DNA of 64,000 nt from Pontiella desulfatans. GTDB taxonomy: Bacteria; Verrucomicrobiota; Kiritimatiellia; Kiritimatiellales; Pontiellaceae. The stretch covers positions 930,001 to 994,000 of the forward strand of contig NZ_CAAHFG010000002.1 of the NCBI RefSeq assembly GCF_900890425.1, in the 5' to 3' direction. The position numbers and the translations under genes are program-made. Below the pieces are notes generated by a model. That model made no database searches. It saw only the letters and a program-made list of their open reading frames with translations, and was not told the DNA's origin. Position 1 is the stretch's first letter. Every line of letters starts with the position of its first letter. Positions 1-64,000 of this stretch are shown here, one piece after another.

Positions 1-426
1 AAGCTGGGTACGGCGTCCGATGTGCGCGCGGTGAAGCCCAACACCATGTATGCCGAGGACGGCGGGCCGGTGATCGAAACACCGCTCTCCGTGGTCGAGA
101 GCATGGGCTATATGATGCTCCAGAGCTGGGGCGGCGCCATCCGCGTTTTTCCCGCCATGCCCGCCCGCTGGGAGCAGGAAACCATCTTCCACCAGCTGCG
201 CACCGAGGGGGGCTTCCTCGTCTCCGCCGAATGGAGCGAAGGCAAAACCCAATGGATCCTCATCGAAAGCCTGGCAGGGGAGCCGTGCGTGCTTCAGACC
301 GACATTCAAACGTTCAAGGCCGACCGCGATGTCGCCATCGAACCCGAAGAAGGCCCGCGGGGTATAAAGCGCTGGAGGATCGGCCTCGAAAAAGGCGGCC
401 GGGTGCTCCTCCGGTTGAAAAAATGA
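1..426 (+). CDS. C-terminal fragment of a glycoside hydrolase (GH95-like)
   Basis: The reading frame is open from base 1, so only the last 141 codons are in the window. The segment PAMPARWEQETIFHQLRTEG followed by a GFLVSAEW stretch is the kind of C-terminal beta-sandwich seen after the (alpha/alpha)6 barrel of GH95 fucosidases and related families (compare PALPKAW and GLVARGNFVVSC in the GH95 protein at 13288-15699). Substrate is likely a neutral or deoxy-sugar glycoside in the same polysaccharide locus that follows. The family is inferred from a short tail only; the catalytic domain lies upstream of the window. Confidence 0.6.
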   Translation, partial: KLGTASDVRAVKPNTMYAEDGGPVIETPLSVVESMGYMMLQSWGGAIRVFPAMPARWEQETIFHQLRTEGGFLVSAEWSEGKTQWILIESLAGEPCVLQTDIQTFKADRDVAIEPEEGPRGIKRWRIGLEKGGRVLLRLKK

Positions 427-506
427 TTCCGCCGCGGTAATTCGTCCATGGAGATAAAATATTTCATTAAAAAGTGAGTTAGGTTGGTATTTTATAAATG
501 ATATTG

Positions 507-535
507 TTGACATGCAGGGGTATTGGGCATAAAAA
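507..535 (+). promoter_or_regulatory. Candidate sigma70-type promoter for the PEP-CTERM gene
   Basis: TTGACA at 507-512 is followed after 15-17 bases by CATAAA/TAAAAA around 528-535, about 40 bases before the start codon at 573. The AT-rich spacer 427-572 holds no gene. A similar arrangement (TTGACA then CATAAA) precedes the gene at 20871. Prediction from sequence only. Confidence 0.4.
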
Positions 536-572
536 CGGCGAATAAATCGAAATATTAATAAGGATAAACCCA

Positions 573-1295
573 ATGGAAAAAACCGTATTACTAGCCGTTT
601 TCGCAATGTGTGCAGGGTTGGCGCAGGCGGAGATTATTGCACTGGACTCCACTTCGTCGCAGATTGTTACGGATGGAACGACGACGGGCAACAGCATCGG
701 GGTGACGGCCGGATCCCGCGTCTTTGCCATTGGCGAAACAGCCATCGTTACGGCTCAATTGACCATGACCGGAACCCCGGCCTACAACGCATCGGCCAAC
801 TGGACGCTTGGGTTTCGCGACAACGTAAATGAGGTCGGTTCCGCGCTGTCCATCCGCCTAAACTCGGTTCCGCTGTGGAATGCTTCGACCGACAGTTCTG
901 CGGCCAGTGCCGGCGGCAACACCGCGGATCTCGGAACAACGGAGCGCGAAAGCACCACGAATGTGGACGGAACAACGGCCGATATGAAGACCGATGGAGA
1001 CGTTAGTCTGCTTGAGATGCGGGTCACCAAGGTATCTGCCACGCAATACGGCTATGTGGCCTACTGGAAAGACGGTAGCGGCAACACGCTGGAATCCTTG
1101 AGCAAGACCTATGACCTGGGTAAAGAGATTGCAAGCATCACCGATGTAACCTTCGGGAACCGTGCCACGACAACCACCGTTACCGGCGCCTTGACGAACA
1201 TCCAGCTCGAGGTGATTCCGGAGCCGGCCACCCTCGGCCTGATCACGGCTCTTGGCACGGGATTGCTGGTGGTTCGCCGCTTTTTCGTGATTTAG
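573..1295 (+). CDS. PEP-CTERM sorted secreted protein, module A only
   Basis: This 240-residue protein has a Sec signal peptide (cleavage near AQA, residue 20), one beta-rich domain (about 21-213), and a C-terminal PEP-CTERM signal: IPEPATLG near residue 215, a hydrophobic stretch, then RR. Such tails are processed by exosortase and tie the protein to the envelope or extracellular matrix. The domain is closely similar to residues 1-225 of the next gene (shared GTPAYxASANW, ALSIRLN, LWNASTD, SKTYDLG, FGNRAT), where it is fused to an esterase. Function of the domain is not known to me; carbohydrate binding is a guess. Start has an AAGGAT-like site 12 bases upstream. A terminator follows. Confidence 0.85.
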   Translation: MEKTVLLAVFAMCAGLAQAEIIALDSTSSQIVTDGTTTGNSIGVTAGSRVFAIGETAIVTAQLTMTGTPAYNASANWTLGFRDNVNEVGSALSIRLNSVPLWNASTDSSAASAGGNTADLGTTERESTTNVDGTTADMKTDGDVSLLEMRVTKVSATQYGYVAYWKDGSGNTLESLSKTYDLGKEIASITDVTFGNRATTTTVTGALTNIQLEVIPEPATLGLITALGTGLLVVRRFFVI

Positions 1296-1318
1296 GCGCA
1301 GGGACAAATTTTATTGCA

Positions 1319-1350
1319 ACGCCCGGGGGAGCTATCCGGGCGTTTTTTTT
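1319..1350 (+). terminator. Rho-independent terminator after the PEP-CTERM gene
   Basis: ACGCCCGG at 1319-1326 pairs perfectly with CCGGGCGT at 1336-1343 and is followed by a run of T (1343-1350). It separates the PEP-CTERM gene from its longer homologue and is only about 30 bases before the latter's start. Confidence 0.85.
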
Positions 1351-1376
1351 CGGAACAAATCAACGTAGGTAAGCAG

Positions 1377-3917
1377 ATGAAGAAAACCATTTTTTTGACC
1401 GCCTTGGCCATGGCTGCGGGACTGGCTCAGGCCGGGATTGTGGCGTTGGATACCAATGCTGCATCGATTGTCTCCAATGGGGGAACGCAGGGCGCTGATA
1501 TTACACTTACGGATGGCACACACGCCTTCAATGTGGGTGAAACCGTTAAAATGACCTGGGATCTGGGCATTACCGGAACCCCGGCCTACAGCGCGTCGGC
1601 CAACTGGTCGGTCGGCTTTCTCGATGGTGCCGGGCACGGGGCCGCCCTGTCGATTCGCCTGAATGGGGCCGCTTTGTGGAATGCCTCGACGGACGACAAC
1701 GCACCCACGGCAGACAACAACACGGCGCTGTTGGGAACGGCCGACCGTGAAAGCGCCACGAATGCGGACGGTACGGCCTATGACCTGAAGGATGACGGTG
1801 AAAGCGCCCAATTCGAACTGCAGGTCACCAAGGTTTCTAGCAATGAATACAACTATGTGGCCCGTTGGAAAGACACCGGCGGAACCGTACTGGATTCAAT
1901 CAGCAAGACCTATGACCTTGGCGTCGAGTTGTCGAACATCGCTTCCGTATCGTTCGGCAACCGTGCGACGTCCGGCTCCGTTACGGGCAACCTGAGCAAC
2001 CTCACGCTGGAGGTTCTCACCCCGCCTTCTTCGGCAACCACCAACCTCTACACGGAAGCCGCCTACCTCCGCAGCATGTCACCATGGCAGGACGGCAGCA
2101 CCTCCATCGGCCTGAAGGATGCCACCGAAACCGGCACCGGGCTGCGGCAAGGCCTGCTGCGCTTCGACCTTTCGGGCGTCGGCACCAACGATGTGACGAA
2201 TGCGTCCTTCACCCTCACCGCCAAAAAGGAGGATACCTACACGCTCTATGCCTGGGGCGTCGTGGATAACGCGCCGGGGCAGAACTGGAACGACACCACC
2301 ACGACGATGTCCAATGTGCTCACCAGCGGCATGTATACGCCGATCGAAAACCTGGAAAGCGCGGACGACACCAACCTGGTGCTGCTCGGCTCGCAGTCCG
2401 TTGCGGGCGCCGGTGCCGGGGCGGGGTATGACACCTACACCCTCGCATCGCAGTCGCTGGTCGATTGGCTCAACACCGATACGGACGGCGATGCCACCAT
2501 CGTGGTCTCCATCGGCGAAAACGTGAATACTGCCATGCGCAGCGGAACCGCCGGTTCGGAGCCGTTCCTGACCTACACGCTAACGGGCGCTACACCGCCC
2601 TCAACCAACGATGCCGTTGTGATTGATGCAAACGACACCAATATTATCTTCCGGGGCTCGCAGTACATCACTTCGACCGCCAGCGCAACCTCGTTCAAAC
2701 GCCACTCCGATGCCACGCTGAACGATCTGGACAATGCCTTCACGCCTGCGAAGGCGCTGACGGGAACGGGCATTTCCATCGAGTTTAAAACCGATAGCGA
2801 CGCCATTCTTGCCAGGTTTTCGCAGGATCTGAGCGCCGAATACAAAGGCGGTCGCTTTAGCTATTATGAAGACGGCGTTCTGATGGGCAGCACGGACTTT
2901 TTCGGCGGGGAAGACATGAGCTTCACGATCAACTCGGCATCACCGGGAACCGCTTCGGTTTACCGCATCACCATGCCCACCTGGGCCAACCCGGTTTTCC
3001 AGGGATTGGAACTTGAGCTGGGCAGCTCCTTGCAGCCTCTTGCTCCGGCGGCGCAGAAAACCTATGTGTCCATCGGCGACTCCATCACCCACGGTCGCGG
3101 ACAGGCCGTCTCCAGCGAGACCTACCCTTGGCGGGTGGCCGAAGCGCTGGATCTCGATCTGTACAACGTCGCCGTCGGCGGTGCCAAGATTTCCGTACCG
3201 ACCGCCGAGATGCTGGCCGACTTCCCCCCGGTAGATGTCGTTACCGTCTTGATCGGCTACAACGACCTGCATGCCGGAAAAAGCATCGTGGAATATGCGG
3301 CCGATTTTTCCGCCATGCTCGACGCCCTGCGGGTCAGCCAGCCGGATGCCCGCATAGTCTGCATCAGCCCCACCTACACGGATAACCCAAGCAATACGAC
3401 TACCGGTGTAACCATCCAGGACTTCCGCCAGGTGGTCTACGACGAAGTGGCCGCACGCCGCGCCGCAAACGATTATAAAATCCATCTGGTTCGTGGCGAG
3501 GAGATCTCTTCCGCCGCCAACCTGCGCGATGGCGACCCGGTTCACTTTTCGGTCGAGGGAGCCGCCGCCTTTGCCACAGAGCTGGCCCCGCTGATGGAGC
3601 CCTTTGCCGAAGGCAGCGTCGATTTCGACGGCGATAGCCTGACCGATGCCCAGGAGGAAGCGCTCGGAACCGACCCGACCGATGCCGCGTCATTTTTCGC
3701 CGTCTCCGGGCAAACCCCGCTTCCAATGCCTGGAAAATTCGAGATACGCTGGCCGAGCGCCAGCAACGTGCTCTACAAGGTTTGGGAAAGCCCGGATCTG
3801 ACCCACTGGGCGGTTGCGCGCGACTGGGCCGTCGCACAGACCCCGCCCGAAGACGCGCTCGAAATCGATCTTTCCCCGTCCAACGGTTTCTTCAAGGTCG
3901 AGGCGGAAATCCAGTAA
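1377..3917 (+). CDS. Secreted multi-domain SGNH/GDSL esterase with module A
   Basis: The 846-residue protein starts at the ATG at 1377 (signal peptide MKKTIFLTALAMAAGLAQA); an upstream in-frame ATG or alternative would lie inside the terminator. Domains: module A shared with the preceding PEP-CTERM protein (about 20-222), a DNRLRE-like beta domain (about 225-400), a linker beta domain (about 410-560), and an SGNH hydrolase domain with Ser569 in GDSI, a GYND block with Asn629, and the Asp720/His723 pair in GDPVHF. A calcium-binding thrombospondin-type-3-like repeat (DFDGDSLTD) and a C-terminal beta domain follow. Known SGNH enzymes remove acetyl or other acyl groups from polysaccharides, which fits the locus. 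It has no PEP-CTERM tail. Exact substrate unknown. Confidence 0.85.
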   Translation: MKKTIFLTALAMAAGLAQAGIVALDTNAASIVSNGGTQGADITLTDGTHAFNVGETVKMTWDLGITGTPAYSASANWSVGFLDGAGHGAALSIRLNGAALWNASTDDNAPTADNNTALLGTADRESATNADGTAYDLKDDGESAQFELQVTKVSSNEYNYVARWKDTGGTVLDSISKTYDLGVELSNIASVSFGNRATSGSVTGNLSNLTLEVLTPPSSATTNLYTEAAYLRSMSPWQDGSTSIGLKDATETGTGLRQGLLRFDLSGVGTNDVTNASFTLTAKKEDTYTLYAWGVVDNAPGQNWNDTTTTMSNVLTSGMYTPIENLESADDTNLVLLGSQSVAGAGAGAGYDTYTLASQSLVDWLNTDTDGDATIVVSIGENVNTAMRSGTAGSEPFLTYTLTGATPPSTNDAVVIDANDTNIIFRGSQYITSTASATSFKRHSDATLNDLDNAFTPAKALTGTGISIEFKTDSDAILARFSQDLSAEYKGGRFSYYEDGVLMGSTDFFGGEDMSFTINSASPGTASVYRITMPTWANPVFQGLELELGSSLQPLAPAAQKTYVSIGDSITHGRGQAVSSETYPWRVAEALDLDLYNVAVGGAKISVPTAEMLADFPPVDVVTVLIGYNDLHAGKSIVEYAADFSAMLDALRVSQPDARIVCISPTYTDNPSNTTTGVTIQDFRQVVYDEVAARRAANDYKIHLVRGEEISSAANLRDGDPVHFSVEGAAAFATELAPLMEPFAEGSVDFDGDSLTDAQEEALGTDPTDAASFFAVSGQTPLPMPGKFEIRWPSASNVLYKVWESPDLTHWAVARDWAVAQTPPEDALEIDLSPSNGFFKVEAEIQ

Positions 3918-4026
3918 GCATAGGGTGGGGTGTTCGGTATGTGGTGTGATAAAAGTAACATAACAAAAAAATGTGATTCATTCTGAATGTATTGCAGCAA
4001 CCCCGATTATGAAGGAGGCTCCGGCC

Positions 4027-5715
4027 ATGAGGTATACTAGCAAGTATTTCATCAGATTACTCACCCTGATATTGGGCATCGCCCAGGGTTTGGTCGCCGA
4101 CGCGCGACCCAACATTGTTTTTTTCCTGGCGGACGACCAGAGCAAGTTTGATCATTCGGCTTATGGCAATGAAAAGGCACCAACCCCGGTTACGGGTAAG
4201 TTTGCTGAAGAGGGGTTGGTTTTCGAGCGCATGTACACGGGGCAGGCGATCTGCGCACCGAGCCGCTCGATGCTGTATACCGGGTTGAATCCGATCCGGA
4301 ACGGGTGTTTCGTCAACCACATCAACATCCGCCCCGGCGTGGAAACGATCACGAAACACCTCGGCCAATTGGGCTATGAGGTCATTTTGGCCGGAAAATC
4401 GCACGTTGGCCCGGATGGGCAGTTCCAGTGGACGAAGCGCTTCCAGCCCGTAAAGATTCCGGGACTGCCGCGCCCGTGGATCCCGGTCGAGGAGATGGAC
4501 GCCTTTATGCAGGAACCCGGCGACAAGCCGTTCTGCATGATTGTTGCCAGCGAATTTCCGCATAGTCCGCATATCAAGGATACGTCGTTCGGCGTGGACG
4601 ATGTGAAAGTTCAGTCCTTTATTGAAGATACACCGGATGCGCGCACGTCGTACGCCACGTATTATCAAAGCATTGTCGAGAAGGAGAAGGAGTTCCGCGC
4701 GGTGCTGGACATGATCGACAAGCATGGGCTCCGCGAAAACACGGTCGTGTTCTATGCCGACGACCACGGGCATAAGCGCGGCAAGTTCACGGTTTATGAT
4801 TCCGGGTTGAACGTGGCCTTCATGGTGCGCTGGCCGGGCAAGATCAAGCCGGGGCGCACGGATGCCCTGTCCAGTTTCACCGACTTCGTCCCCACCGCAA
4901 TCGAGTTGGCCGGAGGAACCGTTCCGGCGGACATCGATGGCAAGAGCCTGTTGCCCGTCCTCGCCGGCAAGACCGATGTTCAGCACGAATATGTTTATGG
5001 CGTGGCGCACAACCAGGGCATCCAGCAGCGCCATGTTTTTCCGCAACGTTCCATCCACGACGGCCGATGGCATTACATCGTCAACTTTAACAGCCTGGAG
5101 CAAATTGAGGGCGACCGTGCGGCGGGGAAACCCATCGACTACTTTTTCGAAGCCGGTGCCCAAAAGCATGCCTCCCAACCGACCGAGGAGCTGTATGATA
5201 CCGAGGCCGATCCCGATGAACTCAGCAACGTCGCAGGAAAGGAAGAGGTGGCTGCCGTCAAGGCCCGCCTGCGCGGGGCGCTCTTCCAGTGGCTGGACAA
5301 ACAGGGCGACTACCTGGGCGAAGCGGGGCCGGTTGTATTTCTGAAAGGTCACCAGCATGAGCTGGACGAACTGGATCCGAAATTCAACTACAAGATCCCC
5401 GCAGCGTTGGTCGACAGCCTCAGGGGACTCAAAAATGATCCGCACGTAATCACCGGCCCCAACGCCCAGCCGCCGGTCGTGGCTGAGCCGATCGTTCCGG
5501 GCAACGTGAGCCGAAAAGGGGCGGGCGGAGCAAAGGGTTCCGTTTCAGAAGGAACAAGCCTGGAAGCTTTCCTGCAGAACAAGCGGGACTACTGCGCGAA
5601 GCAGGGCAAGGCATTCAGCGAGGAAAAATACCGCCAGGCCTTCCAGCGGCTCGATGTGGATGGAAACGGCGTGCTCGGCACGAACGAATGGACTGCAGGC
5701 GGGAAAAAGCACTGA
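4027..5715 (+). CDS. Secreted type I sulfatase with C-terminal EF-hand
   Basis: A 562-residue formylglycine-dependent sulfatase. The start at 4027 has AAGGAGG 9 bases upstream; a longer frame begins at 3973 but lacks a signal peptide. The signal peptide covers about residues 1-25. PNIVFFLADDQ (metal-binding Asp pair) and CAPSRSMLYTG (Cys76, converted to formylglycine in active enzymes) define the S1 family. YADDHGHKRGK supplies the second metal site. After about residue 500 comes a tail with LDVDGNGVLG, an EF-hand-like calcium loop; the same tail type is on the sulfatase at 35449. Likely removes sulfate esters from polysaccharide in the periplasm or outside. Same strand and 41 bases before the GH29 gene, suggesting an operon. 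Confidence 0.93.
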   Translation: MRYTSKYFIRLLTLILGIAQGLVADARPNIVFFLADDQSKFDHSAYGNEKAPTPVTGKFAEEGLVFERMYTGQAICAPSRSMLYTGLNPIRNGCFVNHINIRPGVETITKHLGQLGYEVILAGKSHVGPDGQFQWTKRFQPVKIPGLPRPWIPVEEMDAFMQEPGDKPFCMIVASEFPHSPHIKDTSFGVDDVKVQSFIEDTPDARTSYATYYQSIVEKEKEFRAVLDMIDKHGLRENTVVFYADDHGHKRGKFTVYDSGLNVAFMVRWPGKIKPGRTDALSSFTDFVPTAIELAGGTVPADIDGKSLLPVLAGKTDVQHEYVYGVAHNQGIQQRHVFPQRSIHDGRWHYIVNFNSLEQIEGDRAAGKPIDYFFEAGAQKHASQPTEELYDTEADPDELSNVAGKEEVAAVKARLRGALFQWLDKQGDYLGEAGPVVFLKGHQHELDELDPKFNYKIPAALVDSLRGLKNDPHVITGPNAQPPVVAEPIVPGNVSRKGAGGAKGSVSEGTSLEAFLQNKRDYCAKQGKAFSEEKYRQAFQRLDVDGNGVLGTNEWTAGGKKH

Positions 5716-5755
5716 CCAACCGGCTGCCGTGTCGGGCCCGAAAGGAATGACATTC

Positions 5756-7615
5756 ATGAACAAAATATTTGCAGTCCTGCTGTTGCTTCCAATGCTTGGA
5801 AACGCAGCCGAGAAACAGCCCGGCTATTTGAAGGACGATGCCTATGAGGAACCGGAGTTTGCACCGGGAGCCAGCGTTCCGAAGATTGCCGAAGAGGCGA
5901 TGAAGACGCGTGACGAGCGGATCCAGTGGTGGGTCGATGGCCGTTTCGGCTGCTTCATCCACTGGGGCGTTTACGCCCAACTCGGCGGTGTGTGGCAGGG
6001 CGAAAAGGTGCACGGCTATTCCGAGCACATCCAACGTAAATGCATGATTGACCAGGCCACCTATGCCTCCGAGGTTGCCGCAAAGTTCAATCCGACCGGT
6101 TTCGATGCCGAGGAGTGGGTAAAGTTGATCAAGGCGGCGGGCATGCGGTATCTCGTGATCACGGCCAAGCACCACGACGGGTTTGCCATGTACGCCTCCG
6201 AGGTCTCGGACTGGAACATCATGGATGCCACACCGTTCGGGCGCGACCCGATGGCGGAGCTCAAAGCCGCCTGTGTGAAGCACGGCATCAAATTCGGCTT
6301 CTACTATTCGCACGCCTTCGACTGGGGCGAGGAGCACGGGCCCGGCAACGACTGGGAATTCAACAATCCCGGCGGCGACAAAAACCTGGGCGGCCGCAAC
6401 TGGTGGGATGATCCCGTGATGGGCAAGGAGCTGCCGCGCATCCGGGAAAACTATGTGAACAAAAAATCGATCCCGCAGGTTATTGAACTATTGAAAAAAT
6501 ATGATCCCGACATCATGTGGTTCGACACCCCGCACAAGCTTCCAAACTCTGAAAACTGGCGCATCTACAAGGCGCTCCGCGAGGTGGCACCCAATGTGGT
6601 GGTCAATGGTCGTTTTGTGTATGGAGGTGGCGATTATGTGACCACGTGCGACAAGCCCGCGCAGATCAAGCCGACGTCGGAAAAATACTGGGAGGCCATT
6701 CCGACCACGAATGAGTCCTATGGCTATCATTCCGAGGATAAAAGCCACAAACCAGCATCCGATCTGATCCGACTGCTGATCAAGGCGGTGGCGCGCGGCG
6801 GCAATATCCTGATGAACCTGGGGCCGCGCGGCGACGGAAAAATCGACGACCCCGATGTGGATATCCTCAACGGCTTTGCCGACTGGATGGCGGTTGCTGC
6901 CGAATCGATCAACGGTGCAGGGAAGTCGGGGCTGCCTGTGCAGGCCTGGGGCGAATCGACCGCCAAAGACGGCACCATCCATCTTCAGGTGTTCCAATGG
7001 CCGGAAAACGGCAGGCTGCGCGTCGGCGGGCTGTTGAACGATCCGGACTCGGTTCATATTCTCGGCGCGGATTACGAAGTGTCTATGAAGCGGCTGGATG
7101 AAAATACGTTGGAGCTTCGCGTGCCGGACAAGCCGGTTTCCGAAGTGTCCACGGTGGTGACGCTTTCGTTTAAGGACGGTTTCCAAACCTTGGAAAAAGC
7201 CCGTCTGCTCGACCCGGCCTTTGCTAACGAACTGAATGTTTTCGATGGGAAGGTTGAAGGCCGTAAACTGAAATATGGTAGCGGCGCGCGCGGCTGGAAG
7301 GCGGACAATCACAAGGACTGCCTGATCAACTGGGTGGATGGAAAGGATAGCGTCGGTTGGGAACTTTATGTGCGCGAAACAGGTGAATATGAGGTTACTG
7401 CCTGTTACCATGGGCTGGAAAATGGTGCCCAACTCGAGGTGCAGTTTGGAGCGGGCACGGTTTCCGGAAAAACGGAAGCCGGTTCGGATGTAAGGCAGGT
7501 TTTGGGGTCGCTCAAGATTCCCGCCGGCAAAGGCAAGCTCATTTGGCGTATGATGGATGATGACGGCAAAGACCGGGTTCATCCTCAGGCACTGATGTTA
7601 AGACAGGTTAAATGA
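5756..7615 (+). CDS. Secreted GH29 alpha-L-fucosidase
   Basis: A 619-residue protein whose ATG at 5756 has AAAGGAA upstream and a signal peptide (about residues 1-18). GH29 hallmarks are the N-terminal FGCFIHWGVYA, ITAKHHDGFAMY (about residues 135-147), and the nucleophile region PDIMWFDTP with Asp near 257. The catalytic barrel ends near residue 400; beta-sandwich domains follow to the C-terminus (about 410-619). It hydrolyses terminal alpha-L-fucose, which with the GH95 gene 6 kb downstream points to fucose-containing sulfated polysaccharide as the target. It sits between two sulfatase genes on the same strand with short gaps. Subfamily and linkage cannot be read by eye. Confidence 0.92.
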   Translation: MNKIFAVLLLLPMLGNAAEKQPGYLKDDAYEEPEFAPGASVPKIAEEAMKTRDERIQWWVDGRFGCFIHWGVYAQLGGVWQGEKVHGYSEHIQRKCMIDQATYASEVAAKFNPTGFDAEEWVKLIKAAGMRYLVITAKHHDGFAMYASEVSDWNIMDATPFGRDPMAELKAACVKHGIKFGFYYSHAFDWGEEHGPGNDWEFNNPGGDKNLGGRNWWDDPVMGKELPRIRENYVNKKSIPQVIELLKKYDPDIMWFDTPHKLPNSENWRIYKALREVAPNVVVNGRFVYGGGDYVTTCDKPAQIKPTSEKYWEAIPTTNESYGYHSEDKSHKPASDLIRLLIKAVARGGNILMNLGPRGDGKIDDPDVDILNGFADWMAVAAESINGAGKSGLPVQAWGESTAKDGTIHLQVFQWPENGRLRVGGLLNDPDSVHILGADYEVSMKRLDENTLELRVPDKPVSEVSTVVTLSFKDGFQTLEKARLLDPAFANELNVFDGKVEGRKLKYGSGARGWKADNHKDCLINWVDGKDSVGWELYVRETGEYEVTACYHGLENGAQLEVQFGAGTVSGKTEAGSDVRQVLGSLKIPAGKGKLIWRMMDDDGKDRVHPQALMLRQVK

Positions 7616-7627
7616 CGGGAGTTGGAT

Positions 7628-9118
7628 ATGATGAAGGATTATATGAAAGGAGTATTCGCGGGGCTGGTGGTCTCTTGCTGTTGTGCTGTTGCGCAGGAGC
7701 AGGACAAGCCGAACATCCTGTTTATCTTCGCCGACGACCATACCTATGAAGCCATCCGGGGCCACGGCTACCTAGATATCGATACGCCGAACCTCGACAA
7801 GCTGGTTGAGCGGGGCGCGAGCTTTACGCACGCCTATAACATGGGGGCCTGGAACGGGGCGGTATGCATTGCCAGCCGCACGATGCTCACGACCGGACGC
7901 ACCGTCTGGAACGCCGGAATGCTGGAACAAAGCATGAAGCAGGAGGTCGAGCAGGGGCGTATGTGGGCCCAGCAGATGAAGGCCGCCGGCTACAAGACCT
8001 ACTTCACCGGAAAATGGCATGTGCAGGCCAAGCCGGAGGACTACTTCGATGTGGTCAAGGATCGCCGAGGCGGCATGCTGCATTCCACGCCCAAGGATGG
8101 TGCGGCCTACAACCGCCCCAAGGACGAGGCCGACTATGAAGCCGGCTGGAAGCCGTGGGACAAGACCCAGAAGGGACATTGGGGCGAGGACGGCAAGCAC
8201 TCCAGCGAGGTGGTCGCCGATAACGGAATCGAATTCATCCGGCATGCCGCCAAGGAGGCGAAGCCCTTCTTCATGCACCTGGCCTTCAATGCGCCGCACG
8301 ATCCGCGGCAGGCCCCGAAGGAATATATCGATAGGTATCCGCTGGAGCGCATCAAACTGCCCGAAAGCTTCCTGCCGGAATACCCCTTCAAGGACGACAT
8401 CGGTTGCGGGAAAGGTCTCCGCGACGAAGCGCTCGCGCCCTTCCCGCGCACGGAATATGCCGTGAAGGTGCACCGCCAGGAATACTTCGCGATCGTCTCC
8501 CACATGGATCACCAGATCGGGCGCATCCTCGACGCGCTCGAGGAAAGCGGCGAGGCCGACAACACCTACATCATCTTCACGGCCGACCATGGGCTGGCCT
8601 GCGGCCACCACGGCCTGATCGGCAAGCAGAACATGTATGAGGACAGCGTGCGCGCCCCGTTCATCATGGTGGGGCCGGGGATCGAGGCCGGTACCAAGGT
8701 CGGCACGCCGATCTACCTACAGGACGTGGTGCCGACCACGCTGGAGCTGGCCGGAAAAGAGATTCCCGACTATGTGGAGTTTAAAAGCCTGAACCCGTTG
8801 TTCAAGGGAGAGATCAAGCACTACGATGCCATCTACAGTTCCTATCAGAACCAGCAACGTATGGTCATGCAGGATGGTTGGAAACTAATCTATTATCCAT
8901 CCATCAGTAAAACCCGCCTGTTCAACCTCAAGAACGATCCCTTCGAGAAGAACGACCTGGCCGGCAATCCGGAATACACCGCCAAGCTCACCGAGCTCGA
9001 GAAGTCCCTCGCGAACTTGCGGGAGCAGTACAACGATCCGCTCGATTTCGAGGATCCGAAAAAATCATGGAACGCCTACCGCGAGGCCTGCGGGGCGAAC
9101 AAAAAGAAATCCCACTAA
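7628..9118 (+). CDS. Secreted type I sulfatase (CIASR)
   Basis: A 496-residue sulfatase. ATG at 7628 is preceded by GGGAG about 8 bases upstream; a TTG six bases earlier and an ATG at 7646 are alternatives. Signal peptide to about AQEQ (residue 24). PNILFIFADDHTYEA carries the metal Asp pair and CIASRTMLTTG the formylglycine site (Cys80) in the C-x-A-S-R form. TADHGLACGHHGLIGKQ is the second metal and substrate loop. This pattern, with choline-sulfatase-like length and a compact C-terminal domain, is common in marine polysaccharide loci. It follows the fucosidase by 12 bases, so the two are probably co-transcribed. Substrate regiochemistry unknown. Confidence 0.92.
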   Translation: MMKDYMKGVFAGLVVSCCCAVAQEQDKPNILFIFADDHTYEAIRGHGYLDIDTPNLDKLVERGASFTHAYNMGAWNGAVCIASRTMLTTGRTVWNAGMLEQSMKQEVEQGRMWAQQMKAAGYKTYFTGKWHVQAKPEDYFDVVKDRRGGMLHSTPKDGAAYNRPKDEADYEAGWKPWDKTQKGHWGEDGKHSSEVVADNGIEFIRHAAKEAKPFFMHLAFNAPHDPRQAPKEYIDRYPLERIKLPESFLPEYPFKDDIGCGKGLRDEALAPFPRTEYAVKVHRQEYFAIVSHMDHQIGRILDALEESGEADNTYIIFTADHGLACGHHGLIGKQNMYEDSVRAPFIMVGPGIEAGTKVGTPIYLQDVVPTTLELAGKEIPDYVEFKSLNPLFKGEIKHYDAIYSSYQNQQRMVMQDGWKLIYYPSISKTRLFNLKNDPFEKNDLAGNPEYTAKLTELEKSLANLREQYNDPLDFEDPKKSWNAYREACGANKKKSH

Positions 9119-9202
9119 CCCAACTTCAAGGCGCAAGGCGTCCCCGCGGTTCGGAGCGCTTTCTGTCATGTAATGCTAAAATCAGAGATTGGAGCTAAGG
9201 AA

Positions 9203-10537
9203 ATGAAAAACCGACGTTCGTTCATTCGCCGTGTCCCGGGGGTTGCCGCTGCGGCTGCATTGCCGGTTTGGTACATGGAACAGCAGGCCGCAGTTGCGGC
9301 CGAGGGAACCCAACCCACGAAATCGCCTAACGACCGCCCGGCCGTCGCCTTGGTTGGTGCCGGTGGCATGGGCACAGGCGACGCGATGAATGCCCAGAAT
9401 TACGGCGACATCGTGGCGGTTTGCGATGTGGATGAAAAACGCTTGGCCAAGGCCGTGGGAAAATTGTCGAAGGACGGCAAAAAACCTTCGACGTTCAGCG
9501 ATTTCCGCAAGCTGCTGGAGCGCGACGATATCGATATTGTCATCAACGGAACCCCCGACCATTGGCACAGCCTGATCAATATCGGTGCGGCCAAGGCGAA
9601 GAAGGATATTTATTCCGAGAAGCCGCTTACGCTCTCAATCGATGAGGGTCGGCATGTTGTTAAAGCTGTTCGGGAAAACGGGGTCGTTCTGCAGACCGGC
9701 ACGCAGCAGCGCAGCAGCGTGCGCTTCCGCATGGCCTGCGAGTTGGTGCGCAACGGACGGATCGGAAAGCTGAAAGAGGTGAACGTTTGGCTTCCGGCGG
9801 GGAAAAGCGGGGGGCCTTTCCAAGTCCAGCCGGTGCCGCCCCATCTCAATTGGGATTTTTGGCAAGGTCAGGCTCCGCACCATGAATATGTACCGCAGCG
9901 CTGCCATGGAACGTTCCGCAACTGGTATGCTTATTCGGGGGGCACCATGACCGACTGGGGTGCCCACCACATGGACATCGGCTACTGGGCCATTGGCCTG
10001 CCCGCGCCGGCCAAGGTGGAAAGCAAGCCGCTCGTAACGCTGGTGCCCGGCGGCTACACCGCGTTCAGTGAATACGAGGTGAAGTTCACCTATGCCAACG
10101 GCGTGGTTTTCAATGTGCGCACCACCGCGGACGACAATCCGTATGGCGGTGTCGTCAATCCCGAGGGCCAGCGCAACGGGATTCGTTTCGAAGGAACGGA
10201 CGGTTGGATCTGGGTCAACCGTACCCAAATCAATGCGTCGGAACGCGAACTCCTGACAACCCCCTTGCCAGAGGATGCAGAACGCCTATATTTCAGCAAC
10301 AACCACATGCAGAACTTTTTCGAGTGCGCCGCCTCCCGGAAGGATCCGATTTGTCCCGTGGAAGTGGGGCACCAATCGGCCTCCGTCTGCCATTTGGGCA
10401 CGATTTCGCTGCGAACGGGCAAATCGCTCCTCTGGGATTATAAGCAGGAGAGGTTTGCGGGCGCCCATGCGGCCGAGGCCAACACCTACCTCACGCGGGA
10501 TATGAGAAAGCCCTACGACTACGGTTTTGTCTCATAA
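9203..10537 (+). CDS. Tat-exported Gfo/Idh/MocA-family oxidoreductase
   Basis: A 444-residue protein starting at ATG 9203 with GGAG 8 bases upstream. The N-terminus NRRSFIRRVPG followed by an Ala-rich stretch is a twin-arginine signal, so it is probably exported folded with its cofactor. The Rossmann motif VALVGAGGMGTG and the EKP motif (SEKPLTLS) identify the Gfo/Idh/MocA NAD(P)-dependent family; DWGAHHMDIGYW is typical of the secreted clade found in Planctomycetes and Verrucomicrobia. Some exported relatives act as glycosidases by a redox mechanism (for example GH109-type enzymes); whether this is one is inference. Placed inside the fucan-type locus. Confidence 0.88.
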   Translation: MKNRRSFIRRVPGVAAAAALPVWYMEQQAAVAAEGTQPTKSPNDRPAVALVGAGGMGTGDAMNAQNYGDIVAVCDVDEKRLAKAVGKLSKDGKKPSTFSDFRKLLERDDIDIVINGTPDHWHSLINIGAAKAKKDIYSEKPLTLSIDEGRHVVKAVRENGVVLQTGTQQRSSVRFRMACELVRNGRIGKLKEVNVWLPAGKSGGPFQVQPVPPHLNWDFWQGQAPHHEYVPQRCHGTFRNWYAYSGGTMTDWGAHHMDIGYWAIGLPAPAKVESKPLVTLVPGGYTAFSEYEVKFTYANGVVFNVRTTADDNPYGGVVNPEGQRNGIRFEGTDGWIWVNRTQINASERELLTTPLPEDAERLYFSNNHMQNFFECAASRKDPICPVEVGHQSASVCHLGTISLRTGKSLLWDYKQERFAGAHAAEANTYLTRDMRKPYDYGFVS

Positions 10538-10619
10538 TGGACGTGGATTTTTCGAGAGATCCAACCGGTGCGAACAAAGGCATGAGCAGGAAGAAACACG
10601 TTAGGGTCTGGGAGAAGAT

Positions 10620-11654
10620 ATGATGGTGCGTTTAGTTGCAATAACGGTCTTGGGAATGGGGTTGCAGTCGATTACCGCTTTCGAATCCTATTCCACGGAA
10701 CCGACCGACAATCCGCTCAAGGCGAAGATGGGGCTTCCTCTAAAGGAGGGTGGATTTGTACGCGAGGGCTTCCACCTTTGGGATCCTTCGATTGTGAAGG
10801 TGGGCGACATCTACCACCTATTCGCCTCCTGCTGGCCGGACGATGATTTCCAGAAATGGAAGCAGAGCTATGCGGTGCGCGCCACCTCAAAAAACCTGCT
10901 CGGCCCCTACACCTATGTGGAGGATGTGCTGCTTCCAAGGCCTGGAAATTTTTTCGACAGCCAGGGTGTGCACAACCCGAAGGTCATTTTCCATGAAGGG
11001 AAATACTACCTTTACCACCTCGGCATCCCGCGCTGGCAAAGCGGTGTGGCGGTGGCCGATTCCATCGAAGGGCCGTGGGAGCGGCGCGACGAGTCCTGCA
11101 TTCCGCTCAACAACCCGGCCATGTGGATACACGACGACGGCTCGGTCTATGGCGTTGGCAAGGTGAAAATCCCGAACCCGAAATATGACGGGAGCAAGGA
11201 ATTCAACCATCAGTTCCACTACCTGCAGGCCGTCAAGGGCAACTCCATCTTCGGCCCCTATACCCACCTGCACGGCAAAAAGGAAAATGCGCTGCCGGAA
11301 AACTTTGAAAACGAAGACCCGTGCATTTGGTTCGACGGCGAACGCTACCATGTGCTCGTAACCGACCTGCACGGCTATGCCACCGGCCTGCGCCGCGGTT
11401 TCACCTACTACACCTCGGAAGGCGGCCTGAAGTATGAACTGGTCTCGAAGGATCCGCTCTTTTCGATGATGCATCCGATCCGCTTCGCCGACGGCAGCGA
11501 ATTCAAGTTTGCGCGCATCGAGCGCCCCAATGTGGTGCTCAACGAAAAGGGCGAGGTCATCGCCGTACTGGCCGCCTGCCTGCCGCCGAAAAACCAGGGC
11601 GGCTCCCGCATCCTGGTCTTCCCCGTCAATAAATACTATAGATCCGGCGACTAA
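10620..11654 (+). CDS. Secreted five-bladed beta-propeller glycosidase (GH43/GH117-like)
   Basis: A 344-residue protein with a short signal peptide ending near ITAF (about residue 20) and GGGAG just upstream of the start. LWDPSIVKVGDIYHLFAS is the first propeller blade with the candidate catalytic-base Asp, YYLYHLGIPRW and a MWIHDDGSVYGVG blade follow, and EDPCIWFDGERYHVL resembles the acid or pKa-modulating blades of GH43, GH62 and GH117 enzymes. These act on arabino-, xylo-, galacto- or anhydro-galactosides. Family assignment below clan level is uncertain. The stop codon lies inside the palindromic repeat that follows. Confidence 0.75.
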   Translation: MMVRLVAITVLGMGLQSITAFESYSTEPTDNPLKAKMGLPLKEGGFVREGFHLWDPSIVKVGDIYHLFASCWPDDDFQKWKQSYAVRATSKNLLGPYTYVEDVLLPRPGNFFDSQGVHNPKVIFHEGKYYLYHLGIPRWQSGVAVADSIEGPWERRDESCIPLNNPAMWIHDDGSVYGVGKVKIPNPKYDGSKEFNHQFHYLQAVKGNSIFGPYTHLHGKKENALPENFENEDPCIWFDGERYHVLVTDLHGYATGLRRGFTYYTSEGGLKYELVSKDPLFSMMHPIRFADGSEFKFARIERPNVVLNEKGEVIAVLAACLPPKNQGGSRILVFPVNKYYRSGD

Positions 11655-11774
11655 ATATTGGGATTGACCGCGAAAGAACGCAGGGAACACAAAGATGCCT
11701 ATTACCCTGTTTTTCTGCGTTCTATGCGTTCTTTTGCGGTTAAAAAAACAAACCTGTTCAGTCACAATATTTAG
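11651..11774. repeat. 124-bp imperfect palindrome (MITE- or REP-like)
   Basis: CTAAATATTG at 11651-11660 is matched by CAATATTTAG at 11765-11774. Inside, a segment with CCGCGAAAGAACGCA (from 11668) is the inverse of the segment ending CTTTTGCGG (about 11720-11745). The TAA stop of the preceding gene is part of the left end. The spacer 11655-11803 has no other feature apart from the TAGGAG ribosome site of the next gene. Confidence 0.7.
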
Positions 11775-11803
11775 TTGCCGGAGCAATAATCGGATAGGAG
11801 CGT

Positions 11804-13291
11804 ATGAGGTTTGCATTGTTGGTTATGATGAGTGTCTTGACCTGTTCCGCCGGTTCGCCGTCGAAGCTCTGGGGGCGGCGGGGCGAGCTGTGGCGTCCGG
11901 ACAGCCGTCTCCCATACTTCGGGTTTGCGGGCTACCAGTGCGGCAATGATCCGATTCCTGACGTGCCCGCCAAAACGGATGTGCGGAACTTCGGCGCGGT
12001 GCCGGATGACGACCTCGGCGATTCCGATGCCATCCAGGCGGCCATCGATGCAACGGAGGGCGGGGCGGTAATCGTTCCGGCGGGACGCTTCATCCTCGAC
12101 AAACCGATCACGATCAAAAAATCCAATGTGGTGCTGCGCGGGGCGGGGCCGCGTAAAACCATTTTTTATGTGCCGCGCTCCCTGCAGGAACTCACCCCGC
12201 TCGAAAGCAATGCGGACGGTGGAACCAAGCTGGCCTATTCCTTTGGCGGGGCATTCCTCTCGGTGGAAGGCAGGCGTCCGAGGGAGCACGGTGTTGCCGT
12301 GGTCGAAACATCGAAGCGCGGAGAAACCCTCTTGCAGCTGGAAAGCAACAAAGGAATTGAACCCAGTTCATGGATCCAGCTCAGCATGAAGATGAACGAG
12401 GAGCTGGGTCGCCACCTGCACGCCGACTTGTTCGATATGGGTGAGGGGACGGCGGGCTTTATGCTCTCCACCGTGGCGCAGGTGAAGTCGGTCGATAAAA
12501 AAAGCGTCAAGGTCGACCGACCGTTGCGGTTTGATGTGCGGTCGGAATGGAATCCAACGGTTGCCCCCTTCGAACCCGGCATCGAGGAGGTCGGCCTTGA
12601 AAACTTTACTATCCAAATGGCCGGCAAGCCGAAAAAGGCCCACCTGCTCGAAGAGGGGTTCAATGCCATCCAAATGAATGCAGCCGTCAACTGCTGGGTG
12701 CGGCGCGTCGAAATCATCGACGCCGACCTGGGGATCAAGTTCGACAACCGCTCGCGCTTTTGCCAGGCCGAGCGCATCCTGATCCGCCATGAAAAACGTT
12801 CCCTTGCCGATGGCCCCTCCGGCCACCATGCCGTTTGGCTTTCCGGCGTTGCGCAGGGTTGCCTGGTGTCCGACATCCACATCGAAACCGAATATGTCCA
12901 CGACATCTCGTTCGAGGGGCTGGCGCACGGCAACGTCGTCCGTCGGGGAAAGGGTGTCCGCCTGAATTTCGACCACCACCGCAACGCCCCGTTCGAGAAC
13001 CTGCTGACCGATATCGACGTTGGCAACCCCGACCGCATTTGGTCGTCCAGCGGCTCCGGTCATCGCGGCCCGCACTCCGCCGCGCGTTCCACGGCCTGGA
13101 ACATCCGCCACAGCGGAGAGGTTCCGGCCTCCCCGCAAAAGAGCCATTTCCCGCAACTCAACATGGTCGGCATCAAGGGCGCCGTGAACAGCAACCAGGA
13201 CGACTGGCATGTCGAACCGCTGGGTGGTGCTGTTGTTCCCTCGGATCTTTACGAAACGCAATTGAAACGGAGAGGTATAAGGGTTTTATGA
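11804..13291 (+). CDS. Secreted right-handed beta-helix protein, pectate-lyase-3-like
   Basis: A 495-residue protein with a signal peptide (residues 1-17) and TAGGAG 5 bases before the start. The segment DVRNFGAVPDDDLGDSDAIQ (about residues 63-82) followed by GGAVIVPAGRFIL is the signature start of the pectate_lyase_3 / rhamnogalacturonase-type beta-helix, and the rest has short repeated strands with many Asn, Val and Ile. Family members are polysaccharide lyases, GH28-like hydrolases or epimerases; no conserved catalytic triad could be assigned by eye, so the reaction is open. It overlaps the GH95 gene by 4 bases (ATGA), a sign of translational coupling. Confidence 0.8.
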   Translation: MRFALLVMMSVLTCSAGSPSKLWGRRGELWRPDSRLPYFGFAGYQCGNDPIPDVPAKTDVRNFGAVPDDDLGDSDAIQAAIDATEGGAVIVPAGRFILDKPITIKKSNVVLRGAGPRKTIFYVPRSLQELTPLESNADGGTKLAYSFGGAFLSVEGRRPREHGVAVVETSKRGETLLQLESNKGIEPSSWIQLSMKMNEELGRHLHADLFDMGEGTAGFMLSTVAQVKSVDKKSVKVDRPLRFDVRSEWNPTVAPFEPGIEEVGLENFTIQMAGKPKKAHLLEEGFNAIQMNAAVNCWVRRVEIIDADLGIKFDNRSRFCQAERILIRHEKRSLADGPSGHHAVWLSGVAQGCLVSDIHIETEYVHDISFEGLAHGNVVRRGKGVRLNFDHHRNAPFENLLTDIDVGNPDRIWSSSGSGHRGPHSAARSTAWNIRHSGEVPASPQKSHFPQLNMVGIKGAVNSNQDDWHVEPLGGAVVPSDLYETQLKRRGIRVL

Positions 13292-15699
13292 AAATGGAGA
13301 ATACAGTCAATACGCTCAAGGGCATGCTTCTAGCATGGGCCTTTATTTATGCAACGGGTTCCGCTGCGGCACCGCGTGTCTATGAAGTCTGGGAAAATGA
13401 ACCCGCCCCAAACGGGGGTGCCGACTGGGATTTGGTCAAGGCGGGCGGCAAGCCCTTCGACAAGGATTGGGAGGAGTGGTCCTATCCGATCGGCAACGGC
13501 TACATGGGTGCCAACCTGTTTGGGCGAACCGACACGGATCGCATTCAGATCACCGACAAGACCATGCATAACAAGGGTATCTACAATGGCGGCGGCCTCA
13601 CTTCCTTTGCGGAAGTCTATCTGGATTTCGGCCATGGGGAGGTCGGCAACTATCGCCGATCGTTGAACCTCAATGAGGCAATCGCCTATGTCTCCTACGA
13701 AAAGGACGGCGTGAAATTCAAGCGAGAATATTTCATGTCCTATCCGGACAACATCATGGCCGTCCGGCTTACCGCCGACCAAAAAGGGGCGCTCTCGTTT
13801 GCTGTCCGCGCCGAGATTCCTTATTTGAACATGGAGGACAAGCGCACGGGTACCGTCAACGTCCGTGACAACCTGATCACGCTGGCCGGCACACTGCCGT
13901 TCTTCAACATCAACTACGAAGGCCAGGTCAAGGTGCTCAACGAAGGCGGTGCGGTGAAGGCGGGCGAGGGCTCGGTTGCGGTAAGCAAGGCCGACTCGGT
14001 TACGCTCCTGATTGCCACGGGCACGAACTACCGCCCGGGAACGCACATCTTCTCGAGTGCCAACCACGAAAAGCTGGATCCAAAACTTTTCCCGCACGAC
14101 GAGGTGTCGAGCCTGATGGCCAAGGCAGAAGCCAAGGGCTACAACGCCCTGAAGCAGACCCATCTGGCAGACTACCAAAACCTGTTCGGGCGCGTTTCCG
14201 TCAACCTGAATTCGCAGGTGTCCGCCGAGCCGACCCACCGGCTCCAGGACAACTACAAGTCGGGGGAGATGGACAACTATCTCGAGGAGCTCATGTTCCA
14301 GTTCGGGCGCTACCTGCTGATCGCCAGCTCGCGGGAAAAAACGCTTCCGTCCAACCTGCAGGGGATCTGGAGCCAGTACCACTATTCGCCCTGGACGGGC
14401 GGCTACTGGCACAACATCAATGTGCAGATGAACTACTGGGGTGCAGGCAGCGCCAATCTGGCCGAATGCTTCGAACCCTACATCGAATATTTCAAGGCCT
14501 ATTGGCCCAAGGCGCAGGAACACGCCACCGCCTATGTTGAGAAATTCAACCCCTCCCGGCTGGCCGAAGGCCAGGGGGAAAACGGGTGGATTATCGGAAC
14601 GAGCGCCAACTCCTATAATATTTCGGGCGCGGGCGGCGGCCACTCGGGGCCCGGCACCGGCGGCTTTACCTCCAAGCTGTTCACGGAATACTACCTGTTT
14701 ACGCAAGACAGGGAATTCCTCGAAGAGGTCGGCTACCCGGCCATGCTCGGCATGAGCAAGTTCCTTTCCAAGGCGCTGGTTCCCCACGGCGACCTGCTGC
14801 TGGTCGAACCGTCCGCCTCGCCGGAACAGAAAGTCCGCGACAAGGAGCAACTTGTCGGGATGCCGGGTAGCATAGATAAGAAGGGGTATTACACCACCAC
14901 CGGCTGCACCTTTGACCAAGGCTTTGTCTGGGAAAACCACACCGACACCCTCATGCTGGCGGACGCGCTGGGGAAAAAGGACGCCTTCCTCGACACCATT
15001 CGCGAGGAAATCACCAAGCTTGATCCGATTCTCATCGGCACCTCCGGTCAAATCAAGGAATACCGCGAGGAGGAGGCCTACAGCGACATCGGCGATCCCA
15101 AGCACCGCCACATTTCGCATCTGTGCCCCCTCTATCCCGGCACGCTGATCCATTCGGGCACCCCGGAATGGATGCAGGCCGCCAGCAAGACCCTCGATCT
15201 GCGCGGTAGCAAAACCACCGGCTGGGCCATGGCGCACCGCATGAACTGCCGCGCCCGCCTCAAGGAGGGCGAGAAAGCCCTCGAGGTCTATCAGCGCTTC
15301 ATCCAGGAACGCACCGCCCCCAATCTCTGGACCATGCACCCGCCGTTCCAGATCGACGGCAACCTCGGTACCATGGCCGGCGTCGCTGAAATGCTCCTGC
15401 AGAGCCACGAGGGTTACATCGACATCCTGCCCGCCCTGCCGAAGGCTTGGAACTCCGGCTCCTTCGAAGGCCTGGTGGCACGGGGTAATTTTGTTGTTTC
15501 CTGCCATTGGAAAGAGGGCAACGCCGAATCGATCGGCATCACCGCCCGCAGCGGCGGCGAATGCCGACTGGCCTATCCCGGCATCGAATCCGCTTCGGTC
15601 AAGGACAGCAAAGGCAAGGCCGTCAAAACCTCCAGTGATCGGAAGGGCCGCATTGCATTCGGTTCGACCAAAGGCGAAACCTACAGCATCGCACTCTAA
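13288..15699 (+). CDS. Secreted GH95 alpha-L-fucosidase / alpha-L-galactosidase
   Basis: The 803-residue gene starts at ATG 13288, which overlaps the TGA of the previous gene; a long upstream extension of the frame overlaps that gene and is not real. A signal peptide spans about residues 1-28. EWSYPIGNGYMGANLFG opens the N-terminal beta domain; LPSNLQGIWS, NINVQMNYW and HRHISHLCPLYPG are GH95 catalytic-barrel motifs, and MHPPFQIDGNLG lies near the catalytic Asp/Asn. GH95 enzymes release alpha-1,2-fucose or alpha-L-galactose by inversion. Together with GH29 and sulfatases it supports a sulfated fucan or fucosylated galactan target. Confidence 0.93.
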   Translation: MKMENTVNTLKGMLLAWAFIYATGSAAAPRVYEVWENEPAPNGGADWDLVKAGGKPFDKDWEEWSYPIGNGYMGANLFGRTDTDRIQITDKTMHNKGIYNGGGLTSFAEVYLDFGHGEVGNYRRSLNLNEAIAYVSYEKDGVKFKREYFMSYPDNIMAVRLTADQKGALSFAVRAEIPYLNMEDKRTGTVNVRDNLITLAGTLPFFNINYEGQVKVLNEGGAVKAGEGSVAVSKADSVTLLIATGTNYRPGTHIFSSANHEKLDPKLFPHDEVSSLMAKAEAKGYNALKQTHLADYQNLFGRVSVNLNSQVSAEPTHRLQDNYKSGEMDNYLEELMFQFGRYLLIASSREKTLPSNLQGIWSQYHYSPWTGGYWHNINVQMNYWGAGSANLAECFEPYIEYFKAYWPKAQEHATAYVEKFNPSRLAEGQGENGWIIGTSANSYNISGAGGGHSGPGTGGFTSKLFTEYYLFTQDREFLEEVGYPAMLGMSKFLSKALVPHGDLLLVEPSASPEQKVRDKEQLVGMPGSIDKKGYYTTTGCTFDQGFVWENHTDTLMLADALGKKDAFLDTIREEITKLDPILIGTSGQIKEYREEEAYSDIGDPKHRHISHLCPLYPGTLIHSGTPEWMQAASKTLDLRGSKTTGWAMAHRMNCRARLKEGEKALEVYQRFIQERTAPNLWTMHPPFQIDGNLGTMAGVAEMLLQSHEGYIDILPALPKAWNSGSFEGLVARGNFVVSCHWKEGNAESIGITARSGGECRLAYPGIESASVKDSKGKAVKTSSDRKGRIAFGSTKGETYSIAL

Positions 15700-15713
15700 A
15701 AGGAATAACCGCC

Positions 15714-17180
15714 ATGAACGGGAAACTACTTTCAATAGTTATGCTGATCGGAATGGCCGTTCAGGCGGCGACGGAACGCCCGAATATTCTGTTCATCATC
15801 GCGGATGATGTATCGCAGGAGAGTATCAGTGCCTATGGCTGTTCCTACATCAAAACGCCCAACCTCGACCGGCTGGCCAAGGAGGGGGCGCGCTTTGAAA
15901 ACGCGTATGCGAACAACCCCAAGTGCGCGCCTTCGCGGGCCATGCTGGTGACGGGGCGCTACAGTTGGCAGTTGGAGGAAGCCTGCAACCATTGGCCGCA
16001 CTTTCCGGAAAAGTTTAAATTCTATCCGCACCTGCTGCGCGAAGCCGGCTACCACGTCGGCTACACCGGGAAAGGTTGGAGTCCCGGAACCTATGCCACG
16101 GCCGACAACCCCGCCGGCCCCGAATATAAAAGCAAGCGGCTGAAGCCGCCCTATAAGGGAATCGCCAATATCGACTATGCCGCCAACCTCAAGGTGTTCC
16201 TCGGCGAGCTGGATGGCGGGCACCCCTTTTGCTTTTGGCTCGGCACCAAGGAGGCGCATCGCGGCTTTGAAAAGGATTCGTGGAAAAAGGCCGGCCGCAA
16301 GCTGGAAGACGCGGTGGTTCCGCCGTACTGGCCGGACACGCCCTCCGTACGCGGCGACCTGCTCGACTACGCCAACGAGGTGGAGTGGATCGACGAGCAG
16401 GTGGGGCATGCGCTCGATGTGCTGGAAAAGAAAGGGCTGCTCGAAAATACCCTGATCGTATTCACCAGCGACCACGGCATGGCCTTTCCGCGCGTGAAGG
16501 GGCAGATCTTTGAGCACGGCATTCATGTTCCCTTCATTGTCTGGTGGAAGGGCGTCATCCAGCCCGGTCGCGTGGTCGAGGATTTCATCAACTTCCCCGA
16601 TGTGGCGCCGACCTTTTTGGAGGTGGCCGGCGAAGCGCCGCATCCGCAGATGACCGGCAAGAGCTTCCTCGATGTGTTGCGATCCCCGAAGTCCGGGCTG
16701 GTCGATCCGTCGCGCACCTATGCCCTCGTCGGCAAGGAACGGCACGACACCGGCCGCGCGAGCGAAGAGGGCTCCGACCTCGGTTATCCCGTGCGGGGTA
16801 TCCGTACCACGGACTACCTCTATGTCCGCAACTTCAAGCCCGACCGCTGGCCGGTCGGCAATCCGGAGTTCGGGCTGCGAAACTGCGATGGCAGCCCGAC
16901 CAAGTCGGTGATCAATAAGCTTCAGCCCGATTCGGAGAACTACCGCTTCTATGAACTCAACTTTGGCAAGCGTCCGGAAGAGATGCTCTATGCCGTCGGA
17001 AAGGATCCCACCTGCGTGGAAAGCCTGGCGGGCAATCCCGAATATGCCGAACCCATGAAGAGACTCCGCGAAAAAATGGAAACCGGCCTCAAAGCGCAGC
17101 AGGATCCGCGTATGCTGGGGCAGGGTGATCTTTTCGATCGCTATCCCTACATGGGCAAACCGTTTGTTTACCCAGAATAG
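15714..17180 (+). CDS. Secreted type I sulfatase, heparan-N-sulfatase-like
   Basis: A 488-residue sulfatase with AAAAGGAATAACC before its ATG and a signal peptide ending near VQAAT (residue 20). PNILFIIADDVS holds the metal Asp pair; CAPSRAMLVTG holds Cys71, the formylglycine site. FTSDHGMAFPRVKGQIFEHG is the second metal region. The order and spacing resemble the heparan-N-sulfatase/SGSH-like branch, but in this context a fucan- or galactan-directed sulfatase is more likely. It follows the GH95 gene by 14 bases and closes the plus-strand locus; the next gene converges from the other strand 28 bases away. Confidence 0.92.
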   Translation: MNGKLLSIVMLIGMAVQAATERPNILFIIADDVSQESISAYGCSYIKTPNLDRLAKEGARFENAYANNPKCAPSRAMLVTGRYSWQLEEACNHWPHFPEKFKFYPHLLREAGYHVGYTGKGWSPGTYATADNPAGPEYKSKRLKPPYKGIANIDYAANLKVFLGELDGGHPFCFWLGTKEAHRGFEKDSWKKAGRKLEDAVVPPYWPDTPSVRGDLLDYANEVEWIDEQVGHALDVLEKKGLLENTLIVFTSDHGMAFPRVKGQIFEHGIHVPFIVWWKGVIQPGRVVEDFINFPDVAPTFLEVAGEAPHPQMTGKSFLDVLRSPKSGLVDPSRTYALVGKERHDTGRASEEGSDLGYPVRGIRTTDYLYVRNFKPDRWPVGNPEFGLRNCDGSPTKSVINKLQPDSENYRFYELNFGKRPEEMLYAVGKDPTCVESLAGNPEYAEPMKRLREKMETGLKAQQDPRMLGQGDLFDRYPYMGKPFVYPE

Positions 17181-17208
17181 AACGAGACGGGGTGCTGGTT
17201 CCAGTCGC

Positions 17209-17622
17209 TCAGCCTGATGGACGGGGGCTGTGTGGGGCCGGTTCGGTTTCCAGCCAGGCCTTGGCCTCGGAATAATGCTCCGAGACAAAGACGTCAATGC
17301 CCCGGCTGCGCGCAATGGTTTCGCCAAAGCGATCCGGGTCTAGGATCGGCGGGGAGGCCGCCACGGACAGGTAGATTTCGTCAAGCAATCCGTTGGCTTG
17401 AGCCCTCAGGATTTTTTCGCAAACATAGTCCGTGTGCGTGAATCGTTCGAGGGTCGTGAATCCTCCCTCAAGGCGGCGGCAGTCGACCAGAAAATGGCTT
17501 GCGCGGTTTTGTATTGCGTGGTCGATCAATTTGTCTGCGCAGGCGTTGGCGCTGTCCAGCTCAAGCTCTCCCGTGCCGACCGCGCGTACCATGCCATCGT
17601 GCTCTTCGAAGGTGATTTCCAT
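17209..17622 (-). CDS. Small cytoplasmic STAS/SpoIIAA-like protein
   Basis: A 137-residue protein without signal peptide. It starts MEITFEEHDGMVRAVGTGEL and has the strand-helix pattern of SpoIIAA-like (STAS-fold) proteins, including SHFLVDCRRLEGG, where STAS proteins have a beta strand with Asp followed by a variable loop. Members of this group in PVC bacteria are often unannotated; roles include lipid or partner-protein binding. It lies 92 bases downstream of a sulfatase on the same strand, but no functional link is evident. The identification is tentative. Confidence 0.6.
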   Translation of the reverse strand: MEITFEEHDGMVRAVGTGELELDSANACADKLIDHAIQNRASHFLVDCRRLEGGFTTLERFTHTDYVCEKILRAQANGLLDEIYLSVAASPPILDPDRFGETIARSRGIDVFVSEHYSEAKAWLETEPAPHSPRPSG

Positions 17623-17714
17623 ATCCGTTCAGGACTCCATTTCACTTATGCATTTTTATAGCCTTTCTGGAAAGGGGGTTGCAACCGCTTCATCCGCAAT
17701 ATTCAGGGTGGGTT

Positions 17715-19133
17715 CTATTTGCCGGGTTTGTAGTCCGGGTTGGGAAGGTGCGGCGGGGCGTTGACCGATTTGGTCCAGGCCTCGAGCTTCCTGTGCATTT
17801 GCGCGGCGCGTTCTGGATATTTCGAGGCGAGGTTGTGTTCTTCGCCGATGTCCTCTTTCAGGTTGAAGAGTTCCTCCTCCTCGTTTTCGAAAAAGGTGCA
17901 GAATTTCCAGTCGCCCTCGCGCATGGCCATGCCGGCGCGGCCGGCAAAGCTGTAGTTGGAGTGGAACCAGTAGAGGGTACGCTCCGGCAGTTTGGCTTCC
18001 GGGTCGGAAAGGGCGGCGGAAATATCGATGCCGTCGAGCGGATGGTTTTCCGGTAGCTTGAGGCCGACTTGCCTGAGCAGGGTGGGGTAGAGATCCTGGG
18101 TAATGATCGGCTCGTGGCTGAGCGTGGCGGCCGGGATGCGGCCGGGGAAGCGGAAGATATAGGGCACGCGGATTCCTCCTTCCACCAGGGCGCCCTTGCC
18201 GCCCTTGAGGATGCCATTGCTGGTGTTGGGCTCGTTCTTGCGCCACCAGTCGCCATCAGCCGTCAACGGTACGCCGCCGTTGTCGGAGGTGAACACCACC
18301 AAGGTGTTGTCGGCAATGCCCAGCTCGTCGAGTTTTTCCAGGATGCGTCCGACGGTGGTGTCGAGGCTTTCCACCATGGCGGCCAGTTTTTCGTCGTGGT
18401 GCATGTTGCCGCGCGGTTTGGTGGCATATTTATCTTCCAGCGCCGCCACGGTCTCGAACGGCGAGTGGACGAGCAGGTCGGGGAAGTAGAGGAAGAAGGG
18501 TTCCTTTTTGTCCACGCTGCGTTCCAGGAATTCGAGCGCGAGATCGCACATGTAGTCGGTCAGGTAGACCCCCGCAGGAATCTTTTCATCGGTATTCACA
18601 CCACCGGGGATCAGTTGGGTGTTGAAATGCTTGTATTCGCGCTTGAGCTTGAATTCGTCGAAACCGAGGGCGGGGGGGAGGTGGTTGGGATCTTTCCACC
18701 ATCCGAGGTGCCATTTTCCGAATACGCCGGTGCGGTAGCCTTGCGACTGGAACGATTCGGCCAGCGTGACGACCTCCTGGTCGAGGTAGCCTTGGTGGGG
18801 CGGTTGAAGCAGGCGGGTTTTAGGCGGCTTACCCTTTTCGATGTCCTTCCGCTGGCCGTCGGAAACCCGCAACACCTTATGGCGCGGTACGTCCCAGCCG
18901 GACATCAGACTGGCACGGGTCGGCGCGCAGATCGGGTCGGCTGCGTAGCCGTTGTCGAACCGCATGCCCTGGCTCGCCAGTTTGTCGATGTTCGGGCTTT
19001 CATAATAGTCGCTACCGAAGCATCCGAGCGAATTCCAGCCCAAGTCGTCGGCCAGAATCAAGACAACATTGGGGGGCTGCGCCGCGGCAATGGCTGCAAT
19101 GCTGAGGCAGGTGCAAAATAGGATCACATTCAT
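17715..19133 (-). CDS. Secreted type I sulfatase (CAPTR)
   Basis: A 472-residue sulfatase with a signal peptide (residues 1-18). PNVVLILADDLGWNSLGCFG contains the metal-binding Asp pair, CAPTRASLMSG the formylglycine site (Cys69), and VVFTSDNGGVPLTADGDWW the second metal site in the arylsulfatase A-like form; LKGGKGALVEGGIRVP completes the pocket. No strong ribosome site was seen in front of the ATG. It is transcribed opposite to the 1-17 kb locus. Likely exported and active on sulfated glycan; substrate unknown. Confidence 0.92.
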   Translation of the reverse strand: MNVILFCTCLSIAAIAAAQPPNVVLILADDLGWNSLGCFGSDYYESPNIDKLASQGMRFDNGYAADPICAPTRASLMSGWDVPRHKVLRVSDGQRKDIEKGKPPKTRLLQPPHQGYLDQEVVTLAESFQSQGYRTGVFGKWHLGWWKDPNHLPPALGFDEFKLKREYKHFNTQLIPGGVNTDEKIPAGVYLTDYMCDLALEFLERSVDKKEPFFLYFPDLLVHSPFETVAALEDKYATKPRGNMHHDEKLAAMVESLDTTVGRILEKLDELGIADNTLVVFTSDNGGVPLTADGDWWRKNEPNTSNGILKGGKGALVEGGIRVPYIFRFPGRIPAATLSHEPIITQDLYPTLLRQVGLKLPENHPLDGIDISAALSDPEAKLPERTLYWFHSNYSFAGRAGMAMREGDWKFCTFFENEEEELFNLKEDIGEEHNLASKYPERAAQMHRKLEAWTKSVNAPPHLPNPDYKPGK

Positions 19134-19201
19134 CCCATAGGTGGTGCTGACGGAGAGTAAAACCCCGTTTTTGTTAAGGTTTCTGATGTCCGATTCATTT
19201 A

Positions 19202-20577
19202 GTCAATTCCGATTTTTTGTTGAAGGTTAACCATGGTTCCGCGCTTTGTGCATATGGCTGTCCCACAGCTCTTAGACAAACCCCGGCAGATACGCCTGTT
19301 CCGGCGCACCCCGTATGCGGCCGGGCGGTTTGGCTGTCCCATAGGAATCCAGCAAGGCGGGCAGGTTCCACCGGCGCCAAAGCACCGCGCGCACAACAGT
19401 GAACTGCCGCTTGAAGCTGTGCTCCCATCCGTGCATGAACGCGAGGCAGCGCATCAGCAGGTGGACCAGCAGCCCCATCCAGATCTGCCAGCGCACGGCG
19501 TTGGCGCTGTAGCCCAGGAAGTCGGAGAGTTGGAGCGTCTGCTTGATCTCCTTGAAGAACACCTCGATGTCCCAGCGGCAACGGTAGAGTTCGGCGACCG
19601 TCCACGCGCTCCACTCCAGGTGATTGGTGATGAAGGCGATTTCGACATCCTTGCCGTTAATCTCGACCAGCGCCACGACCCGGCGCAACTCGCACGGATA
19701 GGCTTTCTTCGATGCTTCGACCACCATCTCGATGACCTCGTCGCGCAGGATGCGCTTGTGCCCGGTGGTTTCGAGGGTGCGCACCACCTTGTACTGCATG
19801 TTGTCCTTCGCCCGGCCAACCCACCAGACACCGCGCACCGTCAGCTCGAAAAGATGCTTGAACTTGTTGTAGGCCTTGTCGAACACGGCGATTTCACCGG
19901 GTTTGAGCTCGGCGCACAGGCTTTGGGTCATCGTGCTGTCATGGTGCTTCGCCGTGTCGATGATGGCGCACCGGGGCAGGAAGCTTTGCAGGTCGAGGCG
20001 CAGGTGGCACTTGGCCGCAGCCTTGCGGCGGCGATGCTTCGCCCAGTCCATGCAGTTGGCGACGAGCTGGATCGTGGTCGAGTCCAGCGCATGGATCGTC
20101 TTGCTGAAGCGCCGGAGGTATCCGCGCCGAACCTTGCCCTTCGCGAAGCCCGGGACTGTATCCATCAGATGCTTCATCATGCACCAGTAGAGCTCTTCGG
20201 CCATGTCCGCGTTGCGGATCTTGTTCGCGTGGCTCAGGTTGTTACGCGACGGAGGAACCGCGCCGCGGATGGTAGAGAGCGCCGCCGCGTTCATCTGGAG
20301 CGCGTCGCACACATCGTTGAGTCCGAGTGCATGGGAGAAGTGGGCGTACAGCAAAGAAACCACATGGCTCCACGGCGTGTACGTCCGGCTTTGAATGTCC
20401 ACGCCATGCTTCTGCGCAAGGCTCGACACCATGTGTCCGGGAATCAGATTGCACAATTGTTTCAAGGTTGTATACCTATGTCCGGCTGGCTTGTGTTTAT
20501 GTTGTTTTTTCATACCCTCCGAGTGGAGGATTTCAACGGCACATGCCAGCCTTTTTTTTCAATATCTATGGGATGAC
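19202..20577. mobile_element. IS4-family insertion sequence (approximate limits)
   Basis: The transposase gene at 19272-20513 is flanked by short imperfect inverted ends: GTCAATTCC at 19202-19210 and the inverse of GTCATCC (GGATGAC at 20571-20577). No convincing target-site duplication was found next to these ends, so the limits are provisional. The stretch 20578-20779 beyond it is AT-rich and holds no recognisable gene. Confidence 0.5.
19272..20513 (-). CDS. IS4-family DDE transposase
   Basis: A 413-residue transposase. An N-terminal DUF4372-like region is followed by the DDE domain: the first Asp in IHALDSTTIQL, the second in IAVFDKAYNKF, and the Glu in YRCRWDIEVFFKEIKQ, which is the Y-(2)-R-(3)-E-(6)-K signature of IS4. 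The reading frame is intact, so the element may still be active. It is transcribed on the minus strand between a sulfatase and the redox gene group. It catalyses cut-and-paste transposition. Confidence 0.93.
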   Translation of the reverse strand: MKKQHKHKPAGHRYTTLKQLCNLIPGHMVSSLAQKHGVDIQSRTYTPWSHVVSLLYAHFSHALGLNDVCDALQMNAAALSTIRGAVPPSRNNLSHANKIRNADMAEELYWCMMKHLMDTVPGFAKGKVRRGYLRRFSKTIHALDSTTIQLVANCMDWAKHRRRKAAAKCHLRLDLQSFLPRCAIIDTAKHHDSTMTQSLCAELKPGEIAVFDKAYNKFKHLFELTVRGVWWVGRAKDNMQYKVVRTLETTGHKRILRDEVIEMVVEASKKAYPCELRRVVALVEINGKDVEIAFITNHLEWSAWTVAELYRCRWDIEVFFKEIKQTLQLSDFLGYSANAVRWQIWMGLLVHLLMRCLAFMHGWEHSFKRQFTVVRAVLWRRWNLPALLDSYGTAKPPGRIRGAPEQAYLPGFV

Positions 20578-20779
20578 AATGAAATAGGATTAATAATTTT
20601 TTCATGGTTTTTCCTTCTGTTCGGCGTCGCCCACCTTTGGCTGCGGCAGGGCGTGATCCACCGGCAATTGCTTCGCTATTCAAAGGGGATTGGGGGTGAA
20701 TTTTCAAGGAAATAAAATAAAACATAATATTTTAGTAGATAGTTCTCTGTAACGGCTATAAAAATGAGAGAAAATGGGG

Positions 20780-20811
20780 TTGACAAAATGGAAAATTCGA
20801 GCGCATAAATA
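20780..20811 (+). promoter_or_regulatory. Candidate promoter with AATAAAAC motif
   Basis: TTGACA at 20780-20785 and CATAAA at 20804-20809 (18-base spacer) lie about 60 bases before the start at 20871. The -10 side merges with AATAAAACAGTATAT, a motif also seen near 26628, 35391 and 38798. Confidence 0.45.
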
Positions 20812-20870
20812 AAACAGTATATTTAAAGGGCTGGGATGCAACCCGGCTGACCCCAAGCAGGAGAACCACC

Positions 20871-21701
20871 ATGTTGAAACAAAGTGTAAAATGCATCATC
20901 TTGTCGATTGCCATGCTGGGCATCGCGCCCATGGCATCGTTTGCAAGCACCCTCCATTGGAACACGACCAAGGCCGCCGCCTTGGCGGAACTCCAGTCTT
21001 CGGGGAAAAAGCGCCTCTTCCTGATCATCGGGAATGCCAGCTGCTACAATTGCTACAATACGAGGGTCTATTATGCCGAGACCGCCACCGTGAAGCCGAT
21101 TCTCGAAGAGCACTACGTGCTATGGTACCACGACGAGTGGAGCTATCCAAATACCTGGACTGCTCCTTTCTATTCGCAGATGAGACCGCCGGCAAGTTCG
21201 GCACTGCCGCATTCATGGGTGATTGATGCGAGCGATACCGACAACCTGATTGCCTTGGATGTTGCGGGCGGAACGCTATATCCGGGGGGGATTTTTGAGA
21301 ACTTAATCACCCCCTGGATTCCAACCACACCGGATTTTTCGGAGTGGATCGGTGATTTCGGTCTACCTGCCGGTGAGCAGGGGGAGACGAATTGCCCTGC
21401 GGGGGACAGCATTCCGAACCTGTTGAAATATGCGTGCGGCCTTGTCCCGACCCACTATTGCGCGACGGCCGACCTTATGCCTTGCACCGTTTCCAACGGG
21501 GTGTTCGCGATCCAGTATTACAAGTCCAAGGATACGGTCGGCGTGCAGCTCGATCCGGTCTGGACATCGTCGCTTACCAACGGGACTTGGTCGACGGGCG
21601 GCCTTTCGGTGCAGCAACTGGCAGACGAAGGCGGGCGTGAAAAATGGAGCGCTTCGCTGCCTTCGGACGGCCAGGGCTTTATCCGCCTGAAAGCGGAGTA
21701 G
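20871..21701 (+). CDS. Secreted thioredoxin-fold protein with CYNC motif
   Basis: A 276-residue protein with a signal peptide (about 1-26; GGAGAACC before the ATG). Residues 30-130 resemble a thioredoxin-like fold: GKKRLFLIIGNASCYNC with Cys58 and Cys61 in a CxxC, then a PHSWVID strand matching the cis-Pro side loosely. The C-terminal half contains GDSIPNLLKYACGL, the conserved helix found before C-terminal beta domains in many PVC secreted proteins (compare DDLLEYALGG in 26821-28749). It probably acts in extracytoplasmic thiol chemistry. It is 34 bases upstream of the DUF4266-like gene and is likely co-transcribed with it. Confidence 0.65.
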   Translation: MLKQSVKCIILSIAMLGIAPMASFASTLHWNTTKAAALAELQSSGKKRLFLIIGNASCYNCYNTRVYYAETATVKPILEEHYVLWYHDEWSYPNTWTAPFYSQMRPPASSALPHSWVIDASDTDNLIALDVAGGTLYPGGIFENLITPWIPTTPDFSEWIGDFGLPAGEQGETNCPAGDSIPNLLKYACGLVPTHYCATADLMPCTVSNGVFAIQYYKSKDTVGVQLDPVWTSSLTNGTWSTGGLSVQQLADEGGREKWSASLPSDGQGFIRLKAE

Positions 21702-21735
21702 TCGTGCACATAATTGAATTCAGGATGGGATAACC

Positions 21736-21966
21736 ATGAAACTAAAAACACACGCGTGGAGACGGCACTGGCCGGTTGTCGGGTGCCTGTTGTTGGGCGG
21801 TTGCGCAAAGGTGCCGGTTCATCAGCAACGGTTGGCGGCAAAACCGAACATGACGTTTTCCGACTCGCAGGTTTTCAACTACGGCAATTCACTGCAGAGC
21901 CAGATCGAACCGGGATCGGCCACGCTAGGGGCATCAACATCAAGTGGGTGTACATCGTGCAAGTAG
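21736..21966 (+). CDS. DUF4266-type small lipoprotein
   Basis: A 76-residue lipoprotein: basic N-terminus, hydrophobic stretch, lipobox LLGGC, then CAKVPVHQQRLAAKPNM and a cysteine-bearing tail ending SGCTSCK. This matches the DUF4266 pattern as I remember it: a short lipoprotein with KVP after the lipobox, an EPGSA segment and a Gly/Cys-rich C-terminus. In other bacteria such genes sit beside thioredoxin-like and outer-membrane proteins, as here. The frame is distinct from the overlapping longer frame, and its AT/GC use and lipobox argue it is real. The two C-terminal Cys could be a substrate or ligand for the adjacent CxxC proteins; that is inference. Confidence 0.75.
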   Translation: MKLKTHAWRRHWPVVGCLLLGGCAKVPVHQQRLAAKPNMTFSDSQVFNYGNSLQSQIEPGSATLGASTSSGCTSCK

Positions 21967-21968
21967 GA

Positions 21969-23696
21969 ATGATCCGCTGTTTCCGTTTGCCGACCGTTTT
22001 CCTCGTTTCGGTGCTGTGGATTTCCGCCTTCGCCGACAGCGGTGGCTCCGTGGATTTGGACGATGTTCTTCAGGCCATGGAATCCGCTCCTGCGCAAGGA
22101 GCTTCGTCCCAAGCGGAAAAGCCGGCCAGCTTGGGTGGGAAAATGGACGGCCTGGATTTCAGCCTTACCCCGTTTGAGGGTGGCGATCCCGTTGCACTGG
22201 GCGACTTCGCCGGGGAAATCGTGGTGCTCGATTTTTTTGCGCATTGGTGCGAGCCGTGCCGCAAGGCCTCGCCGCAGATCGAGGAGGGCATCGCCGCCTA
22301 CTATGCCGGGCAGGGCGGAAACCCCAGCGGGATACCGGTGCGGGTCTTGGCCATTAATGCCGATGATTCCGCCCCGGAGGCGACCGCCCGTTTTGTGGAG
22401 GAGACGGGGCTTGAATGGGTGCTGAACGATTCCGGCGGGAAGGTGTTCGAGCAATACGAAGGTGTTGGGCTGCCGTTGCTGGTCGTGTTGGACTTGGCTT
22501 CGGCGGAACCCGGCATCGTCTACCAAAGCACGGGGTTCAAAGGGCTGGAGCCCATGCATGCGGCCATCGATGCCGTGGGCGGAAGTCCGCTTGCCCCGGT
22601 GGAGGATGTGCACAGTGAGAAGGTTGGGCACACGCTATCCGTAGCGGGCTCGGCCTTGGTTTCCGATGATGTTTCCCTGGTCGATGCGTTGCTCGAATAC
22701 AAGCTGCAACAGGGTGGCGGGTGGTTTAAGCTTAATGTCCTGGGCGGATACACCGACGTGGAGTTCCCGGGATTCCCTGCCCAGGAAGTTTCCCCGCTGG
22801 CTGTCGAGGCCAGTGAGCGCCGCGATCAACGGCTGGGAGTGCAGGGGACGGCGCGCTTCAACGTTGCCGAACCGTTGGCATTGACCATCGGCGGAGGCGG
22901 CTCATCCGGCTTCACGGACTATCGGGCGCTTTGGGTTGATGAGTTTTACCATCAGCTCGACCAGTCGCAAGTTGACTTTGTCGATGAGTTTCTTCCGTTC
23001 ACAAACCGGACGGTCAACTACCTGGAACCGGAACCGTGGAACGCCAACGTCTCGGCGGATCTGCGCTGGGAATACCTGCCCACCTGCGGGTTCCTGACCG
23101 TGCTGGCCAACTATTCAGCCAGCGGCGGCATCCCGTCCTATCTGGAGGGCGATCTATTGGATGGGCTTGAGGTGGAGGAGAAGAACTACTACACCCGCGG
23201 AGTGGGGCTTTCGCTGGAAAACATCCTCACCCGGCGGCTGCGCTCGCTGCTGGATGTCCAGGTGCAGAAGACGACCGACCGCGAAGTACGCACCCTTTTC
23301 AAGGGCTCGTTCAACTATGCCTTGCTCGATCATTTGGTATGCCGGACGGAATTCTCGTATGTGCACGAAGACCCCGGTTTTGACGCGTGGTCGGCGGGTG
23401 CCGTTTTGGAGAAGGATTGGAACGATACCTGGTTTGTGAGCGTGGGGGCGCGCTATTACGAGGATACCGGCGAGATTCTCGACACAGTGCCCGAAAGCGC
23501 CGCGCCGCCCGCCGTGCGCACCTATCAGGGGGCGGTGGCCTTGCGCTGGCAGGGTGCCCATAATGCATTGAAGGTCTCCGTGGGGCCTTATTACAGCCAC
23601 TATCTGGAACCGGCGTCGGATCCCATCCGCTTCAGTGAATTGTACAAGGACAGGGACTGGGTCTACGGCAACCTTTCCTACGTACATACGTTTTAG
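21969..23696 (+). CDS. TlpA-like thioredoxin domain fused to outer-membrane beta-barrel
   Basis: The 575-residue protein is assigned to ATG 21969, two bases after the stop of the lipoprotein gene; a longer in-frame extension overlaps that gene and lacks a signal peptide. Signal peptide: about residues 1-22. Residues about 55-215 are a TlpA/ResA-type domain with FFAHWCEPCRKASPQ (Cys94, Cys97) and VRVLAINADDS; the cis-Pro is in GVGLPLLVV. From about 235 to the aromatic end (VHTF) alternating strands with terminal Phe predict a beta-barrel. Such a soluble thioredoxin-barrel fusion is unusual; in comparable loci these are usually separate genes. Likely role: thiol exchange at the outer membrane. 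Confidence 0.75.
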   Translation: MIRCFRLPTVFLVSVLWISAFADSGGSVDLDDVLQAMESAPAQGASSQAEKPASLGGKMDGLDFSLTPFEGGDPVALGDFAGEIVVLDFFAHWCEPCRKASPQIEEGIAAYYAGQGGNPSGIPVRVLAINADDSAPEATARFVEETGLEWVLNDSGGKVFEQYEGVGLPLLVVLDLASAEPGIVYQSTGFKGLEPMHAAIDAVGGSPLAPVEDVHSEKVGHTLSVAGSALVSDDVSLVDALLEYKLQQGGGWFKLNVLGGYTDVEFPGFPAQEVSPLAVEASERRDQRLGVQGTARFNVAEPLALTIGGGGSSGFTDYRALWVDEFYHQLDQSQVDFVDEFLPFTNRTVNYLEPEPWNANVSADLRWEYLPTCGFLTVLANYSASGGIPSYLEGDLLDGLEVEEKNYYTRGVGLSLENILTRRLRSLLDVQVQKTTDREVRTLFKGSFNYALLDHLVCRTEFSYVHEDPGFDAWSAGAVLEKDWNDTWFVSVGARYYEDTGEILDTVPESAAPPAVRTYQGAVALRWQGAHNALKVSVGPYYSHYLEPASDPIRFSELYKDRDWVYGNLSYVHTF

Positions 23697-23907
23697 TGGA
23701 TGCCACCGGCAACGATCTTTTTCCGGAACATCGGAATAAAGGGACATTGATTTCCTAATCCCTTGGAACCCGCCATGCGGTCTTGTGTTGGGTCGCCTTG
23801 GGCGGATAGTCTGCAAGCAGGAGGAAAGGCACGCTGCGTTTCATGGAATGAAACGCTGTTCGTGCTAAGAGTGCAGCGTGCAAAAAAAAACGAGGTGCCC
23901 GATAGCG

Positions 23908-24507
23908 ATGCATAATGAATACAATACCCGGCAGACGCTGATCCAGCGGATACAGGCAAACCACGATGAGCGGTCGTGGGACGAATTCGTGCGCATCTAC
24001 CGCCCGTACATCTATGCCATTATCCGCAACATGAACGTCTCCGCGGACGATGTCGACGACCTCGTCCAGCAGGTATGCCTCAAGGTGTGGAAGAACATTG
24101 CCGGCATGGAGCTGACGGCCACCCACCGCTTCCGCAGCTGGCTCAGTTCGGTGACGATCAACTGCACGCGGGACTATTTCCGCAAATCCGCCCGCGATGC
24201 CGCGCGCGTTGAAAAAGCGGCCGATGAGGAATCGCTCAATTACCTGAGATCGGTCGATGAGCCGGAGATTGGGCGGATCGCCCAGCGGGAATGGGAAATC
24301 CATTTGACGAACCTGGCCCTGGAAAACATCGAACCCCTCTTCATCCCGCAAACCATCGAGGTGTTCATGCTAAGCCTCGAAGGGATGAGTGTGAAGGACA
24401 TCGCTGAAAAAACCAGGCTTTCGTTGAACGCGGTGTATTACCAGAAAAACCGGTTCAAGCGGCGCTTGGTGCAGGAGATTGCCCACCTGCGCGACGAGCT
24501 GGAATGA
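23908..24507 (+). CDS. ECF-type RNA polymerase sigma factor
   Basis: A 199-residue protein. The start at ATG 23908 fits the alignment of region 2; a GTG 30 bases upstream is an alternative. Region 2 has YIYAIIRNMNVSADDVDDLV followed by QQVCLKVWKNI and RFRSWLSSVTIN; region 4 has MSVKDIAEKTRLSLNAVYYQ, the helix-turn-helix that reads the -35 element. This directs RNA polymerase to a small regulon. No anti-sigma gene is adjacent; instead a Ser/Thr kinase gene converges 24 bases downstream. Pairings of ECF factors with kinases are common in Planctomycetes and relatives, suggesting phosphorylation-controlled activity. Confidence 0.92.
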   Translation: MHNEYNTRQTLIQRIQANHDERSWDEFVRIYRPYIYAIIRNMNVSADDVDDLVQQVCLKVWKNIAGMELTATHRFRSWLSSVTINCTRDYFRKSARDAARVEKAADEESLNYLRSVDEPEIGRIAQREWEIHLTNLALENIEPLFIPQTIEVFMLSLEGMSVKDIAEKTRLSLNAVYYQKNRFKRRLVQEIAHLRDELE

Positions 24508-24531
24508 ACGACATTCCTTGTTCGATATTCT

Positions 24532-26589
24532 TCATTCTTCGCCCTCTTCCTCGATGACTTCAATCCCCTTGGAGCGGATTCTGTTCAGCAGGGCTTGGGG
24601 GTATTCCCCGCGCCCGACGATGAGCCGTTCGAGGCCGAGGTTGCCTAGGGTCCAGGGTAGCTTATCCTGCGGTTCGAGCGCGACGCCGACCATACGCAAT
24701 TCCCGAATATCAATCTTCCTGAGTTCACGCGCGAGGGAGAGGGGGGTGTGGCTGATGTCGAGGGCGTGGAGGTTGAGGGGGGCTAGGACGTTCTGCCGGT
24801 AAATCAGGGGAATGGTGACGAGGTAGGCGCTGTAGGGGCTGTGGGAAAGGTCGAGGTGCCAGCCTTCGGGGCGTTTGGTGAGCTTGAGTTCCGGGATGTT
24901 CTCCAACGAGAGTTCGTTCAGCCAGAAAAGCATTACGGCAACCAGCTTGGTATGTTCGCTGGGGTTGATCTCCGGGATGCGCCGGGTGTAGTGGTAGTAG
25001 AGGAACAGGCAAAAGTCGCGGTTGATCGCTTCGGTGTGGGTCATGAGCTCGGCCAGATCCCCATCCGGCAGCAGGTCATGATCGTTGGTTTTGAATTCCG
25101 CATATTGCCTGCAAAGCTCCAGCATGGCGGCATTCCTGGTGTCCAGCTTGGGTGCTTGCTCCAAGGCATCCCTTGCGGCATTGAATTGCTGAAGCATGAA
25201 GTGCATGCGGGCTTTTTCGAGCAGGATGGCTGTCCGGTTGGCCGGGTCGAGGTTCTTGTTTTCCAGGAGTCGCTCCGCCACGGGAATCATGTTTCTTGCG
25301 GTGACATAGCTGCGGACCCCTTGTGCGTGGTAGGAGAGGGTTGCGAGTTCCTCCCCGACCTTCAGCGACTTTTCCTGCTCCTCCTTGTATAAGGCGAAGT
25401 TCTGTTCGCCGATCTCTTTTTCGTGGCGGATGACGGAGAGGTTGATGCCCATGGCCAACGCAAAAACCGATAGCAGGGCGATGAGCCAAAGCGAAAGTTC
25501 CTTGTGGCGCTGGGTGAGCAGCATCAGGCGGGTGTGGAGGCCGGCGCGCTCCACCCGGGTGGGGAACCCGGCCAGGAAGCGGTTGATGTCGGCCTGCAGC
25601 TCCTGGACGGTGGCGTAGCGGCCGGCGGGCTCGGTGGCCAGGGCTTTCGTGGCCACGGCGCAGAGGCTCCGGTTCGGAGGCCGGGCGGGGTGCCGTTTCG
25701 CCGGGGGGACGATCCGGCCCGCGCGGGTGTTTTCCAGCACCTCGTTGGTATGGGCGCCCTCCACCGGGAGTTTGTGCGTTAGGAGGGTGTAGAGGATGGC
25801 GCCAAGGGCGTAGATGTCGGTTTGCGTTGTTTTCTCCCCGCCGGAAACCTGTTCGGGCGCCATGAAGCCGGGCGTTCCTTTCATGATGCCCGAAAGGGTC
25901 ATGTCGTTCAGGATTTCCCCGTCCAGGCCGTTCAGTTCCTGTGGTGCCGCCGTTGGGGGCCTGTCCAGCCCCACATGCGCCAGCCCCCAGTCGCAGAGGA
26001 ACACCTCGCCGAATTGCCCGACGCGGATGTTGTCGGGCTTGATGTCCAGGTGCAGCACGTTGCAGGAATGGGCATAGGCCACGGCATCGCAAACCTTGTT
26101 GTAGATGCCCAAAAGGGTGCCCAGCGGGTAGCGCTTTTCATAGGTTTTGTCGCCTTCCGCCAGTTTGTCAATGATGTCCTTCAGGCTGTCGCCCGGCACC
26201 AGCTCCATGGTGAAGAAGGGCGTACCCGCCTCATCGATGCCCATGTTGTATATCGGCACGATGTTGGGGTGCGTCAGGTTGGCGGTCAATTGCGCTTCGC
26301 GCAGGAACTGCTCCAGGTCGTCCGGTGTTTCGGTCTTGATGGGGTGGGCCATGGCGACACAGCGCTTCAACCGCTCGTCGAAGGTCCGCACGATGCTTTT
26401 TTCGCCGCCCGAGGCGATCGGGTCGAGTTTCCGGTAGCGCGCATCGGTGCTTTTCAGCGAATGCAGGATGGGGGTCGTCCATTCCAGTTCCTCGGCGGAC
26501 GGCTTGTCCGGGTCGGCTCCATAGAATTGCCTCAAGAGTTTTTTTCTCCGCTCGGGGCGCTTTTTTCCGTTGTCCGGGCTGTCTTTCAT
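24532..26589 (-). CDS. Transmembrane Ser/Thr protein kinase
   Basis: A 685-residue Hanks-type kinase. ATG 26589 is preferred over an upstream TTG. Residues about 53-330 form the kinase domain: IASGGEKSIV (altered glycine loop), VAMAHPIK (the usual VAxK lysine is shifted or replaced), FLREAQLTANLTHPNIV, HLDIKPDN with catalytic Asp182, and DWG at 200-202 in place of DFG. KGTPGFMAPEQVSGG is the activation loop end. A single membrane helix near residues 345-365 (SLWLIALLSVFALAMGI) leads to a C-terminal region of about 320 residues with TPR-like helices. The loop changes are shared, as far as I recall, by related PVC kinases, so activity is still likely. Gene is convergent with the ECF gene. Confidence 0.9.
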   Translation of the reverse strand: MKDSPDNGKKRPERRKKLLRQFYGADPDKPSAEELEWTTPILHSLKSTDARYRKLDPIASGGEKSIVRTFDERLKRCVAMAHPIKTETPDDLEQFLREAQLTANLTHPNIVPIYNMGIDEAGTPFFTMELVPGDSLKDIIDKLAEGDKTYEKRYPLGTLLGIYNKVCDAVAYAHSCNVLHLDIKPDNIRVGQFGEVFLCDWGLAHVGLDRPPTAAPQELNGLDGEILNDMTLSGIMKGTPGFMAPEQVSGGEKTTQTDIYALGAILYTLLTHKLPVEGAHTNEVLENTRAGRIVPPAKRHPARPPNRSLCAVATKALATEPAGRYATVQELQADINRFLAGFPTRVERAGLHTRLMLLTQRHKELSLWLIALLSVFALAMGINLSVIRHEKEIGEQNFALYKEEQEKSLKVGEELATLSYHAQGVRSYVTARNMIPVAERLLENKNLDPANRTAILLEKARMHFMLQQFNAARDALEQAPKLDTRNAAMLELCRQYAEFKTNDHDLLPDGDLAELMTHTEAINRDFCLFLYYHYTRRIPEINPSEHTKLVAVMLFWLNELSLENIPELKLTKRPEGWHLDLSHSPYSAYLVTIPLIYRQNVLAPLNLHALDISHTPLSLARELRKIDIRELRMVGVALEPQDKLPWTLGNLGLERLIVGRGEYPQALLNRIRSKGIEVIEEEGEE

Positions 26590-26820
26590 GTTCAGCCCAT
26601 TCCATAGCAAAAAAGCCGTTTAACAACGAAATAAAACGATTAAATATATTTATTTAAATGGGGCGGTGGATTCCCTGAGCCCGGAATAATGAATTTTTTT
26701 TAAAATACCACTGAAAGCGGCGTTTATAGTTATAAGGCGATGGGGTTGCCATGCCTTGGAGATAAAATGGTATATTTAGGTGGTCAATCTGCGAGCAACA
26801 ACAAAAACAAAGGAGTCGAG
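26590..26820. promoter_or_regulatory. AT-rich divergent control region with AATAAAAC motif
   Basis: The gap between the kinase start and the next plus-strand gene contains AAATAAAACGATTAAAT at about 26627-26643, several T/A tracts, and AAAGGAGTCGAG at 26810-26820 as the ribosome site for 26821. A second ATAAAATGGTATATTTA at 26762-26778 could be the promoter of that gene. No gene is seen. Confidence 0.4.
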
Positions 26821-28749
26821 ATGAAAACAGGGAAATACACCGCATACGCGGCAATCGGCGCGCTGACGCTGGCATCCGCCCATGGCGCGGACCTTTCAGA
26901 TGGCGGCGCTTCCACGCCTCCGGCGGCATTTGCCATTGCGCAGAACACTTCGGAGTTGGGAAGCCTCGGCACTCGCGGGGTCGAGTGGAAAAGCAGTACG
27001 GTTCATTCAACCAGCGGGGAGAGTTTTACCGCCGCAAAAACCGCGACGGCGGGCAGTATTTCGCTGTTCTTAACCTCCTCCGAAAATTTTACCGGTTATG
27101 ATGCCGACTCGATCGCCCTCCAGGTGTTCGAAGGGGATCATGCCACCCGGAGCACCAATGCAATTGGAACATTTACATATGATCCGACCATCCTGGGCGA
27201 TGGCGTGGGAAGCACATGGATCGAGTTTGGCCTCGGCTCCGGGATTGCCATGACCTCCAACAGCGTCTACAGCTTCCTGTTATGCTTCACGGGCGAAAAC
27301 TCAAACCATACGTATTTCTTTAGGCGCAATAAAAACTCGGCCGGCTATGCCGATGGCGAGGAGCTGCGGGGCGCCAATGCGTATGACAACGACAACTGGG
27401 ACACGGATCCGTGGGATGACTATGCTCCGATCGGATCCAGCATTACTGCGCCCGGTGGAGACCTCTGGTTTTCCGTCAACGAGCTGATCTCCGAAAACAT
27501 ACCCCCGGTCGCGGACGACATCGGCAAGACGACGATCCAGACCGACGCGGTGGCCATCACGCTGACGGGTTCCGACGTCAACGGCGACCTGCTGACCTTC
27601 ACCGTTCAGGATTCACCGACCGACGGCACACTGAGCGGCACATCCCCCGATCTCACCTACACGGCAACGAACGGCTTTGCCGGTGTGGACTCGTTTACCT
27701 ACTATGCCCACGATGGAACAACCACCAGCGAGCTGGCCACGGTAACCATCATGGTACTGGCCGGTTCCGGCATCATGTCCAATGTTGAAACCAACGTTCC
27801 GGCGGGACTCATTGGTGGGGACGACGCAACCACCCGCTCGCGGGAATTTATCCGTTCCGACTCCCAGACCTTTGTCGTCGGACAGTCCTTCACGCTTCCC
27901 GGAACCACAAACGTGACCGAAATCTACCTGAAGTCGGCTAGCGGCGAGGACTTCGGCGCTTTTGCGGGCAGTGTGGAAATCAAGGTTTTTTCCGGGGTTG
28001 GCGCTTCCGCTGTGTGGGAGCACACCTCCGTTTTCAATGGGGCGGCCAACGACCAGGGCGCCGGAGACGAAGTTTCCAATAATGACTGGGTCAAGTTCAC
28101 GCTTCAGGATGGCGGTGTAACCCTGCCATCCGGTGAAAACAGTTTCCTCGTCCATTGGTCTGAAAAAGGCGAGGGCAACAAATGGGGGATCCGGCGTAGC
28201 GATACCGGCATCTATGGCGGCGGCAACCAGTATGAAGTCGTACTGCAGTCGGGCGATGCCTATCCCCAGTGGGACTCCGACCCGTGGAGCGGGATTGTTG
28301 CAGACAACGACGACGACCTGTGCTTCTACGTTTTCCTCGGTGAGCCACCGGCTCTTTCGCCCGAGGAACTTTACCAGGGCTGGGCAGGCTTGAACGGCGG
28401 CGACACCGACATGACGGTGGACACCGACCTCGATGGCATGGACGACCTGCTCGAATACGCCCTCGGCGGAAACCCGACCACCAACGATGCGGCCGCCATC
28501 CTGCCAGTAATCGCAGCGGACAGCGGTTCGTTCCTCTATATCTACAGCCGTCGTGAGGACTATCTGGATCGCGGCCTGACCTACAGCGTCCTGTCCTCGG
28601 CCGACCTCGTATTCGAGCCCATCACCAACGCCACAACCTTTGTCGGAGTATCGGCGCCCGCGAACGGATTCGAGTCGGTCACCAACCGTGTCTCAACCGC
28701 CGCGCAGGCCGCGCAGTTCCTCAACCTCGAGGTCGAACTGAGCAACTAG
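26821..28749 (+). CDS. Secreted adhesin-like protein with two copies of module B
   Basis: A 642-residue protein; ATG 26821 has AAAGGAG 5 bases upstream and a signal peptide ending near AHGA (residue 22). Domains: a first module B copy (about 25-225; FTGYDADSIALQVFEG, WIEFGLGSG, FFRRNKNSAGYADG), a cadherin/Ig-like domain (about 228-318; TGSDVNGDLLTFTVQD and YYAHDGT), a second, closer module B copy (about 320-510; TRSREFIRSDSQTFVVGQSF, FAGSVEIKVFSG, GIRRSDTGIYGGGNQYE), then DDLLEYALGGNP and a terminal beta domain. No PEP-CTERM tail. The second copy is homologous to the next gene. Role unknown; surface display or glycan binding is inferred. Confidence 0.8.
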   Translation: MKTGKYTAYAAIGALTLASAHGADLSDGGASTPPAAFAIAQNTSELGSLGTRGVEWKSSTVHSTSGESFTAAKTATAGSISLFLTSSENFTGYDADSIALQVFEGDHATRSTNAIGTFTYDPTILGDGVGSTWIEFGLGSGIAMTSNSVYSFLLCFTGENSNHTYFFRRNKNSAGYADGEELRGANAYDNDNWDTDPWDDYAPIGSSITAPGGDLWFSVNELISENIPPVADDIGKTTIQTDAVAITLTGSDVNGDLLTFTVQDSPTDGTLSGTSPDLTYTATNGFAGVDSFTYYAHDGTTTSELATVTIMVLAGSGIMSNVETNVPAGLIGGDDATTRSREFIRSDSQTFVVGQSFTLPGTTNVTEIYLKSASGEDFGAFAGSVEIKVFSGVGASAVWEHTSVFNGAANDQGAGDEVSNNDWVKFTLQDGGVTLPSGENSFLVHWSEKGEGNKWGIRRSDTGIYGGGNQYEVVLQSGDAYPQWDSDPWSGIVADNDDDLCFYVFLGEPPALSPEELYQGWAGLNGGDTDMTVDTDLDGMDDLLEYALGGNPTTNDAAAILPVIAADSGSFLYIYSRREDYLDRGLTYSVLSSADLVFEPITNATTFVGVSAPANGFESVTNRVSTAAQAAQFLNLEVELSN

Positions 28750-28772
28750 GGATTGGTGAAATCATTTGATTC

Positions 28773-28795
28773 GGTGCCCCGCAATCCGGGGCACC
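28773..28795 (+). repeat. Intercistronic hairpin
   Basis: GGTGCCCCG at 28773-28781 pairs perfectly with CGGGGCACC at 28787-28795, loop of five. No T-run follows, so it is more likely an mRNA-processing or stability structure between two related genes than a full terminator. Confidence 0.6.
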
Positions 28796-28822
28796 GGTAA
28801 ATCGAAAACAAAGGAGAAACAA

Positions 28823-29572
28823 ATGAAGAAGAGAACGCTTATCGCCTTGGCTTCCGTCGCCGCATTCGCAGCGCAGGCCGGGATTATGACAAATGTCGGA
28901 TCAACGGCACCGACCGGCTACACGGTGGGTTCCGGGGATACCAGCACAACCCGTTCGCGTGAAGTGATCCGCACGGATACCCAGCAGTTTGTGATTGGCC
29001 AGTCCTTTTCGCTGGGTGCGCTCGGAGCCGGCGATGATTACAAACTGACCGACCTCTATATGAAGTCGGGAAGCGCTGAGGATTGGGATATCTATTCAGG
29101 CAACCTGCAGATCCGGATTTTTTCCGGAACCAGTGGTGCCGCCCTCGGCTCCTTCTCGTTCGACGTATCTGCCCAGGGCGATGGAACGGCCGCCAACGAT
29201 GTTACGGCCAACGAGTGGGTCAAGTTCACGCTGGATAGCGGGCTCGTGGTGGCGGATGACGCCTCATACAGCTTCCTGATGACGTTTGACTCCTCTTCGG
29301 GCGCCAACAACGACCACAAATGGGGTTTCCGGCGCGACAGTACGGGCGTTTACGCCGGCGGTAACCAGTTCGAGGGGCGCAACAATGCTTCCTATAACAT
29401 TGCCGACTGGGATACCGGCGGTGGAACCGAGTGGAACAATGTGAGCTCAATTGCTAACGACGACTTCCTGTTTGCGGTCGATGCCACCGTGATTCCGGAG
29501 CCGGCCACGCTCGGTTTGGTTGCGGCGTTCGGTGGTGCGGTTCTGTTCATCCGCCGTCGGCTATGCATGTAG
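28823..29572 (+). CDS. PEP-CTERM sorted secreted protein, module B only
   Basis: A 249-residue protein with AAAGGAG upstream of ATG 28823, a signal peptide (cleavage near AQA, residue 20), one module B (about 21-220; TTRSREVIRTDTQQFVIGQS, YSGNLQIRIFSG, WGFRRDSTGVYAGGNQFE) and a PEP-CTERM tail starting IPEPATLGLVAAFGG near residue 224 followed by RRR. It is the stand-alone, anchored version of the module duplicated in the preceding gene and fused to a sulfatase at 52012. Exosortase, needed for processing, is not in the window. The pattern mirrors the module A pair at 573 and 1377. Confidence 0.85.
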   Translation: MKKRTLIALASVAAFAAQAGIMTNVGSTAPTGYTVGSGDTSTTRSREVIRTDTQQFVIGQSFSLGALGAGDDYKLTDLYMKSGSAEDWDIYSGNLQIRIFSGTSGAALGSFSFDVSAQGDGTAANDVTANEWVKFTLDSGLVVADDASYSFLMTFDSSSGANNDHKWGFRRDSTGVYAGGNQFEGRNNASYNIADWDTGGGTEWNNVSSIANDDFLFAVDATVIPEPATLGLVAAFGGAVLFIRRRLCM

Positions 29573-29600
29573 GGGTTGCCTGTTTTTTTTAGGGAAAGTC

Positions 29601-29627
29601 GGGATGCGGCGTCCGTTGCCGCGTCCC
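29601..29627 (+). terminator. GC-rich hairpin, probable terminator
   Basis: GGGATGCGGC at 29601-29610 pairs with GCCGCGTCCC at 29618-29627 with one G-T pair, followed by TTGTTAT. It follows the PEP-CTERM gene and lies 22 bases before the next start; termination may be partial. Confidence 0.55.
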
Positions 29628-29649
29628 TTGTTATGTCTAAGGGAAATCT

Positions 29650-30738
29650 ATGAAGAAGTGGTGTGTATGGTTTGGTTTGTTGGGCGTGGCGTTTGCCGCC
29701 TGGGCGGTGGAGTGCACGATCGATTGTGAAAAGGACGGGGATCATGTTTCGGTTTCCTTGGCCTGGAACGAATCGCCTACCATGGGCTACACGCTGAAGG
29801 GTCGGCCAAGCCTTGCGTTGGGGGACTGGCTCGACCTGACCGCCCAAATCGTGGATGCCGGGCAGTTCCAGACCAACCTTCCCGGTTTGCAATATTTCTT
29901 CCGGGTCGACGATTATCTGCTTTCCGCGCCATCGGACGGTATGATGATGGTTGTTTCGGGAACCAATAGCGGAACGGATCCCGACTTCGGTGCCTATGCC
30001 CTTTCGGTGGATCGGTTCTGGATCGATTCAACCGAGATCACCAAGGAAAAGTGGGACGTCGTTGCGCAGTGGGGGGCTGATCATGGATATAAGATTTCCA
30101 CGGCCGATGGCACGTCCAAGACCAATGGGCACCCGGTGGTGCAGATCACCTATGTCGAAAGCATTCTCTACTGCAATGCCCGTAGCGAGATGGAAGGACT
30201 AACGCCTTGCTATACGGATGGCGGCGGGGCTGTTTTCCGGACGTATAACTACATCGACCCCTTCACGGTTGCATGTGATTCCGGAGCCAACGGCTACCGT
30301 CTGCCCACGAACGACGAATGGGAATATGCCGCCCGCGCAGGATTGTCCGGCAAGCGCTTCCCGTGGGGCAACACCATCTCCCATGCCAAGGCCAACTATT
30401 ATGCATGGCACAACAATCCGTTATACCCCTACGACCTGACTGTGACGGGCGATGCAGGACACCACCGTTCGTATTGGTTTAACGGCGATGTCTCGCCCTT
30501 CACTGCGCCTGTTGGGGATCTTCCGGCCAATGCCTGGGGCCTGTACAACATGGCCGGAAACGTGGCGGAGTTCACCAATACGGATGGGGCGTTCACCAAA
30601 ACTTCGACCGCCATCATTCGGGGCGGATCCTACTTCTCGAATCCGGACAAGGTTCGTTGCGGCGATGCATCGGTGACCGCGGGCTGGCTGACGTCCAGCG
30701 AACAGTATGGCTTCCGCACGGTGGTCGGCGCCGACTAG
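29650..30738 (+). CDS. Secreted FGE-sulfatase-fold protein lacking the active-site Cys pair
   Basis: A 362-residue protein with a signal peptide (about 1-19), an N-terminal beta domain (about 20-95) and an FGE/SUMF1-fold domain (about 96-362): SVDRFWIDSTEITKEKWDVV, GYRLPTNDEWEYAARAG, KRFPWGN, NAWGLYNMAGNVAEF, and RGGSYFSNPDKVRCGDAS. True formylglycine-generating enzymes have two copper-binding Cys just after RGGS; here that stretch has only one Cys, six residues later than expected. The fold is widely reused in PVC bacteria for other functions, so it is probably not the maturase of the nearby sulfatases. Anaerobes normally mature sulfatases with radical SAM anSME instead. Confidence 0.85.
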   Translation: MKKWCVWFGLLGVAFAAWAVECTIDCEKDGDHVSVSLAWNESPTMGYTLKGRPSLALGDWLDLTAQIVDAGQFQTNLPGLQYFFRVDDYLLSAPSDGMMMVVSGTNSGTDPDFGAYALSVDRFWIDSTEITKEKWDVVAQWGADHGYKISTADGTSKTNGHPVVQITYVESILYCNARSEMEGLTPCYTDGGGAVFRTYNYIDPFTVACDSGANGYRLPTNDEWEYAARAGLSGKRFPWGNTISHAKANYYAWHNNPLYPYDLTVTGDAGHHRSYWFNGDVSPFTAPVGDLPANAWGLYNMAGNVAEFTNTDGAFTKTSTAIIRGGSYFSNPDKVRCGDASVTAGWLTSSEQYGFRTVVGAD

Positions 30739-30756
30739 GCCCTTCCCCGAAGGGCA

Positions 30757-30860
30757 GGAACAACATGTTGTTCCTTAGCGAACATGTTGTCCGGCGTAGC
30801 GCGGATATCCGATCCGCGTTTCCTGGGCAGCGGGAACTCGCATCGGATATGCGAGCTACG
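30757..30860. repeat. Cluster of palindromic repeats
   Basis: GGAACAACATGTTGTTCC (30757-30774) is a perfect 18-base palindrome, followed by a partial copy at 30781. CGTAGCGCGGATATCCGAT (30795-30813) and the sequence at 30842-30860 are inverse with 17 of 19 matches. The whole stretch 30739-30984 has no gene and may also terminate the two converging transcripts. Confidence 0.55.
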
Positions 30861-30984
30861 GCTTGGCATCGGCTGCCGAAGGCCTTTTGTTCCGGGCGCA
30901 GCCCTGGAAAAAACCTAGGCCCTTCCATTCCCGCTTCTTGCCATCTTGCGTTTGAAAACAAACCATCCTCAGCCTGCTTTGCGA

Positions 30985-31449
30985 TTAGGGTTTCGGCAGT
31001 TCAATGGTCAGCTCGACGGTTTTCTTTTTCGGCGGCATGCAGACCCCGGCATCGGTGCAGAGCTGGTAGCCGGCCGTGATGGAAACCATGCGGGGGGTGT
31101 AGTCGAATTCCGGCAGTACGGTGATGCCCTTTTTCAGGACAACGATGCCGTGATATTCGGTGCTGCCGTCGGCATCCTTCCTGCCTTCGGGATAGACGGT
31201 TTCGCCGAATTCCAACCCTTGGATATCCGAAACTTTGATCGTCATGAAGTTGAAGGAATCGCTGGCGGTGGCGTGGTGCCCTTCGGGGATGTTGTAGATG
31301 ACCTGCAATTCCTTGCCGACCACCCGTGCAGACACCATCGGGAGCTTGGAATGTTCAAGGCTTTCATCTACTGCCTTATGTGCGGAAAGGGGCGAATGCG
31401 CCAACGCGAGCGCACCGAACAAGGCAAGGATCTGTCGTTTGGTTTTCAT
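30985..31449 (-). CDS. Stand-alone periplasmic DsbD N-terminal-like domain
   Basis: A 154-residue protein with a signal peptide (cleavage near LSA, about residue 23). The rest matches nDsbD, the immunoglobulin-like domain that hands electrons from the DsbD core to periplasmic targets; the diagnostic end GYQLCTDAGVCMPPKKKTVE carries Cys131 and Cys137 with the C-x5-C spacing of DsbD. The membrane and thioredoxin domains of full DsbD are missing. It lies 11 bases downstream of a sulfatase gene on the same strand, so both are probably one operon. Possible role: keeping a thiol reduced on an exported partner. Function is inferred from fold only. Confidence 0.75.
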   Translation of the reverse strand: MKTKRQILALFGALALAHSPLSAHKAVDESLEHSKLPMVSARVVGKELQVIYNIPEGHHATASDSFNFMTIKVSDIQGLEFGETVYPEGRKDADGSTEYHGIVVLKKGITVLPEFDYTPRMVSITAGYQLCTDAGVCMPPKKKTVELTIELPKP

Positions 31450-31460
31450 GTTTCTCTTTC

Positions 31461-32906
31461 CTAATCTGTTTTATGCAGACTCAGGCCGAGGCGCTGTTCA
31501 ACGGAGGCCTTGTATTTTTCCGGGGGCGGGGGTGTGCCCGCCATGTTCTGCTTGAGAAATTGTACCAGTCGGTTTTGCAGCGCCTGTGCGGTTTCGGGCT
31601 GCTGTTCGATCAGGTTGGTGGTTTCGCCGATATCCTGGTTGAGGTTGTAAAGCTCATCCTCGTCACCGTTGAAGAACATGAGATATTTCATGCCGCTTTT
31701 TTCGTCGTAGATGGCGGCGTTGGCGCGTTGCCCCCACTTTTCGCGGGTGTCGGGGAAATACCAGACATATTCGCGCGGCGGCAGTTGCTTGCCGGCAAAG
31801 ACAGGCAGCAGGGAGCGGCTGTCGGTTTCGGGGGGCGTCTGCCCGGTGGCTTCCATAACGGTGTTGAAGACATCGCCGATGTAGATCGAACGGTTGTATT
31901 CGCCGCCGGGCTGGATGCGCCCGTTCCAGGCCATGAACGCCGGGACGCGCACGCCCGCTTCGTAGGTGGAGTTCTTTCCGCCGTTGAGCGGGGCGCAGGG
32001 CACGTCGTCGGTGGTGGAGCCGTTGTCGGAAAAGAAGATGAACAGGGTGTTGTCGTATTCGCCGATGGCCTTGAGCTTTTCGAGGATGCGCCCGACGTTG
32101 GTATCGACGGTTTCGAGCATGGCGGCATATTTGGCGTTGGTTTCGCTGGTGACCAAATCCTTGCCGGTCTTCGGATCGTGGCGCACGGTTCGTTCGAGAC
32201 CCATCGCCTTGATCTTCCGTTCATACTTTTGGATCAGCTCCTTCTTGGCTTCCTTCTTGTTGTGGACGGAATAGAGCCAGTAGTTAAGGTAGAACGGCTG
32301 TCCGGGATTGCGGCCGTCGATCAGCTTGAGCGCTTCGTCGGTGAGGCGGTCGGTCAGCTGCTCGCCTTCCTTTCCACCCTCGTTGAGCATCGGTACGCTG
32401 TTGCGGTTGTGCGCTTTCCCGTTCCACAGGTATGGCCAGAAATAGGAACCGGGGCCCCACGCCGACCATCCGCCGATGTTGGCGTCGAACCCTAGATTCG
32501 TCGGGAGGGATTTGAGTTTTTCGTTTCCGATGTGCCACTTGCCGACGTGCCAGTTCTGGTAGCCGGCCTCCTTCAGGTATTGCGGCAGGATCTTCTGCCC
32601 TTGCGGGAGGTAGTGCATGTGGTTCCACATCTGCATTTTCATCGGGTGCAGGCCGGTCAGGGCGGTGGCGCGCGCCGGGGAACAGATGGCGGTGGAGGTG
32701 TAGGCCTGCGGGAAGCGAATGCCCTCCGCGCAGAGGCGGTCGATGTTCGGCGTTTCGTAGAGCTTGGCGCCGAAGCAGCCAAGGTCTTTCCAGCCCATGT
32801 CGTCGATCAAAATGAAAACCACGTTGGGCTTCTTCTTTTTTGCCGCGTAGCCGTTGCCGGCTGCGGCAGCGATTCCCAATGTCTGGATAAATCCTCTTCG
32901 CTTCAT
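31461..32906 (-). CDS. Tat-exported type I sulfatase (CSPAR)
   Basis: A 481-residue sulfatase; the start at 32906 has AAAGGAA upstream, and a longer frame from 33014 has no signal. MKRRGFIQTLGIAAAAG is a twin-arginine-like signal, suggesting folded export. PNVVFILIDDMGWKDLGCFG holds the metal Asp pair, CSPARATALTG the formylglycine site (Cys75), and IFFSDNGSTTDDVPCAPLNG the second metal site. The form is that of the arylsulfatase A/S1 branches common in PVC loci. Followed by the nDsbD-like gene. Substrate unknown. Confidence 0.93.
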   Translation of the reverse strand: MKRRGFIQTLGIAAAAGNGYAAKKKKPNVVFILIDDMGWKDLGCFGAKLYETPNIDRLCAEGIRFPQAYTSTAICSPARATALTGLHPMKMQMWNHMHYLPQGQKILPQYLKEAGYQNWHVGKWHIGNEKLKSLPTNLGFDANIGGWSAWGPGSYFWPYLWNGKAHNRNSVPMLNEGGKEGEQLTDRLTDEALKLIDGRNPGQPFYLNYWLYSVHNKKEAKKELIQKYERKIKAMGLERTVRHDPKTGKDLVTSETNAKYAAMLETVDTNVGRILEKLKAIGEYDNTLFIFFSDNGSTTDDVPCAPLNGGKNSTYEAGVRVPAFMAWNGRIQPGGEYNRSIYIGDVFNTVMEATGQTPPETDSRSLLPVFAGKQLPPREYVWYFPDTREKWGQRANAAIYDEKSGMKYLMFFNGDEDELYNLNQDIGETTNLIEQQPETAQALQNRLVQFLKQNMAGTPPPPEKYKASVEQRLGLSLHKTD

Positions 32907-32965
32907 TTCTATTGTTCCTTTCCGGCATTTAATAAAAACGCAGTATCCGTATGGGCCAGAACCTT

Positions 32966-33013
32966 TGGAGGGGCAGGCGCTGTCTGCCTGGGCGCACAGC
33001 GTGCGCCCCTCCA
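32966..33013. repeat. Palindromic repeat, GGAGGG type
   Basis: TGGAGGGGC (32966-32974) and GCCCCTCCA (33005-33013) are inverse; inside are further GGCGC/GCGCC pairings. The motif GGAGGG-NN-AGGC-N-CTGTC is shared with the repeat at 37426-37492. The rest of the 323-base gap 32907-33229 holds no recognisable gene. Confidence 0.6.
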
Positions 33014-33229
33014 TTCGAGGTGGCTATAGTTTTGTTTAACCGCTTTAAAATATTCTCCAACGGGATTCAGGGTTTCTGCGTAAAAATGGATGGCAGAAAA
33101 ATTGTTACTTTTTGAGGCGGAACCGGTGGTGGTGAGAGCGTGGCAGAGGGCCATGGTGCTGTTGCTTTCTGCATACGTCCTTGGCCGATCCAGCCGATCA
33201 AGGTGTTTTTTTATGTCCGGTTTCATCAA

Positions 33230-35278
33230 CTAATCAACCTTCTTGATCGTCAGTTCGAGCGGTTCCGCTTTGACGGGCAGTTCTGCGACGAAGAAGCCAT
33301 TGCCCTTGTCGATGAACGAAACGCCTTCGGCGACCGGCTTCCCATTGGCGAGCCAGAGACCGAACGGCCCCGCTTCGTGCAACCTGAGCTGGAGGGTATC
33401 TGTGTTGGATTCGATTCGTTCGACCGCGGCGGCGGGCAAGTATTTGTCGGTGCGGCCGATCACCGCATAGCCGTTTTGGATCGGGCTGAGCTGCAGCAGG
33501 CGGTCGCCGAAGCCCTTGATGGACACCTCGGTGCCGTCGCCCAGCTTCTGCGCTGTTTGCTGGTAGTAATCGAAAACGACCAACCCTTCGGGCGGGAGCT
33601 TCCAGTCGCCCGTGTAGGGCTGGGCCATGCCGCCGGCGGCCACGTAGTCCGCCGGGGTGATGGTGGTGGAATATTCGGGGTTGTCGTTTTTAGCGTCGCC
33701 GTTGAAGTTGTAGACGGCCATTGCGGCGGAGCGGTTGGCCAGCGGAGCGACCACGCGGTAGAGGCGCCGGGCTTCCATAGGTTGGAAAATATCGTCGGGC
33801 AGCGGCGCGGCCGGGGCGGTCGGGCGCAGCAAGAGGCCGTCCTCGTAGCAGAGCGGTGTGATGTTTCCGATGTCGAGGTGGTCGGAGGGGTCGGAGAGAT
33901 AGACCGGCGCGCCGGAGAGCGCCTTGGAAATGGCCATCATGCGCCCGGCAAACTTATCGTTGGAGTGAAACATGTCGTGGTCGCCCCAGGCCATCTGCCC
34001 GAGCCACGGGATGGCGGCGTAGGAGTCGTAGAGGTGGGTCTTGGCCTTGTTCAGGTTGCCCTTGCTGTAGTCGGCCGAACAGCGTCCGACCGACGAGTCG
34101 GAGGAGTTGAAGAGGAACTGCGGCTGGTGCCAGTTGCAGTTGATCAGGCCGTCGAACAGGTCGGCGACCACGCGCTGGTAGGTGCGGGCGTAGGTGACGG
34201 TGGCCTCGGCGGGGTTGTCGATGGCGTGGGTGTTGTCTTCCGGGAATCCGGCGGTGATGGAACCTTGCGACGTTCCGGCGTAGTAGGGGAGGAGGCCTCC
34301 GTAGAAATCGACTTTCACAAAGTCGATATCGTCGCGCTTGGAAAAGCTGAACAGGTAGCGAAGAAACGCCTCGGCATCTTTTGCATTGGGCTTGGCCACC
34401 ATTTTTTTGTTGTACGTTTTCATCATGTGCGTGTTGATCCCGCCCAGCTGGCCGGGGGCGCGGACGGCATTGCATTCGCCCATGAGCGCGTGCCACATTC
34501 CAACCCAGCGAATACCGTCGTCGGTGCGCAGGTCGGTCAGCGGTTTATACCCGTTGGGGAACGTGTCGGTTTTCGGCGTCAGGGTCTGGTTGTTGAAGTG
34601 GCCGTCGTCGACGAGGAAATAGCGCACCGGCGCGGGGGAGGCGGCCAGCCCCTTGAGTTCCTCTGCGAGTTGGTCGGAACTGATGTTCTTTTTGTATTCC
34701 TCCCAGGAGCACCAGCCGAGGTAGCGGAACATTTCGGGATAGTCCTTTTCCTCGCGCAGTTTCATGTGCCCTTGGATCTGTGGCGTTTCGGCGGCGGCTT
34801 TCCAGACCTTGGAACAGGCCTCGTAGGGGTTGGTGCCGGTGGCCCAGGCCACGACCGGAAAATCGCCCTTGATGGCCGCCTTGCCGTGGGTGCCGAATTT
34901 CAGGATGAAATCGGTGCCGTCCGGCGCGAACCAGGCATAGGCCTGGTCGCCGGAGAGCGGCAGCACGGCGAGGGTTTTGCCGTTTTTGAGATCGAGCAGC
35001 AGGAAGATGCCCCCTTCTTCGCCTTCGGGGGAGGTGATGTGGCGGCTGCCGACGCGGTTCCCGGCATAGGGCCACCATTGGCTTTTGTAGTAGACGCCGC
35101 GGCTGAACGAGGGAACCTTGAGCGTAAAGGTCTCCATCACCCCTTTGGAATCGGGGGTGGCCGAATGGTTTTCAAGGATTTGCACCCCGTTTTCCCGGGA
35201 TTGGAGGTCGATTACGGCTGCATGGGCTGAAACGAGGCAAAGGGAAGTGGCTACTGCGAGGCTGGTTCTGAGGTTCAT
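33230..35278 (-). CDS. Secreted GH36-family alpha-galactosidase / raffinose-synthase-like
   Basis: A 682-residue protein from ATG 35278 (TAGGAC upstream), with a signal peptide ending SAHA (about residue 20). YFLVDDGHFNNQ, GIRWVGMWHALMGECNA and DFVKVDFYGG (nucleophile Asp in KVDF) are the barrel motifs of GH36, and GRCSADYSKGN contains the acid/base region; the pattern is nearest the raffinose synthase / Sip1 branch. The C-terminal beta domain ends with ELPVKAEPLELTIKKVD. It likely releases alpha-galactose from sulfated or plain galactans. It is divergent from the sulfatase at 35449; the 170-base gap 35279-35448 is the shared control region. Confidence 0.83.
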   Translation of the reverse strand: MNLRTSLAVATSLCLVSAHAAVIDLQSRENGVQILENHSATPDSKGVMETFTLKVPSFSRGVYYKSQWWPYAGNRVGSRHITSPEGEEGGIFLLLDLKNGKTLAVLPLSGDQAYAWFAPDGTDFILKFGTHGKAAIKGDFPVVAWATGTNPYEACSKVWKAAAETPQIQGHMKLREEKDYPEMFRYLGWCSWEEYKKNISSDQLAEELKGLAASPAPVRYFLVDDGHFNNQTLTPKTDTFPNGYKPLTDLRTDDGIRWVGMWHALMGECNAVRAPGQLGGINTHMMKTYNKKMVAKPNAKDAEAFLRYLFSFSKRDDIDFVKVDFYGGLLPYYAGTSQGSITAGFPEDNTHAIDNPAEATVTYARTYQRVVADLFDGLINCNWHQPQFLFNSSDSSVGRCSADYSKGNLNKAKTHLYDSYAAIPWLGQMAWGDHDMFHSNDKFAGRMMAISKALSGAPVYLSDPSDHLDIGNITPLCYEDGLLLRPTAPAAPLPDDIFQPMEARRLYRVVAPLANRSAAMAVYNFNGDAKNDNPEYSTTITPADYVAAGGMAQPYTGDWKLPPEGLVVFDYYQQTAQKLGDGTEVSIKGFGDRLLQLSPIQNGYAVIGRTDKYLPAAAVERIESNTDTLQLRLHEAGPFGLWLANGKPVAEGVSFIDKGNGFFVAELPVKAEPLELTIKKVD

Positions 35279-35448
35279 GGTTGTCCTATTGTTGCGTTTG
35301 TTTTTTATGTAAACGCCTTCCACAAGCAGATCTTGAAAGCAACTGGCCTAAATTAGCAAAAAACACGTTTTCCAATTGATTCGGCGCGGGGAATAAAACA
35401 TATTATCACGGACGCATCAAACCTATTAAAAGCAAACGGGACACTAAT
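35279..35448. promoter_or_regulatory. Divergent promoter region with AATAAAAC motif
   Basis: The gap between the GH36 and sulfatase starts is AT-rich, with GAATAAAACATATTAT at about 35390-35405 and a candidate ribosome site before 35449. The AATAAAAC core recurs upstream of other genes in the window (20807, 26628, 38797), so it may be a common promoter or regulator site. Confidence 0.4.
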
Positions 35449-37287
35449 ATGAAGTTGAATTGGATCAGAAGGCAGTGGGTTTGGGGGCTGGTGTTGTGCG
35501 CGGTGTTTGCCGCCGCAACAGCTAACGTATACGGGGCAGGGAAAACCCCGCAGCCGCCGAATATCTTGTTTATTCCCATCGACGACCTCAAGCCGATGCT
35601 GGGTTGCTATGGCGATGAAACGATCAAGACGCCGAACATCGACCGTTTGGCCAAACGCGGCATGGTGTTCCTGAACAACCACTGCCAGCAGGCGGTGTGC
35701 GGGCCGTCGCGTGCCAGCCTGATGACCGGCCTCTATCCGGATAACACCCGCGTTTTCGACCTTGCCACCAAAATGCGCGACCAGAATCCCGACATCCTGA
35801 CCCTCCCGGAATACTTTAAGCAGAGGGGCTACGAGACGACCGGTCTCGGCAAGACCTACGACAGCCGGTGCGTCGACAAAGAGCTCGATGGGCCGTCCTG
35901 GTCGATTCCGTACTCCACCCGCGGGGAAAACCTGATCCTCGCCGATGGGTTCGATGCTCCCCAGTACGCCTACCAGCACCCGGAAACACGTCGCCTGAAC
36001 AAAGAGCTCGAAAACCGTTGCGAACAGGAGAAGAAGGAGGGGGGACGGAGCGAAAAGGAAATCATCCAGTCCTCGCCCGGCGCGCGGCCTACCTACGAAT
36101 GTTATGATGTGCCCGACGACGCCTATTACGACGGCGCCCGCACGGCCGGTGCCATAAAGCTGCTCGAAAAGCTGGCTGCAGCCGACAAGCCCTTCTTCCT
36201 TTCCGTCGGCTACCAGAAGCCTCACCTGCCTTTTGTCGCCCCGAAAAAATATTGGGATCTGTATGACCCCGAAAAGATCAACCTCGCCGAATGCGCGGAA
36301 ATGCCCGAGGGGGCACCGTCGATCGGCTACCAGCCCGGCTGGGAAATCCGCGGGATGTATTCCGATGTGCCGGCCGGCGACGTCTTCCCCGAAGCGTACC
36401 AGCGCACGCTTATTCATGGTTACATGGCCTGCGTGAGCTACATCGATGCGCAGGTCGGCCGCCTGCTCGACCAGCTCGACGAGCTGGGCATCGCCGACAA
36501 CACCATCATCTGCCTCTGGGGCGACCACGGTTGGCACCTGGGCGATCACAATATTTGGTGCAAGCACACCAACTTTGAGCAGGGCACCCGTTCGCCGCTC
36601 ATCGTTGCCGCGCCGTGGACGAAAACGAAAGGGGAGAGCACCGAATCCCCGACCGAATTTGTCGACATCTTTCCGACCCTGTGCGAGCTGGCGGGACTTG
36701 AGATCCCGTCCCACCTGCCCGGCAAAAGCATGGTTCCGCTGATGGACGGCGAGGCGGTAAAAGTGAAGGACTTCGCCTTCAGCCAATACCCACGCACGCC
36801 TTCGGGAAAGGTCTACATGGGCTACAGCCTACGCGACGAACGCTACCGCTATACGGCCTGGTACAAGGTTCAGGACGAAAAGCGCTACAAGGCCAAGAAA
36901 CCCGGATTCGGCATGGAAAGCAAGCCGGCCTACACCGAACTGTACGACTACGAAACCGATCCGCTCGAAACGCGCAACCTCGCCGTCGATCCGAAGCAGG
37001 CCGGGCGCGTTGCCGCCTACGAAAAGGCGATGCAGGAAAAGATCGCCGAAATCGCCGCCTGCAAAGTCAATCCCGACGGCGCCGTTTCCGCACCGGCCCC
37101 GGAGTCGGTCAAAATCTCCGCTGATGCGCACATGACCCTTGAGGAGTTCTTCGCCAACAAAAAAGCCTACTGCGCCAAAAAAGGCAAAGCGTACAACGAG
37201 TCCATGTACCGAAAGAACATTGCCGAACTCGATGCCAATGGCGACGGCCTTCTTACCCCCGACGAATGGCCCCACGTCGCTGAATAG
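35449..37287 (+). CDS. Secreted iduronate-2-sulfatase-like sulfatase with EF-hand tail
   Basis: A 612-residue sulfatase with a signal peptide (about 1-30). PNILFIPIDDLKPMLGCYGD, CGPSRASLMTGLYPDN (Cys84) and LWGDHGWHLGDHNIWCKHTN are typical of the iduronate-2-sulfatase-like branch. Residues about 560-612 form a separate tail, LEEFFANKKAYCAKKGKAYN then LDANGDGLLTPDEW, an EF-hand calcium loop homologous to the tail of the 4027 sulfatase. Likely periplasmic or extracellular sulfate removal from uronate or galactose residues. Divergent from GH36, suggesting co-regulation. Confidence 0.93.
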   Translation: MKLNWIRRQWVWGLVLCAVFAAATANVYGAGKTPQPPNILFIPIDDLKPMLGCYGDETIKTPNIDRLAKRGMVFLNNHCQQAVCGPSRASLMTGLYPDNTRVFDLATKMRDQNPDILTLPEYFKQRGYETTGLGKTYDSRCVDKELDGPSWSIPYSTRGENLILADGFDAPQYAYQHPETRRLNKELENRCEQEKKEGGRSEKEIIQSSPGARPTYECYDVPDDAYYDGARTAGAIKLLEKLAAADKPFFLSVGYQKPHLPFVAPKKYWDLYDPEKINLAECAEMPEGAPSIGYQPGWEIRGMYSDVPAGDVFPEAYQRTLIHGYMACVSYIDAQVGRLLDQLDELGIADNTIICLWGDHGWHLGDHNIWCKHTNFEQGTRSPLIVAAPWTKTKGESTESPTEFVDIFPTLCELAGLEIPSHLPGKSMVPLMDGEAVKVKDFAFSQYPRTPSGKVYMGYSLRDERYRYTAWYKVQDEKRYKAKKPGFGMESKPAYTELYDYETDPLETRNLAVDPKQAGRVAAYEKAMQEKIAEIAACKVNPDGAVSAPAPESVKISADAHMTLEEFFANKKAYCAKKGKAYNESMYRKNIAELDANGDGLLTPDEWPHVAE

Positions 37288-37425
37288 CCAGGCGGGCCGC
37301 GATTTCCAAGGTCTGGAAATGCATGGGAGCCTTCGGGACTTCCGGCCATTGTCTGTATTAAGATGCTGTTCAGAGGGGTTATGTATAGAATATCGCAGGT
37401 TTGACTCATGCGATTGCTCAAAATT

Positions 37426-37492
37426 GGAGGGCGAGGCTCTGTCCGAGCCGCTGCCGAGGTTCGGTTCCAGCTCGGACAGAGCCTCGCCCTCC
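37426..37492. repeat. Perfect 22-bp inverted repeat, GGAGGG type
   Basis: The 22 bases at 37426-37447 are exactly inverse to 37471-37492, with a 23-base loop. It shares GGAGGG-NN-AGGC-N-CTGTC-N-G with the repeat at 32966-33013. The rest of the 406-base gap 37288-37693 shows a small TTTCCA/TGGAAA hairpin near 37303 and no gene that I can support. Confidence 0.75.
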
Positions 37493-37693
37493 GGTTGTCT
37501 TTCACAATCTCAGACTCGCTGCGCGGCGCGGAGGGGCACGTCCTGCAATATTGGTTTCCCTGCTGGATGCCACTGTTACGGTTGATGTTGTAGGACGCGG
37601 TTCTTTTCGAAGAAAAGGCCGTGTTGCTTTTCGGCAACTCCCCTAATCCTCCGTCCGTATCGAAGCGGAGGGTGGACGCCTTAATGCAACCGG

Positions 37694-38746
37694 TCAGTTG
37701 TAATACGGGTCGATGGTCTGGATGGTGCCGTCGTCGCTGTATTTGAGCTCGGCCATTTTGATGTTGCGCAGGTGGGTCTGGCCCATGGAGAGCTGGCAGT
37801 CGTGGTAGAACAGATACCACTTGCCCTGGTACTCGGCGATGGAGTGGTGCGAAGTCCAGCCGAGCACGGGGGTGAGGATCTTGCCGGCATAGGTGAACGG
37901 CCCGTAGGGGTTGTCGCCGATGGCATAGCAAATGTTGTGCGTTTCCCCGGTCGAATAGGAAAAGTAATACTTTCCGTTATACTTGTGCATCCACGGCCCC
38001 TCGAAGTAGCGTTTTTCGAGGTCGCCGGCCTTCATCGGCTCGCCGTTTTCATCGAGGATGAGGATTTCGCGGACGTCCTCGGCCAGCTCGGTCATGTTGC
38101 CCTTCAGCTTGGCGACGCGCGGGGGAATGGCCGGCTCGTCGTCCGCCGGGTAGACATCGTCGGAGTGCTCGTTGTTGTTCCACTGCTGGAGCTGTCCGCC
38201 CCAGAGGCCACCGAAATACAGATAGTGCTCGCCGTCGTCGTCCTGGAAAACCGCCGGGTCGATGGAGTAGGCACCTTCGATCTCGGCTTCTTCGGCTTTG
38301 AACGGGCCGCCCGGAGCATCGCCGACGGCCACGCCGATGGCGAAGATGCCGTTCGGCTTGCGGGCGGGGAAGTAGAGGTAGTATTTGCCGTCCTTGTCGG
38401 CGGCGTCCGGCGCCCACATCTGCTTGCCGGCCCACGGGACATCGTCGATGTCCAGCGCGCAGCCGTGGTCGTTCACCTTGCCGAAGGGGCGGTCGAGCGA
38501 AAAGACGTGGTAGTCGCGCATGGCGAAGTGGTCGCCGTCGTCGTTCATCGGCATGTCGGTTTCAATGTCGTGCGAAGGGTAGATGTAGATTTTTCCGTCG
38601 AACACATGCGCCGACGGGTCGGCGGTGTACCTGTGGGTGACGAGTGGGGAGTTCTTGGGCTTCATGGAGGCCGCGCGGGCCATATCGCGGGCGGTCACGA
38701 TTTCCGCGTCGCTGAGGCCTTCGGTATCGATCGTTTCTTCGGACAT
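37694..38746 (-). CDS. Cytoplasmic GH43-family glycosidase
   Basis: A 350-residue protein from ATG 38746 (GGAAGGAACC upstream), without signal peptide. RYTADPSAHVFDGKIYIYPS carries the catalytic-base Asp, YSIDPAVFQDDDGEHYLYFG the second Asp, and YFEGPWMHKYNGKYYFSYST the acid Glu of the five-bladed propeller. GH43 enzymes cleave arabino-, xylo- or galactosides. Lack of a signal argues for action on imported oligosaccharides, as for the GH3 and DUF2264 genes across the divergent region. Confidence 0.9.
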   Translation of the reverse strand: MSEETIDTEGLSDAEIVTARDMARAASMKPKNSPLVTHRYTADPSAHVFDGKIYIYPSHDIETDMPMNDDGDHFAMRDYHVFSLDRPFGKVNDHGCALDIDDVPWAGKQMWAPDAADKDGKYYLYFPARKPNGIFAIGVAVGDAPGGPFKAEEAEIEGAYSIDPAVFQDDDGEHYLYFGGLWGGQLQQWNNNEHSDDVYPADDEPAIPPRVAKLKGNMTELAEDVREILILDENGEPMKAGDLEKRYFEGPWMHKYNGKYYFSYSTGETHNICYAIGDNPYGPFTYAGKILTPVLGWTSHHSIAEYQGKWYLFYHDCQLSMGQTHLRNIKMAELKYSDDGTIQTIDPYYN

Positions 38747-39093
38747 TGCTGGTTCCTTCCGTTGGGGCGGGTTAAGGGCAGTTGTGCTTTCCTGGTGGAA
38801 TAAAACGATATATATAAAATCGGATGAAAGCTTCAAGCTAAATGTCGGTTTTTTGTAAACCGGTATGAATAGGCGTATATTTATGAGGTTGAAGTGACAT
38901 CCTTAATTTTTTGCCATGGGGAAAAACATTTTATTTCTCGCTTGCCAAGCGGAGCCTCATGGGATAAACACATGATAAATCGCTTTATTCGCCTATGTGC
39001 TTCCCGGCGGGGAAGCCGCTGCGGGGCGGGTAAAGGGAAACCGAATTAGAGTAAGAAATCAATCAGGTGCCGAATGCGCCAAGGAGTAAAACC
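38747..39093. promoter_or_regulatory. Divergent regulatory region, GH43 / GH3
   Basis: This 347-base gap has GAATAAAACGATATATA near 38796-38812, and an inverted pair ATAGGCG (38869-38875) and CGCCTAT (38990-38996) each beside an AT-rich TATTTAT-like segment, which could be two operator half-sites. The ribosome site AAGGAG for GH3 is at about 39081-39086. No gene is evident. Confidence 0.4.
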
Positions 39094-40899
39094 ATGAGTG
39101 ATATGGATATACGCAATGAATTCATCGACAATCTGTTGGGAAAAATGACGCTGGAAGAAAAAGTGGGGCAGTGCTTCACGTTTTCCTGGCGCGGGTCGAT
39201 TGTCACCCCGGCCGTCAAGGCGCTGATCGAAAAGCTGCATGTGGGCGGTCTGCGCATCGAGCCTTACACGGCTGAATCGGCACGTTCCACCTACTACGGC
39301 AAGAGCCTGGCCGACACCAACTATGAAAAGCCGGAAGGCTACACCGACATGCCGAAGACCTACTTCACGGCCAAGACTCCCGGCAACTACATCATGCCCT
39401 CCGAATATGCCACGCGCATCAACGAGCTGCAGTGGATTGCCCTCAACAGCTCCGGCGGAATTCCGCTGAACATCTGCACCGACAACGAAGGCGCTTGCAC
39501 CAACGACTACCAGTTCGGCGGCATGCCCGGCTATCCCGCCCTGATGGGGCTGGCCGCCACCGGCGACCTGGAGCTGACCAGGAAGGTCGGTAAGGCCATC
39601 GCCCAGCAGCTCCGCGCGGTCGGCATCACCATGCTGCACTCCCCGGTCTGCGACATCAACGTCAACGCCGCCAACCCGGAAATCCGCTTCCGCGGTTTCT
39701 CCGACGATCCGGAAACGGTTGCCGAGTTCGTCTGCGCCTTTTCCGAAGGCCTCATCGACGGCGGCATTATCCCGATGGCCAAGCATTATCCCGGCCGCGG
39801 CGATTCCTCCACCGACGCGCATTACGAACTCGAGCAGATCAATGTGGATAAAGACCGCCTGCACGACGTCGAACTGCGTCCCTACAAGCGCATGATCGAA
39901 AAGGGCTGCCTCAAGGGCGTCATGACCTGCCACAGCGCCTACCCGCTGGTGGTGGGCGAAGACCTTCCGGCCACGCTCTCCAAGGTGCTCGTTACCGACA
40001 TTCTGCGCAACGAACTCGGCTTCGACGGGGTCATCACCTCCGATGCCATGGGCATGGGCGCGATCGTCAACCGCTACGGCCTGCCGAACGCCTGTGTGAT
40101 GGCGCTCCAGGCGGGCGTCAACCTGATGCTCTGCAAGTCGGACGACGAAACCCGCGAGCAGGTCTACTACCGCATGCTCGACGCCGTCCGTAAGGACGAA
40201 GTCACCATGGATCAGCTCGAAACATCCGTGCGCAAGGTGCTGGAAGCCAAGTACGACCAAGGCCTCTTCGAAAACGCCCAGGTCGATGCCGCCGCCGCAA
40301 CCGCATTCGTGCGCAACCCCGAAATCCTCGAGGTTGCCCAGCAGGCTGCCGAGAAGTCGCTGACGCTCATGCGCGACGAAGAAAACCTGCTGCCGCTGAG
40401 CCAGGACAGGAAGGTGCTCATCATCGAGCAGCTCAAGATGGCCGAGTTTACGCCGAACGATATCTACCAGGGTCACTGGCGCCTTAACCGGGAAATCCTC
40501 AAGCACACCGACAACGTCATCAATGCCGACTGCACCTTTATCCCGACCGTCGATGAGATCAACTTCCTTTGCGATTTGGCGCAAGAGGCCGACGTGGTGG
40601 TGGCCACGAACTTCTTCTGGCGCCATGCCGGCAACAAGGCCAACACCGAGCTGGTGGAACGGTTGATCGCTGAAGGCAACGAAGTGGTGGTTGTGACCAA
40701 CGACCCCTATGCGGAAGGCGCTCCGGCCACCGCCGGCACCGTGCTCAACTGCTGGAGCCTGATGGGTGAATCCCTGCAGGAAGTGGCCGAAGTCCTCTTT
40801 GGCAAGAAGAAGGCCGGCGGCAAATTGCCGGTGGGCAATTTCCAGGAATACGTGGGCGACTCGAAGGCTGAAGTGGCTGAAGAGCTGGTTCCCGCGTAA
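39094..40899 (+). CDS. Cytoplasmic GH3-family glycosidase (NagZ-type motifs)
   Basis: A 601-residue protein starting at ATG 39094 with AAGGAG upstream and no signal peptide. KHYPGRGDSSTDAH matches the K-H-[FI]-P-G-x-G-x4-D-[ST]-H motif that supplies the acid/base His in NagZ-type beta-N-acetylhexosaminidases, and GVITSDAMGMGAI contains the nucleophile Asp. A second alpha/beta domain follows from about 420 (PLSQDRKVLIIEQ, VVVATNFFW). Some members are phosphorylases or act on other beta-glycosides. It is the first gene of a plus-strand group and ends before a strong terminator. Confidence 0.88.
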   Translation: MSDMDIRNEFIDNLLGKMTLEEKVGQCFTFSWRGSIVTPAVKALIEKLHVGGLRIEPYTAESARSTYYGKSLADTNYEKPEGYTDMPKTYFTAKTPGNYIMPSEYATRINELQWIALNSSGGIPLNICTDNEGACTNDYQFGGMPGYPALMGLAATGDLELTRKVGKAIAQQLRAVGITMLHSPVCDINVNAANPEIRFRGFSDDPETVAEFVCAFSEGLIDGGIIPMAKHYPGRGDSSTDAHYELEQINVDKDRLHDVELRPYKRMIEKGCLKGVMTCHSAYPLVVGEDLPATLSKVLVTDILRNELGFDGVITSDAMGMGAIVNRYGLPNACVMALQAGVNLMLCKSDDETREQVYYRMLDAVRKDEVTMDQLETSVRKVLEAKYDQGLFENAQVDAAAATAFVRNPEILEVAQQAAEKSLTLMRDEENLLPLSQDRKVLIIEQLKMAEFTPNDIYQGHWRLNREILKHTDNVINADCTFIPTVDEINFLCDLAQEADVVVATNFFWRHAGNKANTELVERLIAEGNEVVVVTNDPYAEGAPATAGTVLNCWSLMGESLQEVAEVLFGKKKAGGKLPVGNFQEYVGDSKAEVAEELVPA

Positions 40900-40915
40900 A
40901 CTGTGACCCCCCTGG

Positions 40916-40952
40916 CAAGGGAACCCGTCCCGGGTTCCCTTGTATTTTTTTT
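40916..40952 (+). terminator. Rho-independent terminator after GH3
   Basis: CAAGGGAACCCG (40916-40927) pairs perfectly with CGGGTTCCCTTG (40931-40942) and TATTTTTTTT follows. The next gene starts 20 bases later with its own ribosome site, so readthrough or a separate promoter must supply it. Confidence 0.88.
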
Positions 40953-40971
40953 AACGTTAGGAAGGTGACCG

Positions 40972-42978
40972 ATGGCCTATCAGATTCAGAACCCCGACTA
41001 TGCCCTGAGTCCCGAAACCGGTATGACGCGCCAGCATTGGATTGACGCAGGCAAGCATCTGCTCGACGGCGTCTTCCAGCACATCCCGAATAGGGATGCG
41101 CCGATCAAGCTGCCCAAGCAGAGCGATGTCATCTATCCCAAGGCCGACGACCCCGCCTGGCGCTTCAAGTCCGAGGAGTTCGAGGGGCTCTCGCGCACCT
41201 TCCTGCTGGCCGCACCGCTCATCAACGCCGTGCCGGACATCGAATGCAGCGGCACCAGGCTGGCCGACTACTACGCCCACCAACTGTTGCTGGCCACCGA
41301 CAAGAATTCGGAGCGCTACCTGTGGACGATCAGCGAGCTGCTCGAGGAATACGGCCCCGGCTGGTACCAGCACACCGTCGAAGGCGCCGCACTCGCTATC
41401 GGCCTCATGAACTGCCGCGAACAGATCTGGGACAAATACACCCAGGAGCAGAAAGACCAGATCGCCGCCTTCATCAGCGACTACGCCCACAGCAAAACCC
41501 TTTCCCACAACTGGCGCTACTTCACCGTCCTCATGCTCACCTTCCTCAAGGTCAACGGCTATGCATGCGACGAAACCCTGCTGCAGGATCATCTCCAGCA
41601 CATCATGGCGCTCTACACCGGCGACGGCTGGTACCGCGACCTTGGCTTCGACTACTACACCCCGTGGGGCTTCCACTTCTATGCCCCCATCTGGTGCCGG
41701 TGGTATGGCAACGAGCACGAGCCCGAGCTGGCCAAGGTCATCGAGCAGCGCCACGCCGAATTCATGAAAACCTACCCGCTGATGTTCAGCCGGGAAGGGC
41801 ACCAGATCATGTACGGCCGCTCCATCATCTACCGCTGCGGCGCCAGCGCCGCGCTCGCCACCGCCTTCATGGTAGACAACACCCCGGCCGATCCCGGCTG
41901 GATGCGCCGCATCGCCTCGGCCAACCTCATGCAGTTTGTCGGCCGCGACGACTTCTACACCGACGAAGGCGTTCCCTGCCTCGGCTACTACGGGCCGTGG
42001 GATCCGATGGTGCAGTTCTACAGCTGCGCCGCCAGTCCCTTCTGGCTGGCCAAGGCGTTCACCGCCGCCCTTATGCTGCCCGAAGACAGTCCGTTCTGGA
42101 CGGCCACCGAGAACCGCGGCGAGTGGGACGAAATCGGCGACGGCGTCAAATCCGTTACCCTCGGTGGCCCCGGCCTCACCATCACCGCTGACGGCAAGAC
42201 CGGAACCAGCACCGTGCAGATGGGCAAGGTGAAGTCGTCCGAGGGCTACAACGCATTGCCGCCATACTACAGCCGCCTCGCCTTCAACTCCGACTTCCCG
42301 TGGGAGGACGACAACGAAGAGGGCGCCGTGCCGATGCAGTATTGCGCCACCGAACTCGACTATCCCGAAGACCGCCTGCTGCCCTACAGCGTCGGTTTCT
42401 GCGGAAAGCGCGACGGCGTGGTCTACCGCCACCTCGAAGTCAAGGCGCACCACGACGTGCCCGGCCGGTTCGACCTCGCCGACATCATCGTGCCCGGCGG
42501 CATCCTGCGGGTCGACCGCCAGCGCCTTTCGACCCGCCACGAAGTTTCGCTTGCCCACTACGGCCTGCCGCATATCGGCGGGGAAGCGGGTAAGGTGGCC
42601 CGCTCCACTGTGGGTGGCAAGGACTGCATCATTGCTTCCATCCCGGGGCGCCAGGTGGCCTTGGTGGCCATCGAGGGTTGGGACGGCGTAGATTGCCGTT
42701 TCCACGAGGGGCACAATGCCGAGGCCGATGAGAGCACCGTGGTGTTCGCCTACCGAAAGCGCGGCAAGCATTACCAGGGCATGCCGCTGCTCGCCACGCT
42801 CATGCTGTATAAAACCGACGACACGCCTTTCACCGACGAGGAACTCTCGGTGGTTAAAAATCTCGAAGTGGTGCCATGGATGGAGGGCGGCCAGCCGAAG
42901 GGCGCGAAGGTCGAATTGGCCGACGGCCGAACCCTCACCGTCGATTACGGCCATATCGAAGGCAACATTTCATACTAA
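40972..42978 (+). CDS. DUF2264-family protein (GH154-type)
   Basis: A 668-residue protein with TAGGAAGGTG before its ATG and no signal peptide. Residues about 10-385 are an alpha-helical barrel with FEGLSRTFLLAAPLI, YGPGWYQHTVEGAALA, SHNWRYFTVLMLTFLK and WYRDLGFDYYTPWGFHFYAP, which identify the DUF2264 family; the remainder is a beta-sandwich. From general knowledge, some DUF2264 proteins are classed as GH154 beta-glucuronidases. With its cytoplasmic location this would fit removal of uronate from imported oligosaccharides. Assignment to the reaction is inference. Confidence 0.8.
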   Translation: MAYQIQNPDYALSPETGMTRQHWIDAGKHLLDGVFQHIPNRDAPIKLPKQSDVIYPKADDPAWRFKSEEFEGLSRTFLLAAPLINAVPDIECSGTRLADYYAHQLLLATDKNSERYLWTISELLEEYGPGWYQHTVEGAALAIGLMNCREQIWDKYTQEQKDQIAAFISDYAHSKTLSHNWRYFTVLMLTFLKVNGYACDETLLQDHLQHIMALYTGDGWYRDLGFDYYTPWGFHFYAPIWCRWYGNEHEPELAKVIEQRHAEFMKTYPLMFSREGHQIMYGRSIIYRCGASAALATAFMVDNTPADPGWMRRIASANLMQFVGRDDFYTDEGVPCLGYYGPWDPMVQFYSCAASPFWLAKAFTAALMLPEDSPFWTATENRGEWDEIGDGVKSVTLGGPGLTITADGKTGTSTVQMGKVKSSEGYNALPPYYSRLAFNSDFPWEDDNEEGAVPMQYCATELDYPEDRLLPYSVGFCGKRDGVVYRHLEVKAHHDVPGRFDLADIIVPGGILRVDRQRLSTRHEVSLAHYGLPHIGGEAGKVARSTVGGKDCIIASIPGRQVALVAIEGWDGVDCRFHEGHNAEADESTVVFAYRKRGKHYQGMPLLATLMLYKTDDTPFTDEELSVVKNLEVVPWMEGGQPKGAKVELADGRTLTVDYGHIEGNISY

Positions 42979-42992
42979 ACAAGGAGTTTCCA

Positions 42993-44393
42993 ATGTTTGG
43001 AAAAAAGACGGTTGCGGCCGCGTTTACCATTTTAGTGTCTCTGTCTGCGGTTGCGGATGGTAGGCCGAATATCCTGTTTATTTCGGTCGATGACCTGCGT
43101 CCCGAACTGGGGTGCTACGGGCAGGAGTATATGATTACGCCCAACATCGACCGCCTCGCGGAAGAGGGCGTGCTTTTCGAGCGCGCCTACTGCAACTATC
43201 CGGTCTGCGGCGCATCGCGCGCCAGCCTGATGACCGGGCTGCGCCCGACGCCGGATCGTTTCAACATCTATTATTCGCGGGCGGACGAGGATGCTGCCGG
43301 GATTCCGGATATTGCCGGAACGCTTAAGGCTGCCGGCTACCGAACCATCAACAACGGTAAGATCTATCACCACCACGACGACAACGAAGCGTCGTGGGAC
43401 GAAATCTACCGCCCGAAGGATTTCGCCCAATACTTCAACGAGGAAAACCTGAAGATTATCGGCGACCGGAAGGCGGACGGTTCCAGCCCCAAGGGTTGGC
43501 CGTATGAGGCGACGGATCGGCCGGACGAAGCCTACCAGGGCGGCAAGGTGGCGGCCAAGGCCATCGAGGAGCTGCGGCGCGCGAAGGAGAGCGGGCAACC
43601 TGCTTTCGTCACGGCCGGCTTCACCAAGCCCCACCTGCCGTTCAACTGCCCGCAGAAATATTGGGATATGTATCCGGCCAACACCATCGCCATGCCCGAC
43701 AACTATTTCGCGCCGACCAATGCGCCCGTCGAGGCCATCCATAACTTCAACGAGTTGCGCAGTTACTACGGCGTGCCGGAAAACGGCGCGCTGCCGGAGG
43801 AAATGGCGCTCAAGTTGATTCGTGGCTACCGCGCCTGCACCACCTTCACCGATGCCATGCTCGGCCGCATTTTCCAGACCCTGGATGAACTGGAAATGTG
43901 GGACGATACCATTGTCATCCTGTGGGGCGACCACGGCTGGCAGCTTGGCGAGCATACGCTCTGGTGCAAGCATGCCAACTTCAACACGGCGCTGCAGGTG
44001 CCGTTGATTGTCCGTGCTCCCGGCAAGTCGAAGGAAAACTCGGCGGCGCTGGTCGAATTTGTCGATCTATATCCAACGATCTGCGACTTAACAGGAATCA
44101 ACAAACCGGAACACCTCGAAGGAAAAAGTTTTGTGCCCCTGCTCGATAAGCCTTCCCGGGGTTGGAAGAAAGCGGTCTTCGGGCGCTATGGAAAAGGGGA
44201 CTCGATCCGCACGGCGCGCTACCTCTACACCGAGTGGCGAAACAAGCAGGGCGAAATCGTGGCGGGCATGCTGTACGACCACAAGGTCGATCCCGACGAA
44301 AACAACAACGTGGCCGGCCATCCCGAATACGCGGATGTGGTCAAAAGGCTCTCCCGCGAGCTGAAGGCCGGCTGGCCGCATCTTCAGAAATAA
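42993..44393 (+). CDS. Secreted type I sulfatase, iduronate-2-sulfatase-like (CGASR)
   Basis: A 466-residue sulfatase; ATG 42993 has AAGGAG just upstream and the gene follows DUF2264 by 14 bases. Signal peptide about 1-22. PNILFISVDDLRPELGCYGQ, CGASRASLMTGLRPT (Cys72) and LWGDHGWQLGEHTLWCKHAN match the iduronate-2-sulfatase-like branch, resembling the 35449 sulfatase but without its EF-hand tail. It is likely exported to the periplasm, unlike its cytoplasmic operon partners, so desulfation probably precedes uptake. Confidence 0.93.
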   Translation: MFGKKTVAAAFTILVSLSAVADGRPNILFISVDDLRPELGCYGQEYMITPNIDRLAEEGVLFERAYCNYPVCGASRASLMTGLRPTPDRFNIYYSRADEDAAGIPDIAGTLKAAGYRTINNGKIYHHHDDNEASWDEIYRPKDFAQYFNEENLKIIGDRKADGSSPKGWPYEATDRPDEAYQGGKVAAKAIEELRRAKESGQPAFVTAGFTKPHLPFNCPQKYWDMYPANTIAMPDNYFAPTNAPVEAIHNFNELRSYYGVPENGALPEEMALKLIRGYRACTTFTDAMLGRIFQTLDELEMWDDTIVILWGDHGWQLGEHTLWCKHANFNTALQVPLIVRAPGKSKENSAALVEFVDLYPTICDLTGINKPEHLEGKSFVPLLDKPSRGWKKAVFGRYGKGDSIRTARYLYTEWRNKQGEIVAGMLYDHKVDPDENNNVAGHPEYADVVKRLSRELKAGWPHLQK

Positions 44394-44418
44394 ACAACTT
44401 CGAAAAAGGAATCAGAAC

Positions 44419-45303
44419 ATGGACTACGTTGCCCAATTAAAGGCGCTGCCGAAGCAGCACGACTATTTTATCGGATTCGACAGCGACGGCTGCGTGTTCG
44501 ACACCATGGAGCTCAAGCACAAGGAGTGCTTCTGCCCGGCGGTGATCAAACACATGCAGTGCCAGCCCGTCAGCAAGGCCGCGCGCGAAGTGTGGGACTT
44601 TGTGAACCTCTACAGCAAGACCCGCGGCTGCAACCGCTTCCTCGCCATTCAATATTTCCGCGACCTGCTCAAGGAGCGCGCCGATGTGAAGGCGCGCGGT
44701 TTCCAACCCCTGGAACTCAAGGAACTCGACGCATGGATCGGGCGCGAAACCAAGCTCGGCAATCCGGCACTTCAGTCCGAGGTTGAAAAGACCGGCAACG
44801 AAGAACTCCAGCGCATGCTCGACTGGAGCCTCGAAGTCAACGCCCGCGTCGCCGACATGGTCTCCGGCGTTTCCCCGTTCCCCTGCGTGATGGATGTTTT
44901 AAAAAAGGGCAACGAAATGGCCGACATGATCGTTGTTTCCCAAACCCCGCTCGAAGCGCTCGAACGCGAGTGGGAGGAAAACGGCATGACGCCCTACGTC
45001 AACCTCATTGCCGGGCAGGAGCACGGCACCAAGTCCGAGCACATCCACTATGCCACCGAAGGCAAAGGCTACGACGCCGACAAGATCCTCAAGGTGGGCG
45101 ACGCCCCCGGCGACTACAAGGCCGCCATGGACAACAACGCCTTTTTCTATCCCATCGTCCCCGGCAACGAGCAGGCCTCCTGGAAGCGGCTCCTGGACGA
45201 AGGGCTCGACAAGTTTTTCGCAGGCACCTTCGGCGGTGAATACCAGCAGATGCTCATCGAGGAATTCGACGCCGCCTTGCCCGAAAAACCGCATTGGGAC
45301 TAA
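44419..45303 (+). CDS. Cytoplasmic HAD-superfamily hydrolase
   Basis: A 294-residue protein with AAAGGAATC upstream and no signal. FDSDGCVFDTMELKH is the HAD motif I (nucleophile Asp and Asp+2), VVSQTPLEAL matches motif II (Ser/Thr), and KILKVGDAPGDYKAAM matches motif IV with the metal-binding acidic residues. It resembles phosphatases of the beta-phosphoglucomutase-like class with a helical cap (about 40-165). In this operon it may handle a sugar phosphate from the degraded glycan. Its TAA stop forms the first bases of the inverted-repeat element that follows. Confidence 0.85.
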   Translation: MDYVAQLKALPKQHDYFIGFDSDGCVFDTMELKHKECFCPAVIKHMQCQPVSKAAREVWDFVNLYSKTRGCNRFLAIQYFRDLLKERADVKARGFQPLELKELDAWIGRETKLGNPALQSEVEKTGNEELQRMLDWSLEVNARVADMVSGVSPFPCVMDVLKKGNEMADMIVVSQTPLEALEREWEENGMTPYVNLIAGQEHGTKSEHIHYATEGKGYDADKILKVGDAPGDYKAAMDNNAFFYPIVPGNEQASWKRLLDEGLDKFFAGTFGGEYQQMLIEEFDAALPEKPHWD

Positions 45304-45425
45304 TACGCAATTAACCTGCCTGATCTTGATTCAGCTAATCGGGGGCTGGAAAGCCCCCGCTCCGGAGGGGGGACATTCCTATCCCCCCTAAAATCGATTC
45401 AAGATCAGCCAGGTTAATTCCGTAT
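45303..45425. repeat. 123-bp inverted-repeat element (MITE-like)
   Basis: The 30 bases at 45303-45332 and 45396-45425 are inverse with three mismatches. Between them lie two hairpins, GGGGGCT/AGCCCCC near 45340 and GGGGGGA/TCCCCCC near 45368-45389, so the RNA or strand could fold into a three-arm structure. The remainder of the gap to 45556 holds no gene. Confidence 0.75.
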
Positions 45426-45556
45426 AAACCCAACCGGGCATTTTTTCACGAAAGCGCACACCCCGAAGTTCCGCCGGCCCCGCGCGCATGCAGGGGCGCA
45501 CCCGCGAGTGCGCCTTCCCCGGGAACGCCGAGCCCCGGCTCGGCATCCGCCACCCC

Positions 45557-46939
45557 CTACAGCAGATCCAGCGGGCTGCCGCTGGACAAACCCGGCCGGT
45601 TGAGTACGTGGGTGTAGATCATCGTGGTCGAAACATCCGCATGGCCCAGCAGTTCCTGCACCGTGCGGATGTCGGAGCCGCTTTGCAGTAGATGTGTCGC
45701 AAACGAGTGCCGCAAGGTGTGGCAAGTCACCCGCTTGGCAATTCCCGCCTTTGCCGCCGCTGTCTTGATCGCTTTCTGCAGTCCGTTTTCATTGATGTGG
45801 TGCCGTCTTTTCATTTTCGTCCGGGGATCCTCGCTGATGCGCGTTGCCGGAAAGACATATTGCCACATCCACTCGCGCTCGGCATTCGGATACTTGCGCG
45901 CCACCGGTTCAGGCAGATACACAGACCCAAACCCGGCCTTCAAATCGGCCTCATGCTGCCTTTTCATCAATACCAGATGCTCTTTCAAATCCGCTACCAG
46001 CTTAGCCGGGAGCGGGACGCGGCGATCCTTCCCGCCTTTCCCGTCCACCACCATGATATAGCCGTTTCCAAAATCAATATCCTTAACCCGAAGCCGAACA
46101 CACTCCATCAACCGCAATCCCGCCCCGTACAGCAGTGATGCCATTAGCGCAGTGCGCCCCTGCAGCGCCCCCAAAACCGCACCGGTTTCGTCTCTCGACA
46201 AGACCACGGGCAATCGCCGCTTCCGAACCGGTCGCCGATAGGATCCGAAATCGCCCAGCTCGATTTCCAGCACCTGGCCATAAAGGAAAACCAGCGCATT
46301 CAGAGCCTGCGCCTGGGTCGAAGGCGCCACCAGCCGCACGAGTGCCAGATATTCAAGATATTCGGGAACCCTCGCTCCATCCGCCGGGAAGCATCCGCCG
46401 CAAAACCGCGCAAAACGCTTCGCCCACTCCACATAGGCCTGCTCCGTGCGAATCGACATGCCCCGCACCCGTACGACCTGCTTAATCCGCTCCACCTGCT
46501 CCATCGCCTTGGAATCCAGCCCGTTGCTAGGCTGGGGTTCAGGCGCGGGTTTTGCCGGGGGGTCTTCCCGCGCAAGGGTCGGGTGCGTTGGCTCCAGATC
46601 CTCGCAAGCCGAGAGCCGCCCTTCCCAGTCGTAGGCCGCCGGCCAGTCCAGTTCCGTCATTTCCAGAAACAGGATTCTGAGTGCGTAAATGACTTGGCGC
46701 AACTGCCAGACCTTAAAACCGGGCGTTCTGCCTAACACATCGAGATAGGAATCGAGATAGGCAGAAGACACAGCGTTCAGTTTAAGCCCGTCCAGCCCAT
46801 AAACGAACTCCTGCGCACGCCGCACATGCCACTCAGCATTTCGGCCGGAGACCCCGTATTTGGCGAGCTTCTCGGCATACTTGCCCCAGAACACCTGCTC
46901 TTTGCCCGACATTTTTCTTTTCACATGCTCTTTAGCCAT
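45557..46939 (-). CDS. intI: Integron integrase with extra N-terminal domain
   Basis: A 460-residue tyrosine recombinase. Catalytic residues: Arg276 ([13 protein letters not shown]), His407-x-x-Arg410 ([15 protein letters not shown]), His433 (GHADVSTT), Tyr442 (IYTH). The IntI-specific insert lies before these, [16 protein letters not shown] (about 366-381), and the end [10 protein letters not shown] is typical of IntI. Usual integrases have about 320-340 residues; here about 125 extra N-terminal residues form a helical segment that looks like another SAM-like core-binding domain (about 15-100), linked by a Pro-rich stretch to the normal one (about 147-225). The gene lies divergent to its cassettes. 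It inserts and excises cassettes at attI and attC. Confidence 0.95.
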
Positions 46940-46969
46940 GCATTCTACCTATCACATAAAAAAAGGCCT

Positions 46970-47027
46970 GTTAAGGAAATAAATAGGCAGATGCCGTTTC
47001 TGCCTAATCAACTGTTCGATTCCTTAA
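46970..47027 (+). other. Candidate attI site / integrase-cassette intergenic region
   Basis: GTTAAGG at 46970 resembles the GTTRRRY recombination core. TTAAGGAA (46971-46978) is inverse to TTCCTTAA (47020-47027), and within it TAGGCAGA (46984-46991) is inverse to TCTGCCTA (46999-47006), giving a nested structure. It sits between the integrase start and the first cassette gene, where attI must be. The exact crossover point is inferred. Confidence 0.5.
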
Positions 47028-47041
47028 ATAGGGAGTATGAT

Positions 47042-48388
47042 ATGAATAAAAACTTGATTTGGATGGCTACACTAATAGGAAGCATAAATGCTGCTGTTTT
47101 TTCTCAACATGTTTTTGAAATCACCTCATTTTCAAGCAATGGGCAGTTGACATGGACTAACTCATATGGAGCATCAGAATTCAGCATTGAATGCTCAACC
47201 AACTTGTTGGGCGAATGGACAGCAATATCTCCAGAATTAGTCAATATTCCCGGAACAAGCTATAACCACGTTGTTGAAATCCCCCTCAATCCAGATCTAC
47301 CAGAACAGTTTTATCGTGTAGTAGGATCAATACCTAATGTTGGTGTCGATTACCATTCCTACAGCTCCGACTTTAAACTTTCGTCATTTATTAATATGTA
47401 TCACCAGCCCTCTGTGCGACAAATTGTCCAAGCTCAACTTCAAGGTATGGCTGACAGTGGTGCCACACGTATCTCGACAAAAATCTGGCTTGTAACGGAA
47501 CCAGGTTCTTCAACATTCGGTGATACATGGCGATCAACATTTCCTTTGTCAGATCAAGAACAAGCTAATATCCGCACCTATGCCCAAGATGTAGCTGATG
47601 TAAAAGGGATTGGAGGAAACAGACTAAGGCTTGACCTAGGAATGCTTTGGTTGGGAACTGCTGACTATACCAGAGGAAACCCTGCTGACGGCCTAGGCTG
47701 GAGAGCATTATCTGAAGACGTTTTCACCAATCGTGTAAACCTTACAACCGATAAGGTAATAGCAGCAGTATCTGGCATTGACCGTCCAGATGGTGTTCCT
47801 GTGGTAGAAACGGTTTACCTTAACGGTGAAGTTATGATAGGGGCAAAGGCTAATGAAGAATGGTTTATGAACAACCTGTACCCTCGCTTTGTCTCTGTAG
47901 TCAGCAATGCAGGGTTTACACCATCGGTTTATTTCATTGTAGCCGATTCTCAAGAGAATGTTTTACAGAACGATTATGTGGATGCCGAACACCCAATTCT
48001 CAACAACCACCGCTCAATGTACTGGGTTTACAGAACATTAAGACATATGTCCGACAACAGCCTTCCTATTCCTGCACGTATTGACTTTTCCTACTACGTT
48101 CCCTCTTCAGGCGCAACCTATCAAAGTTTACTTTCTCGAGTACTTCATGATGCCGATGCAACGTTACCATCACTTGGCGCTCCACAATCATACGGTCTAG
48201 CAGAAACATACTACTTTGATGATGATTCTGAGAGACACCTTTACGGCCAAGCAATTGCAGAAGAAATGAAATCCAACCAACGCCTGAAACTTATCACTTT
48301 CTGGACTACACCTGATGGTGGTGGTACTGGAGTAAACATGGCCTATCCATTCGAATTTAATGATTATAGGTTAACCGCCGAAAAATAA
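47042..48388 (+). CDS. Cassette 1: secreted protein of unknown function
   Basis: A 448-residue protein; ATG 47042 has TAGGGAG upstream and a signal peptide (about 1-20). Residues about 25-105 resemble a small beta domain found in PVC secreted proteins (ITSFSSNGQLTWTNS and LNPDLPEQFYRVV), and about 110-448 is a mixed alpha/beta region with DSGATRISTKIWLV, RLRLDLGMLWLG and VPVVETVYLNGEVM, reminiscent of a TIM-barrel glycosidase but without recognised active-site motifs. Codon use is AT-rich compared with the chromosome. Function unknown. Confidence 0.8.
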   Translation: MNKNLIWMATLIGSINAAVFSQHVFEITSFSSNGQLTWTNSYGASEFSIECSTNLLGEWTAISPELVNIPGTSYNHVVEIPLNPDLPEQFYRVVGSIPNVGVDYHSYSSDFKLSSFINMYHQPSVRQIVQAQLQGMADSGATRISTKIWLVTEPGSSTFGDTWRSTFPLSDQEQANIRTYAQDVADVKGIGGNRLRLDLGMLWLGTADYTRGNPADGLGWRALSEDVFTNRVNLTTDKVIAAVSGIDRPDGVPVVETVYLNGEVMIGAKANEEWFMNNLYPRFVSVVSNAGFTPSVYFIVADSQENVLQNDYVDAEHPILNNHRSMYWVYRTLRHMSDNSLPIPARIDFSYYVPSSGATYQSLLSRVLHDADATLPSLGAPQSYGLAETYYFDDDSERHLYGQAIAEEMKSNQRLKLITFWTTPDGGGTGVNMAYPFEFNDYRLTAEK

Positions 48389-48389
48389 A

Positions 48390-48482
48390 GATCGAACAAG
48401 AACATTGAGCCGACACGGTACAACGCCCGGATTTTTTAAGGCAACGTTTATTCCCCGTGACGGCTCATGTTGAACGTTGGGG
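48390..48482 (+). other. attC site 1
   Basis: AACATTGAGCCG (48400-48411) pairs with CGGCTCATGTT (48461-48471) leaving one unpaired T, the type of extrahelical base that marks attC. A second stem CACGG/CCGTG lies inside, and the right core GTTGGGG is at 48476-48482. About 93 bases long, closing cassette 1. Confidence 0.8.
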
Positions 48483-48508
48483 ATTTACAAATCAATACAA
48501 GGAGAAAT

Positions 48509-49234
48509 ATGAAAAAAGGAACAATAGCAATCATTGCGATCATCGCCGGAGTCGGATTCTATTTTGCAAGCGCACCTTTTAAAACAAAGGTAGACGATAC
48601 AATTAATGAAGCCACCAAGTGGACGCCTAGAAATATTCAAAAAGATCCCGCTGGCTATGTCACGTGGGCAATATCAGAAGCTGATCGCGCTGTTCAAGAT
48701 ATTGAGGTTCGAACCATCGCGTTGAAGCAGCAATATTCTAAAAGCAATGAGTTGCTCCTGAAGAAATCCAGCGAAGAAAAAACGACATCCAAACTGCTCT
48801 CCGATTATAAAGAAGCATATAAAAAAGCAGCGCCTCGCTCATCGTGGCCAACAGAGGTAAGCAAAAAAATGTATTCCGAGCAACAATTGAAAAATCAGAT
48901 TGTATTGCTCGGTAGAAAACTAACTGCTGCGACGACACAAAGGGATCAATTAGAGGTCTTTCAAACAGAGGTTACTCGTCATTTAGATGATTTATCCCTC
49001 AAGAAAGATGAGATTATTGCTAATCGCTCTAATCTTCGCCAAAAACTTGAAACCATAAAAATGAATGAAACAATTGCTAATATTGATGAGTTTCATGCCG
49101 AGATTTCTGGGATGCTTGCAACTGTAGACGTCGTTTCAAACCAAAGCACAATTCCCACCACAGATGAGCTAATCAGGCAAGAAATGAAGCAGACCACGCT
49201 AGAAGATGAATTCAGCTCAATCATGGGTGAATAA
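48509..49234 (+). CDS. Cassette 2, gene 1: membrane-anchored coiled-coil protein
   Basis: A 241-residue protein; ATG 48509 has AAGGAG 5 bases upstream. MKKGTIAIIAIIAGVGFYFA is an N-terminal membrane helix or uncleaved signal, and about residues 70-225 are strongly helical with heptad-like Lys/Glu/Leu spacing (SEEKTTSKLLSDYKEAYKKA, KLTAATTQRDQLEVFQ). It ends one base before the next gene, so the two are co-translated within one cassette. No family recognised. AT-rich codon use. Confidence 0.75.
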   Translation: MKKGTIAIIAIIAGVGFYFASAPFKTKVDDTINEATKWTPRNIQKDPAGYVTWAISEADRAVQDIEVRTIALKQQYSKSNELLLKKSSEEKTTSKLLSDYKEAYKKAAPRSSWPTEVSKKMYSEQQLKNQIVLLGRKLTAATTQRDQLEVFQTEVTRHLDDLSLKKDEIIANRSNLRQKLETIKMNETIANIDEFHAEISGMLATVDVVSNQSTIPTTDELIRQEMKQTTLEDEFSSIMGE

Positions 49235-49235
49235 A

Positions 49236-50162
49236 ATGGGGAGAATATCACTTCTAATTGCACCTCACTTACTAATCGCATTTCTACTTCTCATCCTGAC
49301 AGGGTGCGGAGAAAGTGTTGAAGAGCGACTTCGGCGTGAACTACGTTTTTGCCGATCAGAAAAAAGCCAAGTCGAGAGTGAGCTTGGTGCAAAAAACTAT
49401 GCAATAGGAGTAGAAAAAGAAAAAGCGCAGAGAGCACTGGCTGAACTAAATAGTTTTAAGGTTCACAACCGTGACCTAGAAACACAACTGGCAAAAGTTA
49501 AGTTAGATGCCAAAGAGAAAGAAGAATACATCAATCTTGCCGCAAGCAACGAACGACACCGTCGTGATTTAATGAAGCGTATTGAATCCCTTGAAAATGA
49601 GGTGAGTAAAATCACAGCCATGCGGGATAGTCTGAAAAGTGATTCGGAACATCTGCATAATTTTCTAGAGCTAGTCGGAGCTCAAAAGTTTGTACACTGG
49701 GCATCAAATGTTGACTCACTATCTGACGATGAGCTGCAATCTTTCGGAAGTGCTTCTTTATCACTGGGTATATCTGAAGGTGTTTTGAAAATTTCATCAA
49801 AACTCATTAACCCTGCAATCCCAGCCAAACTAAATGTAGGATCGTCTGTACAGGTAGATTCGTATGACCTTAGCATCGATTATAAAAGCAGTTTGTGTCA
49901 GCTCCATTTTCCAAATGCAAAGGAGATAAAGTCTGCGCTGAAGCTATCTGAAAGCAATCGATGTGACATTTCAATCAAACTGAATGATACAGATGTAATT
50001 CTAGGTTTTCTTGCGCCCGAAAAGAAATGGTTCAGCAAAGATCTGAAATTTGATCTCATCTCGGTGAGATGTGGCGACACCGAGATTTCTCTCAATAAAA
50101 ATTTTCCCAACAAAGAAGTGGAGCCTACTCGGACAACGCCGGCAGGTGACGGCGAAGTTTAA
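49236..50162 (+). CDS. Cassette 2, gene 2: coiled-coil lipoprotein
   Basis: A 308-residue protein starting at ATG 49236, one base after the preceding stop. LLLILTGCGESVEE is a lipobox; about residues 25-140 form a coiled coil (LRRELRFCRSEKSQVESELG and KAQRALAELNSFK). About 150-285 is a globular mixed domain, unrecognised. The last residues, about 288-308, are read from the attC site (VEPTRTTPAGDGEV), so the natural gene end was probably fused to attC. With the preceding coiled-coil protein it may form an envelope pair. Confidence 0.75.
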   Translation: MGRISLLIAPHLLIAFLLLILTGCGESVEERLRRELRFCRSEKSQVESELGAKNYAIGVEKEKAQRALAELNSFKVHNRDLETQLAKVKLDAKEKEEYINLAASNERHRRDLMKRIESLENEVSKITAMRDSLKSDSEHLHNFLELVGAQKFVHWASNVDSLSDDELQSFGSASLSLGISEGVLKISSKLINPAIPAKLNVGSSVQVDSYDLSIDYKSSLCQLHFPNAKEIKSALKLSESNRCDISIKLNDTDVILGFLAPEKKWFSKDLKFDLISVRCGDTEISLNKNFPNKEVEPTRTTPAGDGEV

Positions 50163-50192
50163 TTCCCGAGCGGCTCACTTCGAACGTTGGGC
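50105..50192 (+). other. attC site 2
   Basis: CCCAAC (50106-50111) and GTTGGGC (50186-50192) are the outer cores; AGTGGAGCC (50117-50125) pairs with GGCTCACT (50172-50179) with an extra G, and ACTCGG with CCCGAG inside. This site overlaps the end of the lipoprotein gene. About 88 bases. Confidence 0.85.
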
Positions 50193-50368
50193 TATCCGAG
50201 AATTGAAACGAGAGTTCGCAACGTATCAGCGCATTCTCTTTTCGTTTCGCGCTGTCCTTTGCGCACAGCATTCCCCATTTCGGCCTCTGGTGCTCCGTCT
50301 TGACATTTCGGGGTGACAGCTTCTCTTTCCCATCGTTCTGCGAGTTCAATCAACACTTCATTTTTCAT
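50192..50368 (-). CDS. Cassette 3: reverse-strand 58-residue protein
   Basis: On the minus strand an ATG at 50368 is preceded by GGAG 8-9 bases upstream and reads 58 codons to a TAG whose last base is the last base of attC2. The start is MKNEVLIELAERWEREAV, then an Ala/Glu-rich helical region, RKGQRETKRECADTLRTLVS and the end. This resembles small hypothetical proteins of phages and cassettes that begin with an LAERWE-type helix. It is the only gene in this cassette, and its orientation is opposite to the array, so it probably needs its own promoter. Function unknown. Confidence 0.7.
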   Translation of the reverse strand: MKNEVLIELAERWEREAVTPKCQDGAPEAEMGNAVRKGQRETKRECADTLRTLVSILG

Positions 50369-50388
50369 CTAACCGTCTCCATTAAAAA

Positions 50389-50476
50389 GCCCAACCATGG
50401 GCCTGAGTTTACCCGGGAAACGCCGGGTCGTTTATGCAAAGTTTATTTCCCGGGCAACTCAGCCCTGTCGTTGGGC
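50389..50476 (+). other. attC site 3
   Basis: GCCCAAC (50389-50395) and GTTGGGC (50470-50476) are perfect inverse cores. GGGCCTGAGTT (50400-50410) pairs with AACTCAGCCC (50456-50465) with one unpaired base, and ACCCGGGAAA with TTTCCCGGGC (50446-50455) inside. About 88 bases; canonical attC. Confidence 0.9.
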
Positions 50477-50593
50477 AGAGATAAAAATGTGGTTTATATC
50501 AGGGAAAGGGGTCAGTCCTCGGATTTAAGTGAAAGGGGTCAGTCCTCGGATTTAAGTGTTGAGGGGCGCTCCGATTAATGGCATGGTCTGGGG

Positions 50594-50750
50594 ATGCCAA
50601 GGAAACCAAGAGTCGAGTATGCGGGTGCGATCTACCACGTGATGAGCCGGGGGAACCGGGGCGATCCAATCTACCGGGACGGCAGGGACTGCGAAACGTT
50701 TTTGGATACGCTGAACGAGGCGTGTGGCCGCACGGGGTGGCGGATACACG
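50594..50750 (+). pseudogene. Truncated duplicate of the RAYT 5' end
   Basis: Codons 1-52 of the RAYT gene are repeated here, 221 bases upstream of the intact copy, with one changed codon (Asn for Asp near residue 41). The copy stops at GWRIH and then runs into the next REP unit. No HUH motif, so it cannot act as a transposase. Confidence 0.85.
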
Positions 50751-50814
50751 GGAAAGGGGTCAGTCCTCGGATTTAAGTGTTGAGGGGCGCTCCGATTGAT
50801 GGCATGGTCTGGGG

Positions 50815-51828
50815 ATGCCAAGGAAACCAAGAGTCGAGTATGCGGGTGCGATCTACCACGTGATGAGCCGGGGGAACCGGGGCGATCCAATCTACCGGGA
50901 CGGCAGGGACTGCGAAACGTTTTTGGATACGCTGGACGAGGCGTGTGGCCGCACGGGGTGGCGGATACACGCCTTTGTTTTGATGGGGAACCATTACCAC
51001 CTGTTGCTGGAGACGCCGGAGGCGAACCTGGTGGCGGGGATGAAGTGGCTGCAGGGGACGTATACCCAGCGTTTCAATGCACGACATAAGCTTTGGGGGC
51101 ATTTGCTGCAGGGGCGTTACAAGGCGATACCGGTTGACCGGGACGCAGGCGGGGGGTATTTCCCGACGGTGGCGAACTACATCCACCTGAACCCGGTGCG
51201 CACCAAGGTTTTTGACCTGGGGCAGGAAAAGCTGGTGGATTATCGATGGAGTAGCTATCCGCTCTATCTGCGCCCGTCCAAAAGGCCGGAATGGTTGGTG
51301 GTGGACCGGGTGCTCGGGGCGCTGGGAGCCGGGGACGACCGTGCGGGTCGCGAGTGGTACCGGAAGCACATGCAGAAGCGGGTGCTGGAAATTGCGGGGA
51401 ACGATACCCCCCGCGAATCCGATCCGGCATGGGATAAGATCCGGCGGGGATGGTTTTTCGGGTCGGACGACTTCCGGCGGGAGTTGATGGTGCGAATTGA
51501 TGATGGCTTGAAGGGGAAACGGGCATCGTCGTTCAGCGGGGAGGCCATACGGGAGCACAACGAGGCGGAAGCGGATAAGCTGATCGTGCAAGGATTAGGA
51601 AAACTCGGGGTGCTGCCTGGACAGCTGGAAGGCATGCGTAAGGGCGCGCCGGCCAAGATGGCTTTGGCCTGGTTGGTGAAAAAAAAGACCGTGGTGAGGA
51701 ATGAATGGATAAGTGAACGCCTCTCCTGCGGACACCCCGCAAATATTCCGGGCTACGTCCGGCGGGTTGAATTGGCGGATGGCGGGCAGTTGGCTGAACT
51801 CAAGGAAATACTTAAATCCGAGGACTGA
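50815..51828 (+). CDS. rayt: REP-associated tyrosine transposase (RAYT, Y1 HUH)
   Basis: A 337-residue protein. YAGAIYHVMSRGNRG opens the Y1 transposase domain, GNHYHLLLETP gives the HUH pair His60/His62, and GTYTQRFN has the candidate nucleophile Tyr85. The extra C-terminus (about 180-337) contains a helix-turn-helix-like segment (WISERLSCGHPANIPGYVRR) found in PVC transposases. The stop codon and the preceding codons for KSED lie in an inverted REP copy. RAYT proteins nick REP hairpins and may spread them; this one is intact and flanked by its REP family. Confidence 0.92.
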   Translation: MPRKPRVEYAGAIYHVMSRGNRGDPIYRDGRDCETFLDTLDEACGRTGWRIHAFVLMGNHYHLLLETPEANLVAGMKWLQGTYTQRFNARHKLWGHLLQGRYKAIPVDRDAGGGYFPTVANYIHLNPVRTKVFDLGQEKLVDYRWSSYPLYLRPSKRPEWLVVDRVLGALGAGDDRAGREWYRKHMQKRVLEIAGNDTPRESDPAWDKIRRGWFFGSDDFRRELMVRIDDGLKGKRASSFSGEAIREHNEAEADKLIVQGLGKLGVLPGQLEGMRKGAPAKMALAWLVKKKTVVRNEWISERLSCGHPANIPGYVRRVELADGGQLAELKEILKSED

Positions 51829-52011
51829 CCCCTCGCCCCTCTGCTTAAATCCGAGGACTGACCCCTCTGCTGACCCCTCTGTCCCTCTGGTGCCCCGTGC
51901 AGAAAATTTCTTCAACGGGAAGCCGAGGTGAGAAAAACCTGACAGCAGTAAAATGTAGCGTTCCGGCAGCGTGTTTAGTTATGGACGACTGAATTTTACG
52001 AGGATTTCTTT

Positions 52012-54699
52012 ATGAAGAAAGCGATGCTGTTGGGATTGATGTGTACTCTGGCCATGGGGTCGTATGCCGTGCCGCTTGAGAATGCCGGCAGTGCCGTCCC
52101 GTCGCTGAATGTGCTAACGGGCTTTGATACGACCGAAGCCTTCCAGCAGGTGGTCAAGAACAAGCCCGGAGTCAACCAGACTGCGATGGGGCAGGTTTTC
52201 ACGCTGGGCACGGGGGCTTTCGAGCTGTCGGCTCTGTACTTGAAATCTTATACTAGTGAGGATTTGTCCAACTATTCGGGAACACTGGAACTCAAGATTT
52301 TTTCGGGAACCGGCGGAGCGCCTCTGCAGACGTTTGCCTACGAGTTCGGAACCGGCTCGGTTGCCAAGGGCGACTGGATCAAGCTCGACCTCGGTGGATA
52401 TGCGTTGCCTTCGGGTGGGCAGTATTCCTTCCTAGTCTACACTCCAACGGCGGATGCTGATCATGACTGGGGATTCTGGAAGTCCAAGAACAATGAATAC
52501 GGCACCACCGGTGATCACGGGCTGTACGTCTCCGCCAACGATTACACCAGCGTCTGGAATTCATCCAACCCCTGGATAAACGTCGCGCATCGTGCCGATA
52601 GCGACGACCACGCCTTTTTTCTGACCGGATCGGATGGAAGCGGCGGAGGGGTCGACAGTCCCGATACGCCGGCCGGTGTTGCGGCGCTGGCGGGCAATGG
52701 GCTGGTCAGCCTGAGCTGGGATGCCAACACCCAGGCCGGCTTCGGCCATTTTGTGGTCAAGCGCTCGACCATTTCCGGAGGCTCCTACACCGCGCTGCCC
52801 GGAGCCGTTCCCGTCACCGACCATTTCATCGACACGAACGTGGTTAACGGAACCACCTATTATTATGTGGTGTCCGCCGTGAACACCGAAGACGTGGAAT
52901 CGCCCAACTCCGTCGAGGTGTCCGCTACGCCGAACGGCTCCATCGCCCGCCCGAATATTTTTGTGATTTACATCGACGACCAGGATCCCTCCTACGGCTG
53001 CTACGACGGTGCCTTCGGCATCAGCCACGACGCCGCGCTCACCCACACCCCGAATATCGACACGCTGGCCGCCGCCGGTGTTCGCTACGACCGCGCCTAC
53101 GTCGTCAACCCCGTCTGTTCTCCGTCGCACACCTCGCTCTTCACCGGCAACCACGTCACCACCCTCGGTTGCCCGCACCACAAGAGCCACTACATTGACG
53201 AGCTGCCCGAAGGCCACGGCTCGCTGCCGGAGCTGCTGCGGGATGCGGGCTACTATACCGTCAACCTCAGCAACGGCGACATACGCTGGGGCGCGTCCGG
53301 CAAGATCGACACCAACTATGAGCGTCCACCGATCATGAACCCGGTCGAAGGCGACGACCCCTGGCAGTTCGACGCCATCCACGGGTTCGATTTCACGGGG
53401 CCGGCCACCGCACCATCTTGCGATCCCACCACCATCTTCATGGGCGGCAACTGGACAAACCGCCTTGCGGGGCAGCCCTTCTTTGCCTGGGCGAACATCG
53501 AAACCGGCAAGGCGCATGGCTTCGGCACCGGCACCACCTGGGCGCAGGCCAACGGCGTTGCGGTCGATCCGGACGATATCATGCTGCCCCCGTACCTCGT
53601 CGATGCGCCGATCGCCGACTGGAAGGATTATGTTGCCAAATCGCTGAACTCCATTTCATGCACGGACTATGTGGTCGGGCAATTTCTCCAGGGATTGGAA
53701 CTTGCCGGAGAAGCTGAAAACACACTGGTGATCCTCGCCTCCGATCATGGGCGTGCCACCATGCGCCATAAGCAGTGGCTTTATGAAACCGGTATTCACG
53801 TGCCGATGATTATCCGCTGGCCGGGCGAGGTCGCCCCCGGTTCCGTTGAAACCAACCTCACGAGCATCATCGACATTGCCGCCACCTGCGTCGGCGCGGC
53901 CGGCGCAATCCGCCCGCCGAAAATGGAAGGGCTCGACCTGATGGGCGACGACCTTGCATCACGCGTCCACGTATTCGCCTCGCGCGACGGGGTCGACGGC
54001 ACCTTCGACCGCTCGCGCACGGTGGTGGGGCACCGCTACAAATACATCCGCAACTTCTACCCGGAGCTGCCCTACATCAACGGTAGCTATGCCACCAGCA
54101 AGCTCGACGGGCGCGGCATGCAGGACGACCTCAACCTGCTGACGACCGAACAGCGCCGCTTCCTTGAAGACCACAAGGATGCGGAGGAGTTCTACGACCT
54201 GCAGGCCGATCCGTTCGAGGTCAACAACCTGGCGGCCGATCCCGCCCATGCAGACAAGGTGGCCGAATACCGCCAGCTCCTGGCCGAGTGGATGGAGTCC
54301 ACCGGCGACTACGCCCCCGACGCCCACGTGACACTCGGCGGTATTGCTGCGGTAACCAGTGTGCAGACGCTGCTGAACGAATACGCGATCCTTAATGCGG
54401 ATGCCGACGGCGATGGGCTGAGCTATTACCACGAGCTGGCGTTGGATCTTGATCCGAATGTGATGGATGCGTCAATGGCCACCTCCTATGTCATCAACGC
54501 TTTCCAGGAAATGGACTACACCGTGCGCAACCTGCGCGACGGGGTCTCGTACCAGGTTCAGGTTTCAACCAACCTGGTCGATTGGCAGGTTTACACGAAC
54601 TTACCGGGCGACAGTGCCGGAAGCCCGACGACTCTCACGCTTCCGGCCAGCATCGCTGCTGGCGGAAAACTGTTTGTTCGGATGGTGATTCCGCAGTAG
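52012..54699 (+). CDS. Multi-domain secreted sulfatase with non-canonical CSPSH motif
   Basis: An 895-residue protein with a signal peptide (about 1-20). Domains: module B (about 25-210; NYSGTLELKIFSGTGGAP, HDWGFWKSKNNEYG), a fibronectin type III domain (about 218-308), and a sulfatase domain (about 312-770). PNIFVIYIDDQDPSYGCYDG holds the first metal Asp pair. The formylglycine motif is CSPSHTSLFTG with Cys369 but His373 in place of the nearly invariant Arg. ASDHGRATMRHKQWLYETG is the second metal region. A DADGDGLSYYHELALDLDPN calcium-type repeat and beta domain end the protein. It may be active on an unusual substrate, or poorly matured; cannot be decided from sequence. Confidence 0.9.
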   Translation: MKKAMLLGLMCTLAMGSYAVPLENAGSAVPSLNVLTGFDTTEAFQQVVKNKPGVNQTAMGQVFTLGTGAFELSALYLKSYTSEDLSNYSGTLELKIFSGTGGAPLQTFAYEFGTGSVAKGDWIKLDLGGYALPSGGQYSFLVYTPTADADHDWGFWKSKNNEYGTTGDHGLYVSANDYTSVWNSSNPWINVAHRADSDDHAFFLTGSDGSGGGVDSPDTPAGVAALAGNGLVSLSWDANTQAGFGHFVVKRSTISGGSYTALPGAVPVTDHFIDTNVVNGTTYYYVVSAVNTEDVESPNSVEVSATPNGSIARPNIFVIYIDDQDPSYGCYDGAFGISHDAALTHTPNIDTLAAAGVRYDRAYVVNPVCSPSHTSLFTGNHVTTLGCPHHKSHYIDELPEGHGSLPELLRDAGYYTVNLSNGDIRWGASGKIDTNYERPPIMNPVEGDDPWQFDAIHGFDFTGPATAPSCDPTTIFMGGNWTNRLAGQPFFAWANIETGKAHGFGTGTTWAQANGVAVDPDDIMLPPYLVDAPIADWKDYVAKSLNSISCTDYVVGQFLQGLELAGEAENTLVILASDHGRATMRHKQWLYETGIHVPMIIRWPGEVAPGSVETNLTSIIDIAATCVGAAGAIRPPKMEGLDLMGDDLASRVHVFASRDGVDGTFDRSRTVVGHRYKYIRNFYPELPYINGSYATSKLDGRGMQDDLNLLTTEQRRFLEDHKDAEEFYDLQADPFEVNNLAADPAHADKVAEYRQLLAEWMESTGDYAPDAHVTLGGIAAVTSVQTLLNEYAILNADADGDGLSYYHELALDLDPNVMDASMATSYVINAFQEMDYTVRNLRDGVSYQVQVSTNLVDWQVYTNLPGDSAGSPTTLTLPASIAAGGKLFVRMVIPQ

Positions 54700-54755
54700 A
54701 TGGTTTCTGCTTTTTAATGAGTGTTCTTCTGCTTTGGGTTGGATAGGTTGTGCGT

Positions 54756-55964
54756 ATGAAACTGTTGCATTCAATGTTGTTGGTGGCCGTGTGCGGTCTG
54801 TTGGTTTCCTGTTCAACTAACTGTCCGGTTGAGGTGGTCGAAACAAAATCCGAAACGTCGGGACTGGTGCATCCCGGCATCCTGCAGTCCAAGGCAATGC
54901 TCGATGTCATGAAGCGGGATATCGAACAGGGGCATGAGCTGCGCACGGCGGCCTGGAACGACATGCGCAAACATCCGCGCGGTAAGCTGGGGTGGTTTGG
55001 CGATCCATGGAAAGCCCCGGAGGAAATCCTTGGTGCCGATAACCTGCATTTCAAAACCGCCGCCGCCATTGCCAACAGCCATGCGCTGCAATGGATCGTG
55101 ACGGGCGATGTTTCGAAAGCGCAAAAGGCAATCAAGGTCATCAACCACTGGTCGACCACGCTGAAGTCGATCCGCCCGGAGCCGGACGACGAGCATCTGC
55201 ATACGCGGCTGATCATGGGTGTGCACAGCGGCTACTGGGCGCAGGCCGGCGAGCTTCTGCGCCATTCCGGTGCGCCGTGGCCGGAGGCGGAGCAGAAGCA
55301 GTTTGAAAACTGGTTGCGTGAAGTGATCCTGCCCGCGATGGAGCCGCGCCCGAATACCTTTAACGGCAACTGGGATGCCGCCTGTACCTGGAGCACGATG
55401 GCCATCGCGGTCTTCCTCGACGACCGGGCGTTGTTCGTCGAAAATATCGAGCGGCTGAAGTCCGGCGACACCAATGCGCGGCTGACCCACTACCTGCTGC
55501 CCAGCGGCCAGTGCCAGGAAACCGGGCGCGACCAGGATCATGCCCAGATGGGTCTCGATTTCCTTGCCCGCGCCTGCGAGATCGCGTGGAACCAGGGCAT
55601 CGACCTCTATGATTTCGAGGATGTGTCCATTGGGCGTTCCGTTGAATACCTTTCGAAATACAACCTCGGCCACGACGATGTGCCGTTCGAGGTTTATCCG
55701 TCGCCGGTTGGGGAGGGGAATGCGCACGACGCGGCCACGGCGCCTTCCGATAAATACCGAGGGCGCTTCCGTCCGCTCTACGAGCTGGTGTACCACCACT
55801 ACCACTACCACGACCGCAAAGGGCAGGAGATGCCCTTCACCCGGCAGGTGCTGGAGCAGACGCGCATCGAAAATCCCGGCTACTATTGCGACTACTGGAA
55901 CACCCTCTGCTTCGGGGAGTTGGATGATGCCTCGGGAAAGCCTTGTAAAACCGATGGAGATTGA
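54756..55964 (+). CDS. Alginate-lyase-superfamily lipoprotein (PL5/PL38-like)
   Basis: A 402-residue lipoprotein (LLVSCST lipobox, about residue 20); ATG 54756 is preferred over a GTG six bases upstream. The rest is an alpha-barrel with HFKTAAAIANSHALQWIVTG, NTFNGNWDAACTWSTMAIAV and QETGRDQDHAQMGLDFLARA, motifs of the alginate_lyase (PF05426) superfamily; the Asn, His and Tyr candidates are in NFNGNW-like and RDQDHAQ. It likely degrades a uronate polymer by beta-elimination in the periplasm. Linked to the sulfatase upstream by a 56-base gap. Confidence 0.82.
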   Translation: MKLLHSMLLVAVCGLLVSCSTNCPVEVVETKSETSGLVHPGILQSKAMLDVMKRDIEQGHELRTAAWNDMRKHPRGKLGWFGDPWKAPEEILGADNLHFKTAAAIANSHALQWIVTGDVSKAQKAIKVINHWSTTLKSIRPEPDDEHLHTRLIMGVHSGYWAQAGELLRHSGAPWPEAEQKQFENWLREVILPAMEPRPNTFNGNWDAACTWSTMAIAVFLDDRALFVENIERLKSGDTNARLTHYLLPSGQCQETGRDQDHAQMGLDFLARACEIAWNQGIDLYDFEDVSIGRSVEYLSKYNLGHDDVPFEVYPSPVGEGNAHDAATAPSDKYRGRFRPLYELVYHHYHYHDRKGQEMPFTRQVLEQTRIENPGYYCDYWNTLCFGELDDASGKPCKTDGD

Positions 55965-56042
55965 CGCTGTGAAATGCGGCCGTTTGCCCTTGGTTGCATT
56001 CCATATGGGTTTCGTGCCAAGGTGTTTTCCGGAGAGTTGATT

Positions 56043-57341
56043 ATGGTTGCGGAAAAATTTGGTATGTTGCGGAAATGGTTCAACGCGCTTTGCCTGGCTC
56101 CAACCCTGTTGTTGGCCGGTCTCCTTTGGCTCCCCGTTAACAGCCCTGCGGCCAAGCTTTTCGCCGTGACGGCTTCTTATGGGGATCCTGCGGCGCGAAG
56201 TCTGCTGGAAGTGGAAAACAGTTCGTTCCCGGATCTGGTTAAGGATTTGATCAACAACTACCAGCAGTTTGAGGTGTTGCAATCGTACTCCGATTATTCC
56301 GCTAAGATCCGGTTTTTTGCGCTCCCGGATGCGTTTGAGTTCAACATCAATAAAAACAACGCCAACGGGCTTTACGAGGTTCGGGTTGTTTCCAAGCTGA
56401 CGGGGCTGGATAAAACCTTCGAGGCGGTTGATAGCGAAGACATGCAGCAAAAAATAATCGATTGGCTGTGGGTTGAGGGCGATGACGAAGCCTTGGAGTT
56501 GCTGGAGGAGATTTTCAAAAAATCGACGGCGGTCATATCCGACGGAAGCCCCGAAGCATCGACTGCAAGAATGGCGGACAGCGCCTTTTACCTTTTCGGG
56601 TTTTACCACGGTTCGTCGCTGCAACCCGCAATGAGGGGAGCTGAGTCGGGAGCGCATATTGAACTGCGCGTCAATTCCGACTCGACGACCTTCAAGAGTC
56701 CGGTTGGAACGTTGCACGGAGACCGGCTGTCGGTTGCCATCCCGTTGTGGCTGCACTTTAACAGCAGGCTCTCCTATGTCGGCCAGATGGATGTTAGCCA
56801 GCTGGATCTTGAGGGAACCAGGTTCTACGACCTTGGGCTGCAGACCGGGCTGGCCGTCCGCCCTGTGGTGCGGAAAAGCGAGGAGCGGTTTGGATGGCAG
56901 ATCACACCGTTCATCGGCGCCAAGAGTGTACTTTCTTCGGATGCCATCACGGCGGCGGTATTGTACCATGTCGGCGTCAACAACCGGTTCGAGTGGCGCC
57001 TCTACGAAAGGTCATCCCTGTCGTTCACAACTCAATACGCCGATTATCACAACATTAAAATTGAAATTGATGACTATGAGTTGAATACGGAAATTGATCA
57101 GCAGATTGTCAAAAACGGTCTCATGCTCGAAGTTCCTCTTTTCTGGAAGCCCCTCTACGGGCACCTGTTTGCAATCGATACACGGTTCATCGAGGATTTC
57201 GGTGAGAATAATTACCAAACGTATGGCACGGGCTTGAGCTTGCGCGGAAAAACCTTTGCGTTCTCCGCCAACACGATGTTTGAAAAAACGGACAGTCTGG
57301 AGCGGGTGCAATTGAGGCTGAGCCTCGGCTGGGATCTTTGA
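56043..57341 (+). CDS. Outer-membrane beta-barrel-like protein
   Basis: A 432-residue protein with a signal peptide (about 1-35); ATG 56043 has GGAGAG upstream. Residues about 40-150 form an N-terminal domain and the rest has many alternating strands ending in LRLSLGWDL, with a terminal hydrophobic-aromatic pattern like outer-membrane barrels. No family recognised. It is followed 19 bases later by the LssY_C lipoprotein. Confidence 0.65.
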   Translation: MVAEKFGMLRKWFNALCLAPTLLLAGLLWLPVNSPAAKLFAVTASYGDPAARSLLEVENSSFPDLVKDLINNYQQFEVLQSYSDYSAKIRFFALPDAFEFNINKNNANGLYEVRVVSKLTGLDKTFEAVDSEDMQQKIIDWLWVEGDDEALELLEEIFKKSTAVISDGSPEASTARMADSAFYLFGFYHGSSLQPAMRGAESGAHIELRVNSDSTTFKSPVGTLHGDRLSVAIPLWLHFNSRLSYVGQMDVSQLDLEGTRFYDLGLQTGLAVRPVVRKSEERFGWQITPFIGAKSVLSSDAITAAVLYHVGVNNRFEWRLYERSSLSFTTQYADYHNIKIEIDDYELNTEIDQQIVKNGLMLEVPLFWKPLYGHLFAIDTRFIEDFGENNYQTYGTGLSLRGKTFAFSANTMFEKTDSLERVQLRLSLGWDL

Positions 57342-57360
57342 GGTGTAGTGGGAGTTAGGA

Positions 57361-58620
57361 ATGAAGTCAAATACACCCAGTTTCAGCGCAGTAGTCGTCA
57401 TTTCGTTATTGTTATGCTCCTGCTCCACATTCAAGCCGAACCCCGAAGCGATCGACAGCTCTTTGGAGCGGAAGAAAGTTAAAAGCACCGACGATGTTAC
57501 CGTTTCGATGGTTATCCCCTCCGCAAAGGAAAGCGAGAAGGTCTTTGGTGTTGATCTCGTCAAAAAACGGATTCAGCCGATCTGGGTTGAAGTCGACAAC
57601 CGGACCGACACCGAGCTGATCCTCATGCCCATCCTGATCGACCATGACTATTATGCACCTCTTGAGGTTTCGTATAAATTTCGCAACCGCTGGTCCAAGT
57701 CCAAAACCCGCATCAAGGATGACTTCTTCATCGACATGCAGATTCCCTATGAAATCCCACCGGATTCGGTTGCTTCGGGATACGTCTATGGACGCCGGGA
57801 AGCCGGTGTGCGTTATGCCAAGGCCATGCTTGTTCGGGATGAGCACGACCCGATTGAGCTACCGTTTGCACTGCAGGTTCCCGGTATTCAAGCCGACTAC
57901 GAGCAGATCGACTTTGACAACCTCTACACCGAAGACGAATTTATCCGCATCGATGATCCCAGCCGGCTGCGGGAAGAACTCATCAAGCTCCCCCGCTGCA
58001 CCGTCGATAAGAAAGGAAAGCACGAAGGGGATCCGCTCAACCTGGTGGTCATCGGCATGGCCGAAGCCGCCGGGCCGGCATTTTCCCAACGGAACTGGGA
58101 CATTACCGAAGAGATTCGCTGGGGCACCATTTTCAAAACCGTACAGGCGTTCTTCATCGGTTCGCGCTATCAGTTTTCGCCGGTGAGTTCGCTTTACGTA
58201 TTTGGCCGGAAGCAGGATCTTGCCCTGCAGAAAATCAGAAGCACGATCCACGAGAGAAACCATCTTCGACTTTGGCTCACCCCCATTGTGTATCAGGGAA
58301 AAGATGTGTGGATCGGGCAGATCAGCCGGGACATCGGCGTCCGCTTCACCACCAAAACTCTTGTCACACACAAAATTGATCCGGATGTTGATTCCGCCCG
58401 GCTTTATCTGGCCCAGGATCTCCTGCTTACACAACATCTTCAAGCCATTGGAACGGTTGACGGCGTGGAAAGAGCGGATCGCGATGCACCGAGAAGAAAC
58501 CTGACGGGTGATCCCTATTTCACTGACGGCCAGCGGCTCATTGTTATCTTTTCTCCCGAGACTGTACCCCCGGACGACTTGCATATTCTCGAATGGCCCG
58601 AATCCGGGGAGCAGGAATAG
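57361..58620 (+). CDS. LssY_C-domain lipoprotein
   Basis: A 419-residue lipoprotein (LLLCSCSTF lipobox, about residue 19). About residues 210-400 match the LssY C-terminal domain: GDPLNLVVIGMAEA, SPVSSLYVFGRKQDLALQKI, NHLRLWLTPI, WIGQISRDIGVRFT and THKIDPDVDSARLYLAQDLL are typical. In Legionella LssY is linked to secretion, but the stand-alone domain's role is unknown. About 20-205 is an uncharacterised beta domain. Probably on the inner leaflet of the outer membrane. Confidence 0.85.
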   Translation: MKSNTPSFSAVVVISLLLCSCSTFKPNPEAIDSSLERKKVKSTDDVTVSMVIPSAKESEKVFGVDLVKKRIQPIWVEVDNRTDTELILMPILIDHDYYAPLEVSYKFRNRWSKSKTRIKDDFFIDMQIPYEIPPDSVASGYVYGRREAGVRYAKAMLVRDEHDPIELPFALQVPGIQADYEQIDFDNLYTEDEFIRIDDPSRLREELIKLPRCTVDKKGKHEGDPLNLVVIGMAEAAGPAFSQRNWDITEEIRWGTIFKTVQAFFIGSRYQFSPVSSLYVFGRKQDLALQKIRSTIHERNHLRLWLTPIVYQGKDVWIGQISRDIGVRFTTKTLVTHKIDPDVDSARLYLAQDLLLTQHLQAIGTVDGVERADRDAPRRNLTGDPYFTDGQRLIVIFSPETVPPDDLHILEWPESGEQE

Positions 58621-58766
58621 CTTATCGCGGACACTGTGCGGAGTGGTGTCGTGGCGATGCAGAGGATGGTTGGTATAGTCCGAGGCGACACCCATCTATC
58701 CGGTTGTGAACATCACTTGCGGCCCGCCAACCACGACGGTCCGTCCAAGTGAAAAAACGACCGGCT

Positions 58767-59306
58767 CTACTCGCGGTAGGGTTTGAGTCGGATGGTGCGG
58801 AGTGTCCATGTGGCGGATGCTCCACCTTCCGAGAGGACGAACATCTCGTAGCCGGTGTCCTGCCGGAGCTGTCCGCTGGAACCTTCGATCGCCGCTTTGC
58901 CGGCGCTGGCCTCGGCACCCATCTGGTAGATCCACTTGCCCGACTGCGCCTTTTTGAGTAGTTCGGGACTGGAGAAGGCCAGCAGCGCTTTATAGCGCCG
59001 CCCGCCCCAGCCGCCGCCGAATTCCATCCGCGAGACCTTCACATAGGTGCGCTTTCCGGTGGCACTCTCCACCACGACCCCCCGTCCGCCGCCCCCGCCG
59101 AAAACGGGGACTTTCAGGACATTCATATCGACCAGCAGATAACCGGGCAGGGAATCCAGTTTTTCGCGCAGGCCTGCATGCTTCCCTTCGAAGCGGGCCA
59201 AGGTCTGTTCTTCCATGCGGTTGATAGCCGACTGCTTTTCAATGGAAATCGTCGTGCACCCGGAGAGGGTTGCCATCAAAAGCGCTAAAATTATGGGTCT
59301 ACTCAT
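58767..59306 (-). CDS. SYLF (YSC84-type) lipid-binding lipoprotein
   Basis: A 179-residue protein from ATG 59306 (TAAGGC upstream), lipobox TLSGC. GGGGRGVVVESATGKRTYVK, FGGGWGGRRYKALLAFSS and GAEASAGKAA match the SYLF/Ysc84 domain. Such domains bind phosphoinositides in eukaryotes; in bacteria they are envelope proteins of unknown role. The gap 58621-58766 downstream holds no gene that I can support. Confidence 0.75.
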   Translation of the reverse strand: MSRPIILALLMATLSGCTTISIEKQSAINRMEEQTLARFEGKHAGLREKLDSLPGYLLVDMNVLKVPVFGGGGGRGVVVESATGKRTYVKVSRMEFGGGWGGRRYKALLAFSSPELLKKAQSGKWIYQMGAEASAGKAAIEGSSGQLRQDTGYEMFVLSEGGASATWTLRTIRLKPYRE

Positions 59307-59393
59307 ACATGCCTTATGCCAAACTCTCACAATTCATTCTTGTAACCATCGATCCGAGAATTCAGAATTAAACATATTATTTGGGGGACTGTT

Positions 59394-60278
59394 ATGAATT
59401 ACAAGGCATTTGTTTACGGGGTTGTTTTAGTATTAGCCTGCGTGGAAAACGGCTTTTCCGCCACGAACGAATCGACTGGGGCAAAATCCCCGCCGTTGGA
59501 AAATGAGACAGAGGAATATCCTTATTTCCTGCCGTTTCTGGGGCAGAAGGCGATCGATGCCGGCGAGGAGATTCCCTTGCCGCTTGGCATTTCCGTGAAC
59601 TACTACGGCGTCAGGCGCGACATCGATGTGGCCAGCGTCTCCGCCAGCCTCAACGACAACCCGCTGCAGTCCGTGGATGAATATGTTTCGTTTGATGTAA
59701 GCACCGAAGTGCAGTCGGCAACCATGCGATTGGATGCCTGGTTGTTTCCCTTTCTCAATGTCTACGGTCTGTTCGGCGGGATCGATAATACGTCGGATAT
59801 CCGCGCCGATGTATCCATTGGGGGAACCAACTACAACATCCGGGCGGATGGTAGCTTCAGCGGCCTGACCACCGGGTTCGGCGCTGCGCTGGCCGCCGGT
59901 TATGCCGACTTCTTCATGACCATCGACGCCAATCAGATCTATTCCGAGCTGGGCGATGCCTTCGACACCCGTTTCAGCGGGCAGATCTATACCGCCCGCG
60001 CCGGATGGAAGGGCAAGATCGAGGGTCACAACACCCGCATTTGGCTTGGCGCCACCTATTGGGATACGGAACGCGAAATGACCGGGTCGATAGACACAGG
60101 TGGGGTCTTGGTCGAGAAGATCAATTTCCAGGTGGTGCAGAAGCCCGTCAACCCGGGCAATATGAGCGTTGGCTTCAACTATGAAATCACGAAGAAGGTG
60201 AACATCGTGGCCGACTACGGCTTCAACTTCGACGATGCCCAACTGCTGCTTGTTTCGCTGGGATACCGTTTCCATTGA
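59394..60278 (+). CDS. Secreted outer-membrane beta-barrel-like protein
   Basis: A 294-residue protein with a signal peptide (about 1-22). Repeated amphipathic strands with Gly and aromatic residues (FLNVYGLFGGIDNTSDIRAD, IWLGATYWDTEREMTG) and the final LVSLGYRFH predict a barrel of about 12 strands. No specific family recognised. Likely a surface or porin-like protein. Confidence 0.7.
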   Translation: MNYKAFVYGVVLVLACVENGFSATNESTGAKSPPLENETEEYPYFLPFLGQKAIDAGEEIPLPLGISVNYYGVRRDIDVASVSASLNDNPLQSVDEYVSFDVSTEVQSATMRLDAWLFPFLNVYGLFGGIDNTSDIRADVSIGGTNYNIRADGSFSGLTTGFGAALAAGYADFFMTIDANQIYSELGDAFDTRFSGQIYTARAGWKGKIEGHNTRIWLGATYWDTEREMTGSIDTGGVLVEKINFQVVQKPVNPGNMSVGFNYEITKKVNIVADYGFNFDDAQLLLVSLGYRFH

Positions 60279-60325
60279 CGGAAACCTATCCCCTGTAAAA
60301 AAAACCATAAGAAGGAGGAGAAACC

Positions 60326-60763
60326 ATGAAGAACAGATGTAGATGCATGCTCATGTTGGCGGCTTGCCTGTTGACCTCGAGCGTTTGGGCGGGGATCGAA
60401 GGCTGGGGACTCGGAGTCGGGGTTTTCGATGAAGACGTCGGGGTGCAAGGCCGAAAGGATTTCACGATGGGGGAAGCCGAGGTGTCGCAGATCTCACTTC
60501 AGGGTTCGGTTTTTTTCCACGACAAGACCACCTTCCGTTTCGACGCGAACTACCACCATATCCTGAACCCGGAATCCTCCTTCAAGCTCTATCCGCTGGC
60601 CGGTGCCGAGTTCTCCATCAACAAGAAGTCCAACCGCTGGGGCGCCAACCTTGGCGGCGGCCTAAACATCAAACTTACCGAACACAACGACCTGTTCATC
60701 GAACTCAAATATGTGTTCGGCGACTGGGATGGGTTCGGCCTAATGGCCGGCATCCATTTTTAA
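60326..60763 (+). CDS. Small outer-membrane beta-barrel-like protein
   Basis: A 145-residue protein with AAGGAGGAG before its ATG and a signal peptide (about 1-22). Strand-like repeats (FFHDKTTFRFDANYHHI, ANLGGGLNIKLTEHN) and the terminal GLMAGIHF suggest an OmpA/OmpW-type small barrel. It follows the previous barrel gene by 47 bases and may be co-transcribed. Confidence 0.7.
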   Translation: MKNRCRCMLMLAACLLTSSVWAGIEGWGLGVGVFDEDVGVQGRKDFTMGEAEVSQISLQGSVFFHDKTTFRFDANYHHILNPESSFKLYPLAGAEFSINKKSNRWGANLGGGLNIKLTEHNDLFIELKYVFGDWDGFGLMAGIHF

Positions 60764-60861
60764 TGGGGGTTCCGGGGTTCGAGCATTCCAAACAACAGAA
60801 AACAAGGCATCAACGACCATTGAATCCCGCTGAATAAGCGGGAACGACCAAGGAGGCTGAC

Positions 60862-61932
60862 ATGAAAGCAACGATGAAACCAAGAATATCGAGAAAGAGG
60901 AATAATGCGTATAACACGCCCCTAAGTGTTGCGGTGGCTCTTATGACCATGCCTTTTGGCATTTGGAGTGTTCACGCCGAAGGCAGCAACAAGCCAGTTC
61001 CCGTCAATGTTGAAAACTTTGTCAGAGCGGAGACTTCCGCGCAGTTTGATCGAGTTTTGGACATGACAGAGGGCATCAACAAATTCGTTCACCTACGTGG
61101 TCCTACCCCACTTGACAAACAGAACGTCATCCGGATGAACCGCGATACGCTTTACAGCGCAGCCATTGTCGATATCAGCAAAGGGGCGACCCTCATTGTG
61201 CCCGATGCGGGCGAGCGATATATGTCCATCATGGTCGTCAACGAAGACCACTATATCAACAAGGTGATCCATAAGCCGGGCAGACACCGACTGACGGTCA
61301 AGGAATATGGAACACCGTTTGTGAACCTGTCCGTGCGCACCTTGGTCAACGCGTCAGATCCTGACGATATCGCAAAGGCAAACGCCTTGCAGAATCAACT
61401 GAAGATCGAAGCGAAGTCTGCGAAGCCATACACCCACCCTGTCTATGACGAGAGAAGCTTCAAAGAAACCTATGACGCCCTGCTCGTACTGGGGAAAGGG
61501 ATGCCCGACGCGAGTGCCACCTTCGGGAAGAAAAAAAATGTCGACTCCATTCGCCACTTGCTTGGGACAGCCTGGGGCTGGGGTGGATTGCCTGACGAAG
61601 AGGCCTATTACCTCAACGTAGAACCAAACCTACCGGTCGGCGCCTATCAGCTCACCGTCAAGGATGTACCCGTGGATGCATTTTGGTCTGTTAGCATGTA
61701 TAATAAAGACGGCTATTTCGAACCCAATAAAGAAGAATCCTACAGCGTAAATAACCTGACAGGCACACCCAATGAAGACGGTTCATTTACAATTCATTTT
61801 GGAGGTGACCCTGAGAACCTGAATCATCTGCCGATTACTGAGGGTTGGAACTACACAGTGCGCTTTTATCAACCTCGTAAGAAAATCCTGGACGGAAGCT
61901 GGATCTTCCCAAAGATTGAGCCCTTGAAATAG
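60862..61932 (+). CDS. Secreted DUF1254/DUF1214-type protein
   Basis: A 356-residue protein; AAGGAGG precedes the ATG, and a signal peptide ends about AEG (residue 41). VENFVRAETSAQFDRVLDM, NRDTLYSAAIVDISKGA and YMSIMVVNEDHY are of the DUF1254 part; VDAFWSVSMYNKDGYFEPN and WNYTVRFYQPRKKILDGSW are of DUF1214. The two-domain protein binds no known ligand with certainty. A small TCCCGCT/AGCGGGA hairpin lies at 60825-60843 before it. Confidence 0.8.
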   Translation: MKATMKPRISRKRNNAYNTPLSVAVALMTMPFGIWSVHAEGSNKPVPVNVENFVRAETSAQFDRVLDMTEGINKFVHLRGPTPLDKQNVIRMNRDTLYSAAIVDISKGATLIVPDAGERYMSIMVVNEDHYINKVIHKPGRHRLTVKEYGTPFVNLSVRTLVNASDPDDIAKANALQNQLKIEAKSAKPYTHPVYDERSFKETYDALLVLGKGMPDASATFGKKKNVDSIRHLLGTAWGWGGLPDEEAYYLNVEPNLPVGAYQLTVKDVPVDAFWSVSMYNKDGYFEPNKEESYSVNNLTGTPNEDGSFTIHFGGDPENLNHLPITEGWNYTVRFYQPRKKILDGSWIFPKIEPLK

Positions 61933-61959
61933 CTTTATAAGCCAATCGGAGAACGACCC

Positions 61960-63381
61960 ATGAAAATAAGATCCATATTGTTCCAATGGAGTTGCCTGCT
62001 GGCTGCCTTCGCTGTAGTCGGTTGCATGACGCAGAGTGCGGTAGAGAAACCGCTGCCCCCTGAAGAGGCTCGGGAAATCGCCAAAGAGGCGTATGTTTAT
62101 GGGAATCCGCTGGCGGATAGCTATCGGGTGTTATACGGCTCGTTTGTGAATGCGAAAGACCCTGAGTACAAAGCGCCGATCAATGAGCTGAAAAATATTT
62201 CGCGGGTTTATACGCATAAAGACAAAGCCGTCCAAACCCCTAATTCGGACACGCCGTATAGCTGGTTATTGTTGGATCTGCGTGCAGAACCGTATGTGCT
62301 GACGGTGCCCCCGATGGAGAAAGATCGCTATTTCAGCATCCAGCTGATTGATCTCTACACGCATAACTTTGACTACATCGGAAGCCGAACTACGGGGAAC
62401 GAGGGAGGCAACTACCTGATTGCCGGTCCTAGCTGGACGGGCGAGAAACCGGATGGTGTGACGAAAGTGATTCCAGCCGAAACCGAGTTTGTACTGGCCC
62501 TCTACCGCACCCAATTGTTTAATCCAACGGATCTTGAACAGGTGAAGAAAATACAGGCGCAGTATAAGGTGGACTCGCTCTCCACATTCCTTGGAACCGC
62601 TGCGCCGGGAGCGGCTCCGGAGATCGACTTTATTGAGCCACTAACGCGCGATGAGATCAAAAAATCGCCCAAGGTTTTTGAGCAAATGAACTTTGTGCTG
62701 CAGTTTTGCCCGACACATCCATCGGAAAAGAAGCTGATGAAACGCTTTGCCAAACTGAATATCGGCGCGGGAAAAACCTTCGACTGGGAGGCGTTTTCTC
62801 CGGAAATTCAGGCGGCTATCGGCCAAGGCATTGCCGATGCATGGGAAAAGGATTTTGCCGCGTTGAAAGAGGCCGCAGATGCAGGGGAGATTGGTTCAGG
62901 GGAAGTTTTTGGCACTCGTGAACACTTGAAGAACAACTATCTCTATCGCATGGCCGCTGCAGTACTGGGCATCTGGGGAAACAGCGAAGAAGAAGCCATG
63001 TATCCGAGCTACTATGTCGATGCGGATGGACAGAAGCTCAATGGGGCCCATTTCTATACCTTGCGCTTTGGAGCGGACCAACTTCCGCCTGTTAACGCCT
63101 TCTGGTCGCTGACGATGTATCAACTGCCCGAAAGCCTGCTCGTCGAGAACCCGCTCAACCGCTACCTGCTGAACTCGCCCATGATGGACGATTTTGTACG
63201 CGATTCGGATGGAGGCATTACCCTCTACATCCAGCACGAGTCGCCCGGAAAAGAGAAGGAACCCAACTGGCTTCCGGCCCCAGCTGGACCGTTTTCTTTA
63301 AATTTACGCCTCTACTGGCCCCAAGAAGAGGCGTTGAACGGATCATGGCAGCCGCCCGCATTAATTAGAGAGTCGAAGTAA
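61960..63381 (+). CDS. DUF1254/DUF1214-type lipoprotein
   Basis: A 473-residue protein with lipobox AVVGCMT (about residue 22). EEAREIAKEAYVYGNPLADS, VQTPNSDTPYSWLLLDLRAE and RYFSIQLIDLYTHNFDYIG mark DUF1254; VNAFWSLTMYQLPESLLVEN and NLRLYWPQEEALNGSW mark DUF1214. It lies 27 bases after the related gene at 60862 and is probably co-transcribed. Function of this family is not established. Confidence 0.88.
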   Translation: MKIRSILFQWSCLLAAFAVVGCMTQSAVEKPLPPEEAREIAKEAYVYGNPLADSYRVLYGSFVNAKDPEYKAPINELKNISRVYTHKDKAVQTPNSDTPYSWLLLDLRAEPYVLTVPPMEKDRYFSIQLIDLYTHNFDYIGSRTTGNEGGNYLIAGPSWTGEKPDGVTKVIPAETEFVLALYRTQLFNPTDLEQVKKIQAQYKVDSLSTFLGTAAPGAAPEIDFIEPLTRDEIKKSPKVFEQMNFVLQFCPTHPSEKKLMKRFAKLNIGAGKTFDWEAFSPEIQAAIGQGIADAWEKDFAALKEAADAGEIGSGEVFGTREHLKNNYLYRMAAAVLGIWGNSEEEAMYPSYYVDADGQKLNGAHFYTLRFGADQLPPVNAFWSLTMYQLPESLLVENPLNRYLLNSPMMDDFVRDSDGGITLYIQHESPGKEKEPNWLPAPAGPFSLNLRLYWPQEEALNGSWQPPALIRESK

Positions 63382-63512
63382 CCAGCAACGAAGGATTCAA
63401 ATTCATGAAAAAACAACGGTCTAAGGTCAAATTTCAGTAAAGGGCGATTTTGAATGTAAGAAATCTAACGATCAGATTACTATGCAAAACCTGAATCATA
63501 GGAGAATACATA

Positions 63513-64000
63513 ATGAAAACTGGCGGAAAAAAAACAGTGTTGTGGAATAAAGCGTTGCAGTTCGTTTTTGGGTATTTTGTTATTTTGGCCCTTGCTTCAC
63601 CCTGCCTTGCTGCGGACGACGCTTCGCCTGCTCAAAAGTCCAAGGAGGCGGTAAGTCGATCCGCGCAAAATGTGTCCGATGGTGTTGCAACATTGCAGAC
63701 CCGGATTTCGGATAACCGCCTGGTAAACCGGACGCGCGACGAGAATGTGGCGTTTGTTATGATGGGCGTGCTGGTCGCTTCCGTTGCGGGTATGTTCTCC
63801 AAGGTCGGATGTACCGGATTGGGCATCGCAGGGCGTTTGGTTCTTGGGCTGGGCGGTGCGTTTATCGGGGGCATGGTGGTGCGTGTTGCTGAGATAGATT
63901 TTGCGTGGGGAACGATAACCATCGGTTATGAGGAGCTGTTGTTTTCCCTGCTCGGTGCGGTTGCCATTGTCGCTGCATCGCGGGGCATCCAGTATCAGCT
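63513..64000 (+). CDS. Small membrane protein, truncated at window end (GlsB/YeaQ-like tail)
   Basis: A frame opens at ATG 63513 (AGGAGAAT upstream) and runs open to the end of the window (162 codons). It has a signal peptide to about ASPCLAA, a soluble stretch with ISDNRLVNRTRDENVAFV, then three hydrophobic segments (MMGVLVASVAGMF, GIAGRLVLGLGGAFIGGMV, LLFSLLGAVAIVAAS). The GLGGAFIGG and LLGAVAIV order resembles the transglycosylase-associated GlsB/YeaQ family. Identification is tentative as the end is missing. The gap 63382-63512 has only an 11-codon frame at 63405, probably meaningless. Confidence 0.6.
   Translation, partial: MKTGGKKTVLWNKALQFVFGYFVILALASPCLAADDASPAQKSKEAVSRSAQNVSDGVATLQTRISDNRLVNRTRDENVAFVMMGVLVASVAGMFSKVGCTGLGIAGRLVLGLGGAFIGGMVVRVAEIDFAWGTITIGYEELLFSLLGAVAIVAASRGIQYQ

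Follow-up and report, generated by a model that had tools for sequence, protein, structure and literature searches.

The window analysed here, 64,000 nucleotides of the Pontiella desulfatans genome, carries a sulfatase gene in which histidine stands where the formylglycine signature has its arginine, and the replacement is common to a rare lineage of marine bacterial sulfatases with a sparse distribution. Judging from sequence comparison, the encoded protein is probably an active S1_8-like formylglycine sulfatase that uses His in place of a second-shell Arg, with clade-specific compensation around the site.

Gene architecture and genomic surroundings

The gene and the parts of its product are laid out as follows.

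52012..54699, + strand: His-type S1_8-like sulfatase gene, ATG-to-stop open frame of 895 aa plus stop, with PF00884 and SGSH_C
52012..52650, + strand: signal-peptide-like start at aa 1-19 (judged by eye), plus an N-terminal module reaching aa 213
52690..52908, + strand: fibronectin type III-like domain, aa 227-299 (PF00041, E 0.0032, under the curated cut-off)
52948..54312, + strand: sulfatase domain, aa 313-767 (PF00884, PDB matches, structure model)
54313..54696, + strand: C-terminal extension, aa 768-895, kept in two Pontiellaceae orthologues and matching no Pfam family

The PF00884 (Sulfatase) match spans aa 314-632 with 112.7 bits against a cut-off of 25 and runs through the entire Pfam profile (1-301 of 301), a whole-domain match of the kind by which S1 formylglycine sulfatases are recognised. 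SGSH_C is matched in part in Pfam, while NCBIfam yields sub-cut-off matches only, to arylsulfatase-type models, and PDB 3mpc is matched over aa 214-303. The N-terminal module is absent from the two closest orthologues, whose matches start at aa 214, and other genes of the genus Pontiella match it. A PEP-CTERM-like separate protein (L081:1005-1769), encoded two genes upstream of the sulfatase orthologue in P. sulfatireligans, is about 52% identical to this module. The sequence comparison thus makes a module swap or fusion likely.

Three neighbouring genes bear on the history of the locus.

45560-46939, - strand: possible integrase (by eye)
50815-51825: IS200-like Y1 transposase gene (PF01797), immediately upstream of the sulfatase gene
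54750-55961: alginate-lyase-family gene, next after the sulfatase

The transposase and the possible integrase suggest local rearrangement, and because the surroundings of the window gene differ from those of its orthologues, relocation appears likely. In Flavobacteriaceae, the His-type gene of Lutibacter and Maribacter lies alongside GH29 fucosidase (PF01120), GH28 (PF00295) and sulfatase genes, and in Flavicella it adjoins GH28 and sulfatase genes, so that GH28 is present in all three and GH29 in two of them. Such gene content points to a locus acting on a glycan that carries sulfate and fucose, and perhaps uronate.

A histidine lineage and its active site

The initial annotation had read CSPSH in place of CxPSR, and this reading stands: C369-S-P-S-H373 lies in the intact frame 52012-54699 (+), within the interval first flagged (53100-53130), and is followed directly by T-S-L-F-T-G. 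The Cys and Pro of the [C/S]-x-[P/A]-x-R signature are present and the Arg is missing. The importance that the annotation gave to this Arg is likewise supported by published work, as it is conserved in 99% of 4,058 FGly-sulfatases (PMC5066984) and the corresponding Arg74 of sulfamidase is a buried residue that bonds FGly70 and is salt-bridged to Asp31 and Asp273 (PMC4014121), thereby contacting both formylglycine and Ca-binding Asp residues. The eleven exceptions in that survey comprise one Lys, one Gln and nine Ile or Leu, with no His; the nine Ile/Leu proteins were taken as possibly inactive and the Arg was called essential (PMC5066984). The survey was built on 2009 sequences, so His cases may since have reached the databases; a partial literature search found no published description of His at this position.

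The rarity of the replacement was assessed with a DNA pattern for C-x-[PA]-[ST]-H-x-x-[LIMF]-x-[ST]-G and a reversed control. The pattern occurs once in the own genome (8.66 Mb, 6 contigs; 150 sulfatases scored among 555 candidates), in the window gene itself; with Arg (or Ser AGY) at +4 instead, the otherwise identical pattern gives 375 matches, against 15 in the reversed control. Across 43 genomes of the order, the only sulfatase matches are the window gene itself and the orthologues from G019 and G028; the remaining matches are roughly as many as the reversed control gives and, judged by eye, appear unrelated. The fetched loci contain 97 distinct motif contexts of sulfatases: Arg is found in 89 and His in eight, and all eight fall in a single lineage.

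Homologues were sought in the order, phylum, class and GTDB contigs, which yielded seven His-type proteins beyond the window protein. The nearest named carriers are P. sulfatireligans F21 (73% identity) and Pontiellaceae bacterium B12227 (71%), figures that also bound the catalytic-domain identity to these two orthologues (71-73%), followed by a Kiritimatiellia MAG (L077, the same as L084; 49%), the Akkermansiaceae MAG UBA7890 (49%) and the Flavobacteriaceae Lutibacter oricola, Flavicella sediminum and Maribacter vaceletii (44-45%). The comparison of homologues that had been proposed as a check finds CS[P/V]SH in all eight lineage members (CSPSH in six, CSVSH in two) and Arg throughout the 45 Arg-type homologues aligned. 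An active family with His as a common residue had been named as what would overturn the first reading; His is indeed fixed, in a small clade only. The eight proteins group together, with support 100/100, a single state change and a stem of 1.04, in a tree built from 53 S1_8-like domains, where a group of 17 Arg-type proteins (94/90) adjoins them; the tree is midpoint-rooted, and the word clade assumes a root outside the group. Furthermore, 397 Flavobacteriaceae genomes drawn contain the His-type sulfatase in the three known carriers only. A distribution scattered over such distant lineages suggests horizontal transfer. A single-protein search of the genome contig collection and a search of the viral contig collection returned no relatives of the window sulfatase, and plasmid matches reach at most 34% identity among the matches listed.

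The positions that matter for the active site are listed below.

52975..52980, + strand: Ca-ligand pair D322-D323, invariant in eight
53116..53130, + strand: CSPSH signature (TGT TCT CCG TCG CAC), C369 (formylglycine precursor) to H373 (for Arg)
53269..53301, + strand: clade-specific stretch SNGDIRWGASG (aa 420-430) right before the catalytic Lys, largely a gap in Arg-type rows
53302..53310, + strand: K431-x-D433, counterpart of sulfamidase Lys123-x-His125, invariant in eight
53509..53517, + strand: K500-x-H502, sulfate-binding/catalytic acid position and clade-specific His, both invariant in eight
53743..53748, + strand: Ca-ligand pair D578-H579, invariant in eight
53770..53772, + strand: sulfate-binding K587, invariant in eight

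Apart from the signature, the domain had been described as complete, which agrees with our finding of the Ca-ligand and catalytic Lys/His positions of S1 sulfatases (D322, D323, D578, H579, K431, K500/H502, K587) together with C369; these and D433 are invariant in all eight His-type proteins. D433 occupies the sulfamidase His125 position, where Arg-type relatives from bacteria also have Asp, in KTD or KDD, and opposite the catalytic-acid His of S1_8A stands K500 in the MAFFT alignment and H502 in the phmmer alignment. The residues that all His-type proteins share but few of the 45 Arg-type rows have include H373, Y394, N418, S420, G427, A428, G479, E497, T498, H502, W510 and G660, and T374 also marks the group (seven of eight) and is rare among the same rows. 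Y394 and G660 sit where most Arg-type rows carry Arg, and within the SNGDIRWGASG stretch S420, G422, G427 and A428 are invariant in all eight. These group-specific residues are candidates, by alignment, for compensation or specificity.

The comparison of His-type and Arg-type rows found no clear single-residue substitute for the Arg. R425 (in DIRW) was rejected as a compensating Arg, being present at that position in the three Pontiellaceae and not in the other His-type proteins, as was R438, which occurs in seven of the eight His-type proteins only. A loss of the catalytic Lys within the SNGDIRW stretch was also dismissed, as the homologues show GA[ST][GA]K[TI]D.

Maturation, mechanism and rival explanations

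Two general maturases are encoded in the window genome: one anSME above the cut-off and, among 20 PF03781 matches, a canonical FGE (L105, G000:C3:409313-410167), which reads RGGSYLCHDSYCNR and has its catalytic Cys pair in RGGSYLCHDSYC. Published counts for P. desulfatans F1 are 521 sulfatase genes, 20 FGE-domain genes and one anSME (PMC6388578). As a separate observation, a canonical FGE accompanies anSME in the window genome and two relatives (L105, L107, L108), organisms described as strict anaerobes; FGE is thought to need oxygen (PMC6388578). The Akkermansiaceae carrier has an anSME, as the Pontiella carriers do, and in Maribacter a canonical FGE (FLCSDSYC) is present without any anSME match. 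The draft assemblies of Lutibacter and Flavicella contain no anSME over the cut-off and no Cys-pair FGE among the matches found. The best FGE homologues in Lutibacter oricola (L110, G602:C16:113437-114207; RGGSFMFDEALENSY) and Flavicella sediminum (L111, G604:C12:1205205-1205969; RGGAFMFDQALEKSF) keep most of the signature and miss both Cu-binding Cys.

The initial annotation had also raised the possibility that the protein is differently matured, and a dedicated or variant maturase recognising CSxSH would fit two of these observations, namely the state of Lutibacter and Flavicella and the FGE-like gene that immediately precedes the His-type sulfatase gene in P. sulfatireligans F21 and B12227.

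29650-30735 in the window; L081:1858-2940; L082:1893-2975: exported FGE-like (PF03781) protein, 55-63% identical among three genomes

However, both Cys of the RGGS-x-x-C-x-x-x-x-C pair are missing in all three FGE-like proteins, which sets them apart from FGE and leaves the neighbour no credible maturase, and the gene lies 21 kb off in the window and does not adjoin the His-type gene in Flavobacteriaceae. Moreover, maturases missing from two genomes would affect every sulfatase there and not the His-type alone; PF00884 matches number 55-139 per Flavobacteriaceae carrier genome (84 in Lutibacter oricola, 139 in Flavicella sediminum). Carriers with an anSME (Pontiella, Akkermansiaceae) and without one over the cut-off (Flavobacteriaceae) differ in their maturases, so the lineage is not tied to one maturase type. 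We therefore discard the FGE-like gene as a dedicated maturase for CSPSH, find no dedicated maturase and no positive support for different maturation, and regard special maturation as very improbable.

Our preferred reading, that of an active sulfatase, involves an exported S1_8-type carbohydrate sulfatase working with His at the signature Arg position. It is favoured by the best structural matches, which are active S1_8 sulfatases, and by the abundance of sulfatases in the carrier genomes. Cys369 would be converted to formylglycine by a general cell maturase, either anSME or canonical FGE, and the FGly-Ca site together with K431, K500 or H502, and K587 would cleave sulfate via the usual covalent route. 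His373 may partly stand in for the second-shell Arg in its contacts with FGly and the Asp residues that bind Ca, with T374, Y394, the insert before K431, H502 and G660 as likely compensation that may also tune specificity. If S1_8 precedent holds, the enzyme would act on a terminal sugar and remove a 2-O- or N-sulfate (PMC12549532, PMC10154612), and the Flavobacteriaceae neighbourhood points to a sulfated fucose-containing glycan. More tentatively, and short of what we would call probable, the Arg of CxPxR may be dispensable for both formylglycine formation and turnover, the His373 imidazole and clade residues substituting for it and altering pH dependence or substrate.

Against an active enzyme stand the disease mutation R74H in human sulfamidase, the description of FGE as recognising CxPxR (PMC4505483) and the failure to find a substitute residue for the Arg. 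R74C and R74H both lead to early-onset disease (PMC4014121), R74H in Sanfilippo A, a severe disorder of childhood. R74H destroys the function of human sulfamidase and so would favour a pseudoenzyme, a lineage no longer active as a sulfatase whose protein persists by binding glycans or in a structural role, as would the view of the Arg as essential and of Ile/Leu replacements as likely inactive (PMC5066984) and the long stem branch (1.04); conserved catalytic residues, too, may reflect binding without turnover. Nevertheless, some loss would be expected in a pseudoenzyme, whereas the nucleophile, the Ca ligands and the other catalytic positions are invariant in eight proteins down to 44% identity. 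The gene also evolves under purifying selection, with a dN/dS of about 0.07-0.17 in close pairs of His-type genes (Nei-Gojobori), a rough estimate given dS of at least 1.5 in these pairs and saturated dS between groups, and it remains with degradation genes in the conserved Flavobacteriaceae neighbourhood. These observations make the inactive protein that the initial annotation had offered as one option unlikely. An error in sequencing or assembly, or gene decay, could in principle produce His373 by a single CGC to CAC transition, yet His recurs in eight separate genomes with two codons in use (CAC in four genes, CAT in four), intact frames and low dN/dS, which refutes error and pseudogene alike and leaves this explanation a negligible probability.

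Activity on another chemistry or substrate class, such as a phosphate or phosphonate ester, or catalysis by the unmodified Cys, might account for Y394 and G660 in place of the usual Arg and for H502 and the insert before K431 around the site. Promiscuity is established for the alkaline phosphatase superfamily. Phosphatase activity is on record for one CxPxR sulfatase (PMC8746622). On the other hand, the gene lies among sulfatase and glycan-degradation genes, its product has a sulfatase-type Ca site, and the phosphonate hydrolase BcPMH retains its Arg (PMC4014121), so we consider such a change of chemistry quite unlikely. The protein may be substrate-shifted, the remaining option of the initial annotation, as the clade has a fixed residue set of its own around the site.

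Comparison with known S1_8 sulfatases

The Arg of CxPxR serves the recognition of sulfatases in databases and explains some patient mutations in human enzymes, and signature-based annotation would miss His-type sulfatases. A natural, conserved His lineage in S1_8 makes it testable whether the Arg is needed for maturation, catalysis or both, and which residues permit its loss. The R74H-type replacement is fixed here in what sequence comparison places as sulfamidase's own subfamily, S1_8, and this parallel is the best ground both for doubting activity and for caring whether the enzyme is active.

The nearest solved structures by sequence are S1_8B (E 4e-66) and S1_8A (E 6e-60). The four best PDB sequences and the top Z rows all belong to S1_8, a placement made through PDB comparison. 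The AlphaFold model, built from a 53-row alignment, has a mean pLDDT of 89.5 and a pTM of 0.92, with the CSPSH motif within a helix and a block pLDDT of about 95. VIA-align gives Z 43.6 for S1_8A (2.4 A, 420 aligned), 42.4 for S1_8C, 39.0 for S1_8B and 38.5 for sulfamidase, a modelled likeness of fold that does not by itself show function.

S1_8A, S1_8B and S1_8C are lambda-carrageenan exo-2-O-sulfatases of Pseudoalteromonas distincta U2A (PDB 9bb9/9bes, 9bbd/9bef and 9bba/9bep; PMC12549532). The window protein shares with them the whole-domain fold (Z 39-44), the Ca site, the catalytic Lys, the K-x-D motif and the C-terminal subdomain, but they have Arg (CSATR, CSTAR) where it has His373, and it is further set apart by the insert preceding K431 and by other residues specific to its clade. 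Similarly, it has the fold, FGly, Ca ligand and Lys positions in common with human N-sulfoglucosamine sulfohydrolase (sulfamidase SGSH; S1_8; PDB 4mhx, 4miv; PMC4014121), whose Arg74 corresponds to His373 and whose His125 corresponds to Asp433. With the Arg-less sulfatases of the SulfAtlas paper (PMC5066984) it shares the missing signature Arg, which in those proteins is Lys, Gln, Ile or Leu and here is His.
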